Part shown: one piece after another, positions 1 through 64,000 of the stretch | Position numbering within the stretch: the stretch's first letter is position 1 | Layout: every line of letters begins with the position of its first letter | NCBI RefSeq assembly: GCF_000008545.1 | Contig: NC_000853.1 | Location: forward strand, 1,626,465 to 1,690,464 | Direction of reading: 5' to 3' | From: Thermotoga maritima MSB8 | GTDB taxonomy: Bacteria > Thermotogota > Thermotogae > Thermotogales > Thermotogaceae | Length of the DNA: 64,000 bases | The notes under the pieces: model-generated | Told to the model about the DNA's origin: nothing | Seen by the model: only the letters and a program-made list of their open reading frames with translations | The model's database searches: none | Translations under genes and position numbers: made by a program

Positions 1-10636: not shown

Positions 10637-11905
10637 TCAGTAGAGCACGAAAGAGAGTATCAGAGGTTCTTTTCCTATCTCAACAGTCGCGCGGGAATTT
10701 TTCACAGGAACTCGAACGATCTCATCGTTGAACACGTTCTTCGAATGTATACACGCGCTTTCCCAGATACCGGAGAAGTCGAGAGTTACTTTTGTGTTTT
10801 CAAGAAGGGGATTCAGCATACAGAGGATGTATCTGTTTTCGTATCTCCAGAGATAAGATATCACCTTCTCTGGTTGATCGTTTTTCACAAAAAGCATCTC
10901 TCCTTCACTGAAAACACTTGTTCCGTATCTGTAGTGTGCGAGTTTTCTGTGAAGAATCGAGATTCTGTTCTCTTCCATGGGAAACGGTAACGTGTACTCG
11001 TTGAATATGTCCACGTCTTCTTTGAGACCGTACTCCTGTCCGTTGTGAACGAGCGGAACTCCCTTGAAGGTGAAAAGAAACGCTATCCAGTGGACCAGCG
11101 AATCCTCTTCGATGAACTTTGCAATTCTCGGCTGGTCGTGGTTTTCCAGAAACCTCATCTTTATGTAACCTCTGGGATACATGTGATCCTGCATCCTCAA
11201 GAAATCCACATACTCCCTCAAACTGCCTCTTCCTTCTATGAAATCCCTGAACTTGTAGTAGCCATCGTAGTCGTAAGTGATATCGAACGCCTGGTACATA
11301 TAGGGATCGTGTGTTTCAGAAAGCCAGATGAGTCTCTTCACAGGATCGAGTTCTTTCCTTGCCTGCAGCCAGAAGTCCAGTGGGACAAGTCCTGCTACAT
11401 CGCATCTGAATCCATCGACGTCGAATTCTTCGACCCAGTACTTCATCATGTTGATCATGTACTTTCTCAGCTCTCCATTCGAATAATCGAAATCGACTAT
11501 ATCTGTCCAGTCCGGAACCTTCCTTGTGGGATTTCCCTTTTCATCCCTGAGGAACCACTCGGGGTGTTCCCTGACTAAGACGTTGTCAGCTGCCGCGTGG
11601 TTCAGGACCATGTCCATCAAAACGTACATGTTCAACTCGTGAGCTCTCTTCACGAATCTCTTGAAGTCATCTTTTGTTCCTATGAGGGGATCTATCTCGT
11701 AGTAATCGCGTATGGCGTATGGAGATCCTAGAGTGCCCTTTCTTCCTTCTATCCCGGTAGGATGAATGGGCATCAACCACACTGTGTTGATGCCCATTCC
11801 TTTTAGTCTTTCAAGATCTTTTATGAGAGAATCGAATTTCTTTCCTTTTTCTCCTGGATAAGCGCGTGCAAAGGCTTCGTATATTATCAGCCTTTTGAAG
11901 TTCAT
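10637..11905 (-). CDS. GH13 alpha-amylase family enzyme, cytoplasmic
   Basis: 422-residue glycoside hydrolase with the four GH13 regions: DMVLNH, the nucleophile Asp169 in GFRCDVAG, the acid/base Glu197 in LIWLSETHD, and Asp257 in FLENHDQPR. It resembles the cytoplasmic T. maritima amylase often called AmyB. With no signal peptide, it should act on imported maltodextrins. Its start lies just after the EF-G-like gene, and nothing else in the operon concerns starch. Confidence 0.9.
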   Translation of the reverse strand: MNFKRLIIYEAFARAYPGEKGKKFDSLIKDLERLKGMGINTVWLMPIHPTGIEGRKGTLGSPYAIRDYYEIDPLIGTKDDFKRFVKRAHELNMYVLMDMVLNHAAADNVLVREHPEWFLRDEKGNPTRKVPDWTDIVDFDYSNGELRKYMINMMKYWVEEFDVDGFRCDVAGLVPLDFWLQARKELDPVKRLIWLSETHDPYMYQAFDITYDYDGYYKFRDFIEGRGSLREYVDFLRMQDHMYPRGYIKMRFLENHDQPRIAKFIEEDSLVHWIAFLFTFKGVPLVHNGQEYGLKEDVDIFNEYTLPFPMEENRISILHRKLAHYRYGTSVFSEGEMLFVKNDQPEKVISYLWRYENRYILCMLNPLLENTKVTLDFSGIWESACIHSKNVFNDEIVRVPVKNSRATVEIGKEPLILSFVLY

Positions 11906-11906
11906 C

Positions 11907-13958
11907 TCACTTCTCCTGTTCCTGCATCTCTCTTCTTCTCTCTTCGATGATCTTCTCCTGTATGTTCGGAGGCACTATTTCGTACCTCTGGAACCTCATC
12001 GTGAAGTATCCTCTACCGCTTGTGATGGAAGAAAGTTTGCTGGAAAAGTCGAGCATCTCAGCGAGTGGAACCTCTGCCTTCACCTTTACCATGCCTTTTC
12101 CAGACGGCTCCATTCCAAGGGGTCTTCCCCTTCTACTGGAGATCTCTCCCATCACGTCTCCTGCGTTCTCTTCTGGGACAAAGACCTCAACTTCCATTAT
12201 GGGTTCCAGGATGACGGGTTTTGCCGCTTCCATTCCTTTTTTGAAGGCCTGAATAGCGGCTATCTGGAACGAAATATCCGAAGAGTCCACTTCATGGTAA
12301 GAACCATCAAAGAGTATGACTCTGACATCCGTCACAGGGTATCCCGCCAGAACGCCCTTCTTCATGGCTTCCCTGATACCCTTATCGACAGATGGTATGA
12401 AGTTCCTCGGGATCACTCCACCAACGATCTTGTCAACGAATTCGTACCCTTGTCCCCTTGGAAGAGGCTCCAGCTGTATCTTCACGTGACCGTACTGACC
12501 GTGTCCACCCGTCTGTTTCTTGTGCTTGTGTTCGGCGACAGCGGTTGTCGTGATCGTCTCTCTGTAGGCGATCTTCGGCTTTCCAACTTCCACATCGACA
12601 CCGAAGATCTTCTTCAATCTCTCTATCATGACGTCGAGGTGCATCGCACCAAGACCAGAAACGACGGTTTCTCCTGTTTCAGGATCGTATTCCCACACGA
12701 ACGTTGGGTCGGAGTCCGAAAGCCTTGAAAGTCCACTGCTGATCTTGTCGATATCGGACTTCGATTTTGGATGAACTGATCTGGAGAACATGGGTTCCGG
12801 GAAGGCAGGAGGCACTATTTTCACCCTTCTGTCTCTGTGTGCGAGTGTTTCTCCAACGGCACCCTCCTTGAGTTTCAGAAGAACAACGATCTCACCGGGA
12901 CCAGCGGATTCAACTTCCTTCTGCTGTTTGAGGATAGGAACATAAACGTGTCCAACCTTCTCTGTAACATCTTTCTGGACGTTCACGACGGTATCACCGG
13001 GCCTGAGAACACCAGCTATAACCTTGGCGAAAGTGATTCTTCCAACGAACTGGTCAACCACGGATTTGAAAATGTAGGCGCAGAACGGTTCTTCTTCAGA
13101 AAATTTCACTTCTATCTCCGTTCCATCTTCCAGGAGTGCCTTGTACGAAGGAGCTTCCTCGGGAGAAACGCCTATGTCTCCCAGATAATCGAGAAGAAGA
13201 TCCAATCCTATTCCTTTCAACGCGGATCCCGAAAGTACAGGCACGATTTCTCCCTTTTTGTAACCTTCTTTGAGTACTCTCATGAGTTCGTCGTATCCGA
13301 TATCTTCGCCGTCGAGATACCTCATCATCAATTCTTCATCTTGTTCCACGATATCTTCGAGAATTTCTGATCTCATATCGTTGAAGCTCTCTGGCATGTC
13401 TTCTTCTTGAACTTTATCTCCATCGTACCTGTAGGCCTTTTTCTTCAGAAGATCCACGACACCCTCGAAGTTTTCAGCCGCACCGATTGGAACAACTACC
13501 GGGACGATCTTTCTGGAGAACCTCTCTTTCAGTTCTGCCACCACATTCTCAAAATTGGCTCTCTCTTTATCCATCTGGTTGACGAAAACTATGATGGGTT
13601 TTTTCATCTCATCCGCCATGTTCCATGTTCTTTCGGTCTGTATCTCCACACCGGCAACGGCGTTCACCACGGAGATGATGTTTTCAGAAACGAAAATCCC
13701 GTTTATAACCTCCGATATGAAATCCGAGAATCCAGGGGTATCTATCAAATACACCTTTTTGCCTTTCCATTCAAGGGACGCCACGTGTGAGGAGAAACTG
13801 GCTCCTTTCTCCTCTTCTACAGGATCGTAATCCACGTACTTTGTATCTGCTTTGTCGATCAGACCTGATTTGTAAAGAATCTGTGCGAGAAGAAGAGATT
13901 TACCCGATCCGTTGTGCCCTATCAAAGCGGCCGAACGCACATTCTGAAGTCCTCCCAT
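11907..13958 (-). CDS. Elongation factor G-like GTPase (FusA paralogue) lacking the catalytic histidine
   Basis: 683-residue translational GTPase with all five EF-G domains. The P-loop reads GHNGSGKS (about 14-21) instead of GHVDAGKT. Switch II reads DTPGFSDF (about 73-80), so the catalytic His of canonical DTPGHVDF is Phe. The base-specificity motif is NQMD rather than NKMD. This fits the EF-G-like group lacking normal hydrolytic activity, perhaps a recycling or stress factor rather than the main translocase. The ATG at 13958 overlaps the previous stop; GGAGGTG precedes it. Confidence 0.88.
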   Translation of the reverse strand: MGGLQNVRSAALIGHNGSGKSLLLAQILYKSGLIDKADTKYVDYDPVEEEKGASFSSHVASLEWKGKKVYLIDTPGFSDFISEVINGIFVSENIISVVNAVAGVEIQTERTWNMADEMKKPIIVFVNQMDKERANFENVVAELKERFSRKIVPVVVPIGAAENFEGVVDLLKKKAYRYDGDKVQEEDMPESFNDMRSEILEDIVEQDEELMMRYLDGEDIGYDELMRVLKEGYKKGEIVPVLSGSALKGIGLDLLLDYLGDIGVSPEEAPSYKALLEDGTEIEVKFSEEEPFCAYIFKSVVDQFVGRITFAKVIAGVLRPGDTVVNVQKDVTEKVGHVYVPILKQQKEVESAGPGEIVVLLKLKEGAVGETLAHRDRRVKIVPPAFPEPMFSRSVHPKSKSDIDKISSGLSRLSDSDPTFVWEYDPETGETVVSGLGAMHLDVMIERLKKIFGVDVEVGKPKIAYRETITTTAVAEHKHKKQTGGHGQYGHVKIQLEPLPRGQGYEFVDKIVGGVIPRNFIPSVDKGIREAMKKGVLAGYPVTDVRVILFDGSYHEVDSSDISFQIAAIQAFKKGMEAAKPVILEPIMEVEVFVPEENAGDVMGEISSRRGRPLGMEPSGKGMVKVKAEVPLAEMLDFSSKLSSITSGRGYFTMRFQRYEIVPPNIQEKIIEERRREMQEQEK

Positions 13959-15619
13959 CACTTACCCACCTCCGTCTTCTTTTTCTCCCAGACTACGATT
14001 CCCACAGGTATCGCGGCTGTGCTGTTCTCCGTCCTGCCGAAGAGACTGCCAGCCACTGCCATTACAGAGGAGCTTCCCCCATCTACACACATGGCGTCTT
14101 CGAACCCCCTGGAAACAAGAAAGTCCACGAGTTCATCGTAAGTCAATCCCCTCGTTATATGATTATAACCTTCGAAGACGAGAAACCAAAGCTTTCCATC
14201 TTTTGTGGCAATAACCGTCCTTGGAGCCTTCGCGTACGCTATTCCACCACCGTACCTTGCCTTCTCTTCCCAGGCATCTGGGATCGGAGCACCGTTCTGG
14301 ATGAGAAGAGGACCCCCTTCAACTGCCTGCTTTATGCGCAGCGGAATGTTTGGCTGAAGAGATATATACACTTCGTCTCCTTCTTTGAGATCAGAGAGGT
14401 ATTCTTCGTACTTCTTGCTGATAGAAACAACATACTCAGAATCTTCCGCGTGGCTTTTGTATCCAATTTGCGATACTTTGCTGTCTTTCACCACGAAGTA
14501 GATTTTGTCGTCTTTCTTCGGTATCTCTTTGGAGAATTCCTTTGTGTAAACGAGGACTTCACCTTCTCCGAGGGTGTTTATTCCCTTCACGAGAAAGAGG
14601 ACATCCTTCACCATGAGTGTGACATCCACTATAACCCTTCCTATGAACACCTCGTTGTCCTCGGTGATGGCAAAAACCGGTCTTCCGCTGAACATGGCAG
14701 AATACGGTTTCCCATCTATCACAACAAGACCGATGGGGAACTTTGTGACCGGGTCGAAGTAGTTGCCGTTTATCCCGGCGATGCCTCCCACTCTTTTCAC
14801 CATTTCGTCGAGCCGCTCGATGGTCCCAAAACCGTTTTCCGACACAACCGGTTTTATCGTTACCTTCTCTGGATCCATTATGAGATAATTGACAACCGTC
14901 TTCTCACCCTCGTCGAATTCTTCGATTTTCCTTTCGAAGACTACTCCATCTGCGACCTCCAGCCTTCCAAAGAAACCTTCGACGAGGAGAAACCGGAAAA
15001 GCAGTTTCCCATCACCAATGGAGTACTCCACGTCTGGATAAAAGTTTCCCACATCTACAATAAACGAAAGACCATTTTTCTCAAGTTCAACCTTTATGTC
15101 TTCAGAAACATTTGGAAGACTCACCACAACAGGAGACAGATTTATTCTGACTCTTCCCATGCTTTTTTCCACACTCACCATATCAGGAACGATCGTTCCC
15201 GTGTATGTTATCGTAACTCCATTTTTTTCCTTCGCCGCTGAAAGCACGATCGGAAGGGAATCGTAGATCAGAACCTTCTCACCTTTCGTGTACATTTGAT
15301 AGCCTTCCATCACCTTTTTTAAGGCATCGATAGGCACGAAAAGAAGGCCATCTACGAAGAGCGGAGGGGAGAGTTTTTCCACAAAATCAAAAATCGTCTC
15401 ATGCTCTTTTATGAAGAGCACGTGGTTGTCGTAGACGATGTAGTGGTAGCCGTTCGAATGTATGTAACCAACTCCGGCAGGTGCGAGATCCTCAGCGCAC
15501 ACATAATAAATCCCTTCACTGAAGACGGTTCTCAACGGAAAAGCCTTTCCACCACTGATCAGGTAGGAACCAAAAACGACACTTGCGAAGATCAAAAGAA
15601 CCAGAATTATTTGCTTCAT
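13958..15619 (-). CDS. Secreted phosphodiester glycosidase (NAGPA) family protein
   Basis: 553 residues. An N-terminal signal peptide (hydrophobic 4-17) is followed by a copper-amine-oxidase-like N domain (about 20-120) typical of thermophile surface proteins. The C-terminal half is a phosphodiester glycosidase domain, with AGINGNYFD and the C-terminal CVDGGSSSVMAVAG motif. Relatives remove sugar phosphodiester caps, for example on teichoic-acid or exopolysaccharide chains, so a role in the periplasm or toga is likely. It overlaps pdp and the EF-G-like gene by a few bases. Confidence 0.85.
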   Translation of the reverse strand: MKQIILVLLIFASVVFGSYLISGGKAFPLRTVFSEGIYYVCAEDLAPAGVGYIHSNGYHYIVYDNHVLFIKEHETIFDFVEKLSPPLFVDGLLFVPIDALKKVMEGYQMYTKGEKVLIYDSLPIVLSAAKEKNGVTITYTGTIVPDMVSVEKSMGRVRINLSPVVVSLPNVSEDIKVELEKNGLSFIVDVGNFYPDVEYSIGDGKLLFRFLLVEGFFGRLEVADGVVFERKIEEFDEGEKTVVNYLIMDPEKVTIKPVVSENGFGTIERLDEMVKRVGGIAGINGNYFDPVTKFPIGLVVIDGKPYSAMFSGRPVFAITEDNEVFIGRVIVDVTLMVKDVLFLVKGINTLGEGEVLVYTKEFSKEIPKKDDKIYFVVKDSKVSQIGYKSHAEDSEYVVSISKKYEEYLSDLKEGDEVYISLQPNIPLRIKQAVEGGPLLIQNGAPIPDAWEEKARYGGGIAYAKAPRTVIATKDGKLWFLVFEGYNHITRGLTYDELVDFLVSRGFEDAMCVDGGSSSVMAVAGSLFGRTENSTAAIPVGIVVWEKKKTEVGK

Positions 15620-16920
15620 TTGATCACCTCTTCAACAACTCTGGGTGGTTCTGAAGGAGAGTCAGAGATCACATACGCTTCTTTCAGAAGTTTCAGAGCG
15701 CTTTCAACATCACTCCTGTCTGACACGAAGAGTCTCGCTATCGCCTCTCCCTTTTTCACAGAGTCGCCGAGCTTTTTCTCAACGATGATTCCAACGCTGT
15801 GATCGATTCGATCTTCTTTCTTTTTCCTTCCCGCTCCAAGCATCATCGATGCAATACCCACTTTCTCCGCGTCTATCTTTGAAACAAAGCCCTCTCTCGC
15901 TGCAGAGAATTCCACCACCTGTTCTGCGACCGGGAGCACTCTCCACGGGTCATCCACCACTCTTTCGTTTCCTCCCTGAGCCTTGACGAGAAGCCGAAAC
16001 TTATCCAGAGCCTCTCCTGTTTCGAGCTTTTCCTGCAAGATCTTCTTTCCTTCTTCAAAATCCGCCACTCCGGCAAGTTCCAGCATGAGAGCTCCCAGAG
16101 TAAGCGACAGTTCCTTCAAATCCTCAGGACCGTTTCCTTTCAGAGTTTCTATCGCTTCTATCACTTCCAAGGAATTTCCAACGGCTTTTCCGAGGGGTTG
16201 ATCCATATTCGAGAGAACGGCGACCGCTTTTTTTCCATGCTGCTGGGCTATTCTGAGCATGAGAAAGGCGAGTTTTTTCGCGTCTTCGAATCCCTTCATG
16301 AAAGCACCTGTTCCGAATTTCACATCCAAAACGAAGGCATCGCTCCCACCGGCGAGTTTTTTGCTCATGATACTGGAAGCGATCAGAGAAATCTCGTCAA
16401 CGGTTGCCGTTGCGTCGCGGAGTGCGTATATCTTCTTATCGGCGGGAACAAGATTCCCCGTCTGTCCTACAATCGCTATTCCATATTTTTTGACGTTTTT
16501 GATGAATTCTTCAAGGGAAAGTTCCGTCCGAAACCCAGGAATCGACTCCAATTTGTCGATGGTTCCTCCTGTGTGACCAAGGGCCCTTCCAGACATCTTG
16601 GCAACAGGTACCCCAGCAGAAGCCACAAGAGGTGCGACGACCAGGGTTGTTTTGTCACCGACTCCCCCCGTCGAGTGCTTGTCCACCTTCGTTCCCGGTA
16701 TTTCCGATAGGTCGAGTACCTCTCCCGATCTCATCATCGTCTCCGTGAAGTAGTAAGTTTCCTCCTCGTCGAGATGGCGGAAGTAAACGGCCATCAAAAA
16801 AGCTGCCATCTGGTAGTCTGGAATCTCACCTTTCACGTATCCACCAACCATGAACTCTATTTCTTCTCTTGAAAGCTTCTCCCCGTTTCTCTTCTTGAGT
16901 ATCACATCGTAAGCTCTCAC
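15616..16920 (-). CDS. pdp: pyrimidine-nucleoside phosphorylase
   Basis: Phosphorolysis of uridine or thymidine in nucleoside salvage. 434 residues, the usual family length, with the signature KHSTGGVGDKTTL, phosphate/substrate residues in SGRALGHTGGT, and a C-terminal swivelling domain. The start at GTG 16920 follows AGAAGGTGA at a good distance and gives the family N-terminus RAYDVILKKRNG. GTG 16929 is also in frame. It begins inside the hpkA stop region and is translationally coupled. Confidence 0.93.
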   Translation of the reverse strand: MRAYDVILKKRNGEKLSREEIEFMVGGYVKGEIPDYQMAAFLMAVYFRHLDEEETYYFTETMMRSGEVLDLSEIPGTKVDKHSTGGVGDKTTLVVAPLVASAGVPVAKMSGRALGHTGGTIDKLESIPGFRTELSLEEFIKNVKKYGIAIVGQTGNLVPADKKIYALRDATATVDEISLIASSIMSKKLAGGSDAFVLDVKFGTGAFMKGFEDAKKLAFLMLRIAQQHGKKAVAVLSNMDQPLGKAVGNSLEVIEAIETLKGNGPEDLKELSLTLGALMLELAGVADFEEGKKILQEKLETGEALDKFRLLVKAQGGNERVVDDPWRVLPVAEQVVEFSAAREGFVSKIDAEKVGIASMMLGAGRKKKEDRIDHSVGIIVEKKLGDSVKKGEAIARLFVSDRSDVESALKLLKEAYVISDSPSEPPRVVEEVIK

Positions 16921-16925
16921 TTTAT

Positions 16926-18164
16926 TCACCTTCTTTTCGGCAGGAGCACCCTCATCAGCGTTCCCTGGTTGATCTCACTCTCAACCTCTATCTTTCCTCC
17001 GTGTTTGTCAACGATCGTTTTCACTATCGTGAGACCCAATCCCGTTCCGCCCATCTTTCTGGAACGCGCTTTATCCACCCTGTAGAACTTCTCGAAGATT
17101 CTGCTCTGGGCTTCCTTGGGTATTCCAGGTCCCGTGTCTTCTACCTCAACAACCACCCAGTCCGGTGTATCGTAGGCCCTCACCCAGACCTTCTTTTCTC
17201 CTTTTTCCTTCAAAGATGTGTATTTGACAGCGTTGTCCACAAGATTCAGGAGCATCTGGATCAGCCTTTCTTTGTTTCCCCTGACCACAACATCCTCACA
17301 TTCAACGATGAGATCCACTTCGTTCTCCTCGGCTATCGGTTGTATGATTCTGTAAACGTATTCTATCACTTCACACAGATCCACATCTTTCATTTCAAAA
17401 TTGGCTTCGCTTTCTTCTATTTTCTCAAGATCGAGAAGATCGTTGATGAGGCGTGTCATTCGAGCGGATTCTTCCTCTATGATCTTCAAAAACCTTTTAA
17501 CCAGTTCCTTGTTCTCCAGATCATCTTCGAGGAGCGTTTCCGCATAACCGTGGATGGAGGTGAGGGGAGTTCTGAGTTCGTGTGAAACTGTGGCTATGAA
17601 TTCTCTTCTCATCTCGTCGAGCTTTCTTTCCTTGGTCACGTCATGGAAGAGAATGACAAAGATTTTGTCGCCGCTTTTCAGCTCGACGGGTATCACCTTC
17701 ACGTGGAAGTATTTCTTCTCGTTACCAACATAGGTAACGAGAGTTCCTTCCTGCGGTTCTTCGCTTTTGATTGTTTCTTCCACCATCTCGTTTATATAGT
17801 AATCTTCGAATATTTCATAATAAGGTCTTCCTTCGGGGTTGATTCTGCCTTGCACGAGTTCACGGGCAATTTCGTTCAAAAATGTGATCTTTCCCTCTCG
17901 ATCCAGAATGAATATGGGTTCGCTGAGGCTGTTCAAAATCGTGAGAAAGTTATCTCTGCTCACTTCGACACGTGAAATTGTTTCTTTCAGATTGTCCACG
18001 TACTTTTTCAGTCTCTCGAAAAGATAAAGTGGGGGAACACCCTTTTCCCCCAGCATATCTGACAGCTTTTCGATGAGAATTTTGTACTCGGAGAGACGCT
18101 TCTTGAACACCAGAAAGAGCAGGACGAATAGAACGGCTACTATGACGAACAGGAACACACTCAT
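16926..18164 (-). CDS. hpkA: Sensor histidine kinase (HpkA-like)
   Basis: 412-residue PhoR-type kinase: one N-terminal membrane helix (residues 4-20), a coiled coil (about 22-75), a PAS domain (about 75-180), HisKA with phospho-acceptor His195 in SHELRTP, then HATPase_c with N, G1 (DTGPGIP) and G2 (GGTGLGL) boxes. It matches the 412-residue HpkA described from T. maritima, partner of DrrA. With almost no periplasmic part, it probably senses a cytoplasmic or membrane signal through PAS. Three bases separate it from drrA. Confidence 0.93.
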   Translation of the reverse strand: MSVFLFVIVAVLFVLLFLVFKKRLSEYKILIEKLSDMLGEKGVPPLYLFERLKKYVDNLKETISRVEVSRDNFLTILNSLSEPIFILDREGKITFLNEIARELVQGRINPEGRPYYEIFEDYYINEMVEETIKSEEPQEGTLVTYVGNEKKYFHVKVIPVELKSGDKIFVILFHDVTKERKLDEMRREFIATVSHELRTPLTSIHGYAETLLEDDLENKELVKRFLKIIEEESARMTRLINDLLDLEKIEESEANFEMKDVDLCEVIEYVYRIIQPIAEENEVDLIVECEDVVVRGNKERLIQMLLNLVDNAVKYTSLKEKGEKKVWVRAYDTPDWVVVEVEDTGPGIPKEAQSRIFEKFYRVDKARSRKMGGTGLGLTIVKTIVDKHGGKIEVESEINQGTLMRVLLPKRR

Positions 18165-18167
18165 AGA

Positions 18168-18887
18168 TCAGTCTTCCTTTCCGGGGTCTCTGAATTTGTA
18201 TCCCTTTCCTCTCACAGTGATTATGTATTTCGGATTCGAAGGATCTTCTTCTATCTTCGTTCTCAGCCTTCTTATGTGAACATCTACAGTTCTCGTATCT
18301 CCGTAGTAATCGTATCCCCAGAGTTTGTCCAGAAGAACATCCCTGCTGAAAACTTTTCCTTCGTTTTCCGCGAGGAATCGGAGCAGTTCAAATTCGAGAG
18401 GAGTGAGGTTCACTTTTTTCCCTCTCACTTTCACTTCGTACTTTTCCACATCGATTTCAAGATCCTTGGCTATGATCTTCTTAGGCCTTTCTTCCTTGCT
18501 CTGAGTAGCGGTGGAAAGCCTTCTGAATATAGCCTTCACCCTCGCAAGAAGCTCTCTCACGCTGAACGGCTTGGTGATGTAGTCGTCCGCACCGAGCTCC
18601 AGCCCAAGCACCTTGTCGAATTCTTCTCCCTTTGCGCTCAGGAAGATCACGGGGGTGTTCTTGTATTTCTCCATGGATCTGATCTTCCTGACCAGCTCGA
18701 AGCCGTCGATTCCAGGAAGCATGATATCCACTATGAACATGTCCACGTCTTCGTCGTTGGCAATTTTGAGTGCTTCCTCTCCATCATAAGCCTTGAGCAC
18801 CTCGTATCCTTCCTTGGAAAGGTTATATCCTACCAGCTCAAGAATTGCCGGGTCGTCGTCAACCACCAGAATCTTCTTTTTCGCCAT
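18168..18887 (-). CDS. drrA: OmpR/PhoB-type response regulator (DrrA-like)
   Basis: 239 residues: receiver domain (1-120) with acidic pocket Asp10-12, phospho-acceptor Asp54 in FIVDIMLPG and Lys in ITKPF, then a winged-helix DNA-binding domain (about 140-235) with VDVHIRRLRTKI. The start at ATG 18887 (CGGGGGATCG upstream) gives the known DrrA length; an in-frame start at 18911 would add eight residues. It heads the roughly 10-kb minus-strand operon and may regulate it. Confidence 0.94.
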   Translation of the reverse strand: MAKKKILVVDDDPAILELVGYNLSKEGYEVLKAYDGEEALKIANDEDVDMFIVDIMLPGIDGFELVRKIRSMEKYKNTPVIFLSAKGEEFDKVLGLELGADDYITKPFSVRELLARVKAIFRRLSTATQSKEERPKKIIAKDLEIDVEKYEVKVRGKKVNLTPLEFELLRFLAENEGKVFSRDVLLDKLWGYDYYGDTRTVDVHIRRLRTKIEEDPSNPKYIITVRGKGYKFRDPGKED

Positions 18888-18947
18888 CTTCGATCCCCCG
18901 AGGGGGTACACCTCCTTTCAGATCTGGTTTCTATACTATTTTAACAT

Positions 18948-19616
18948 TTACGAACTAGTTTTTTGATAGGATCTTTTCCTGAAAGTGAACCATGCAGAAA
19001 GAAACAGAAAGAGCAGAAAAAGAGACACGTAGAAGAAGATCATCATCTTGTTCGCAAAGAGAGATTCCGGTTTAAACTCCACACCAAAGAGTCCGGAAAG
19101 GTAGAACAAAACCAGCACTGAAAAAATCGCAGCACCCACCACAACTGAGAGGATTCTCGCAAATTCTTTTTCCTTGCGGTAAGCAGTCAATCCAGCTAAA
19201 AGTCCAATGAAAACGGAAAGTCCAAACGTTATCCAGTTCATGTACTGAACACTTTGAAGGTTAAAAGAACTCACCAGAAAGTTTATAACGTAGTAAGCGA
19301 CGAAGGTCACGGTGACGAGAGCAGCGAGGAACACCAGGTATCTGTACAGAACGTAAAGCACAACTGCGGTTAAAACACCTGTTGCCACCAGTACAACAAC
19401 CTTCACATTCTCATTCGTGAGATAGGATTTGAGAAATTCGATATTCGAAAGAAGAGGAAACACGAAGTTGATACCGATTACAAAACCGATCACCGCAAAA
19501 GCTATGTGTTCAACATACCTGGCAGCGAACATGAGAAAAAGAGCGGCGGGTAGAGAAAAATACCAGTTTTTAATAATCAACCTGAAGAAATCCCCTATCA
19601 ACCCCTCCACGCACAA
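18948..19616 (-). CDS. Polytopic membrane protein of unknown function
   Basis: 222 residues with about seven hydrophobic helices (starting near residues 18, 37, 72, 93, 128, 156 and 190) and a basic C-terminal tail, resembling multi-pass DUF4203-type proteins. No transporter motif is recognised. GTG 19616 is preceded by GGGAGG; TTG 19601 is possible. It follows the rpsT terminator and ends about 60 bases before drrA, so it may be in its own transcript. Confidence 0.7.
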   Translation of the reverse strand: MCVEGLIGDFFRLIIKNWYFSLPAALFLMFAARYVEHIAFAVIGFVIGINFVFPLLSNIEFLKSYLTNENVKVVVLVATGVLTAVVLYVLYRYLVFLAALVTVTFVAYYVINFLVSSFNLQSVQYMNWITFGLSVFIGLLAGLTAYRKEKEFARILSVVVGAAIFSVLVLFYLSGLFGVEFKPESLFANKMMIFFYVSLFLLFLFLSAWFTFRKRSYQKTSS

Positions 19617-19630
19617 TCCCTCCCTTTAAA

Positions 19631-19656
19631 ATCAGAAATGCCCCGCAAGGGGGCCA
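19631..19656 (-). terminator. Rho-independent terminator after rpsT
   Basis: On the minus strand a GC-rich hairpin (GCCCC/GGGGC stem, 19640-19654) is followed by TTTCTGATTTT. It lies 25-50 bases after the rpsT stop and just before the membrane-protein gene. Confidence 0.7.
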
Positions 19657-19678
19657 GCTTTCAAAAACAGCAAGAAAT

Positions 19679-19969
19679 TCACTCCTGAGTTGTTTCGAGA
19701 GTTCTCAGGTATTCGTTCACCTTCTCGAAAAGTCTCGCTTTTCTTCTCGCACCCTGATTCTTGTGGATGACTCCCTTGGAAACGGCTTTGTCTATGGCAG
19801 CCTGCGCTTTCCTGGTGAGTTCAAGAACGACTTCTTTCGGTTCTTTGTTCTCGATAGCTTTGAGAACCTCTTTTATTCTGTTCTTGAAGAAAGTCTTGTA
19901 AGCCTTGTTTCTGAGTCTTCTCTTTTCAGAAACTCTGACCCTTTTCTTTGCAGATTTGATATTCGGCAC
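19679..19969 (-). CDS. rpsT: 30S ribosomal protein S20
   Basis: 96-residue bS20, a basic three-helix 16S rRNA-binding protein, with the family start [11 protein letters not shown] and ARRKARL near the C-terminus. It is transcribed after metK with a 15-bp gap and followed by a terminator. The frame start at 19969 has AGGGAGGGA upstream. Confidence 0.96.
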
Positions 19970-19984
19970 TACTTGATCCCTCCC

Positions 19985-21172
19985 TTACATATTGAAAGCT
20001 CTTTTCAACTCATCTACCATGTCGAGTTTCTCCCATGTGAATTCCTCTTCGTTCCTTCCAAAGTGACCGTAGGCGGCTGTTTTCCTGTAAATAGGTCTCA
20101 AAAGATTCAGTTTCTTTATGATCGCACCCGGTCTGAAATCGAACAGTTCAGTGATCACCTTGAGAAGTTTGTCTTCATCCACCTTCGCGGTTCCATACGT
20201 GTCGATCATTATGGAAACGGGTTTCGCGACACCTATAGCGTAAGAAAGCTGTATGAGGAACTTGTCCGCAAGACCTGCAGCCACAACGTTCTTCGCTACA
20301 TATCTTGCCATATAGTGAGCCGATCTGTCAACCTTTGTGGGATCTTTTCCGCTGAACGCCCCTCCGCCGTGGGGTACCCAACCACCGTAAGTGTCAACGA
20401 TGATCTTTCTCCCTGTGAGCCCCGTGTCGGCCATGGGACCTCCAAGAACAAATCTTCCCGTTGGATTCACCAGTATCTTCATTTTGTCGTCCCTGTACTG
20501 TTCTGGAATCACAGGATTTATGACGTGTTCTATTATCGCCTCTCTCAGATCTGCCTGGGAGATATCCGGATCGTGCTGAGTTGAAATAAGCACTGTGTCG
20601 ACACGGACTGGTTTGTCGTCCTCGTATTCTATGGTCACCTGTGTCTTTCCATCTGGCCTGAGGAAAGGAAGAGTCCCGTTCTTTCTGACCTCAGCGAGTC
20701 TCATGGCGAGTTTGTGGGCGAGAGTTATGGGAAGGGGCATGTACTCAGGGGTTTCGTTGGTGGCGTAGCCGAACATGATTCCCTGGTCGCCAGCTCCGAG
20801 CGCCTCGAACTCGTCAGCCACTTCCTCTCCTGTTTTGACCTCGAGCGCCTTGTCTACACCGAGAGCTATGTCAGGAGACTGACTGTGGATGCTGGTGAGC
20901 ACTCCGCAGGTTTCCCCATCGAATCCGTACTTCGCCCTCGTGTATCCTATCTCCAGAATGGTCTTTCTCGCTATATCGGGGATCTCAACATAAGCTCTGG
21001 TGGTAACCTCTCCCGCGATGATGACAAGCCCTGTTGTTACGAGTGTTTCAACGGCAACCCTGCTCCTTGGATCCTGCTCGAGCATGGCGTCGAGTATGGC
21101 GTCGGAAATCTGGTCGGCGATTTTGTCCGGATGCCCTTCTGTTACGCTCTCGCTGGTGAAAAGTCTTCTCAT
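19985..21172 (-). CDS. metK: S-adenosylmethionine synthetase
   Basis: ATP plus L-methionine to S-adenosylmethionine. The full-length 395 residues carry the N-terminal [20 protein letters not shown], the ATP-binding [12 protein letters not shown] hexapeptide region and [27 protein letters not shown] is in front of the ATG. No SAM riboswitch is visible in the 70-base leader. Confidence 0.97.
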
Positions 21173-21194
21173 CTCCCATCCTCCTTTCGCTGAT

Positions 21195-21223
21195 CTTATA
21201 ACAGCCTTGATAGTTTATCACAA
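21195..21223 (-). promoter_or_regulatory. Promoter of metK-rpsT
   Basis: On the minus strand, -35 TTGTGA (21223-21218), a 17-bp spacer and -10 TATAAG (21200-21195). The expected transcription start is about 15 bases before the metK ribosome binding site, leaving a very short leader. Confidence 0.6.
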
Positions 21224-21245
21224 TCTTTCTTAAAAAAAGGTTACA

Positions 21246-21572
21246 TCATTGTTTTTGCGATTCTTCAAATTCTTCTCGGGTTATAAAAGTTCCACCCTCC
21301 AGAGAAACAGACACCGGTTTATAAGAAGACGTGAAGGTCGCAACAAGATGTATCTTGTTGGGACATTTTGAACCCACATAGAGCTTGTCTATCTTGTAAG
21401 GAACGCCCGGGTTATCGTAATCCACGATGAAATCGTACCCCGTTCTCAGATGACTTCTGAAGACTTCCCCACACCTGTCACATTTTATGTAAACTACAAG
21501 GGATCCCTTTTCCCTGTAAAACGGGTTTTTGTTCAGGTCTTTCTTTTTCTTTCCAAAAAACAGAAAGAGCAT
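21246..21572 (-). CDS. Small zinc-ribbon-like conserved protein
   Basis: 108 residues. A CDRCGE pair at about 31-34 and a later Cys in KCPNKIHLVATF could form an incomplete zinc ribbon around a central beta-rich domain. No family is named with confidence. GGAGGTG precedes the ATG, and only four bases separate it from the M23 peptidase gene, so it is the last gene of that operon. Confidence 0.7.
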   Translation of the reverse strand: MLFLFFGKKKKDLNKNPFYREKGSLVVYIKCDRCGEVFRSHLRTGYDFIVDYDNPGVPYKIDKLYVGSKCPNKIHLVATFTSSYKPVSVSLEGGTFITREEFEESQKQ

Positions 21573-21576
21573 GATT

Positions 21577-22548
21577 TCACCTCCGCTGCAGGTAGAAAGA
21601 AAATTCCTTCTTCATGCCCCAGATATCTTCAATAACGACTGTGTATTTGGCAAAATCTGGGGCTTTTCCCAATTCGGGAAATTTGTTCACCTTTATCATC
21701 GAAGAAAACGTTTCGGGGAACAATTTGTACCAGAGCTCAAACCTGTACGCGGCCGAAACGGACTTCCTATCGTACACTCCCCAGACGTTTGTGAACTCGG
21801 ACCAGGGAATCTGATCGAAAGAGATCTGATAGATCTCTTCACCTTCCAAAAGGAGTGAGATCTTCTTGAGTCCTAACGTGTTGTTGAACCCTTTCGAATA
21901 GGCTTTGATCGCAAGATCCGGGAAATTTCCACTGAACGGGTACGTCCTCCCCTCGACGAAATCGTACACACTGTCTCCTATCTTTATTTTTTCCAGAACA
22001 ATATCCTCATCCACGGGTTTTGGAAGGTTCAAGAAAGTCGAAGGGTCGTAGGAAACTTCCTCGTTCCTGTCTCTTATCTCGAAGTGTGCGTGGGGAATGG
22101 GTGCCTCTCCTGTGGTTCCTGAGTATCCGACGACTTCACCTTTTTCGAACCAGATCTCTTTCTCAGGGAAGTTCACGACGATCCTCACATTCCCGAACTC
22201 TTGTTTCAAAGAACTCGCTACCGTTTCCAGTTTTTTCGAGAATCTGCTCAGATGGGCGTAGAGCGTTCTGTATCCATTCTCGTGTTCCAGAACCACTGTG
22301 TAGCCGTATATATCGTCCTCGTCTATTTCGATTCTGACGAGCCAGCCTCTCTCGGAGGCGTATATGGGAACTCCTTCTTTCAATCCCGTAGAAAAGTCGA
22401 TTCCCATGTGAAAATGAGGTCCTCTGTTTCCACTCCCTCTGTACTCACCGAAAGTTGCCGAAACCCTTGGAGAATCAACGGGTGCGGAGAACGAAAACAC
22501 AACCGCGGAGAACACCATCAAGGAAATCAAAAGCAACCACCTTTTCAC
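21577..22548 (-). CDS. Secreted M23 (LytM-type) peptidase
   Basis: 323 residues with a clear signal peptide (hydrophobic 4-20). The N-terminal half is a LytM domain with zinc ligands in HFHMGIDFS (second His and Asp) and HAHFEIR, consistent with peptidoglycan endopeptidase activity. The C-terminal half (about 185-323) is a beta-rich domain I do not recognise. Periplasmic cell-wall remodelling is the likely role. It follows def closely. Confidence 0.88.
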   Translation of the reverse strand: MKRWLLLISLMVFSAVVFSFSAPVDSPRVSATFGEYRGSGNRGPHFHMGIDFSTGLKEGVPIYASERGWLVRIEIDEDDIYGYTVVLEHENGYRTLYAHLSRFSKKLETVASSLKQEFGNVRIVVNFPEKEIWFEKGEVVGYSGTTGEAPIPHAHFEIRDRNEEVSYDPSTFLNLPKPVDEDIVLEKIKIGDSVYDFVEGRTYPFSGNFPDLAIKAYSKGFNNTLGLKKISLLLEGEEIYQISFDQIPWSEFTNVWGVYDRKSVSAAYRFELWYKLFPETFSSMIKVNKFPELGKAPDFAKYTVVIEDIWGMKKEFSFYLQRR

Positions 22549-22561
22549 GTCTCTTCCCTCC

Positions 22562-23056
22562 TCATCTCTTAACGGTTCTTGCTATGTCCATGAGTTTCTT
22601 TCTGAGCAAAAGGCGCTTTGCTGGACTGATTCGATCGATGATCAAAACTCCGTTCAGATGATCGAACTCGTGCTGAAAAACCCTTGCAGCGTAACCTTCC
22701 AGTTCTTCTTCCACGTATTCTCCCCTTGTGTTCTGGTATTTGACCTTTATTCTTTTGCTCCTTTCTATCTCGACGAAGATCTCGGGAAAGCTGAGGCACC
22801 CCTCTTCTGCTACTTCAGTTTCTGGATCGATTTCAAGAATCTCCGGATTTATCACGGCAACCGGACCATTTCCAACGTCCATGACGAAGAACCTCTGAGA
22901 TATTCCAACCTGCGGTGCCGCGAGTCCCACACCGTCGTAGTGATACATCGTCTCTATCATTCTTTCTATGGTCTTTTTCAGGTTCTCGTCGAACTTTGTA
23001 ACGGGTTTTGCCCTCTTTCTCAAGACGGGATCTCCAAAGACTCTTATTCTGTACAT
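22562..23056 (-). CDS. def: peptide deformylase
   Basis: Removes N-formyl groups from nascent proteins. 164 residues with GVGLAAPQVG (about 42-51), the metal ligand Cys87 in EGCLSFP, and His129-Glu130-His133 in HEFDH. ATG 23056 overlaps the surE stop and has GGGAGGTG upstream. An in-frame extension to 23089 lies within surE and is rejected. Confidence 0.96.
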   Translation of the reverse strand: MYRIRVFGDPVLRKRAKPVTKFDENLKKTIERMIETMYHYDGVGLAAPQVGISQRFFVMDVGNGPVAVINPEILEIDPETEVAEEGCLSFPEIFVEIERSKRIKVKYQNTRGEYVEEELEGYAARVFQHEFDHLNGVLIIDRISPAKRLLLRKKLMDIARTVKR

Positions 23057-23799
23057 CAGTCGTACACCTCCCTTAACTTCTTCAGACACTGTTCGTTCGT
23101 GAGAAAGGGATGTATCGGAGTGATGGAGACGTACCCTTCTCTAACCGCCTTGTAGTCAACATCGTCTCTATCGTCGTCTTCGATGACCTCTCCCATCATC
23201 CAGTAGTACTTCTCCCCAAAGGGTGAGACTCTCTCTTCGAAGTAATCGTTCCACCTTCTTCTGCTCTGCCTTGTGAATCTCCATCCCTTTATCTCACCAG
23301 CAGGCACGTTTATGTTCAGCATGGTGAAAGGATCGAGGAGTGAGAAGTCGAATTCTTTCAGAAAGTCGATCAAAAAACGTGCCGCTCCTTCGAAATCGGG
23401 ACTCTCGTAGTTAGCACTCGATATGGCAATCGAAGGAATGTTCATCATGGCACCTTCCATCGCACCCGAGACCGTCCCAGAGTGGAGAATATCCATGCCC
23501 ATGTTGGGCCCCCTGTTCACACCACTCACGATGAGATCGACCCTTTTATCCATGACCACGTTGTAGGCGAGTTTCACACAGTCCGCGGGCGTTCCTGTAG
23601 TGGAGTACGCAACCACCCTCTCTGAGATGAAAACCTTCTTCATCCAGAGCGGAACGTGTATGGTGATGCTGTGACCAGTTGCGCTCCTCTCTTTATCGGG
23701 AGCCACCACGAACACCTCGTGTTCCTCGGAAAGAAGCTCTGCGAGGACGATGATCCCCTTAGACTGTATCCCGTCGTCGTTGGTTACCAGAATTCTCAT
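23056..23799 (-). CDS. surE: 5'-nucleotidase SurE
   Basis: Metal-dependent nucleoside monophosphate phosphatase, 247 residues as in the T. maritima enzyme. Metal ligands NDDG at 7-10, Ser in the RSATGHS segment and Asn in VNRGPNMG are visible. Its first 41 bases overlap the end of the upstream ABC ATPase gene in another frame, an unusually long overlap. It is followed by def with a one-base overlap. Confidence 0.96.
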
Positions 23800-24538
23800 A
23801 CCGATCCTCCCACAGGTTTATCTTCCCACATTTCTTCCAGAGTTTCCACTTGAAAGGAATCTCCACATCGTCGAACTCTCTCTCCACGAATTCCTCCCAG
23901 CTTCCACAGAAATCGATTGTACCATTCGAGATGTGGAGTATGAAGTCCATATCATCCAGATACTCCAGCTCGTGTGTTACCAGTATTATTCCCTTTCCTT
24001 CATTCTTGAGGCTCTCGAGCACCTGAAATATCTCCCTCTGAGAGGGAGGGTCCAGCATGGAAACCGGTTCATCTAAAGCGAGAAAGCGTGTATCCCGAGC
24101 GAGCATCGAGGCAATCGCAAGCCTCTGTTTCTGGCCTCCTGAAAGGTTCAGCGGGTCTTCCTTTTCGAGACCGGAGAGTCCCACCAGTTCCAGGACCTTC
24201 TTTATTCTCTTTCTCATTTCGCTCTCGTCGAGCCCCATTATCTCCAGCGAAAAGGCCACGTCCTCCTCCACGGTGGCACCTATGATCTGTGAAGACGGAT
24301 TCTGGAAGACGTAGCCCACGTTCTTTCTCAAAAGAAACGGATCCGCTGGTGAACCGTCCAGGAAAATCTCTCCCTCGGCTTCCAGGAGTCCTGCGAGGAT
24401 CTTCAAAAGGGTGGTCTTCCCGGAGCCGTTTTTTCCCACCACAACGTAGATCTTCCCCGTTTCGAACTCGGCGTTCACGTCCTTCAAAACGTAGTCTCCG
24501 TTGTATCTGAAGGAAACGCTATTCAGCGTTATCTTCAT
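23759..24538 (-). CDS. ecfA: Energy-coupling factor (ECF) transporter ATPase
   Basis: 259-residue ABC ATPase of the EcfA/CbiO type, powering vitamin or metal uptake with a shared EcfT and exchangeable S components. Walker [11 protein letters not shown]-loop FQNPSSQ, signature LSGGQKQR, Walker [10 protein letters not shown] and H-loop VTHE are all intact. The SQI segment after the Q-loop is typical of EcfA. No EcfT or S component is in the window; in T. maritima the module is dispersed. It overlaps the methyltransferase gene by 20 bp and surE by 41 bp. Confidence 0.9.
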
Positions 24539-25151
24539 CTTCTTTCAATCCTTTCACGGACCTGTAAACCCTTATTCCACCGGTTTTGCAGAGCTCCTCC
24601 ACGTTCCCGAAAACCTCTTTCATGAAATCTCTGATCCTTCTGCCACCTTTGTTGTGGTAAGCGACGATCTGAAGGCTTCCGCCTTCTTCAAGGAACTCGG
24701 GGGCACTCTTCACTATTTCCATCCAGACTTTCTTTCCTGCAACGATCGGAGGATTACACACGATCATGTCGAACTTCATATCTTCCCACGGCTCGTAGAG
24801 ATTCCCCCACCTTATATCGACTTCGACGTTGTGGTCCTTCGCGTTTATCTTGGCGAATTCCACTGCGCGCTTGTTTATGTCGCTCATGTAAACTTCAAGA
24901 TCTGGATATTCTTTTTTCAAAACGATTCCTATCACACCGTAGCCGCATCCAAGATCGAGCACCTTCTTTCCGTGAACTTTCAGGTTTTCAAGGAGCACCT
25001 GCGTGGCTTTGTCTATTTTTCCGTAAGAATACACACCGGAAGGTGTTTTGAAAATGTATTCATGGCCGTTTTTCAAAACGAGTCTCGCTTCTCTGACCTT
25101 CAGCTTCGATGTGGGTTCCACCGTGTAGTAGTGTTCGAATTTTTCACTCAT
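24519..25151 (-). CDS. Class I SAM-dependent methyltransferase, small (RsmC-like) family
   Basis: 210 residues with the SAM motif LDLGCGYGVIG (about 64-74) and the N6-adenine/guanine-type NPPI motif in IVCNPPIVAG, as in RsmC and related rRNA guanine-N2 methyltransferases. The N-terminal RsmC duplication is absent, as in the short form. ATG 25151 follows GGAGGTG by six bases; GTG 25160 overlaps that site. Confidence 0.85.
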   Translation of the reverse strand: MSEKFEHYYTVEPTSKLKVREARLVLKNGHEYIFKTPSGVYSYGKIDKATQVLLENLKVHGKKVLDLGCGYGVIGIVLKKEYPDLEVYMSDINKRAVEFAKINAKDHNVEVDIRWGNLYEPWEDMKFDMIVCNPPIVAGKKVWMEIVKSAPEFLEEGGSLQIVAYHNKGGRRIRDFMKEVFGNVEELCKTGGIRVYRSVKGLKEDEDNAE

Positions 25152-25695
25152 TGTTTTCACCTCCTTTCAATTCTCTCTCAAGACTCTCCAGAGTTTCGAA
25201 GAGAAAAACCGCAAAACTGGGGCTCTCCGGGTCCCAGAGTCCTTTCTCCCTCAGTTCGATGGTATTTATCTCATAACCGTCTCCATTCTTCTTTCTGATG
25301 ATGTACCAGTTCACATCGGGATCAGAAAGAATGAGACTCGCGAGTGCTCCGGCTACGTCCCCAACCGGCTGGCAATCCACACTTTTCAGATTGAACCGCG
25401 CTTCTACTTTCGTTCCCTTTCCTCTTTCTGTGTGTAATTTAACGAATCCTCCCGTCTGTTCCGCGGCCTGTTTCAAAAATGGAAGACCGAGCCCCACTTT
25501 TCTCAGCCTAGGATCCCTTGTGGTGAAGAAGGGATCGAACACCCTCTCTGGATTCTCTATCCCCGGTCCGTCGTCTTCCACGACGAAACTGAACCATTCA
25601 TCGGTCTCTTCTATCTCTATCTTTATGTTCTTCGCTCCTGCTTTCACGGCGTTTTGCGCTACATCCATGAGGTGATCAGCGATCGTTCTGAGCAA
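25144..25695 (-). CDS. Stand-alone histidine-kinase-type ATPase
   Basis: 183 residues: a GHKL ATP-binding fold with N box (DVAQNAVKAG), G1 (EDDGPGIENP) and G2 (KVGLGLPFL), but no HisKA dimerisation helix or phospho-acceptor His, followed by a roughly 70-residue extra domain containing CQPVGDVAGALASL. Such lone ATPases can be anti-sigma-like kinases or switch ATPases. In anaerobes similar proteins occur near hydrogenase operons, but none is seen here. TTG 25695 is placed behind GAGAGGTGA; GTG 25704 is an alternative. Confidence 0.75.
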   Translation of the reverse strand: MLRTIADHLMDVAQNAVKAGAKNIKIEIEETDEWFSFVVEDDGPGIENPERVFDPFFTTRDPRLRKVGLGLPFLKQAAEQTGGFVKLHTERGKGTKVEARFNLKSVDCQPVGDVAGALASLILSDPDVNWYIIRKKNGDGYEINTIELREKGLWDPESPSFAVFLFETLESLERELKGGENNE

Positions 25696-25700
25696 TCGAT

Positions 25701-26891
25701 TCACCTCTCGGTTCCGAGAAGTGCGAACACCTTCGCATCTTCCACCATGTGCGATATCCTTCGGTACTCGTTGGGCTGATGAGCAGTCTCGTCTATTGTG
25801 CTCCAGACGACCGCGGGCCAGCCTTTCTTTCTGAAGAACGCAGCGCAGGTGCCTCCACCTATACCTCCCACTTTCGCTTCCAGCCCTCTTAGACTTCTCA
25901 AAACATTGGAAAGTTTCACCACGAGTTCCGAATCGGGTGGAGTTGGCTCGGGCGCGGGCTGTTTCACGACGACCTCCAGCTCTGCACCTCTTCCATCGAG
26001 AATCGACTTGACGATGGACAGCACCTCGTCGAGATTGTAGCGAGGCAGGACCCTGCAGTCGAAGTAAAAGACGAATCTGCCGGGAACGGTGTTCACGTTG
26101 TCCACAGTTTTTTCAGCGCGAGTGGGCTCGAACGTGCTGAGCGGTTCATCGAAGAGTTCATCTCTATCGGAGTATTTCCTGTGGAGTGCTTCATCTATCT
26201 CTGTTATGAGATGTGCACCCTTTCTGAGAGCGTTCTCTGTTGTTTGCGGTCTTGAAGCGTGTCCCTGTTTTCCGTTCACCATCACTTTGAACCACAGGAT
26301 GCTCTTCTCTGCGATCTCGATGAAGTCTCCCTTTTCGTTTCCAGCATCCGGGACCAGGAACATGTCTTCTGGGCTGAACAACCCTTTTTCTATCAGATAT
26401 TGGATTCCATACTCACTTCCCGCCTCCTCATCGGCAACGAGTGCAAGACCGAAGTTGTACTCGGGAGTGATACCAAGGTCGATAAGGGCCTTCCCAGCGT
26501 ATATGGAGGCTATCATGGAACCTCCGTTGTCTTCGGCTCCCCTACCGTAAACTTTCCCGTCCTTCACAACGGGCACGAAAGGATCCGTCTCCCACAAAGA
26601 GAGATCTCCCGGTGGTACCGTGTCGATGTGAGTCACGATCCAGAGCGTTTTTTCTCTATTTTTTCCCGGAATCTTTGCCACAATGTTCGATCGCCATATA
26701 CCCCTATCGTCTCTCACATCGCAGCGGTCGACCTCGAAACCGAAATCCCTGAGGAGGCCTTCAAGCCAGTCGGCCTTTTCTTTCTCTCCCGGGCCTCCAA
26801 AAGCAGGATTCACCGAGTTGATGGAGATGAATTTCTTCAAGGATTCCACCATTTCCTCTCTGAGCTCTTCTATTCTTTTTGTGATCTCCAT
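25701..26891 (-). CDS. M20-family metallo-hydrolase (peptidase/deacylase)
   Basis: 396 residues. Metal ligands are expected in THIDTVP (His, Asp), GAEDNGG (Asp) and ADEEAGSEYG (catalytic and bridging Glu), with a final His near DETAHQP. The dimerisation lid lies about 185-300. Probably an aminoacylase, dipeptidase or carboxypeptidase; the sequence does not fix the substrate. GGGAGGTG stands six bases before the ATG. First gene of the minus-strand operon, divergent from xylA. Confidence 0.87.
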   Translation of the reverse strand: MEITKRIEELREEMVESLKKFISINSVNPAFGGPGEKEKADWLEGLLRDFGFEVDRCDVRDDRGIWRSNIVAKIPGKNREKTLWIVTHIDTVPPGDLSLWETDPFVPVVKDGKVYGRGAEDNGGSMIASIYAGKALIDLGITPEYNFGLALVADEEAGSEYGIQYLIEKGLFSPEDMFLVPDAGNEKGDFIEIAEKSILWFKVMVNGKQGHASRPQTTENALRKGAHLITEIDEALHRKYSDRDELFDEPLSTFEPTRAEKTVDNVNTVPGRFVFYFDCRVLPRYNLDEVLSIVKSILDGRGAELEVVVKQPAPEPTPPDSELVVKLSNVLRSLRGLEAKVGGIGGGTCAAFFRKKGWPAVVWSTIDETAHQPNEYRRISHMVEDAKVFALLGTER

Positions 26892-26932
26892 TGAAAACAC
26901 CTCCCAGATTCAAGTATATCCTAAAAAAATAT

Positions 26933-26962
26933 TTGAAATGATACCCCAAGATTTTATATAAT
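26933..26962 (+). promoter_or_regulatory. xylA promoter
   Basis: -35 TTGAAA (26933-26938), 18-bp spacer and a consensus -10 TATAAT (26957-26962), followed by a roughly 30-base leader and GGGAGGTG before xylA. On the other strand a TATACT (26918-26913) could serve the divergent M20 gene. I see no clear operator palindrome for a xylose repressor. Confidence 0.7.
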
Positions 26963-26995
26963 TGATTGATAGAAAAAATTTAGGGAGGTGTTTAC

Positions 26996-28330
26996 ATGGC
27001 AGAATTTTTCCCAGAAATCCCAAAGATTCAGTTTGAAGGTAAGGAAAGCACGAACCCGCTGGCGTTCAGGTTCTACGATCCGAACGAGGTGATCGATGGG
27101 AAGCCCCTCAAGGATCATCTGAAGTTTTCCGTCGCCTTCTGGCACACTTTCGTGAACGAGGGAAGAGATCCGTTTGGAGATCCAACCGCTGAACGCCCAT
27201 GGAACAGGTTCTCCGATCCCATGGACAAAGCTTTTGCAAGGGTGGACGCTCTCTTCGAGTTCTGCGAAAAGCTCAACATCGAGTACTTCTGTTTCCACGA
27301 CAGAGACATCGCTCCCGAAGGAAAGACGCTCAGAGAGACAAACAAGATACTGGACAAAGTGGTGGAAAGAATTAAGGAAAGAATGAAGGACAGCAACGTG
27401 AAACTCCTCTGGGGAACGGCGAATCTGTTCTCCCACCCGAGGTACATGCACGGCGCCGCGACGACATGCAGTGCGGATGTCTTTGCCTACGCGGCGGCCC
27501 AGGTGAAGAAGGCCCTCGAGATCACAAAAGAACTAGGAGGAGAAGGCTACGTCTTCTGGGGTGGAAGAGAAGGCTATGAAACACTCCTCAACACAGATCT
27601 CGGGCTGGAACTCGAAAATCTCGCGAGATTTCTCAGAATGGCAGTGGAGTACGCAAAGAAGATCGGCTTCACCGGACAGTTCCTCATAGAACCCAAGCCG
27701 AAAGAACCCACCAAGCACCAGTACGATTTCGATGTGGCAACGGCCTACGCTTTCCTGAAGAACCACGGCCTTGATGAGTACTTCAAGTTCAACATTGAAG
27801 CGAACCACGCGACACTTGCCGGTCACACATTCCAGCACGAACTGAGGATGGCAAGGATCCTCGGAAAACTTGGAAGCATCGACGCCAACCAGGGAGATCT
27901 CCTGCTCGGCTGGGACACCGACCAGTTCCCAACGAACATCTACGACACAACACTTGCCATGTACGAAGTGATAAAAGCAGGAGGATTCACAAAGGGTGGC
28001 CTCAACTTCGACGCGAAGGTGAGGAGGGCTTCCTACAAGGTAGAAGATCTCTTCATCGGTCACATCGCAGGAATGGACACCTTCGCCCTCGGCTTCAAGA
28101 TAGCGTACAAACTCGCGAAAGACGGAGTGTTCGACAAGTTCATCGAGGAAAAATACAGAAGCTTCAAAGAAGGTATCGGAAAAGAGATCGTAGAAGGAAA
28201 AACCGATTTCGAAAAACTCGAAGAGTATATAATAGACAAAGAAGATATCGAACTTCCATCTGGAAAGCAGGAGTACCTCGAAAGCCTGCTCAACAGCTAC
28301 ATAGTGAAGACAATAGCAGAACTGAGGTGA
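26996..28330 (+). CDS. xylA: xylose isomerase
   Basis: Interconverts D-xylose and D-xylulose (also glucose and fructose) with two divalent metals. 444 residues, the class II length. Catalytic His and Asp lie in the [12 protein letters not shown] region (about 98-109), and metal ligands in [13 protein letters not shown] and [12 protein letters not shown] very strong GGGAGGTG leader suggests high expression. No other xylose genes adjoin it; the next gene (DUF192) overlaps its stop. Confidence 0.97.
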
Positions 28331-28821
28331 TGTGGGGTTTGAGACCCCTTTTCTTGAGACTTCAAAAGTTTCTTCTGCCACTTCTGATCACGATCGGAAT
28401 AATTGTTGTAGTCGTTGTATCCGGACAGAGCGACAGGGTGAAGTTCCCAAAAGGAAGGATTGTGATCACAGATGGTGAAAAGTCACTCAAACTGGATGTG
28501 GAAATAGCGAACACCCCCGCTCTTCGTTCCATTGGTCTGATGTACAGAAAGAGCATCCCGGACGATTTCGGGATGCTCTTTGTTTTTGAAGAGGACACCT
28601 GCTCGGGTTTCTGGATGAAGAACACGTACGTTCCCCTCGAGATCGCTTTCATAGACAAAAACGGTGTCATATTCTCCATTCAGGAGATGGAGCCATGCAA
28701 AGAGGAACCCTGCAAGATCTACTACGCACCAGGCCCTTTCAGGTACGCTCTCGAGGTGAAGAAAGGCTTCTTCGAAAGGCACAGATTCGGCGTGGGAAGC
28801 AGGGTTTCAATAGAGAAATGA
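28330..28821 (+). CDS. DUF192 family membrane-anchored protein
   Basis: 163 residues with an N-terminal membrane helix (about 13-31) and an extracytoplasmic DUF192 domain (about 50-155) marked by RSIGLMYRKSIPDDFGMLFVF and the FWMKNTYVPLEIAFID signature. Function unknown; the domain is a small beta barrel with a possible ligand groove. ATG 28330 overlaps the xylA stop and uses GAGGTG nearby, so it is coupled to xylA. Confidence 0.85.
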   Translation: MWGLRPLFLRLQKFLLPLLITIGIIVVVVVSGQSDRVKFPKGRIVITDGEKSLKLDVEIANTPALRSIGLMYRKSIPDDFGMLFVFEEDTCSGFWMKNTYVPLEIAFIDKNGVIFSIQEMEPCKEEPCKIYYAPGPFRYALEVKKGFFERHRFGVGSRVSIEK

Positions 28822-29389
28822 TCACAATATAGACTGCGGCTTTGGGTACAGTCTAACTTCGGTTCCTTCATCCTTTTGTACGATGTCCAGCGAGAAGGAG
28901 TAGTACTTTCCATCCACTGATATCATCGCCACTGAACCGCTGTGGTCGTTCCATCCACCGTTGTACACTTAAGAGAAAGGAAATAGGTCTTATCGACGAA
29001 ATCTGGTTTGTTGTTAAGGAGAAATGGGATGAACTTTGTGGTATATTCCGTTATTCCCTCGATTTCGATCGATGTGACGGTTGCAGGCATGAAGAAACTT
29101 ACCTGAAACACATAGTAGAGATACTGCCAGCCTTCTGCCCACACGAGTTGTTCGAAATCGCTTGGAATGTAGATCATAGAAGAGGCACCTTCCAGAAATC
29201 CCATCGCCCAATCCTCGTACTCGTCTGGAGAACTATCGGGATCTGGTATTTCAAACGAAGATGTGTTGCTCATCACCGCTTAAAGCTGATCGACGAGTCC
29301 CCTCGCTGCTTCTGAAAGCGTGTCAGCTTCCTGTGTTCCGCTGAGAAGATCAAACAGGCCAGAAAACACACTTTCTTTCCCATGATCAT
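28822..29389 (-). pseudogene. Decayed gene of unknown function with nonsense and frameshift mutations
   Basis: Three pieces on the minus strand join into one roughly 185-codon reading frame. The 5' piece (FSGLFDLLSGTQEAD ending GLVDQL) stops at an in-frame TAA (29282-29280). Translation continues in the same frame from 29279 (AVMSNTSSFEIPDPDSS) to about 28970. There a one-base loss in the CTTAAGTGTACAAC stretch shifts the frame, and the tail (VYNGGWNDHSGS ... RLYPKPQSIL) ends at 28822. The start region is also out of phase with ATG 29389. The promoter is still intact. The middle piece alone (28923-29276) could encode 117 residues. Family not recognised. Confidence 0.7.
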
Positions 29390-29408
29390 CCCCCCTATTA
29401 TTGTTTGT

Positions 29409-29438
29409 ATTATATTAAAATTTCGCCTGAAAAAGCAA
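29409..29438 (-). promoter_or_regulatory. Promoter in front of the decayed gene
   Basis: On the minus strand, -35 TTGCTT (29438-29433), 18-bp spacer and perfect -10 TATAAT (29414-29409), followed by GGGGGGATG at the ATG of the pseudogene. Its preservation suggests recent gene decay. Confidence 0.6.
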
Positions 29439-29478
29439 AGTGTTTTTTGAAGAATCGCTGGAAAACAGAAAGATACCA

Positions 29479-29516
29479 GTTAAAACAAAAACAGGGATGC
29501 CTTTTGGCATCCCTTT
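29479..29516 (-). terminator. Terminator after tRNA-Glu
   Basis: Hairpin GGGATGCC/GGCATCCC (29494-29513) with a four-base loop, followed on the minus strand by TGTTTTTGTTTT. It lies about 25 bases beyond the tRNA 3' end. Confidence 0.85.
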
Positions 29517-29535
29517 ACACTTCTGCTATTGCATC

Positions 29536-29610
29536 TGGCAGCCCCACGGGGAATCGAACCCCGACCTCCGGACTGAGAATCCGGCGGACTGGCCGTTATC
29601 CTATGGGGCC
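29536..29610 (-). tRNA. tRNA-Glu (anticodon CTC)
   Basis: 75-nt cloverleaf on the minus strand: acceptor GGCCCCA/TGGGGCT, anticodon stem CCGGA/TCCGG with loop TTCTCAG (anticodon CTC), T-arm loop TTCGATT and encoded 3' CCA (29538-29536). Discriminator G, as usual for tRNA-Glu. Confidence 0.96.
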
Positions 29611-29621
29611 ATCCAGGGGTA

Positions 29622-29650
29622 ATTTTAAACCATATCGGAAAGAAAATCAA
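29622..29650 (-). promoter_or_regulatory. Promoter of tRNA-Glu
   Basis: On the minus strand, -35 TTGATT (29650-29645), 17-bp spacer and -10 TAAAAT (29627-29622), placing the start a few bases before the tRNA 5' end at 29610. Confidence 0.75.
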
Positions 29651-29723
29651 GTGGGGAGTTAAATTTTCCAGATACCAACACATTTAAGAGCTCTACGGAG
29701 GGCCGAACGAAAATCCATAAGGG

Positions 29724-29751
29724 TTGAAATCTTCACATCCTGTGATAAAAT
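29724..29751 (+). promoter_or_regulatory. Promoter of tRNA-Pro
   Basis: -35 TTGAAA (29724-29729), 16-bp spacer and -10 TAAAAT (29746-29751), about 10 bases before the tRNA 5' end. Confidence 0.7.
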
Positions 29752-29761
29752 ATAAAGACGG

Positions 29762-29838
29762 CGGGGCGTAGCGCAGGTGGCTAGCGCGCTTGCATGGGGC
29801 GCAAGAGGTCGCTGGTTCAAGTCCAGTCGCCCCGACCA
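29762..29838 (+). tRNA. tRNA-Pro (anticodon GGG)
   Basis: 77-nt cloverleaf: acceptor CGGGGCG/CGCCCCG with discriminator A and encoded CCA, D-arm GCGCAG, anticodon stem CTTGC/GCAAG with loop ATGGGGC (anticodon GGG), T-loop TTCAAGT. The C1-G72 pair and A73 are typical of tRNA-Pro. Confidence 0.96.
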
Positions 29839-29841
29839 CGC

Positions 29842-29871
29842 AGAGGTCCCCACGTTTGGGGACCTCTTTTC
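29842..29871 (+). terminator. Terminator after tRNA-Pro
   Basis: Ten-base perfect stem AGAGGTCCCC/GGGGACCTCT with a six-base loop and TTTT. It also sits at the end of the convergent minus-strand FlhB-like gene, whose stop is at 29870. Confidence 0.88.
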
Positions 29872-30130
29872 ATTTGTCGTATCTTTTCAGAAAGGCGTAT
29901 ATCTCAGCGATCACAAGGTACATCTCTTCAGGAATCTCTGAGAAAAGATCCAGTCTCAAAAGATCGTCTATGATATCCGGCCTTTCTTCTATTGGTATGC
30001 CATGCCTTCTGGCCATCTCGATTATCCTTTCTGCAACTTCACCCACACCCTTTGCCACAACCTCAGGTGCACTCGTTCTGGTGGGATCGTATTTCAAAGC
30101 CACTGCTTTCTTTATCTCATCCGTACGCAT
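29870..30130 (-). CDS. FlhB C-terminal-domain-like protein
   Basis: 86 residues resembling the cytoplasmic export-switch domain of FlhB/YscU without the membrane part: AVALKYDPTRTSAPEVVAKGVGEVAERI corresponds to the region after the autocleavage NPTH site, and ARRHGIPIEERP to the conserved tail. The cleavage motif itself reads YDPTRTS, so self-cleavage is not expected. Such stand-alone paralogues (FhlB2/YlqH type) accompany flagellar or type III export genes. It overlaps the upstream gene by 14 bp. Confidence 0.85.
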   Translation of the reverse strand: MRTDEIKKAVALKYDPTRTSAPEVVAKGVGEVAERIIEMARRHGIPIEERPDIIDDLLRLDLFSEIPEEMYLVIAEIYAFLKRYDK

Positions 30131-31274
30131 TGAATCCCTCCCAGTTCATGGGATCCTTTCTCAAAAAGAAGACGTGCGCGATCAATCCCAATCTTTCGAA
30201 TTCCTTCTGAAGCTCTTCGCTGTGAGCGGACAATTCCTCCGAATTCTTCTCAGCGTAGAATCTCACCGAGAGAGATCTGCCCTCCAAAATCACGTCGGCA
30301 ACGACCCTGCCGAACCGCACGGTGTTAACAACAAGGATCACTCTATTGTTGTCTTTCTCCCACCACATCTCCTGAACACCGAAAGAAGGCATCGAAGCGA
30401 ACCTGACGTTTTCTTCCAGAAGGCTGTTCAAAAGAAAGACGGCATCTAAGAGGTCATCGTCCACCAGTTTTTCAGGTCTTGGGAGGAGTTCTTTGTCCGG
30501 AAGTTCAAACTCCATCATTTCTCTGTCTTTCCAGATGAGGACCCAGCCGTTTTCTCTTTTCTCAACCGCTACTTTGTCGTTCACAAAATCCTCAAAGAAG
30601 GTCAGATCCGGCTCCTCCTTGAGTTTGAATTCGACAAACGGAAAGTTTCTCCTTCTGAAAACAACAATCAGGTACTTTCCAGAGAGAGGTAATGCCATGT
30701 AGTTCTTCCCCGCGAATCCCTTAGAGAGCGGTTCATTCATCTGATAGACATCGTACTCTTCGGTGGAAAGGATGGGTCTTTTCAAAGTGACTGTTCTTCT
30801 GAGAGCCTCTTCATTTATATTCCGATTGATTGGAAAGTTCTTTTGAACGTACTCAAAGAAGCTCTTGACGGAAAACCTGATCCGAACGCTGGAAGGTCCT
30901 GACTCGAAAACCTCAGGGAAAGATTTCATTATGATCTTCTTTTCTTCATTGTTCATCTTGAGGAAGCGAGATGGAACGAGGTGTTTCACAAACAACTTCA
31001 CAAAGTGAACGTACTTCTTATCGAACCCGCGGGAAATGTCGTGCAAGAATTCCAGAAGACCCGGCACTTTGAGAACCTTGAGGGAGAGTTCTTCATCGAA
31101 GTGTGCCAGGAGCTTCGCTTTGAGCTCCTTTCCGGTCATGACCCTGTTGTTCCAGACTCTCACGCTCTCTCCCGGCTTCGGTGCCTTGCCGTTTATCTCG
31201 AGGATGAGGATGCTGTTTTTCTTCGAGAGAACGAGCACGTTGCTGTACCTTCCCAGAACCTTCCAGACGTCCAT
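30117..31274 (-). CDS. FliK-like hook-length-control domain protein (YlqG-like)
   Basis: 385 residues, mainly cytoplasmic. The C-terminal about 85 residues (VRFGRVVADVILEGRSLSVRF, then a helical segment ending LGLIAHVFFLRKD) have the strand-helix order of the FliK C-terminal domain, which interacts with FlhB. The N-terminal part begins with a small beta domain (about 1-50). Cotranscription with the FlhB-domain gene supports a shared role in export-substrate switching, but no other flagellar genes are nearby. The FliK assignment is by pattern, not by motif. Confidence 0.65.
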   Translation of the reverse strand: MDVWKVLGRYSNVLVLSKKNSILILEINGKAPKPGESVRVWNNRVMTGKELKAKLLAHFDEELSLKVLKVPGLLEFLHDISRGFDKKYVHFVKLFVKHLVPSRFLKMNNEEKKIIMKSFPEVFESGPSSVRIRFSVKSFFEYVQKNFPINRNINEEALRRTVTLKRPILSTEEYDVYQMNEPLSKGFAGKNYMALPLSGKYLIVVFRRRNFPFVEFKLKEEPDLTFFEDFVNDKVAVEKRENGWVLIWKDREMMEFELPDKELLPRPEKLVDDDLLDAVFLLNSLLEENVRFASMPSFGVQEMWWEKDNNRVILVVNTVRFGRVVADVILEGRSLSVRFYAEKNSEELSAHSEELQKEFERLGLIAHVFFLRKDPMNWEGFNAYG

Positions 31275-31336
31275 TCTTCATCCTCCCCCTATGATTATCG
31301 ACAGTCGTTTAAAATCATAAACGTGGAGGTGGAAGA

Positions 31337-32050
31337 ATGTTCCTTCAAAAAATCCTCGGAGCGTTTCTGGTAACACCCGGTCTTTTCATACTCCTGTTGA
31401 TCGTGGGGAGTTTCTTTTTCAAAAAAGCAAGATGGTTCCTCTTGGCTTTGGCAGCGATTGTGTATCTTTTCAGCAGTTACGTGGGGGAGTTTCTCTTTCT
31501 CTGGCCTCTCGAGAAAAACCTCGATGTTCCTGCAACGCTTCCAAACGACGCTGTGATCGTTGTTCTCGGTGGTGGTGTGGAAAGAAACACGAAGGCGGGT
31601 GACAACCTCAGCGATGCCACTCTGAGAAGGCTTCTGACAGGTGTACAGATCTACCAGAAGACAAAAATGCCTATACTCGTAACCGGTGGTAGTTTAACCG
31701 GGCTGAGGTCGGAAGCGATGATAATGAAAGACTACCTTGTTTCGCTGGGTGTTCCCGAAGAAAAGATCACCGTTGAAGACAGATCGAGAAACACGTACGA
31801 AAACGCCCTTTTCACGAGGGAAAAAATAGGAGATGTGCCCATCATTCTGGTAACCGATTCGATCCACATGAGAAGGGCTGTTTTCACTTTCAAGAGGTTT
31901 TTTCAGAGTGTGACACCGTACCCCGCTGGATTCTACTTTGGAGATCCGGAGTTCGTAGATTTCCTTCCGAATGCCACCTCTTTCTATCTGAATTCACGGG
32001 CCATCTACGAGTGGATCGGTCTTGTCTGGTACAATTTCAGGTGGAGGTGA
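31337..32050 (+). CDS. YdcF/SanA/ElyC-family membrane protein (DUF218)
   Basis: 237 residues: two N-terminal membrane helices (about 10-28 and 34-55), then a DUF218 alpha/beta domain with VVLGGGVERN, VTGGSLTGLRSEA, EDRSRNTYENA and VTDSIHMRRA. Relatives (ElyC, SanA) affect envelope integrity and peptidoglycan-precursor handling. GTGGAGGTGGAAG precedes the ATG. It is coupled to the DUF996 gene. Confidence 0.88.
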   Translation: MFLQKILGAFLVTPGLFILLLIVGSFFFKKARWFLLALAAIVYLFSSYVGEFLFLWPLEKNLDVPATLPNDAVIVVLGGGVERNTKAGDNLSDATLRRLLTGVQIYQKTKMPILVTGGSLTGLRSEAMIMKDYLVSLGVPEEKITVEDRSRNTYENALFTREKIGDVPIILVTDSIHMRRAVFTFKRFFQSVTPYPAGFYFGDPEFVDFLPNATSFYLNSRAIYEWIGLVWYNFRWR

Positions 32051-32054
32051 TACG

Positions 32055-32561
32055 ATGAATCTTTCAACCGCGAAAACGTTGGCGGGGGTAGGGATGATAC
32101 TCAAACTGTTTGGTGCGGTGCCGGTGGTAGGGTGGATCTTTTCTCTTGTGGGGCTCATACTGTTTCTCATTGGTATCTACAATATTTCACAGCAGGTGGG
32201 GGAAAGAAGAATCTTCAACTACCTCTTGATACCCGCTGTTTTGCTGTTGATCGTTTCTGTGATCTTCTCTGTTTCACTCGTTGCTTCACTCTTCGCGGGC
32301 GGTCTGTTCGCTGGTGGTGTGACCTTAGCCGGCTTCGTAACCATTGTTGTTCTTGGAATAATAGCCCTCGTTTACAAGGTGAAAGCCTACAGAATGATCG
32401 CCGAGAGTTTGAAAATCTCAGTCTTCAACACCGCCGCGTCTTTCTACAAATGGGGAGCGATCCTTCTTGTTGTTTTCGGGATGGGTTTCATACTCATGTT
32501 TGTGGGTGATATTCTCACGATAGTTGGCTTTTTCTCAAAACCATCCGAAGAAGCGGCTTGA
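32055..32561 (+). CDS. DUF996 family membrane protein
   Basis: 168 residues with about five hydrophobic segments rich in Gly, Val and Ile, matching the DUF996 pattern (SLVGLILFLIGIYNIS near residue 30). Role unknown. ATG 32055 follows GGAGGTGATAC; a start at 32022 inside the previous gene is rejected. It lies upstream of the disrupted HD-GYP gene with a 21-bp gap. Confidence 0.78.
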   Translation: MNLSTAKTLAGVGMILKLFGAVPVVGWIFSLVGLILFLIGIYNISQQVGERRIFNYLLIPAVLLLIVSVIFSVSLVASLFAGGLFAGGVTLAGFVTIVVLGIIALVYKVKAYRMIAESLKISVFNTAASFYKWGAILLVVFGMGFILMFVGDILTIVGFFSKPSEEAA

Positions 32562-33359
32562 AAAAACTCGGGGGGATGATTTTTGTATCTGAAACGTTAC
32601 AAATGGATTTTCTTAGTCGTCGCAATGCTCATTTTCTTTGGAGTGGCTTTTGTTCAGATCCACTACCAGAAGAAACTGGAACGCTACCAGCTCGAAGTCT
32701 TCAAAATCATCGTTCAGCGATCTGTGGATCTCGTATCGAGTGGATACTTTCAGTGGACAGAACTGAAAGAAGCGATAGAAAAAAACGATGAAGAATTCAT
32801 CGAAGAAGCCTTTGAGGAAATAAAATCTTTAGATCCATACATTAAGGAAATAAAGATCCTGAATCAACCTCCAGATTTCGAAGAGGAATACTACAGAGTG
32901 GAATCAGATGGGGAAAGACTCTGGGCACTGTTCAAAATATACGACAGCATGGGAGAAGAAATGATAGCTGACAGAACAGCGTATGTAGAATGGAACGTAG
33001 CTGGTATTTTGAACTCAATCGGTGCTTCTGTGGAGTTTCGAAAGGGAGGAAAGAAGACGTTCTGGGGTTTAGAGTACAGAAGCAAGTTCGGCAATAAATG
33101 GTTTGCAGTTTCTTTCTGGAGTTCACTTGGAGGGTTCTCAATCATACTCATCATTCACTCCATTTTTGTGAGGTCTATTTTGAAGTTTCACTATGAAACA
33201 GAAGGACTCGAAAGGATGATCAAAATTATCGACAAGAAAGATCACTACACAGCTCTTCACTCGGAATACACTTCGAGAATCGCTGTTCTCTTAGGAAAGA
33301 AATTGGGACTTAACAAGAAGGAACTGAAAGAGCTTGGAATAGCAGGCCGACTCCATGAC

Positions 33360-34708
33360 AGAACCCCAACCACGCAAGCTATCCCCCTTCAGGGGGATAG
33401 TAAGTGGTTGTTGTAGTTCAACTGTGTTACAATTAGCACAGGGAGTGGGAAAATGCCCGGACGTGTGATACGAACCTACAAACTCGCCGTACCAGGACAC
33501 CTGAGTCAAACATGCGAAGAACTCAACCGCACTGCAGCAAGAATCTACAACAAAACGATGTCTATTGTGCGAAAGATACACCGAAAGAAAGGCTTCTGGC
33601 TGTCCTGGCCCACCGCAGACAAATACATCCTCCGCTGGGCAGAAAACATCAAAATCCACGTCCATTCAAAGCAGGCATTTGTTCAGCTCTACTTTCAAGC
33701 CCTCAAAGGGTACTTCAAAGCAGCCAAAAAGAATCAAGATGCAAAACCTCCCCACAAGAAAAAACGCTATCTGCCGTTCATATGGAAAGAAAGCGCTGTA
33801 AAACTTCTGCCAGACGGTACCCTAAGACTGTCTTTGGGCAAAGAACGAGAATCATTTGTTGTACAAACACCTCTCAAACCTCCCCTTCGCATCAAACAGA
33901 CAAGACTTGTCTTTGAAGATGGATACTATCTCCACCTTGCGATAGAGGTGGAGATTGAAGAGAAGAATGCTGGCTCTGGTGTTATGGCGGCCGACCTTGG
34001 AGTGCTCCGTCCCATCACGTGCTTTGATGGAAAAGAAGTCATCAGCTACCACGGAGGAGTCCTCAGCAGCACTCTTCGCTATCGAAACAAACGCCTTGCA
34101 AGTTTTCAGTCTGCCATAGCAGAGTGCAAGAAGGGATCAAGAAGGTACAACAAGCTTGTTCGTGCAAAGAAAAGAGTCCTGAGACGGCTCAGAAACCAGA
34201 TCAACGACATCATGCACAAGATCACAAGCAGTTTCATCGGACTGTGCCTCAGAAAACAAATCAGAACCATCGTGATAGGAGACGTCACAGGGATCAGAGA
34301 AAGAGCGGACTACAGCGACAACGCGAACCAGAAGATCCACCAGTGGCAGTTCAGAAAACTCATCGAGATGATAAGGTACAAAGCAGAGCAGTTCGGAATC
34401 GAAGTGAAACTCATCTCAGAAGCGAATACAAGCAAGACGTGTCCTGTCTGTGGTGCAAAGAACAATCCGAACGGAAGAAGATACCACTGCAAAGCCTGCG
34501 GTTTTGAGTATCACAGGGACGGAGTTGGAGCAATCAACATCTGGAAAAGGTATCCTGGCACAGGCCAGGTAGTAGCGGGCTTGGCCCCCGTCAGAGGTGT
34601 GAGGTTTCATCCACACCTCTGTGGCCATGGAGCATCTTTGGCTCCATGGAAGGTGGCCTGAGAGCCACCAAGAATCCCATCCCCTTCAGGGGATTGGGAG
34701 GAGGTCAA
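33360..34708 (+). mobile_element. IS200/IS605-group element encoding TnpB only (1349 bp)
   Basis: Boundaries come from restoration of the HD-GYP frame: left flank ...CATGAC, right flank ATAGGAAAG..., with no target duplication. The left end has a perfect hairpin CTATCCCCC-TTCA-GGGGGATAG (33379-33400) inside a longer AACCAC/GTGGTT stem. The right end has CCCATCCCC-TTCA-GGGGATTGGG (34676-34698) and terminates in TCAA, a cleavage tetranucleotide known from this family. No tnpA transposase is present, so movement would need TnpA in trans (IS1341-type). Confidence 0.93.
33453..34661 (+). CDS. tnpB: TnpB RNA-guided nuclease (OrfB family)
   Basis: 402 residues. N-terminal helix-turn-helix/wedge region, then the RuvC-like nuclease: RuvC-I Asp181 (AADLGV), RuvC-II segment TIVIGDVTGIRE (272-283) with Gly276 where most TnpB have Glu, zinc finger Cys330/333/346/349, and RuvC-III Asp356 (HRDGVGAINI). 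Glu323 (ISEANTSKTC) is a possible substitute acidic residue. TnpB uses an omega RNA from the element's right end to cut targets matching the flanking DNA, which favours element retention. The -10-like TACAAT (33428-33433) and GGGAGTGGG lie upstream of the ATG. Confidence 0.92.
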   Translation: MPGRVIRTYKLAVPGHLSQTCEELNRTAARIYNKTMSIVRKIHRKKGFWLSWPTADKYILRWAENIKIHVHSKQAFVQLYFQALKGYFKAAKKNQDAKPPHKKKRYLPFIWKESAVKLLPDGTLRLSLGKERESFVVQTPLKPPLRIKQTRLVFEDGYYLHLAIEVEIEEKNAGSGVMAADLGVLRPITCFDGKEVISYHGGVLSSTLRYRNKRLASFQSAIAECKKGSRRYNKLVRAKKRVLRRLRNQINDIMHKITSSFIGLCLRKQIRTIVIGDVTGIRERADYSDNANQKIHQWQFRKLIEMIRYKAEQFGIEVKLISEANTSKTCPVCGAKNNPNGRRYHCKACGFEYHRDGVGAINIWKRYPGTGQVVAGLAPVRGVRFHPHLCGHGASLAPWKVA

Positions 34709-34728
34709 ATAGGAAAGATCGCTGTACC
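34560..34728 (+). ncRNA. Candidate omega RNA (TnpB guide RNA) with its guide
   Basis: The end of tnpB and the right end form a chain of strong hairpins: AGAGGTGTG/CACACCTCT (34593-34620), CCATGGAGC/GCTCCATGG (34625-34649), GGTGGC/GCCACC (34652-34669, the tnpB stop in its loop) and the terminal CCCC-TTCA-GGGG hairpin (34676-34698). In TnpB systems such a 3' scaffold continues into about 16-20 nt of flanking DNA as guide, here beginning ATAGGAAAGATCGC (34709 onward). The 5' limit is a guess. Confidence 0.5.
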
Positions 34729-35084
34729 AGAACACATCTTGAACAAACCCGGAAAGCTCACAGATGAAGAATTCGAGGAAATCAAAAAACACTCCATCGT
34801 TGGTGCAGACATATTGAGGGAATATCCGGAGCTGTCCTTCGCTGTCCCTGTGGTTCTATACCATCACGAAAGGGTGGATGGTTCTGGATATCCTTTCGGT
34901 TTGAAAGATGGAGAGATACCGCTCCTTGCCAGGATTTTAGCGGTAGCGGATGTGTTCGACGCCCTTACCAGCGACAGACCCTACAGAAAAGCCATGAAGC
35001 CAGAAGACGCTGCAGCTCTCATGAAGAAAATGCCTCTCGATCAGGAGATCGTGGGAATCCTAGAAAAACATCTTTCGGAGTTCG

Positions 35085-35852
35085 TCAGTCTGAAACCTCA
35101 AGTTTCAAACCCGCGTAGCAATCCATGATTTTCCCGAGGAATTCTCTTTTGAAGATATCAACTGCTCTTTCACCCGTGCAGTGACAGGGAACCACGGTTT
35201 CAACTCCAAGCTCGTTGAAGGCCTTCACGATTTTCTCTATCTCATCATCGGAAGATTTCAGAAGATGGAAGCCTCCCACCACCATTTTGATGCGCTCGTT
35301 GAAGGTCTCCGCGATGTCAAGGAGAATGTTGTCGATCCCGCGGTGAGAACAACCGGTTATGACAACCAGACCTTCCTTTGTTCTCACAACCAGAGTCTGT
35401 TCGTCCTCGAAGAGATCTTTTCGCCTCTCACCGTTTCTCTCAACGAAGAAGTCTCCTGTGGGGACCTTTCCTCTCAGATTCGCTGGTCCCAGAAGGAACA
35501 TGTTTTTCCCGATCTCAGTGATTCTTTCGATCACGAACTTTCCTGTGTTCTTCTTGAGTACTTCATTCCAATCGGCTCCTGCGTATCTTTCTCCAGAATA
35601 CTTCTGATCTAGGGCTTCTTTTCTGAGCCACACTCTCTTTCCTGAAAGATACAAAAGACCCCCTGCGTGATCGTAGTGACCATGACTGATGAGCACGTCC
35701 TTTGGAAGATCAATTCCCAGTTTTCGCGCATTTTTGAGAAACACATCGGATTTCCCCGTATCGAAAAGAACGGAATCCACAAGAACAGAAAAACCGTGTT
35801 CGCTTTCAAATCCATTTTGAGATGAATCATCACACAGAACGTGTATTCGCAT
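35085..35852 (-). CDS. Metallo-beta-lactamase-fold hydrolase
   Basis: 255 residues with the metal motif SHGHYDHAGG (about 61-70), a later GCSHRGIDN and a C-terminal PCHCTGERAV. These features resemble the dihydropterin-type subgroup (related to methanopterin-pathway MBL proteins in archaea). The substrate is not evident. ATG 35852 is used, with GGAGGGAG four bases upstream; 35870 is only a longer in-frame start. It ends inside the 3' part of the disrupted HD-GYP gene. Confidence 0.82.
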   Translation of the reverse strand: MRIHVLCDDSSQNGFESEHGFSVLVDSVLFDTGKSDVFLKNARKLGIDLPKDVLISHGHYDHAGGLLYLSGKRVWLRKEALDQKYSGERYAGADWNEVLKKNTGKFVIERITEIGKNMFLLGPANLRGKVPTGDFFVERNGERRKDLFEDEQTLVVRTKEGLVVITGCSHRGIDNILLDIAETFNERIKMVVGGFHLLKSSDDEIEKIVKAFNELGVETVVPCHCTGERAVDIFKREFLGKIMDCYAGLKLEVSD

Positions 35853-35900
35853 CTTTCTCCCTCCGCTCAAAAACTGAAGGGGGTTGATACCCCCTTCATA

Positions 35901-36104
35901 TTACCACCAGCCTCTCCATCCCCATCCTCTTCTGTGTCTCCAAGCAAAGCCCATTCCAAATGGCCATCCTCTTCTCCATCCATAACCAAAACCTCTCCAC
36001 CATCCCCAAGGTCTTGCCCAGCTACCACCGAACCTGCACCATCCAAGACCTCTGCCCGTCATCGGCCCAAGTCCCATCGGGCCCGTTCCGTCGAGCCTCG
36101 GCAT
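35901..36104 (-). CDS. DUF5320-type Gly/Trp-rich small protein
   Basis: 67 residues starting PRLDGTGPMGLGPMTGRGLG, the conserved N-terminus of DUF5320 proteins, followed by a Gly/Trp/Arg-rich tail ending GWGWRGWW. Family members accompany NifB/NifX-like iron-molybdenum cluster proteins and MRP/NBP35 genes in anaerobes, but none is in this window. ATG 36104 follows AGGAGGTG. Confidence 0.8.
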   Translation of the reverse strand: MPRLDGTGPMGLGPMTGRGLGWCRFGGSWARPWGWWRGFGYGWRRGWPFGMGFAWRHRRGWGWRGWW

Positions 36105-36109
36105 ACTGC

Positions 36110-36325
36110 TCACCTCCTGTTTTCAAGCTCTTTCAGTCTCTCTTCAACGTATCTGAGCTCCTCTTCCAGGTATCTTTTGTAATCTAGAAGCATTTCTTTT
36201 TCCTCTTCAGGAGAAGGTGGTACTGGAGGATAGTCGTAATAAGCCCACCATGGCCCTCTTCCAAAACCGAATCCTCCTCGCCAGCCCCAGCCTCTTCTCC
36301 ATCCGTATCCTCTGCCCCACCACAT
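36110..36325 (-). CDS. Gly/Trp-rich small protein with C-terminal coiled coil
   Basis: 71 residues. The first half is low-complexity (WWGRGYGWRRGWGWRGG), the second (about 38-71) a charged coiled coil, LLDYKRYLEEELRYVEERL. It resembles the partner type often found next to DUF5320 proteins; the two genes are separated by five bases. Role unknown, possibly metal or cluster handling. GGGAGGTGAGAAT precedes ATG 36325. Confidence 0.72.
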   Translation of the reverse strand: MWWGRGYGWRRGWGWRGGFGFGRGPWWAYYDYPPVPPSPEEEKEMLLDYKRYLEEELRYVEERLKELENRR

Positions 36326-36337
36326 ATTCTCACCTCC

Positions 36338-36374
36338 CATATATGTATTTTACATATATATGAGAAAAAGTCAA
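36338..36374 (-). promoter_or_regulatory. Promoter with overlapping near-perfect palindrome
   Basis: On the minus strand, -35 TTGACT (36374-36369), 16-bp spacer and -10 TAAAAT (36352-36347). The -10 lies within an inverted repeat CATATATGTA-TTT-TACATATAT (36338-36359, one mismatch at the end), a plausible operator for the two Gly/Trp-rich genes. No regulator gene is adjacent. Confidence 0.6.
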
Positions 36375-36398
36375 GTCGCTCTAGACTTCCAACATCAA

Positions 36399-38096
36399 TT
36401 ATTCGCCGTGAGTTTTTTCCCAGATTTCTTTGATCTTTTCGTGTTTTTCCCTGAAAATCTCGATCAGCTTGGGGTGAAAATTGGACGGTGAGGTTCTTCC
36501 GTCTCCCTCGAGAATCACCCTGACGGCCTCTTCATGGGACAAGGCTTTTTTGTAGGGTCTTTCTGAGCGCAGGGCATCGTAAACATCGACTATCTTGACG
36601 ATCTGCGCTTCTATGGGGATCTCGTCGTCTTTCAGACCGAATGGATAGCCCGTTCCGTCATAGCTTTCGTGGTGGTAGAGGGCTATGTTTCTTGCAACTT
36701 CCAGTTCTTTTCTGCCGGAGAGCAACTCCCCACCCCAGATGGTGTGCTTCTTCATGATTTCCCATTCTTCTGCTGTGAGCTTTCCTTTTTTGTTCAAGAT
36801 CTCCTTGGGAACCTTTATCTTTCCAATGTCGTGGAGTGGAGCGTACAGATATATTTTGTGAACAAGATCTTCATCGAGGCCCATCTCTTCAGCGAAGAAT
36901 TTCGACAGCTCCTGAACTCTTCTGACGTGGTTTCCAGTCGGCTCGTCGAAACCTTCCACGATATCCACCAGTTTGTAGGTGAAAAATTCGTACGCTTCTT
37001 CGACAGCTCGGCTTTTCTCCTCTATCTCCTGAGCCATCTTTTGAAGTTCAGAGTAAGACGCCTCGAGCTCCTCGTAGGATGCTTCGAGCTCTTCCCTCTG
37101 GGATTCAATTATGGTGATCATATCGGAAACTTCATCGATGAGCTGGTTGATCTCCAGAATGTTCGAAGATGTACCCCCAAGATCAAAGATCCTGGAACGC
37201 AGGTACTCCTTTGAAGCCTTCGAGAACACCTCGAGGGGAACTCTGAGTTCTCTGTCGATCAACTTAGATACTCTTCGAACGATCGGGAAAGAAATTATGA
37301 AGGCTAACCCGATCACATAACCCAAGTGGAGAAGAGAATTCCTCAGAAAAACAAGAAGCGGTACCTGGATCACAAAGACCGTGGATCCCGTTTTTCTGAA
37401 AAATGCAACACCGGACACGCTTATCTTCGCGCCGTAATCTCTTGATTCAAAGTCTTCGGGATCGAGTTTCACATGGATTTCACCGTTTTGAAGAAGAACC
37501 GTTCCGTCTTCTGAAAGAACGTACATGCCCGGTTGTAGAAGATCCTTCATCACCTTTGATGGAACAATATCGATTCCCAAAACACCGAGGAGGTTTCCTC
37601 GTTCGTCGAGTATCGCTCTCACTATACCAAAAGTGACAACACCGAGGATTCTGTGGGTGAAGGGAGGAGTAACCACAGCAGAGTCGGGGTTTTCAGCAGC
37701 AGCTTTGTACCAGGGTCTCTCCCTTGGGTCGAAATCGGGAGGAAACGTGTAAAGAGGATATATGTAGTAATTGCCATCCGGGGTGGCAAAGATGGGATAA
37801 GCTGAATAATCTCCGAAGTGTTCGCGGATCAGTTTCAAAACCTCGAGAATCGTTCCGGGATTTTCAAAATCCTTACTGCGATCTGCGAAGAAATCGAGGA
37901 CATCCCGGTAGTGATCGATTGTCCTTTCCCACTCGTTCGAAACAAGGGTGAGCTTTTCGAACCAGTCTTTCTTGCCAATATAGTAGGTTACTATAAAAAC
38001 AAAAACAGCTATCACGAGCGATAGAAGAAAAATGAAGATCAGATTTTTCTTGTAAACCAGATCTTTGATAACATCACTCAATTTTCTCGGTGCCAC
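36399..38096 (-). CDS. Cache-domain HD-GYP cyclic di-GMP phosphodiesterase
   Basis: 565 residues: membrane helix (about 18-40), extracytoplasmic dCache sensor (about 42-250) with the ERPWYKAA segment seen in small-ligand sensors, second membrane helix (about 256-277), HAMP/coiled coil (about 290-375), and an HD-GYP domain with PLHDIGKIKVP, HHESYDGTGYP and VDVYDALRSERPYKKA. All catalytic signatures are intact, so this is an active-looking c-di-GMP hydrolase. GTG 38096 follows GAGGGGTGATG. Confidence 0.9.
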   Translation of the reverse strand: MAPRKLSDVIKDLVYKKNLIFIFLLSLVIAVFVFIVTYYIGKKDWFEKLTLVSNEWERTIDHYRDVLDFFADRSKDFENPGTILEVLKLIREHFGDYSAYPIFATPDGNYYIYPLYTFPPDFDPRERPWYKAAAENPDSAVVTPPFTHRILGVVTFGIVRAILDERGNLLGVLGIDIVPSKVMKDLLQPGMYVLSEDGTVLLQNGEIHVKLDPEDFESRDYGAKISVSGVAFFRKTGSTVFVIQVPLLVFLRNSLLHLGYVIGLAFIISFPIVRRVSKLIDRELRVPLEVFSKASKEYLRSRIFDLGGTSSNILEINQLIDEVSDMITIIESQREELEASYEELEASYSELQKMAQEIEEKSRAVEEAYEFFTYKLVDIVEGFDEPTGNHVRRVQELSKFFAEEMGLDEDLVHKIYLYAPLHDIGKIKVPKEILNKKGKLTAEEWEIMKKHTIWGGELLSGRKELEVARNIALYHHESYDGTGYPFGLKDDEIPIEAQIVKIVDVYDALRSERPYKKALSHEEAVRVILEGDGRTSPSNFHPKLIEIFREKHEKIKEIWEKTHGE

Positions 38097-38227
38097 ATCA
38101 TCACCCCTCGGTGTTCTTATTTTACTACATTTTTACAAGGCGATCGTGATGTATGACTATTTGGCTTAGAAGTGCTAAAACTTTAGTAGGTCGCACAGAA
38201 ATAAAGTATCTCCGAGCCCGAAGAGGG

Positions 38228-38247
38228 GAAGATTGGGAGGAGGTCAA
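38228..38247 (+). other. Remnant of an IS605-type right end
   Basis: GATTGGGAGGAGGTCAA at 38231-38247 is identical over 17 bases to the terminal 17 bases of the TnpB element at 34692-34708, including the TCAA end. A preceding AGGGGAA resembles the element's AGGGGA with a small change. No tnpB is recognisable nearby. It is probably the scar of a second, decayed copy, ending seven bases before the csp -35. Confidence 0.65.
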
Positions 38248-38253
38248 TACATC

Positions 38254-38283
38254 TTGACACATCCACCTACGAAGTGTTATGAT
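38254..38283 (+). promoter_or_regulatory. csp promoter
   Basis: Perfect -35 TTGACA (38254-38259), 18-bp spacer and -10 TATGAT (38278-38283). A roughly 30-base leader with AAGGAGG follows. It lies immediately downstream of the IS right-end remnant. Confidence 0.8.
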
Positions 38284-38319
38284 TGAGGAGTACCATCTTT
38301 CGTTAAGGAGGCATGTGTT

Positions 38320-38520
38320 ATGAGAGGAAAGGTTAAGTGGTTCGATTCCAAGAAGGGCTACGGATTCATCACAAAGGACGAAGGAGGAGACGTGTTCGTA
38401 CACTGGTCAGCCATCGAAATGGAAGGTTTCAAAACTCTGAAGGAAGGCCAGGTCGTCGAGTTCGAGATTCAGGAAGGCAAGAAAGGTCCACAGGCAGCGC
38501 ACGTGAAAGTAGTTGAGTAA
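38320..38520 (+). CDS. csp: Cold-shock protein
   Basis: 66-residue single OB fold with RNP1 KGYGFIT and RNP2 VFVHW, a nucleic-acid chaperone. Length and sequence agree with the hyperthermophile Csp of T. maritima as I remember it. Strong promoter and terminator make it a single-gene transcript. Confidence 0.96.
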
Positions 38521-38530
38521 AGAGACGAAT

Positions 38531-38560
38531 CAGCCCCCGCCCGGGGGCTTAAATTTTCTT
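38531..38560 (+). terminator. Terminator after csp
   Basis: Stem AGCCCCC/GGGGGCT (38532-38549) with a short loop, followed by TAAATTTTCTTTCT. Confidence 0.8.
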
Positions 38561-38567
38561 TCTCCAC

Positions 38568-38610
38568 TTGATTTTTAGTCTCACATATGGTACCATTTGG
38601 CATGTGAGAC
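38568..38610 (+). promoter_or_regulatory. rpmE promoter overlapping a nested palindrome
   Basis: -35 TTGATT (38568-38573), 17-bp spacer and -10 TACCAT (38591-38596). An inverted repeat GTCTCACAT (38578-38586) / ATGTGAGAC (38602-38610) surrounds the perfect palindrome ATGGTACCAT (38587-38596), which covers the -10. This looks like an operator, for example for zinc-dependent control of L31, or else a transcript leader hairpin. Confidence 0.55.
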
Positions 38611-38641
38611 GTAATAATATTCATGGAGAGGTGAGGACACG

Positions 38642-38857
38642 GTGAAAAAGGGAATACATCCAGAGATGAAGCTCGTAACTGTTAAGTGTGCGTGTGGTGC
38701 TGAGCACACTTTTTACACGACGGTTGACAATATAAGAATCGACGTGTGTTCTAACTGCCATCCGTTCTACACCTCCGGTGGAAAAGGTGGCGTTCTCATA
38801 GTGGATACGGAGGGTAGAGTGGAGAAGTTCAGAAGGAAGTACGGAGACAACTATTGA
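38642..38857 (+). CDS. rpmE: 50S ribosomal protein L31
   Basis: 71-residue bL31 of the zinc-binding C+ type: CACG (about 16-19) and CSNCHP (about 37-42), with [11 protein letters not shown] typical of the family. GTG start behind AGGTGAGG. It is followed 33 bases later by an S1-domain gene, probably cotranscribed. Confidence 0.95.
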
Positions 38858-38890
38858 GAGGCAATATCACTTTTGTGAGGAGGGTTTTTT

Positions 38891-39265
38891 GTGAAAGTTG
38901 GTGAACTTGTGAAGGGAAAGGTTTCTAAGATCGTGAAGTACGGAGCCTTCGTGGATATCGAAGGGGGGGAAAGAGGATTCATCCACATTTCCAAGATCTC
39001 CAAAAACTATGTGAAGAGAATCGAAGATTACCTTCACGAGGGGCAGGAGATATCCGCGAAGGTGATAGGAAGAGCCAGAAACGGCGGCTGGGAACTTTCC
39101 CTGAAAGATCTTGAAGAAGAAACACCAAAGACAGGTGAGAAATCTGAAGAAAAGAAAAATATGGATTTCGAGAAAAAGCTATCCAGATTCTTGAAAGAAA
39201 GCAGTCAGAAGCTTTCCGAATACAAGAAGAGACTCGAGAAAAAAGGCAGAAGAAGCGCATGGTAA
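38891..39265 (+). CDS. S1-domain RNA-binding protein
   Basis: 124 residues: an S1 OB domain (1-75) with GKVSKIVKYGAFVDI and GFIHISKIS, followed by a charged helical tail (about 78-124). It resembles the YabR/GSP13 group of ribosome-associated S1 proteins. GTG start with GAGGAGGG upstream. Confidence 0.85.
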   Translation: MKVGELVKGKVSKIVKYGAFVDIEGGERGFIHISKISKNYVKRIEDYLHEGQEISAKVIGRARNGGWELSLKDLEEETPKTGEKSEEKKNMDFEKKLSRFLKESSQKLSEYKKRLEKKGRRSAW

Positions 39266-39299
39266 AAAAAGCGGGGGTAATCCCCGCTTTCATTTTTTT
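39264..39299. terminator. Bidirectional terminator between S1-protein gene and L,D-transpeptidase gene
   Basis: Stem GCGGGG/CCCCGC (39271-39287) flanked by A7 on the left and CATTTTTTT on the right, so it can terminate both the plus-strand S1 gene and the convergent minus-strand gene. Confidence 0.85.
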
Positions 39300-40485
39300 A
39301 ATAGATCCTTTCTGGAAATTCTTTATCTTCCTTCACCACCACAACTTCCGTTCCAACACCAGCGAAAGCGTCGATTTCTTCCACATCTCTGTTGAACATC
39401 CTGATACAACCGTGCGAGATCCTTTTTCCTATTTCCCACGGTTTCGAGGTGCCGTGTATCGCATACGTGGGATCCGATAACTGCAGATACCTCGTTCCGA
39501 GTCCGTTGAGAGGGGTTCTGGGGGATATGTACTCCCCAAACCAGTAGAGGGCAGGATCTATCTCTTTTCTGAGAACCCAGTAACGTCCCGGAGGTGTGGC
39601 GTCACTCCTTCCAAGGGCCACGGGATAAACTTTGAGCAGAACCCCATCGTAGTAAAGAGCGAGCTTAGATGAAAACAGATTCACAACTATTGTGACTGGA
39701 TTCTCCCGGAAATAGACCCTTCCGATCTTCAAAACCTGACCAGCCACTATCCTGTCGGGATCTTCCAGGCGGTTTATCAAAACGATGTCTCCAACTCTCA
39801 CACCGTATTGATTGGCTATGCTCCAGAGTGTTTCTCCTCTCTTCACAACGTGCTCGGCAAACACAGTGTAGTCGAAAGCGCCATCTTCTCCCCTCATAGG
39901 TACCGCAACGCGTTTTATAACGTAGATTTCTTTCTTCAAGCTGAAGGTGTAACCGTATGGACCGTTGAAAGTAATTTCCAGTTCGTGCGCACCATCTTCG
40001 AGAAAGGACTTGAAGACGCAGATCCACTTCCCTTCCAGGTTGAAGAATCTGAATCTCTTTCCCTCCAGGTTTAACGAGACAGGTACCACACCTTCTGGAG
40101 ACTGAATGAACACGTACACCAGAACTTCTCCGTTTTTTATGTCCGAGATCACTCTTGTTTCGGGTTTCTCCAGAGGTACCCTCAAAACCTGAGGTGCCAC
40201 ACGGTACATCCTCTTCCCGAAAGAATTCACACCTTCAACAATTGGAAAGAAGGGGCCTTCGAAATCCACCTCGAAGGTGTAATCGCTGTTTTTCACTTTT
40301 TCAGGAAACACAAATCCCGCCGGGGAGTAGAGAAGAAAGGTCGTTATTTCTCCTTCGTAGAGTTTTTTTACGGAGAGAGTCACGTGATCTTCAGAAACGC
40401 TCTTCAGTTCAAGAAGGTGATCCGCCAGCAAGGTTTGAAACAACATCAAGAATACCGCAAGCCACACGAATCTTGTCATCTTCAT
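39298..40485 (-). CDS. LysM-containing L,D-transpeptidase (YkuD family)
   Basis: 395 residues with a signal peptide (hydrophobic 5-20), a beta-rich region (about 25-195), a LysM peptidoglycan-binding domain (about 215-258, HVVKRGETLWSIANQYGV), and a C-terminal YkuD domain with YAIHGTSKP and the catalytic SHGCIRM. It would cross-link or anchor peptidoglycan in the periplasm. ATG 40485 follows AAAAGGATTG. Its first 77 bases overlap coaBC out of frame, so the signal peptide shares DNA with the coaBC C-terminus. Confidence 0.9.
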   Translation of the reverse strand: MKMTRFVWLAVFLMLFQTLLADHLLELKSVSEDHVTLSVKKLYEGEITTFLLYSPAGFVFPEKVKNSDYTFEVDFEGPFFPIVEGVNSFGKRMYRVAPQVLRVPLEKPETRVISDIKNGEVLVYVFIQSPEGVVPVSLNLEGKRFRFFNLEGKWICVFKSFLEDGAHELEITFNGPYGYTFSLKKEIYVIKRVAVPMRGEDGAFDYTVFAEHVVKRGETLWSIANQYGVRVGDIVLINRLEDPDRIVAGQVLKIGRVYFRENPVTIVVNLFSSKLALYYDGVLLKVYPVALGRSDATPPGRYWVLRKEIDPALYWFGEYISPRTPLNGLGTRYLQLSDPTYAIHGTSKPWEIGKRISHGCIRMFNRDVEEIDAFAGVGTEVVVVKEDKEFPERIY

Positions 40486-41593
40486 CAATCCTTTTGATGA
40501 AACCGTCTCTTCCGTATATGTAGACCTCCACTCTGTCGGAAGAGAACGCTTTCCGGGCATCGTTCAGCACGAGCAAATCCAGATTCTTCTCTCTCAGCTT
40601 TTTCACAGCGTTCTCCTCGAAATTTTCCACCTCAGCCGCGAATCCCACAAGAATCTGATTTGACTTTCTCTGTCCGAGTTCTTTGAGAATATCTTTTGTT
40701 CTTTCGAGATGGAGAACGAGATCGTTCTCTGTTTTCTTCAGCTTTCCTTCAAAGACCTTTTTCGGCCTGTAATCTCCCACGGCGGCGTTCATTATCACGA
40801 TGTCTGTATCTTCGAATCTCTTCATCACCTCTTCGTACATCTCTTCAGCACTTTCTACTTTCACAAATTCATCCACATAGTAAGGTGGTTTCAAAGACGT
40901 TGGGCCGGATACAAGAGAAACACGAGCTCCCATCCTCTTTGCGACAGTTGCCAGCGCGTATCCCATCTTTCCTGAACTCGCGTTAGTGATGAACCTCACA
41001 GCGTCTATACGCTCTCTTGTTGGTCCCGCGGTGATAAGAACCTTTTTTCCGGCGAGCTTCTTTGGAAAAGTCAAAAGGTGTACCGCTTCGACTATCTTTT
41101 CGTTCTCCGGATATCTTCCCTTTCCGACCTCACCGCACGCGAGATGGCCTTCTTCGGGTTCCACAACGAACCAGCCGTTGTTTTTTAGCTTTTCAAGATT
41201 CTCTTGAAACAGTTTGTTGCTGTACATACGGTAATTCATCGTGGGAACGAGAATCTTCGCGTCTTTATCAAAAGCGAGAGCGACGAGTGTGAGAAGATTG
41301 TCCGCTATTCCGTTTGCGATCTTTGAAATGGTGTTCGCGGTTGCGGGGGCAACAACGAGCACGTCTGCCGTTCTGGAAATTTCGGTGTGCGGGATCCAGC
41401 CATTCCTGACATCCATCCAGTCGTGGTACACGGAACAGTTTCCAACAGCTGAAAACACCACCGGAGAAATCATTCTGGTGGCGTCCGGTGTCATCACCAC
41501 GTGAAGTTCGTGACCTTCTTTTCTCAACTTACTTGCCAGGTCCACGGCTTTGTATATCGCTATGCCGCTGCTGACACCGAGTACTATCCTCAT
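40409..41593 (-). CDS. coaBC: Phosphopantothenoylcysteine decarboxylase / phosphopantothenate-cysteine ligase
   Basis: Bifunctional coenzyme A enzyme, 394 residues. The N-terminal flavin decarboxylase (CoaC, about 1-180) has GVSSGIAIYK, the HTEISRTAD active-site region, PATANT and the substrate-clamp PTMNYRMY. The C-terminal ligase (CoaB) has AGPTRERIDAVRFITNASSGKMG. ATG 41593 is preferred; GTG 41599 is in frame and overlaps rpoZ. Part of the conserved gmk-rpoZ-coaBC cluster. Confidence 0.95.
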   Translation of the reverse strand: MRIVLGVSSGIAIYKAVDLASKLRKEGHELHVVMTPDATRMISPVVFSAVGNCSVYHDWMDVRNGWIPHTEISRTADVLVVAPATANTISKIANGIADNLLTLVALAFDKDAKILVPTMNYRMYSNKLFQENLEKLKNNGWFVVEPEEGHLACGEVGKGRYPENEKIVEAVHLLTFPKKLAGKKVLITAGPTRERIDAVRFITNASSGKMGYALATVAKRMGARVSLVSGPTSLKPPYYVDEFVKVESAEEMYEEVMKRFEDTDIVIMNAAVGDYRPKKVFEGKLKKTENDLVLHLERTKDILKELGQRKSNQILVGFAAEVENFEENAVKKLREKNLDLLVLNDARKAFSSDRVEVYIYGRDGFIKRIDEDDKIRVACGILDVVSNLAGGSPS

Positions 41594-41595
41594 CC

Positions 41596-41835
41596 TCACT
41601 TCACCTTCGGAATGAGCGCTTTCAGTATCTCCTCGTTTTTGATCCTGATGTAGTTCAGGCTGAGCTCCATGAAGGCGATGCTAACATAATTTTCGTCGTC
41701 TGTAATCACAAACGGCCTGGCGTATTCTCTGATCGCTTCAGCACGCTTTGCCACAACAACAGGTATGGCGTACTTGTAGGGTATCTTCTTAAGCAGTTCA
41801 TCGTACTTGAGGTCGAACTTCACAATTTTTTCCAT
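41596..41835 (-). CDS. rpoZ: DNA-directed RNA polymerase omega subunit
   Basis: 79 residues with the omega core helix pattern ([18 protein letters not shown]). The identification relies on this segment and on the invariant gmk-rpoZ-coaBC order. Its start overlaps the gmk end by 16 bp, and AAGGATGG lies in the overlap. Confidence 0.85.
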
Positions 41836-42443
41836 CCTTTCACCTCCATCTTGAACCGTTCTATCTTGTCTTGATTTCTGGTGACTTTCGCTCTCTCGGA
41901 CCTCACAATCGACACGACCATCTCTACAGCATCTTCGAGATTTTCGTTTACAACGATGTAATCGAACTCATCCATGAACATGAGCTCCCACTTGGCGTTT
42001 TCGAGTCTTACAAGCACGTCTGCTTCTTTCTCCGTTCCCCTTTTGAGGATACGTTCCCTCAGATCCGCATAGGATGGAGGAGCCACGTAAATGAACACCG
42101 TGTTTGAGTATTTCTTCTTTACCGAGAGCGCACCCTGAACGTCTATGTCGAGTACAACATCCTTTCCTTCGTTGATATGAGATTCCACAAAGGAGCGAAG
42201 GGTCCCATAGAGATGGCCGTGGACACGGGCCCACTCGAGGAATTCTCCTCTTTCGACACGCTTCAAAAACTCTTCTTCCGTGATGAAGAAATAATCCTTG
42301 CCATCCTCCTCGTGAGGGCGCTTCGGCCTTGTCGTGCAGGAAACGGAGAAAACTACGTTGTCCAGTCTTTTGAGAACTTCTTTGATTATACTGGTTTTCC
42401 CCGCACCGGAAGGACCACAGATGACGAAAAGCTGTCCTTTCAT
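41820..42443 (-). CDS. gmk: guanylate kinase
   Basis: ATP-dependent phosphorylation of GMP. 207 residues with P-loop GPSGAGKTS (about 10-18), the GMP-binding segment [19 protein letters not shown], and VLDIDVQGA. It lies 11 bases after the remA-like gene in the same operon. Confidence 0.96.
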
Positions 42444-42454
42444 TGATCACACTC

Positions 42455-42733
42455 CTATTTTTTCGTTTCTCTCAACACTCTTTCTATCTCGTAGAAGTTC
42501 TCCATGAATCTCTGAGCGATCGTTTCCGGCTGAATGGCACTCAGAATGATATGGTTACTGTCCGTGATGATGATCGATCTTGTTTTTCTTCCATATGTAG
42601 CATCGATGAGCTTTCCTTCAAGCTTCGCCTCGTCTTTCATCCTCTTCAAAGGAGAGGACTCGGGGTTCACGATAGCGATCACACGGTCACCCGCTACCAC
42701 GTTTCCAAAACCGATGTTGATCAGACCGTACAT
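42455..42733 (-). CDS. RemA-like DUF370 protein
   Basis: 92 residues matching the DUF370/RemA family ([24 protein letters not shown]). In Bacillus, RemA is a DNA-binding matrix regulator; the gene often precedes gmk, as here. About 12 bases follow the yicC stop. Confidence 0.9.
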
Positions 42734-42745
42734 ACTTTCTCCCCC

Positions 42746-43624
42746 TCACTCAACGTTCTGAATCTGCTCCCTGAACTGAGAAACCAGTACCTTCCCCTCG
42801 AGAGCAAGGCTGGTTATCTCACCGGAGATAGACTTGGAAAGGATTGTGTTCAACTCCCTCAACATCTCTTGACCGAGAAAATCCAGATTCATTCCGACCG
42901 GCTCGTCGCTTTCTATTAGCTCAAGAGCTCTTTTTATGTGACTTCTGAGCCGGGTGATCTCTTCTCTTATGTCGGCTTTGGTGGCCATGAAAGCCACGTG
43001 ATTCTCCAGAATGTCTTCTTTCACAGAGACATCCTGTGGAAGGATCTTCTCCACTTCTTCCTTTATCTTTTCACGGTAAAGTGCAGGAAGCTGATCAGAG
43101 ATTTTTTCTATTTCTTCAACTCGAGACGAAAGGTCTTCCAAAATCCTCTTCAGATCCGCACCTATTTTTTGACCCTCTTTTTTTCTTTCCTCAACGAGCT
43201 TTTCCAAGGCCTCTCTGAGAATGGGAACCAGATGGTTCCAGATATTTTCTATTTCCTCGTCTGAAAGCTCTATTCGAAAGACCTCTCTGAAGTTCAGAAG
43301 GTCCGAGAGTTTCACAGGTTCAGGAAGAGAAAGTTCCCCTACTATTTCATCGAGCATCGAATAATACGCCCTGACAACGTTTTTGTCTATCTCAAGCACC
43401 TTGGGAGGTTCCAGGAACTTCACCTGAACTCGAGTTTGGACTTTTCCTCTGCTCACGTACTCCTGAACAAGGTTGTTCAGCTCTATCTCTTTCATGGAAA
43501 GATACCCGGGCAGCTGGTTTATGATGTTAAGGCCTTTCGAATTCAAGGACTTCATCTCGACTCTGAACTGATAGGGACCAGACACCTTTTCGACTCTGCT
43601 GAAGCCGGTCATGCTTTTTATCAC
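42746..43624 (-). CDS. yicC: YicC family protein (putative endoribonuclease)
   Basis: 292 residues, full family length. The N-terminal KSMTGFSRVE and the C-terminal DUF1732 segment NLDFLGQEMLRELNTILSKS are characteristic. YicC proteins are reported to be RNases affecting small-RNA stability. First gene of the yicC-remA-gmk-rpoZ-coaBC-LDT cluster. Confidence 0.92.
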   Translation of the reverse strand: MIKSMTGFSRVEKVSGPYQFRVEMKSLNSKGLNIINQLPGYLSMKEIELNNLVQEYVSRGKVQTRVQVKFLEPPKVLEIDKNVVRAYYSMLDEIVGELSLPEPVKLSDLLNFREVFRIELSDEEIENIWNHLVPILREALEKLVEERKKEGQKIGADLKRILEDLSSRVEEIEKISDQLPALYREKIKEEVEKILPQDVSVKEDILENHVAFMATKADIREEITRLRSHIKRALELIESDEPVGMNLDFLGQEMLRELNTILSKSISGEITSLALEGKVLVSQFREQIQNVE

Positions 43625-43657
43625 CAGATATTCCCCCTTCTGGTTGAAATTATATCA

Positions 43658-44812
43658 TTATCGGCGATTATTTCCAGTTAAATCCAGAAAACTGAGAATT
43701 TCTTCGATTTTCTTTAGGAAGTAATCCACTTCTTCCTCTGTGTTGTATTTGCAGAGGCTGATTCTGATGGCTCCCTGGGCAATTCTCCTGTCTACCCCCA
43801 TCGCATCCAGAACATGGCTCAATCTTTCATCCTTGCTGGTGCAGGCCGATGAGGTTGAAACGTAAATACCATAGCCGGAGAGTAGATTCTGAAGAGTGGA
43901 ACCTCTGATGTTCGGAAAAGAGACGGAGAGGGTGTTGGGAAGGGATATCTCCAGGGGAGTTATGATGTGGGCTCCCAGGTTCATCAGACCCGATACGAGT
44001 TTGCTTCTGAGCTTTTCCATGTGTTTTGCTGCTTCGCTCAGCTCTTCAACGGCGATTTCCATAGCGCGGGCTGCCCCGACGATTCCCGGAACATTCTGCG
44101 TTCCAGATCTGAGCCCTCTTTCCTGTCCACCACCGTGTATGAGGGGTCTGATAGGAACTCCCTTCCTGATGTAGGTTATTCCAACGCCTTTCGGTCCGTG
44201 AAATTTGTGCGCGCTGAAACTCGCGTAGTCCACTTCCAGTTTCTCGAGGGAAAATGGAATTTTCCCTATCGTCTGAACGGCATCGACATGAACGAGGGTC
44301 TCTTTGTTCTTTTTCTTCACTATCCTAGTCACATCTTCAACGGGCTGGATAGTTCCCACTTCATTGTTCGCAGCCATGATGCTGACAAGGAACGTGTCCT
44401 CATCTACGAGTTTTTCCAGTTCTTCCAGTTTCACAACACCCCTGGAATCAACGGGAACGTACTTCACTTTGAAACCTTTCATCGATAGATATTTCATCGT
44501 TTCGAGAACGGCTTTGTGCTCTATGGGAGTGGTGATGATGGTTCTTTTTCTTTTTTCGAACGTCTCAGCGACCGTTTTGAGAATCCAGTTTATCGACTCC
44601 GTTGCACAGGAGGTGAAGAATATTTCTGAAGGTGAGACACCGAGTACCTTTGCCACCTTTTCTCTCGCTTTTTCCATGTGTAAATTCGCCTCTATACCCA
44701 TGCCGTGAGCAGAATTGGGATTTCCATACTTTTCGCGGTAGAAAACGATCATCTCTTCGAGAACCCGATCGTCCACCCTCGTCGTTGCGTTGTTGTCAAA
44801 ATAAACCCTCAT
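43658..44812 (-). CDS. Cysteine desulfurase (NifS/IscS-like)
   Basis: PLP enzyme that releases sulfur from cysteine for Fe-S clusters and thiolated tRNA. 384 residues, the length of the well-studied T. maritima NifS-like protein. N-terminal YFDNNATTR, PLP lysine in SFSAHKFHGPKG and the mobile active-site cysteine in STSSACTSK are visible. ATG 44812 follows GAGGTGG. thiI, two genes upstream, is a plausible sulfur acceptor. The stop lies 33 bases before yicC. Confidence 0.94.
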   Translation of the reverse strand: MRVYFDNNATTRVDDRVLEEMIVFYREKYGNPNSAHGMGIEANLHMEKAREKVAKVLGVSPSEIFFTSCATESINWILKTVAETFEKRKRTIITTPIEHKAVLETMKYLSMKGFKVKYVPVDSRGVVKLEELEKLVDEDTFLVSIMAANNEVGTIQPVEDVTRIVKKKNKETLVHVDAVQTIGKIPFSLEKLEVDYASFSAHKFHGPKGVGITYIRKGVPIRPLIHGGGQERGLRSGTQNVPGIVGAARAMEIAVEELSEAAKHMEKLRSKLVSGLMNLGAHIITPLEISLPNTLSVSFPNIRGSTLQNLLSGYGIYVSTSSACTSKDERLSHVLDAMGVDRRIAQGAIRISLCKYNTEEEVDYFLKKIEEILSFLDLTGNNRR

Positions 44813-45552
44813 TTCGACCACCTCGCTTTTAACTCTTCAACTCCCCTTTTCACGACCTCTTCCACGTATTTTCTGAGTTCCTCCTCGCTTGAAAATCCTT
44901 TCGGATCGACCGGCTCGTGTATCTTGAGAAAGACCTTCCCAGGAGTGAACGTCCATCTTCCCTTTGGAATCAGATGATAAGTTCCCCAGATGGAAACGGG
45001 CAGAACTGGAACACCAGTCTTCACAGCGATCATGAGGCTGTCTTTTTTGAAAGAAAGAACCTTTCCGTCTGGTGATCTCGTTCCCTCCGGAAAGACGATG
45101 AAGGTAACTCCGTTTTTGAGCTTTTCAATAGCTTCCCTGAGTGCTCTCACCGCTCTCCTCGGATTTTTCCTGTCAAGAAACACACCGTTCAGATATCTTA
45201 TGTACCAGTTCACCCCTGGAATTTTTCTCAGTTCTTCCTTCGCTATGAACGCGCCTGTGGCAACGAAGCCGAGGATCAACGGGATATCCATGAGGCTCTG
45301 ATGATTCGCAACCACTATGAAATTTCTGTCCTTCGGAATATTTTCGCTGCCTTCAACTACCACATCAGAAAAAAGCCATGTGAAGGCTCTTTTCCCGAAT
45401 TTTTCTATCTCCTTCAAAACGTACTTTCTGGCTTTTTCACGGTCTCTCATTAAAAATGATCTGAAAAGCACAAACCCTCCGTAAAAAACAATGTATACGG
45501 TGGCTATGAAGTAGAAGTACAGCGTCAGCAGAAGATTTCTGATTTTTCTCAC
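44809..45552 (-). CDS. plsC: 1-acyl-sn-glycerol-3-phosphate acyltransferase
   Basis: Second acylation of glycerol phosphate to phosphatidic acid at the inner membrane. 247 residues, as the T. maritima PlsC, with N-terminal membrane-interacting helices (about 6-35), motif I NHQSLMD and motif III FPEGTRSPDG. It overlaps the desulfurase start by four bases and the thiI stop by four bases. Confidence 0.94.
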   Translation of the reverse strand: MRKIRNLLLTLYFYFIATVYIVFYGGFVLFRSFLMRDREKARKYVLKEIEKFGKRAFTWLFSDVVVEGSENIPKDRNFIVVANHQSLMDIPLILGFVATGAFIAKEELRKIPGVNWYIRYLNGVFLDRKNPRRAVRALREAIEKLKNGVTFIVFPEGTRSPDGKVLSFKKDSLMIAVKTGVPVLPVSIWGTYHLIPKGRWTFTPGKVFLKIHEPVDPKGFSSEEELRKYVEEVVKRGVEELKARWSK

Positions 45553-46706
45553 TCTATCACCTCGACTTTTCTGGAGGTGAACGCTTCTTCTTCGAGAACG
45601 GGAAGATCTGGAACCTGCTGTTCCAGCTTCTCGAGGATCGAGGGATGAGATCTCGTTGCAGGATTTTTCGGAGCGAAGAAAACACAGCTGTCCTGGTAAG
45701 GCTTTATAGAGATCTCGTAGGTTCCGATCTCTTTCGCCTTTTCGACGATCTCTGTTTTGTCGAAACCGGAAAGAGGCCTTATCACGGGTCTTGTAGTCAC
45801 GCTCTCTATAGACCAGAGGTTTTCCAGCGTCTGGCTCGCCACCTGTCCTATGTTCTCTCCCGTGTAAAAAGCAACCGCACCGGTTTCCTCTGCTATTTTT
45901 TCCGCTATTCTGAACATGGACCTTCTGTACATGATCAGCGAGTATTTGTCCGGCACCCTCTTTTTGACCTCAAGCTGCAGCTTTGTGAGATTCACAATGT
46001 GCAATCTCAAGGGATGACCTCCACTGAATTCCCTGAGAACTCTCAATATGTCTCTCACTTTTTCCACGGCCCCCTCCGATGTAAACGGAGGAGACACGAA
46101 CGTGACGGACTCTATGAGAACTCCTCTTTTCAGTGCGTACCAGCCTGCCACAGGACTGTCTATTCCTCCAGAGAGAAGAAGAACCGCTTTTCCTCCCGTT
46201 CCCACGGGAAGTCCACCGTAGCACTCCACCCTGTCTGTGAAAATCAGAACCCCTTCCGGTCTCACTTCCACCCCGAGAACAAAATCCGGATTGCGTACAT
46301 CAACGGAAAGTTCCTTGAAGTTTTTGAGTATCAAAGCACCGAGTTCACTGTTTATTTCGTACACACCTTTTTTGTATTCCTTGTAGGCCTTTTTGGCCTG
46401 CACCTTGAAAGTTCTGTAATTTCCTTTTTCCAGCTTTTCTTTCACCGCGATCAGTGAATATTTCTTCACTTCCTCGAAATCGTGACTCACCAGAAATCCT
46501 TTGCTGAAATTTTGAATTCCAAAGATTTTCTTCAGCTTGTCATCGAGTGTTACGTTTTCATCTATTGGAATGAGAAATCTTCCCCACTGTCTCTTCACCT
46601 TCATTCCGGTTACTCTCTCGATGTTTCTTCTAAGAGCTTCTTCAAAATCTTTTCTGTTCTTTCCTTTGAGACCTATCTCGGAATATCTCACTATGTAAAC
46701 TCTCAA
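45549..46706 (-). CDS. thiI: tRNA 4-thiouridine synthase ThiI
   Basis: 385 residues: ferredoxin-like and THUMP domains (about 1-165), then a PP-loop ATPase domain with SGGIDSPVA (about 178-186). The C-terminal rhodanese domain of enteric ThiI is absent, as in other short forms, so sulfur transfer must use another carrier. TTG 46706 follows GGAGGTGAAAGAG and gives the family N-terminus RVYIVRYSEIGLKG. The longer frame to 46835 crosses the divergent promoter and is rejected. Confidence 0.93.
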   Translation of the reverse strand: MRVYIVRYSEIGLKGKNRKDFEEALRRNIERVTGMKVKRQWGRFLIPIDENVTLDDKLKKIFGIQNFSKGFLVSHDFEEVKKYSLIAVKEKLEKGNYRTFKVQAKKAYKEYKKGVYEINSELGALILKNFKELSVDVRNPDFVLGVEVRPEGVLIFTDRVECYGGLPVGTGGKAVLLLSGGIDSPVAGWYALKRGVLIESVTFVSPPFTSEGAVEKVRDILRVLREFSGGHPLRLHIVNLTKLQLEVKKRVPDKYSLIMYRRSMFRIAEKIAEETGAVAFYTGENIGQVASQTLENLWSIESVTTRPVIRPLSGFDKTEIVEKAKEIGTYEISIKPYQDSCVFFAPKNPATRSHPSILEKLEQQVPDLPVLEEEAFTSRKVEVIE

Positions 46707-46766
46707 CTCTTTCACCTCCGGATAAGATTTTAGCAGAAGAAACACAGAATTTGCCGTTTCCTGGTT

Positions 46767-46772
46767 TATAAT
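46767..46772 (+). promoter_or_regulatory. -10 element of the TPR-gene promoter
   Basis: Consensus TATAAT about 40 bases before the TPR gene, in the space divergent from thiI. No good -35 is visible at 16-18 bases, so only the -10 is called. Confidence 0.45.
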
Positions 46773-46813
46773 GTAAAATGAATATGAACCGCAAGTTTCA
46801 GGAGGGATGGCTG

Positions 46814-47887
46814 ATGGCAGAACATATAATAACACTTGTCTTATCTGGAGAAAGGCTGGATGTTACCACTTCAACACCTTTCGTTGTGGCTCTCAGGGAT
46901 CTCCTCTACGAAGGAGACTGGGAACTCCTAAAAGAAGATATGAAGAAAAAAGAAAACATAATGAAAGAAGTACAAACCTGCGAAAAACTGGAGAAGGTGG
47001 TTCATCTCGATGAGACCGTTTATGAACCTCTCATCTTTCCCGAATTTCAAGAATGGCTCAGAGAAGAGAACATAACCCCAAAAGATTTCAAAAATGTCTC
47101 TCTCAAGGGTCTGTACGATCTTGCGCTGGAGTACGCTGATCGAAACCTTTACGATATAGCGCATGATATCATAAAGTTCATGCTCGACATAGACGAAAAC
47201 TACGCTCCAGCCTACGAGCTGAAAGGCTCTCTTCTCGTTGAGCAGGGCAAGATAGAAGAGGGAATAAAATTCCTCGACAAGGCCGTGGAGATAGATCCCT
47301 GGCTGGTTCAAGCGTACGCCTCTCTTGGGGAAGCCTACTACAACCTGGGTGATTATGAGAAGGCAATTCATTACTGGGAAAGAGAACTGGAATACAATCC
47401 GAACGACAAGATCACATACTTCATGATCACGGAAGCCTACTATGAAATGAACCGCAAAGACCTCGCTGTGAAAACACTGGAGCGCCTTTTAGAAATCGAT
47501 CCAGATAATATACCTGCCCTGTACCAGCTTTCGCAGCTTTACAGAGAACTCGGCAACGAAGAAAAGGCACGGGAAATGGAAGAGAAGATCATGAACTGTA
47601 AACCCAAGTATCCCACAGAATTAGAACCATGGGCTCGCGTGATGCTGAAACACGGAAGATACAAAGAAGTTGCCGAAGAGCTTGAAAAGATCGTTGAATC
47701 TTCTCCGCTGAACACCCTGGCACGGCTGCTCCTCGTGGTTCCCTATGTGAAACTCGGTCAAATCGATAAGGCGAGAGAAATCCTCGATGATATTGGACAG
47801 AGCAATTTCTGGTATTATTATGGAAAAAAGGAGATACTGGACGAACTTCTCACGGAGGAGGAAAAACGGGCTTGTGGTATCTCCTGA
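46814..47887 (+). CDS. Tetratricopeptide-repeat protein
   Basis: 357 residues. An N-terminal region of about 95 residues is of unknown type. At least four TPR units follow between about 100 and 270, for example AYASLGEAYYNLGDYEKAIHYW, and more degenerate helical repeats lie to the end. A scaffold for protein interactions with no signal peptide. ATG 46814 has AGGAGGG upstream. The 3' end overlaps the prepilin peptidase gene by 16 bp. Confidence 0.88.
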   Translation: MAEHIITLVLSGERLDVTTSTPFVVALRDLLYEGDWELLKEDMKKKENIMKEVQTCEKLEKVVHLDETVYEPLIFPEFQEWLREENITPKDFKNVSLKGLYDLALEYADRNLYDIAHDIIKFMLDIDENYAPAYELKGSLLVEQGKIEEGIKFLDKAVEIDPWLVQAYASLGEAYYNLGDYEKAIHYWERELEYNPNDKITYFMITEAYYEMNRKDLAVKTLERLLEIDPDNIPALYQLSQLYRELGNEEKAREMEEKIMNCKPKYPTELEPWARVMLKHGRYKEVAEELEKIVESSPLNTLARLLLVVPYVKLGQIDKAREILDDIGQSNFWYYYGKKEILDELLTEEEKRACGIS

Positions 47888-48594
47888 CGTTCGCAATAGG
47901 CACCATAGTTGGAAGTTTTCTGAACGTTGTCATATACAGATCTACGAAGGAGGATCTCAAGCTGTGGGATCCTCCTCATTCATTCTGTCCTAACTGTAAA
48001 AGGAAAATAGAGTGGTACGACAACATTCCCGTTATCAGCTATATTCTTTTGAGGGGAAAATGCCGGCACTGTGGATGGAGAATTCCGATCAGATACCCCA
48101 TCGTGGAGATTTCAACGGGGACTTTGTTTCTGATGAATCGTGTTCTCATAAAAGATCCCCTGCTGTTTGTATCTTCGTGCGTGATTGCCTCTGCCCTCAT
48201 CGCGATATCACTCATAGACCTTGAAACGTACCTGATTCCAGATTATCTGAATTTTACCGTTCTGATCTTTTCCTTCGTGGTAGCTTTGAGAACCTCCTTT
48301 CTGGAGCATCTGATTTCCTTTCTCATCGTGACGATCATGTTTTTGATTCTGAAAGCGATGTACAGAGACGGTCTGGGAGCAGGTGACGTGATCCTTGCAA
48401 TGGGAATAGGCTTCCTCCTCTCTCCAGTTCCTTCCATTTTTGCCATCTTGATCGCTTCAATTTCTGGAATACTCTATGCACTGATCAAAGGAAAAGGTAA
48501 AATGGATATAAAAACGCGTATACCATTCGGCCCCTTCCTTGCCCTTGGAGGTTACACTCTCTTTCTCATATCGTACGGAATGGGGTGGTTGTAG
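47872..48594 (+). CDS. pilD: Type IV prepilin peptidase / N-methyltransferase
   Basis: 240-residue integral membrane aspartic protease. N-terminal methyltransferase-type region with two zinc pairs, FCPNCKRK and KCRHCGWR; catalytic aspartates are expected in SLIDLETYLIPD and GLGAGDVILAMG. It processes type IV pilin-like signals. Eight or so helices. TTG 47872 lies behind GGAGGAGG. No pilin genes are nearby. Confidence 0.92.
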   Translation: MWYLLTFAIGTIVGSFLNVVIYRSTKEDLKLWDPPHSFCPNCKRKIEWYDNIPVISYILLRGKCRHCGWRIPIRYPIVEISTGTLFLMNRVLIKDPLLFVSSCVIASALIAISLIDLETYLIPDYLNFTVLIFSFVVALRTSFLEHLISFLIVTIMFLILKAMYRDGLGAGDVILAMGIGFLLSPVPSIFAILIASISGILYALIKGKGKMDIKTRIPFGPFLALGGYTLFLISYGMGWL

Positions 48595-50963
<2,369 letters not shown>

Positions 50964-51001
50964 AAAAAATGTTCATCAAGTATCGCAGGAGGTTATTGAA
51001 A

Positions 51002-52645
51002 GTGACGGAAAAAATGGAAAAACTCATCAATCTCCTCGAGATTTCTCTGGTTGTTCTCCTTTCCAGCTTCTCTTTTTTAGAAATTCTCAAAGGCAACTTA
51101 CTGTCCCTTGCCTACCCCTGCCTCGTTTTCGCCGTGTTTCTTTCCCTGTTTAGGCGAAGATGGTACAGAAATTTGAAGAATGAGATGAACGAGAAGAGTG
51201 AAGAGATGTCTGCAATGAATCAAGAACTCACAGCGTTAAACCAGCAACTCACAGCCGTGAATCAGGAGCTGGAAGCCTCTTACGAAAGCCTTCAGATCCT
51301 CTCCACCCAGCTGGCCAGAATCATGGAAACCATGGGAGAAATGGATCTTGAGGTCGATCCCGTTCCTACTCTTGAGAGGATTTTTTACGATGTGAAGAAG
51401 CTGGTAGAACCGCTGTCGGGACTCGAGTTGAAAAACTCACAAAGATCCATTGTTGTCGGTGAATTCACAGAAAATCTGCTCTACAAAGAAGCCGGAAAGA
51501 CATCCGCCAAGATCTTTGTAAGCAGAGAACTCGAAAAGGATGAGGAGCTCTTCCTGAACTCCGTTCTGAACTTTTCCCTCTTCCTTCTGAACGCCCACGA
51601 TTCGTATCTTGAGGTTATGAGGAACAGAGACACGCTCTCAAGGATGATCAGCTCTCTGGAAGAGGTTTTAGACGTTTCAAGAAGAGCAGAACTCATAGAG
51701 AAGACGCTGCATTATTTGAAAGACATGTTCCCCGGCATCGTGCTGTCGTCCGTTTCTCTTCTCGAAGATGGAAAAATAAAAACCTTCTTTTTGAAAAACG
51801 GCCAGATCGAGGTGGTCAATCTCAAAAGAGGTATCGTGGTAAAGGCTTTTGAAACAAAGAGAGATCTTTTCGTGAACGATGTAAGGGATTTCCCGGAGTT
51901 TTACGATGTCACGAATGGAAGAACAAGATCCGCAGCCGCCATCTTCTTCGAGTACGAAAACACTCCCCTCGTCCTCGAAATTGAAAAGGATTCGGAAATC
52001 ACCGAATACGAACTCTCATCCCTCAAAATGATGGCGAGAATCCTGGCGATCTTCTTCTCACGTTTGAGCCTCTACAGGAAACTCCGAAAAACTTTTTTCC
52101 AAACAATAGAAGCGTTCTCGTACGCGGTGGAGTTAAAAGACCCCTACACCAGCGGGCACAGCCTGAGAGTCGCTGATTATTCACAGGAAATAGCCAGAAG
52201 AAAGGGGCTCCCAGATCAGGTGGTGGAGAGAATCAGGATAGCCGCTGTTCTCCACGACATAGGAAAGATAGGTGTCAAAGGTGCCATTCTCAACAAAACC
52301 TCTAAGCTCACAAAAGAAGAATACGAAGAAGTGAAGAAGCATCCAGAACTCGGTGAAAAACTGATCAGCAAAATCGAAGACTTCTCCGATATAGCGAAGA
52401 TAGTGAGACACCATCACGAATGGTACAGCGGCCAGGGATACCCGGATGGACTTCGCGGGGAAGAAATACCGTTGGAATCGAGGATCATCGCCGTAGCTGA
52501 CGCATTCGATGCGATGACCAGCGACAGACCGTACAGAAAAGCCATGGATAGAAAAACAGCCCTCGAAATTCTTCGCAGAAACGAGGGACCCCAGTGGGAT
52601 CCTGAAATTCTGAAGATCGCCTTAGACTACTTCAGCGGACTCTGA
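51002..52645 (+). CDS. Membrane-anchored HD-GYP phosphodiesterase
   Basis: 547 residues: two N-terminal membrane helices (about 10-50), coiled coil with the repeated pattern LTALNQQLTAVNQELEA (about 70-105), a GAF-like sensor (about 215-355), and an HD-GYP domain with VLHDIGKIGVKG, RHHHEWYSGQGYP and VADAFDAMTSDRPYRKAM. Intact signatures indicate c-di-GMP hydrolysis. GTG 51002 has AGGAGG nine bases upstream; an in-frame TTG at 50939 lies inside the aminotransferase gene. It overlaps the convergent HAD gene by 14 bp. Confidence 0.88.
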   Translation: MTEKMEKLINLLEISLVVLLSSFSFLEILKGNLLSLAYPCLVFAVFLSLFRRRWYRNLKNEMNEKSEEMSAMNQELTALNQQLTAVNQELEASYESLQILSTQLARIMETMGEMDLEVDPVPTLERIFYDVKKLVEPLSGLELKNSQRSIVVGEFTENLLYKEAGKTSAKIFVSRELEKDEELFLNSVLNFSLFLLNAHDSYLEVMRNRDTLSRMISSLEEVLDVSRRAELIEKTLHYLKDMFPGIVLSSVSLLEDGKIKTFFLKNGQIEVVNLKRGIVVKAFETKRDLFVNDVRDFPEFYDVTNGRTRSAAAIFFEYENTPLVLEIEKDSEITEYELSSLKMMARILAIFFSRLSLYRKLRKTFFQTIEAFSYAVELKDPYTSGHSLRVADYSQEIARRKGLPDQVVERIRIAAVLHDIGKIGVKGAILNKTSKLTKEEYEEVKKHPELGEKLISKIEDFSDIAKIVRHHHEWYSGQGYPDGLRGEEIPLESRIIAVADAFDAMTSDRPYRKAMDRKTALEILRRNEGPQWDPEILKIALDYFSGL

Positions 52646-53234
52646 TGAACTTCATCCCTACCTTTTCACACTCCCCATCGTTCAATTCGTCGTCACCGTA
52701 CATAACACAGTCTTCTGGAGAAACTCCCATCTTTTCACATATCTCGAGGTAGTACCTCGGGTCTGGCTTGCAAAAATGGAAGCTCTCCATGTCTGTTATC
52801 AAGTGGAAATCGTCTTCTGACAGTCCAATCCAGTTCAGTCGCTTCAAAATAGCGATTCTTGGAAAGACAGGGTTCGTTGCCAGAACAACCTTCCCTTCTT
52901 TTTTCTTCTCTTTCAAAAGGTCCACCGTCCCCTTCACGGGTTCGACCGTACCTTTGAGCGAATCGAAAAGCTCGCTTTCATAAAACTCCATGAAGAGTTC
53001 TTTCCATTTCTCTGCACACTGTGACGTTCTCTTTTCAAGGCATTTCATGTATCTCTCCAGATTGGTTGACCCATCCGGATTCCTGGTTATTTCCTCCACA
53101 CAGCCAAGAACCAGCTCTGGAGAGATCGAAACACCTCTATCTCTGAAAAAAGAAGTGAGTTTCTTAAAATATTCCTCTGCGAATCCGTTGTCTTCGGCCA
53201 GTGTGCCGTCGTAATCGAAAAGGAAAATTCTCAC
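52632..53234 (-). CDS. HAD-superfamily phosphatase
   Basis: 200 residues with HAD motif I FDYDGTLAE, motif II ATNP, motif III Lys in CKPDP and motif IV GDDELND, plus a helical cap (about 15-100). A small-molecule phosphatase such as a phosphoglycolate-type enzyme; substrate unknown. The start is GTG 53234, since GTG 53240 would sit almost on AAGGAGGG. Confidence 0.87.
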   Translation of the reverse strand: MRIFLFDYDGTLAEDNGFAEEYFKKLTSFFRDRGVSISPELVLGCVEEITRNPDGSTNLERYMKCLEKRTSQCAEKWKELFMEFYESELFDSLKGTVEPVKGTVDLLKEKKKEGKVVLATNPVFPRIAILKRLNWIGLSEDDFHLITDMESFHFCKPDPRYYLEICEKMGVSPEDCVMYGDDELNDGECEKVGMKFIRVR

Positions 53235-53298
53235 ACTCACCCCTCCTTTTTAACTATTCTAACACTGGTTCGATGATAGAATCTTTAACGGGAGGTGA

Positions 53299-54675
53299 TT
53301 GGTTCTGGAGAGAGAAACCATCGGAATAAAACTTCTGAGAGGAGATCCCAGAAAAGCCATAGTGAAACTCTCAATTCCCATGATGCTCGCCATGCTGGTC
53401 CAGACGATTTACAACTTAGCTGATGGTATCTGGGTCGCGGGACTGGGACCTTACGCACTGGCAGCGATAGGATTGTTCTTCCCTGTTTTCATGGTGATCA
53501 TCTCCCTCGCCGCAGGTATAGGGGTTGGGGCGAGTTCGGTGGTGTCCCAAAAGATTGGAGAAAGAGACAAGGAAGGAGCAGATACCGCGGCTTCTGTTTC
53601 CATCCTGCTTTCAATCGTCATTGGTTTTTTGAGCATTGCTGTTATTCTTCCCTTCATTTCTGACATCCTCATCTTCGCGGGAGCTCAGGGGGAAACTCTC
53701 AGACTGGCCCTCGAGTATTCGGTGATCCTCGTGTATTTCATTCCCCTTATCATGTTCAACAACGTAGCAAACGGTGTTTTCAGAGGTGAAGGAGACGCGA
53801 AAAGAGCGATGGTGGCCATAACGATAGGTTCCCTTCTGAACATAGGTCTGGATCCCGTGTTCATCTACGTCTTCGGTATGGGGATCAGAGGAGCAGCGTA
53901 CGCCACCGTGGTATCAATCGCTGTTTCTTCCCTTCTGATCGCGTACTGGATGTTTTTCAAGAAGGACACGTACGTATCCTTCCGTTTGAAATGGGATGGA
54001 GAAATCCTGAAGAGAATATTGAAGATCGGTATTCCGGCTTCGCTGGCACAAATTTCAATGTCGGTGGCGATCTACGTGCTCAACGTCTTTGCGGTGAGGT
54101 CAGGAGGAGACTACGGAGTTGCGGTTTTCACGAGTGCGTGGCGTGTCATAAATTTCGGAACTGTCCCTCTCATTGGAATGGCCATGGCCGTGACATCCGT
54201 TACAGGTGCCGCTTTTGGTGAGAGAAACGGGGAGAAACTCGAAACGGCACATCTCTACGCCGTGAAACTCGGATTTTTCGTAGGGCTGGCAGTGATGTTC
54301 ACAATCTTGATTTTTGCCCCATACATCGCTAGGTTGTTCACTTATTCTCAGGAAGGTGAAAAATTATACAGCGATCTGGTGAAAGCCCTCAGAATCCTGA
54401 GTCTTTTTCTTCCAGGTGTTCCATTTGGAATGTTCACTTCCTCCATGTTTCAGGGAGTGGGTCAGGGACTCAAAAGTCTGATTGTCACCATCATGAGAAC
54501 TGTGATTATGCAGGTTGTTTTTTCGTGGCTGTTCGTCTTTGTTCTGAGAATAGGACTTGTAGGAGTCTGGTGGGGCATAGTCCTTGGAAACACCACATCG
54601 GCTTTCATCACTTTCAACTGGGGAAGGTTCACAGTGAAACACCTCAAAAGGGATTTTCAAAAAAACATCACATAG
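53299..54675 (+). CDS. MATE-family multidrug/toxin exporter
   Basis: 458 residues with twelve hydrophobic segments and MATE features: PMMLAMLVQTIYNLADGIWV in helix 1, internal duplication with GIPASLAQISMSVAIYVLN at about 250, and FFPVFMVIISLAAGIGVGAS. It exports cationic compounds in exchange for Na+ or H+. TTG 53299 lies behind GGAGGTGA, with tight spacing. It is followed by a small conserved gene 11 bases later. Confidence 0.9.
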   Translation: MVLERETIGIKLLRGDPRKAIVKLSIPMMLAMLVQTIYNLADGIWVAGLGPYALAAIGLFFPVFMVIISLAAGIGVGASSVVSQKIGERDKEGADTAASVSILLSIVIGFLSIAVILPFISDILIFAGAQGETLRLALEYSVILVYFIPLIMFNNVANGVFRGEGDAKRAMVAITIGSLLNIGLDPVFIYVFGMGIRGAAYATVVSIAVSSLLIAYWMFFKKDTYVSFRLKWDGEILKRILKIGIPASLAQISMSVAIYVLNVFAVRSGGDYGVAVFTSAWRVINFGTVPLIGMAMAVTSVTGAAFGERNGEKLETAHLYAVKLGFFVGLAVMFTILIFAPYIARLFTYSQEGEKLYSDLVKALRILSLFLPGVPFGMFTSSMFQGVGQGLKSLIVTIMRTVIMQVVFSWLFVFVLRIGLVGVWWGIVLGNTTSAFITFNWGRFTVKHLKRDFQKNIT

Positions 54676-54686
54676 GAGGGGTTTGA

Positions 54687-55070
54687 ATGCTCAAGTTGGA
54701 GGCCAATTACTCCACGATCGAGAAGATCGTTTTGAAAAGCACCGAAGGATTTTCTCAATTCTCACTTTCGAAGGAGGATGAAAACCTTAAGGTGAAACTG
54801 AAGCACGGTTCCTTTCCTTTTTCCCTGTCGGTGAAAGTCAAAGTAGTATCGACGCAGAAAACACCCGATGATCCCATCATCCTGAAAGTAGGTGTGCCCT
54901 CTTTCCTAATGGAAATGCTGAAAAGCAGAATAGAGCGAGAAGGACTGGAAGTTCACGGGAACGAGATTCACATCTACCCCAAAAAGATAGCAAGATTTTT
55001 CGAGGATCTGATCGTATCGAGATTGGAATTTGAAGACGACAGAGTGATACTTCACCTCGAGGAGGTCTGA
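54687..55070 (+). CDS. Conserved hypothetical protein
   Basis: 127 residues, alternating beta strands and two helices, no cysteines, no membrane segment. Not recognised. TAGGAGGGG stands before the ATG, and cotranscription with the MATE gene is likely. The 3' end overlaps the convergent LtaS-like gene by 19 bp. Confidence 0.7.
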   Translation: MLKLEANYSTIEKIVLKSTEGFSQFSLSKEDENLKVKLKHGSFPFSLSVKVKVVSTQKTPDDPIILKVGVPSFLMEMLKSRIEREGLEVHGNEIHIYPKKIARFFEDLIVSRLEFEDDRVILHLEEV

Positions 55071-56833
55071 TCCTTGGCGACCTTCTGCAGAGGCTGACAG
55101 TTTCTGAGGATGAAGTATCTGGAAGCCTCTATTTGCTGTATGGCCTTTACATAGCCATCTAAAAACTCCACGTACCTTTGAGGAGTACCATTTTTTCTGT
55201 CGATAGCCGTACTCTTATCCAGTCTACCGTCCCATGAGACAATGAACACCCGGTTGTCGTCTATGAAAGATCCGTCCGGAACGTGATATCTCAAAGCAGC
55301 AAAACCATGTTTCGCGTTCAGAAGATCCTGCCCCATGAAGAAACCTTCTCTGTAATTTATTCCCATCACATTCAGGATCGTGGGAAGAAAGTCTATCTGT
55401 CCTCCAGGGACGTTGACTACTCTACGAATGTTCTCTCCAGGGATGTGGATAGCAAAGGGAATGTTGAGGGCGATTTCGAAAGAGAATTCTCTATCCAGGA
55501 TCTCAGGTATCTTCGTTTTGACTTCCCTGTTGAATGGATACAGACCCGCGTGGTCACCGTAGAGAACGATCACGGAGTTTTCGTAGAGTTCAGCGCGTTT
55601 CAACTCATCAATAAAAACACCGAACGCTTCATCGGCGTAATGTATAGCCTGCAGATAGTGTCCAACGATGGTATCAGCTATGTCTTCAGGAAGTTCGAGT
55701 TTTCTGTGCTCTTCAGGAATAACAAAGGGAGTGTGACTGGATATAGTTATCAAAAAAGCGTAGAAGGGTTGTGGATAGTTTCGCAGTTTCTGAACAGCCT
55801 GCTTGAAGAAAGAAACATCAGCCAATCCCATTCCGAAAACCTCATCCTGCTGGAAATCCTCAAGACTCACGAATTCGTCGAAACCGATGTGTTTGTAAAC
55901 CTCTTCTCTGTTCCAGAACCAGCCAACGTTTCCATGAAACGCTATTGTGTGATAGCCGTTTTGTTTCATAATTCTGGGCAAAGCAGGAAGGTTTATCACG
56001 GGGTACTCTTCATAGACCACACTGTCTCCCAGTGTGTGAAGAGAGGTGTTCACAATAAACTCGGCGTCCGCCGTGTTCCCGCTCCCCACTTGCTGGTAGC
56101 AGCTTGAGAAATAGACGGTTCCGGAATCTCTCAAAAATGAATTTATGTTCGGCGTGACTTCTTGCCCGTTCACCTCAAGACCGATCACGAAATTCTGCAG
56201 CGATTCCATCTGAACGACTATCACGTTTTTTCCTTTTCCTATTCCGAAAAAGCTTTTTTGAGAAGGTTTTGTCGTTTCATTTCTAACAGAAGAAACTGTC
56301 AGATCGTTGTTTTCTTCTTTCTTGTTCACAAAGAGATTGATGATGTCCTGAACGTGATAATCGAAAACACCGTATCTGTTGAAGACAAACTTCGATTGTA
56401 GATTCTGAGAGGTGTGGATGGCACCGAGAAAGGTGAAAGACAGAACCAGGACAAAAAGCGAAGACAGAGAATACGCTCGCTTCGTATTTTCTTTGAAGAA
56501 AAACCACACGAAAGGAAGATCCGCCACAAAGAGAAGAGAGTACAAATCGATGAAGTACTTGATTTCACCGCCGAGATCTCCCACCTGAGGAAGCAGAACT
56601 ACTTCCTTAATGGATGGAAGGTTTCCAAAGTTCTGAAAGTACAGAAAATCAACGAACAACAGAAGGGAGAGCACCGTGTAAAGAAGCTTGTGCCCTCCCT
56701 TAAAAACCAGAATCAGCAACATCAACCATCCTGCGGTACTGAAAACAACGGAAACACTGAAAGAACTCAAAGTAGGCACGTAGAAAAGAACGATCTTTGC
56801 TGCCAAGAAAACAACCAGAAGATAGTCGCTCAT
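55052..56833 (-). CDS. LtaS/MdoB-family phosphoglycerol transferase-like protein
   Basis: 593 residues: five N-terminal membrane helices (to about residue 145), a linker, and an extracytoplasmic sulfatase-fold domain. Expected active-site features are present: metal-binding Glu in VVQMESLQNF, nucleophile Thr in GSGNTADAEF, the aromatic pocket GWFWNR, and metal ligands in YGDHAG. Such enzymes polymerise or transfer glycerol phosphate, or modify glycans. Thermotoga has an outer toga and no classical lipoteichoic acid, so the acceptor is unknown. Its start lies one base from the end of the SurA-like gene. Confidence 0.88.
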   Translation of the reverse strand: MSDYLLVVFLAAKIVLFYVPTLSSFSVSVVFSTAGWLMLLILVFKGGHKLLYTVLSLLLFVDFLYFQNFGNLPSIKEVVLLPQVGDLGGEIKYFIDLYSLLFVADLPFVWFFFKENTKRAYSLSSLFVLVLSFTFLGAIHTSQNLQSKFVFNRYGVFDYHVQDIINLFVNKKEENNDLTVSSVRNETTKPSQKSFFGIGKGKNVIVVQMESLQNFVIGLEVNGQEVTPNINSFLRDSGTVYFSSCYQQVGSGNTADAEFIVNTSLHTLGDSVVYEEYPVINLPALPRIMKQNGYHTIAFHGNVGWFWNREEVYKHIGFDEFVSLEDFQQDEVFGMGLADVSFFKQAVQKLRNYPQPFYAFLITISSHTPFVIPEEHRKLELPEDIADTIVGHYLQAIHYADEAFGVFIDELKRAELYENSVIVLYGDHAGLYPFNREVKTKIPEILDREFSFEIALNIPFAIHIPGENIRRVVNVPGGQIDFLPTILNVMGINYREGFFMGQDLLNAKHGFAALRYHVPDGSFIDDNRVFIVSWDGRLDKSTAIDRKNGTPQRYVEFLDGYVKAIQQIEASRYFILRNCQPLQKVAKDQTSSR

Positions 56834-56834
56834 T

Positions 56835-58580
56835 TTACTCCCCTGTCGCCGTGGAAGGTGTAGACTCTTCTGTTGTCTTCATCGCTTCGAGAATGGCTTC
56901 CACCTGATTGTAGGCAGATTCGTAATCCATGAAGTTTGGATCGATTTTTTTCATCTCATCAAGGTAATACTTCGCAGATGTGGGATCGTTCAGTGCAAGA
57001 CTCATATCGTAAAGCATGTAATAAGAGTCGAGACGAATGCTGGTAGAAGCGTCCGTCGCTTCAGCCACTGTGTAAAGACCGAGAAGAACTCCAAATATCT
57101 GGTTTGGATCGTAGGTTCCAGTTGACAGATAAGGTTTGATTTGGTTGTAAAGATTGGAGTAATAGTTGTACTTGATGTTTATGTCGTTGGGGTGCAAGCG
57201 GTACGCGTACTCCAGTACATACGTGGAAGACGGGTAGTTCTCGTAAAGATAATCCACAACTGCTCTTTTTTTGTTTTCCAACTCTGCTTTTTTCTTTTCA
57301 AGCTCTTCTTTTCTTGCGTCGACTTCTTCGATGGAGAGTTTCCCGTACTTCTTTATAAGATCCTCATCTGGTTCCTGGGAGTTTTCAAGTGCTGTTCTGT
57401 ACTGAGTCAATTCGGCTATCTGTTTGGTGAGTTCCTGGATCTTGCTGTCGGAAAGAAGGACGAAGAGAGATTTCAGCTCATCTGGTGTTTCTGCCGCCAG
57501 GTTTTCTCCCTGGAAGAGAAGGTTCGCCAGTTTTTCATAGAGATCTTCTTCGTTCTTGAGGTACTTCCACCAATACTCAAGAACCTGATCGTTGAACGCG
57601 TACGATAGATTTTCTTCCTTCATGAACTCTTCCAGCCACTTCTGGAATTTTTCCTGTTCCAGTTTCGTTTTCACATCACTGTACGCGTCGCTGTTCGAGA
57701 AAGCGTTGAAATCCGTTAGAACCGAAGAAGTTTTCACCCTGAACACGTACCATTGATCGAGGAAATAGAACGGTCCGACAATCGAACCTGGAGTGGCACT
57801 GAACAGAGCCGTGTCTATTTCATCCGGGAAAATCCCCCTTGTGGCGTTGGAAAAAGGTTGAACAGTAACATTCATACTGGAAGCTGCTTCATCGAAACCC
57901 ATTTCACTTGCTTTTGCAATGAACTCCTGAGCCGTGGAACTGCTGTCAAACGACACGGCTTCTATGTCAACTCTGTCGTACTGCTTCTGAAGGTCTTCCT
58001 TGTTTTCCTCGAAATATTTCTTTATTTCGTCCTCGGTGACAACTCCCACTTTTTCCTGAACCTTTTTGATGGTGAGCTGAACTCGAATTTGAGGTTCCAG
58101 GTAGTTCTTCTCGTAGTTCGAAAGGCTTCCGTACATTCTCTCTATCCGGTTGAGCTGATTTTGATCGTTCTTTATTGTTTGGATAACGTTGTTCACTTCC
58201 TGTTCGATTTCTTTCTTGGAAGGCTTTATGTTGTTCTTTTCCGCATAGTAAAGAACCACTTTCTGCTGGAGAAAGACGTCCGCTATCAGAGCTTTGAGTC
58301 TGGGTTCTTCAAAAAGTGGATCGAGAGATGTGATCTGATAAGAACTCAACAGGTTGGAGTAGTAGTCATTCACTTCCCACGGCATGAGCCAGTAGATAGG
58401 ATCGTTCAGAGCCGTTCCGTCTTTTGTGATGTAAGCGAGACTCTGTTCGAGGGTGTATTTAACGTTGTTCTGGGTGTTTCTGAGGTTGATCGACACCGAC
58501 CACCAGATCATACCCGCCACGAACGCAATAGCAATCGTCCAGATAATGACCCCTTGCCACTTTTTCATCCATTTTCTCAT
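56835..58580 (-). CDS. Membrane-anchored SurA/PrsA-like chaperone or peptidyl-prolyl isomerase
   Basis: 581 residues with an N-terminal membrane helix (about 10-30). A SurA_N-type helical region (about 95-200, [20 protein letters not shown]) is followed by a parvulin-like segment (about 200-290, ending [13 protein letters not shown]). A long coiled coil and helical repeat region (about 340-560) and a Thr/Ser/Glu-rich end follow. It would assist folding of exported or outer-layer proteins in the periplasm. Parvulin catalytic residues are not clear, so chaperone-only activity is possible. It overlaps the lysS stop by four bases. Confidence 0.82.
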
Positions 58581-60085
58581 TCTTCAAACCCTCCTTCGAA
58601 TTCCGCCTCTTCTTCCTCGAACTTTTTGGGTTTCACAATTGGGAAGGGAATCACATCCCTTATTGTGGGGGAATCCGTGATGAACATGAAGAGCCTGTCA
58701 AGACCGATTCCCAGTCCTCCCGTGGGAGGCATACCATACTCGAGGGCCCTCACAAAATCGAGATCCATCATGTGTGCTTCTTCATCTCCCTCTTCTCTCA
58801 TTTTCGCCTGTTCGAGAAATCTCTGGTATTGATCAACGGGATCGTTCAGCTCACTGAACGCGTTCGCGATCTCTCTTCCGAATATGATGAGTTCGAACCT
58901 TTCCGTGAGTCTAGGATCCTCTCGGTGTCTTTTGGCAAGAGGGGAAATCACCACAGGATGATCGATTATGAAGGTGGGGTTCACCAGCTCTTCTTCCACC
59001 AGATCTCTGAGTTTGTCTATGAGGTGTGCTCTGTTCTTTATTTCCAGTTCTACCCCATGTTCTTCGAGCTTCTTCAACAACACTTCATCGGGATCTTCGA
59101 GGATGTCCACCCCGAGTTTTTCTTTGAGAAAGTCTCTCATTCTCACTCTTTTCCAGGGTGGTGTGAAGTCTATCTCCTTGCCTTGGTAGGAGATTTTCAA
59201 GGTGCCACATGTTCTTTTCACAACTTCCACTATCAACTCTTCAGTGAGATCCATCATATCGTTGTAATCCGCGTAAGCCTGGTAGATCTCTATGCTGGTG
59301 AACTCGGGACTGTGTTTGTAAGATATTCCTTCGTTTCTGAAGTTCTTTCCTATCTCGTATATCTTTTCAAAACCGCCGACGATCAACCTTTTCAGGTAAA
59401 GCTCCGGTGCGATTCTCAAATACATATCGATATCAAAAACGTTGAGATGGGTCACAAAAGGCCTCGCTTCCGCACCACCCGTGACGTAATGAAGAATAGG
59501 TGTTTCCACTTCGATGAATCCCCTGCTGTTGAGAAATTCCCGTATCACACGGACGGCCTTGAATCGCTTTTTGAACCTCTCAATAGCCTCGTCGTTCACG
59601 ATGAGTTCGAGGTACCTCTGCCTGTATATGATTTCCTTATCTTTTATGCCGTGCCACTTCTCGGGCAGAGGCCGCAGAGCCTTGCTCAGAAGCGTGTATT
59701 CTTGAACGTAAATGGTCAACTCTCCGGTTTTGCTTTTGAACGGAAAGCCTCTTACTCCTACAAAGTCACCTATTTTGACGTGTCTTTTGAAGAGATCCAT
59801 CTTTTCCTTCCCAACAGAATCTGCTTTTATGTAAGCCTGGATCCGGCCCGTGTCATCTTTCATGTGAAAGAAGGCCGTCTTTCCGTGGTGACGTATCGAC
59901 ATGACTCTCCCTGCGAAAGAGAGCTTTTCAGATTCAAGAACTTCTCCAGCTTGAAGATAGTCGTACTTTTCCCTTATTTCTCTGGCCGTGAGTTCCTTTT
60001 CGAATTTGTAAGGATATGGCTCTATACCCATAGAACGAAGTTCCTGTATCTCTTTGAGTCGTTGTTCTTTGAACTCTTTCAGCAC
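58577..60085 (-). CDS. lysS: lysyl-tRNA synthetase (class II)
   Basis: 502 residues. N-terminal OB-fold anticodon-binding domain (about 55-160, [20 protein letters not shown]), then the class II catalytic core with motif 2 ([20 protein letters not shown]) and motif 3 ([12 protein letters not shown]). GTG 60085 lies behind GGAGGTG. It sits 13 bases after greA. Confidence 0.96.
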
Positions 60086-60098
60086 ACAACCACCTCCG

Positions 60099-60569
60099 TT
60101 ACTTGTTCATTACCGCTATCACCTGATAACGCTGAACACCACTGGGAGCTTTTACCTTTACCACATCTCCCACCTTTCTACCGAGAAGACTTTTGCCCAG
60201 TGGAGAATCGGAGCTCAGCTTCTGAGCGAAAAAGTCCGCTTCCTGAGGTGTGACGATTCGAAATTTGTGCTCTTCACCGGTATCCAGGTTCTTTATAACA
60301 ACCCATTTCCCCAGTGTAACCTCGTCGCTTTCCTCAGAATCTTCTATGATCTCCGCGTTGCTCAGAATCTGTTCGATCTCCATGATCCTGCTTCCAACAC
60401 GCCCCTGTTCGTTCTTCGCAGCTTCGTACTCCGAGTTTTCCGATAGGTCTCCGAGTTCCCTCGCTTCTTTTATTCTTTCAGAGATCTCGTACATGAATTT
60501 CCTTTTCAGATCTTCCAATTCCTTCTTCAGCTTCTCATAGCCTTCACGGGTGAGACGAACTTTCTTCAT
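60099..60569 (-). CDS. greA: transcription elongation factor GreA
   Basis: 156 residues: N-terminal coiled coil (about 1-75) with the tip acidic region [15 protein letters not shown], and a C-terminal FKBP-like domain with [21 protein letters not shown]. Rescues backtracked RNA polymerase by stimulating transcript cleavage. The ATG overlaps the nrdR stop. Confidence 0.96.
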
Positions 60570-61036
60570 TGTTCTTCGCCCTCCTTCTCTCTTTTTAGTT
60601 CTTTCACAATTTCCAAAAATTGATCCACTTCCCTGAAATCACGATAGACTGAAGCCAATCGTACGTAAGCAACCTGGTCCAATTTCTTCAATTCCTCCAT
60701 AACCAGTTCTCCTATTCGTTTCGTTTCAACTTCGAAGGATCCTTCTTCTCTGAGTTTCAAGCAGATTCTGTTCACAGCTTCCTCGATCTGCTCGTAGGTG
60801 ACAGGTCTCTTCTCACAAGCTTTTATCATACCATTTTTTATCTTTTCCCTGTCAAACTTCTCCCGCCTGCCATCCTTTTTTACAACGAGAACAGGCGCTT
60901 CTTCGTATCTCTCGTAGGTGGTGAATCTTTTACCGCAAGAAGAACACTCCCTGCGTCTTCTGATAGCAGTTCCATCGAGGGTTGGCCTCGAATCGAGCAC
61001 TCTCGTGTCCATCGAACCACAAAACGGGCACTTCAT
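60566..61036 (-). CDS. nrdR: transcriptional repressor NrdR
   Basis: 156 residues: zinc ribbon CPFCGS ... CSSCGKRF (3-36) followed by an ATP-cone domain (about 46-140, [16 protein letters not shown]). Represses ribonucleotide reductase genes in response to (d)ATP. No nrd genes or NrdR box are seen in this window. It overlaps whiA by four bases. Confidence 0.96.
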
Positions 61037-61908
61037 TTTACATCACCAAACCTTTCAGCTATTTTGATAATTCTTTTCAGTTTCGAGTATATTTGAGATT
61101 TTGTGAGATTTAACTTTTTCCCCAGCTCTCTGAGTGAGAGTTCTTTGTTTCTCAATCGAACCAGAGCGACTCTTCTCAAATCCTCGGGTAAGTTTTCGAG
61201 TCCCATGTTCTCTTTTATAAGCTCTATCGCACGTATCTGACGAGCCGTACTGTTTGCTGTTCTGATGGCGTTCGCCTCTATAAAGTTGACCGTTCTGTTC
61301 ACATCACCGATCACTTTTCTTTCAGTGACGATTCGATCTATCTCTTCCAGCTTTCTCTGAACCCCTATGGCTTCAAGGAACACAAGAATGTCCTTTATAG
61401 ACTTTATATAAAGTTTTCTTGTATTCCTGAGTTCTATGATGCCTGCGTTTATGTTGAAGAAATCTTTCAAGCTTTTTCTGGTGAGAGCGAGCGTTTCTTC
61501 CTCAAACAGATTGATTTCCAGATGATAATGATACCTTGGATTCGTCATGGATCCTCCGCTGAGAAACAGTCCTCTCAAAAATGAAACAAAGAGGGCTACG
61601 TCGAAGAACGGCTCTATCACCATGAAACTTTCTGAATACTCTGCGGTGATTTTTATGTACCTCTTCTTTATGTTGTGTGATTTCTCTACAATTATCTCCG
61701 AAACGGGTTTTGAGAGATACTTCATTAAATTCAAAAGCCGCCTCGAGGCGGCAAAAGAGTGCAAAGAAAAAACGATATGCCTGCTCTTAACATCCAGATC
61801 GCCCCGCGCTTTTATGAAACCTAAAAGTTCCGATATAACCTCTTCACGACTACCAAAAGGGACGTTCACGAGTTCTTCTTTTATCTCTTCAGAGAAAGTT
61901 CGCCTCAA
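61033..61908 (-). CDS. whiA: WhiA-like sporulation/cell-division regulator
   Basis: 291 residues: a duplicated LAGLIDADG homing-endonuclease-like fold (about 1-190) without the catalytic residues, with [11 protein letters not shown] typical of WhiA, and a C-terminal helix-turn-helix (about 200-285, [21 protein letters not shown]). TTG 61908 is chosen for its spacing behind GAGGTGGTGAG; GTG 61920 and GTG 61917 are alternatives. It lies in the rapZ-yvcK-whiA order conserved in Firmicutes. Confidence 0.93.
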
Positions 61909-61913
61909 GAGGC

Positions 61914-62858
61914 TCACCACCTCGAAATTCTCTCAATCACATCCGCCAGTTTCACAGAGTCGTGTCTTATCTTTCTTTGACCATCTGAGGGGTCAACTAT
62001 CTCTACAAGAAAAGGCTCTGCCAGAATGGTGTTCTGTATGTTTTCAGCGTCGATCTCCACGAAATCACTGCCCTCTTTTCTATACCTTTCGAGCACCTCT
62101 TCAGAAGGTTTGCGGGTGTTCACCAGCACAAAATCGACGCTTTGCTCCAGGTACCTTTCGAGTTCTTTAACGTGGTCCGAGACCCTGTATCCTGTTGTTT
62201 CACCTGGCTGGGTCATGAGGTTACACACGTATATTTTCTTCGCCTTCGATTTTTTAATCGCATCCTTCACACCGTTTACGAGAACGTTTGTGATGATACT
62301 CGTGTAGAGACTCCCTGGGCCAAAGATGATGATATCGGCCCTTTCAATCGCCTCGAGGACTTCAGGAAGTGCATCGATCGGTCTATCCAGCCTGACTTCG
62401 ACTATCTTTCCACCTTTTCTGACGATGTTCGTTTCACCGATCACCTCTTCTCCATCTTCGAACCTTGCCACAAGTCTTGCGTGATCTTCGCTTACGGGTA
62501 AGACTCTCCCTTTTATAGCGAGCACCCTCTCCAAGATCCTTATGGCCTCCGAAAAACTTCCTTCGATCTTGGTAAGAGCCGCTATTATCAGGTTTCCCAG
62601 ACTGTGTCCCTTAAAAGACCCCTCACTGAAACGATAGCTCATCAGCTTCGCAAGAAGATCTTCATCTTTTGCCAGAGCCACGATGTTGTTTCTCACATCA
62701 CCGGGAGGAGGTACGTTCAGCTCTTTTCTTAACTTTCCGGAGCTTCCCCCTTCGTCAGTGACTGAGACAACAGCGGTTATTTCAAAAGAATCGATGTTTT
62801 TCAAGCCTTTCAAAAGAGTGGAAAGTCCCGTCCCTCCACCTACAGCGACCACCTTCAC
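61914..62858 (-). CDS. yvcK: YvcK/CofD-like gluconeogenesis factor
   Basis: 314 residues of the CofD-like family with the N-terminal GGGTGLSTLLKGL, DEGGSSGKLR and the conserved NNIVAL and GHSLGNLIIAAL segments. YvcK proteins bind UDP-GlcNAc and affect envelope growth and carbon metabolism. GTG start just after the rapZ tail. Confidence 0.93.
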   Translation of the reverse strand: MKVVAVGGGTGLSTLLKGLKNIDSFEITAVVSVTDEGGSSGKLRKELNVPPPGDVRNNIVALAKDEDLLAKLMSYRFSEGSFKGHSLGNLIIAALTKIEGSFSEAIRILERVLAIKGRVLPVSEDHARLVARFEDGEEVIGETNIVRKGGKIVEVRLDRPIDALPEVLEAIERADIIIFGPGSLYTSIITNVLVNGVKDAIKKSKAKKIYVCNLMTQPGETTGYRVSDHVKELERYLEQSVDFVLVNTRKPSEEVLERYRKEGSDFVEIDAENIQNTILAEPFLVEIVDPSDGQRKIRHDSVKLADVIERISRW

Positions 62859-62861
62859 CGC

Positions 62862-63708
62862 TCACACCTTCTCTATGTCCCTGTGTTTCTCAATGACCGT
62901 AAAACCTTCTTTTTCCAGCATTTCTTTCAGCCTGTGTGCGATATACACAGATCTATGCTTGCCGCCGGTACATCCTATTCCCACAGTGATTATCCTTCTT
63001 CCAGTTCTCTGGTACTCTTCTATCGCCACTTTGAGTACTTCATAGATCTTCTTCGATGAACTCTTCCACCACTGGATAATTTTTAAAGTACGCTTCTACC
63101 TCGCTATCCAAACCCGTCTTTGAAGAAAGTTCCGGTACGTAGTGTGGGTTCGGGAGAAAACGAGCATCAAAAACGAAATCCGCGTCCATTGGGATTCCGT
63201 GTTTGAATCCGAAACTCATTATTCTGACAGAGGTTCCACCGGCCTGGTTCACGAGAAAATGCGTCAGAGTTTCACGCAGTTGATGTGTGTTCATGCTGGT
63301 TGTATCTATCACAACGTCCGCGATTTCCCTTATACGAGACAGGATTTTCCTCTCCTTCTCTATGGCATCTTCCAGCCCTATTCCGTCCTTCTGAAGAGGA
63401 TGCCTTCTTCTCGTTAGAGCGTATCTCCTCAGAAGTTCCTCCGTGGACGCCTCCAGAAAAATTACCAGAGCATTCGTCTTTTCTTTTATTCTCTCAACCG
63501 TCGATATGGGATCTCCAAGGTGTTCGCTTCGCACATCAATGGCCATCGCCATCTTTTCAAGATCGGAACTCATGAAGAGCTTCAAAAGTTCCTCCAGTAT
63601 GTTACCGGGAACGTTATCAACACAAAAATACCCCAGATCCTCCAGAAAACCCATCGCGGTGGTTTTTCCCGCCCCCGAAAGCCCGGACACAACGACTATT
63701 CTCTTCAA
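62862..63708 (-). pseudogene. rapZ: RapZ-type nucleotide-binding protein gene, split by a frameshift
   Basis: The 5' frame (63708-63040) encodes 222 residues with P-loop GLSGAGKTT and the RapZ core (FMSSDLEKMAMAIDVRSE, SFGFKHGIPMDADFVFD), then runs into TGA at 63042-63040. A second frame (about 63051 to 62862) gives the missing C-terminus, KIYEVLKVAIEEYQRTG ... VGIGCTGGKHRSVYIAHRL, including the invariant GCTGGKHRSV. Removing one base in GAAGAAGAT near 63045-63052 would give a normal product of about 282 residues. This may be a mutation, a sequencing error or a recoding site. In E. coli RapZ is an RNA adaptor controlling GlmS. Confidence 0.88.
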
Positions 63709-63971
63709 GGTTCCTGATCACCTTCCCTGAGTGCCTGAGAAAGTTTTTTCTTCAGATTTCTAATTCTCTCACTCATTTTCACGTTTTCGAGCACGGTGTT
63801 GGCCAACATGACGAACAGGATGTTATCTATCCCCACTTCGTCGATGAATTCTTCGTACCGCTTGAAGTCTTTTTCTATTTTTTCTATGGTTTGATTGACT
63901 ATCTCCAGATCCTCATCCGTAACGAGGTTGTACACTTTCTTTCCAAGTCTAACGCTTATTTTCTTCTTCAT
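63705..63971 (-). CDS. zapA: ZapA-like cell-division protein
   Basis: 88 residues: a short beta N-terminus (KKISVRLGKKVYNLVTDE) and a long C-terminal helix with coiled-coil pattern (KMSERIRNLKKKLSQAL), the layout of ZapA, which bundles FtsZ. It overlaps the rapZ start by four bases and is the first gene of the cluster visible here; the upstream part of the operon is outside the window. Confidence 0.8.
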   Translation of the reverse strand: MKKKISVRLGKKVYNLVTDEDLEIVNQTIEKIEKDFKRYEEFIDEVGIDNILFVMLANTVLENVKMSERIRNLKKKLSQALREGDQEP

Positions 63972-64000
63972 CCTGTATCATCCCCTGATCGGTTGTGAGG

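Follow-up and report, generated by a model that had tools for sequence, protein, structure and literature searches.

A probable decayed, ends-only IS200/IS605 relic upstream of the cold-shock gene csp in Thermotoga maritima MSB8

The DNA immediately upstream of the cold-shock gene csp is best explained as a decayed, ends-only IS200/IS605 relic, inserted 3′ of TTAC between an HD-domain gene and csp. We give this reading a probability of about 0.72. The window, meaning the whole 64-kb stretch of DNA analyzed here, comprises bases 1,626,465–1,690,464 of the 1,860,725-base genome (designated G000), and all positions below are window positions unless given in kb or as genome-wide matches. The features of the locus are as follows, with a slash marking a junction and with G001 and G005 standing for two relatives in which the same site was found.

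33360–34708, + strand: tnpB-only IS200/IS605 element, TGAC/AGAACCCC...TCAA, inside an HD-domain gene
33453–34661, + strand: tnpB of this element, 402 aa, with OrfB_IS605 and Cas12f1-like_TNB domains
34584–34708, + strand: intact omegaRNA/right-end region of this element (RNA model 152.3 bits; fold z −5.5)
36399–38096, − strand: divergent gene for a dCache plus HD domain protein, 565 aa, on the opposite side of the insert
38120–38125, + strand: TTTTAC, likely insertion target (TTAC) of the relic, from the G001 empty site and TTAC-subfamily left flanks
38126–38247, + strand: 122-nt insert relative to G001, presumed decayed ends-only IS200/IS605 relic (absent in G001, a 45-nt insert in G005)
38231–38247, + strand: presumed right-end relic GATTGGGAGGAGGTCAA, ending in the TCAA cleavage tetranucleotide
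38254–38259, + strand: csp −35 hexamer TTGACA, 6 bases 3′ of TCAA
38278–38283, + strand: csp −10 hexamer TATGAT
38320–38520, + strand: cold-shock protein gene csp, CSD domain, 66 aa

The 17 bases of GATTGGGAGGAGGTCAA occur as two exact copies in the window. The copy at 34692–34708 is the right end of the tnpB element, and the copy at 38231–38247, the csp scar, lies between the divergent dCache/HD gene and csp. This bears out the first-pass annotation, which had noticed 17 bases identical to the element terminus, including TCAA, upstream of csp. No third match was found in the window at three or fewer mismatches. Genome-wide, there are four exact copies (the window element, 803089 on the minus strand, 1804615 on the minus strand, and the csp scar), and each of them except the scar is the right end of a tnpB element. 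The search for further right ends added one match with a single mismatch and one with two mismatches, which are the right ends of a tnpB element and a tnpB remnant. Matches with exactly three mismatches number five, compared with three for a reversed-pattern control. Apart from the csp scar, no exact copy unlinked to IS elements was found in this genome, and the 17-mer is thus not a string that is common independent of such elements. The expected number of chance exact copies per genome is 0.0001–0.0009 under Markov models of order 1–5 (0.00012–0.00088). A right-end profile HMM built from 15 elements matches the scar with 12.6 bits (E 0.007 in the 64-kb window), over profile positions 18–34 only, and none of 1,500 dinucleotide shuffles of the insert reached this score. 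The earlier judgment that the match is unlikely to be accidental is well supported by both figures.

We located the HD-gene/csp junction in three genomes: G000, G001, and G005. The site is empty in G001, TTTTAC/TACACCTTGACA. Between the same boundaries, G005 carries an insert of 45 nt, TTTTAC/...TTCAA/TACATCTTGACA, and the insert of G000 is 122 nt long, TTTTAC/...GGTCAA/TACATCTTGACA. The presumed insertion junction reads TTTTAC/TACAYCTTGACA. The arrangement TTTTAC/insert/TACAY in G000 and G005 versus TTTTAC/TACAC in G001 is that of an insertion without target duplication, 3′ of a tetranucleotide. The TCAA boundary, which had been read as an IS605-type end, coincides exactly with the edge of a stretch whose presence and sequence vary among close relatives. 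An empty site together with TCAA-ended inserts matches the no-duplication anatomy of the family, as given in an excerpt of PMC7290912, and counts for the relic. G001 may represent the pre-insertion site, a precise excision, or a deletion between the TACAY repeats. The inserts of G000 and G005 align no better than shuffles (413 of 2,000 as high), so a shared single insertion is not established by sequence; they may reflect one insertion with two paths of decay or two insertions at one preferred site. The five remaining aligned genomes (G002, G003, G004, G006, and G010) have unrelated DNA upstream of csp. Therefore, the 17-mer is not a conserved csp upstream element, being kept in none of the seven aligned relatives.

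The csp −35 (TTGACA) and −10 (TATGAT), with a spacer of 18, are invariant in all eight aligned genomes, including the insert-free G001. Therefore, the promoter is not derived from the insertion, and the idea that an insertion had supplied or rearranged the control of csp does not hold, given this invariance and the five relatives with unrelated upstream DNA. The scar had also been placed directly before the −35. It is indeed near, but it does not abut the hexamer, as TACATC (38248–38253) separates TCAA from TTGACA.

The right-end tail is the sole demonstrated element part of the window insert; the left 80 nt had no significant match in any of the comparisons made. When 45 genomes of the order were searched with the insert, its own locus alone came out as significant (best other match, E 0.016), and the left ~80 nt (38126–38205) had no significant match in the 44 other genomes. 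Comparison of the 78-nt left part with 19 element loci likewise gave nothing significant (35 of 60 shuffles as high). No left-end hairpin matching the TTAC-subfamily left-end HMM, described below, was found in the 122-nt insert, versus 19.3 bits for the G005 insert. Local alignment of 38136–38247 to the TTAC-subfamily left end was equaled by 125 of 3,000 shuffles, or by 58 of 3,000 when the tail was left out. Visual inspection shows that GATCGTGATGTATG resembles the conserved GATYGTGATGAATG block of that left end, and we do not claim it as a left end. The insert contains neither tnpA nor tnpB, as expected for an ends-only relic. As a side observation, the ~80 nt at 38126–38205 were found only in the window's genome among the 45 genomes of the order.

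Next to be considered is the kind of element that left the relic. The subfamily of the window element and its nearest sister insert after TGAC; a tally based on six typed left-end motifs gives this tetranucleotide in 9 of 10 distinct left flanks and GGAC in the tenth. TTAC is the target of another Thermotogales subfamily, where it precedes 15 of the 16 distinct left ends, with TTAT before the remaining one; this second tally has 17 rows, two of which are the same locus, and its query included the flanking TTAC, which favours the tally. The TTAC-subfamily left end carries CAGAAAGCACATCCCATTTATGGGATTGTGATGAATGGC. The 19.3 bits of the G005 insert against the left-end HMM of this subfamily were reached by none of 1,500 shuffles (the largest being 8.0), and its weak 8.1 bits against the right-end HMM were likewise reached by none of 1,500 (the largest being 6.4). 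The G005 insert thus joins a left-end hairpin to a TCAA tail at a TTAC site, which argues for an ends-only relic of a TTAC-subfamily element rather than a copy of the window element. The csp scar had been taken for the trace of another copy of the element in the window. We set this candidate aside, as the insert follows TTAC, not TGAC, and its G005 counterpart has a TTAC-subfamily left end.

The tail itself agrees exactly with that of the TGAC subfamily (17/17), and TTAC-subfamily right ends in G002 end in GGGAGGACGTCAA, one base different from the scar (16/17). Of seven genomes of the genus, G002 alone has close homologues of the TTAC-subfamily TnpB (91–100% identity); the window's genome reaches 51% at best. 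The 16/17 tail of G002, the unmatched left 80 nt, and the failure of the G000 and G005 inserts to align all count against the relic as we read it, and so does the chance that G001 arose by deletion between the TACAY repeats. It is conceivable, though unlikely, that the relic instead comes from a TGAC-targeting element of the window's tnpB subfamily, inserted after the TGAC at 38154–38157, of which all but the last 90 nt were lost or overwritten. Such an origin would fit the identical 17-mer and the presence of TGAC within the insert. However, no left end follows this TGAC, the bases 38126–38157 are also missing from G001, and the G005 insert has a TTAC-subfamily left end at the same boundaries.

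Template switching or conversion could also have brought the tail in from the tnpB element nearby, with no insertion at csp. We consider this improbable. In its favour, a donor lies 3.5 kb away in the same orientation, and the 17 bases are exact while the hairpin part upstream of them is unrelated. However, the match stops exactly at TCAA, which is the indel boundary in G005 and G001, and this is explained by insertion but not by conversion. An accidental match of a purine-rich, Shine-Dalgarno-like string to the element tail is more doubtful still: GGAGGAGGT resembles a strong ribosome-binding site and five 3-mismatch matches exist elsewhere, but the Markov expectation given above and the coincidence of the boundary in two relatives stand against it.

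We also analyzed whether the scar retains a guide RNA. The first-pass annotation had suggested that a left-over guide scaffold could still be transcribed toward the promoter; the csp promoter lies in the DNA 3′ of TCAA, the position from which a guide is taken. Intact TnpB copies are present in the window's genome. In an excerpt of PMC8612924, TnpB guides are described as ~150-nt right-end RNAs plus ~16 nt of flank. The covariance model of the 125-nt right-end/omegaRNA region was built from 15 sequences and has 30 pairs, with 96.4% of cells paired and 18 cells with changes on both sides. The intact window element scores 152.3 bits with this model, versus 1.7 bits at the scar (E 0.31 in 301 bases, filters off), where no omegaRNA scaffold was found; the scar was not listed in a genus-wide scan at E ≤1. 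The fold z value is −5.5 for the window element versus −0.5 for the insert, and folding showed that the window insert does not form the right-end subterminal hairpin. No promoter-like site was found upstream on the + strand (38060–38253), and Rfam gave no family at gathering score near the scar, only sub-threshold matches. In short, no structured scaffold comparable to a ~150-nt guide RNA and ending at the right end is left at the scar, and the suggestion of a left-over scaffold has to be abandoned. Judged by these RNA models, the scar is not a guide locus; a reduced, unrecognised RNA may be there. Against this evidence, and with the tail kept in none of the seven aligned relatives, it is highly improbable that a left-over scaffold directs TnpB to the csp promoter or that the right end controls csp. 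We hold it equally improbable that the degraded right end, 6 bases before the −35, is a lineage-specific csp control element, either as a contact site for a protein or for RNA polymerase, or as a minimal RNA that one of the intact TnpB copies recognises in trans.

Returning to the ends-only relic of a TTAC-targeting element, we propose the following history. An IS200/IS605-family element would have inserted 3′ of TTAC in the short divergent region between the HD gene and csp. We infer that an internal deletion then removed the bulk of the element, tnpB and the omegaRNA scaffold among it, and that lineages kept different pieces, namely the left-end hairpin plus TCAA in G005 and the 17-nt right-end tail plus ~80 nt in G000. 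DNA upstream of a pre-existing csp promoter would thereby have been replaced, and any effect on csp would be at most that. The effect of the relic on csp is probably neutral. The promoter is present in relatives without the relic, so the relic most likely amounts to common genomic debris and not to a novel means of control. With no tnpA or tnpB and with its right hairpin lost, it is no functional element.

The closest described kind is the PATE-like (palindrome-associated) ends-only sequence of PMC7290912, an IS200/IS605 derivative of 271 nt in Halanaerobium hydrogeniformans, with one copy reported in the excerpt of that paper. Like it, the Thermotoga inserts are short, have no tnpA, and would consist of end pieces only. 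However, they are much shorter, at 122 and 45 nt, and the window's copy, with its end hairpin destroyed, has probably lost its mobility. The relic shares the 17-base right-end tail and the TCAA end with the window's IS200/IS605 tnpB element (33360–34708), but that element has a TGAC target and an intact omegaRNA region, whereas the relic lies at TTAC and has no omegaRNA region. TldR-type proteins are RNA-guided repressors derived from TnpB, according to an excerpt of PMC13418256. The likeness to them is in general idea only, an IS605-derived guide aimed at a promoter, as the scar has neither a protein gene nor a scaffold. Listings of open papers gave none on IS605/TnpB relics in Thermotoga, and an excerpt of the main text of PMC3636130 mentions neither cold shock, TM1683, nor transposons. 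The locus offers an example of IS605-type decay in a hyperthermophile, where, among three relatives, one orthologous site is empty in one, holds a short relic in another, and a longer one in the third. It is also a caution against reading every promoter-near IS605 end as a guide-RNA regulator. Should the relic influence csp after all, the locus would be a natural instance of evolution upstream of a promoter through transposon debris.

Other IS605 sequences gave further observations. The HD-domain gene that holds the window's tnpB element is split at TGAC into parts at 32583–33359 and 34709–35128, reading ...GRLHD to the left of the element and IGKIAVPEH... to the right. The two halves lie apart in G005 (loci L068, L080, L125, and L127), where the right half comes after an IS copy located at 1008.9 kb (+) and the left half lies before another, at 1142.6 kb (−). 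The partner flanks of these G005 copies are those of the 1804.6 kb (−) copy in the window's genome. There is an apparent chromosomal inversion of ~135–143 kb between inverted IS605 copies when G000 and G005 are compared. Lastly, hairpins closely resembling IS605 right ends, of the type CATCCCC-TTYA-GGGGATTGGGAGGA, occur in G000 at 141.8, 815.9, and 1021.7 kb (loci L074, L075, and L076). Two of these places are upstream of other tnpB-like genes, the third is elsewhere, and the continuation of the hairpins differs (GCAGACATGTGTACC).
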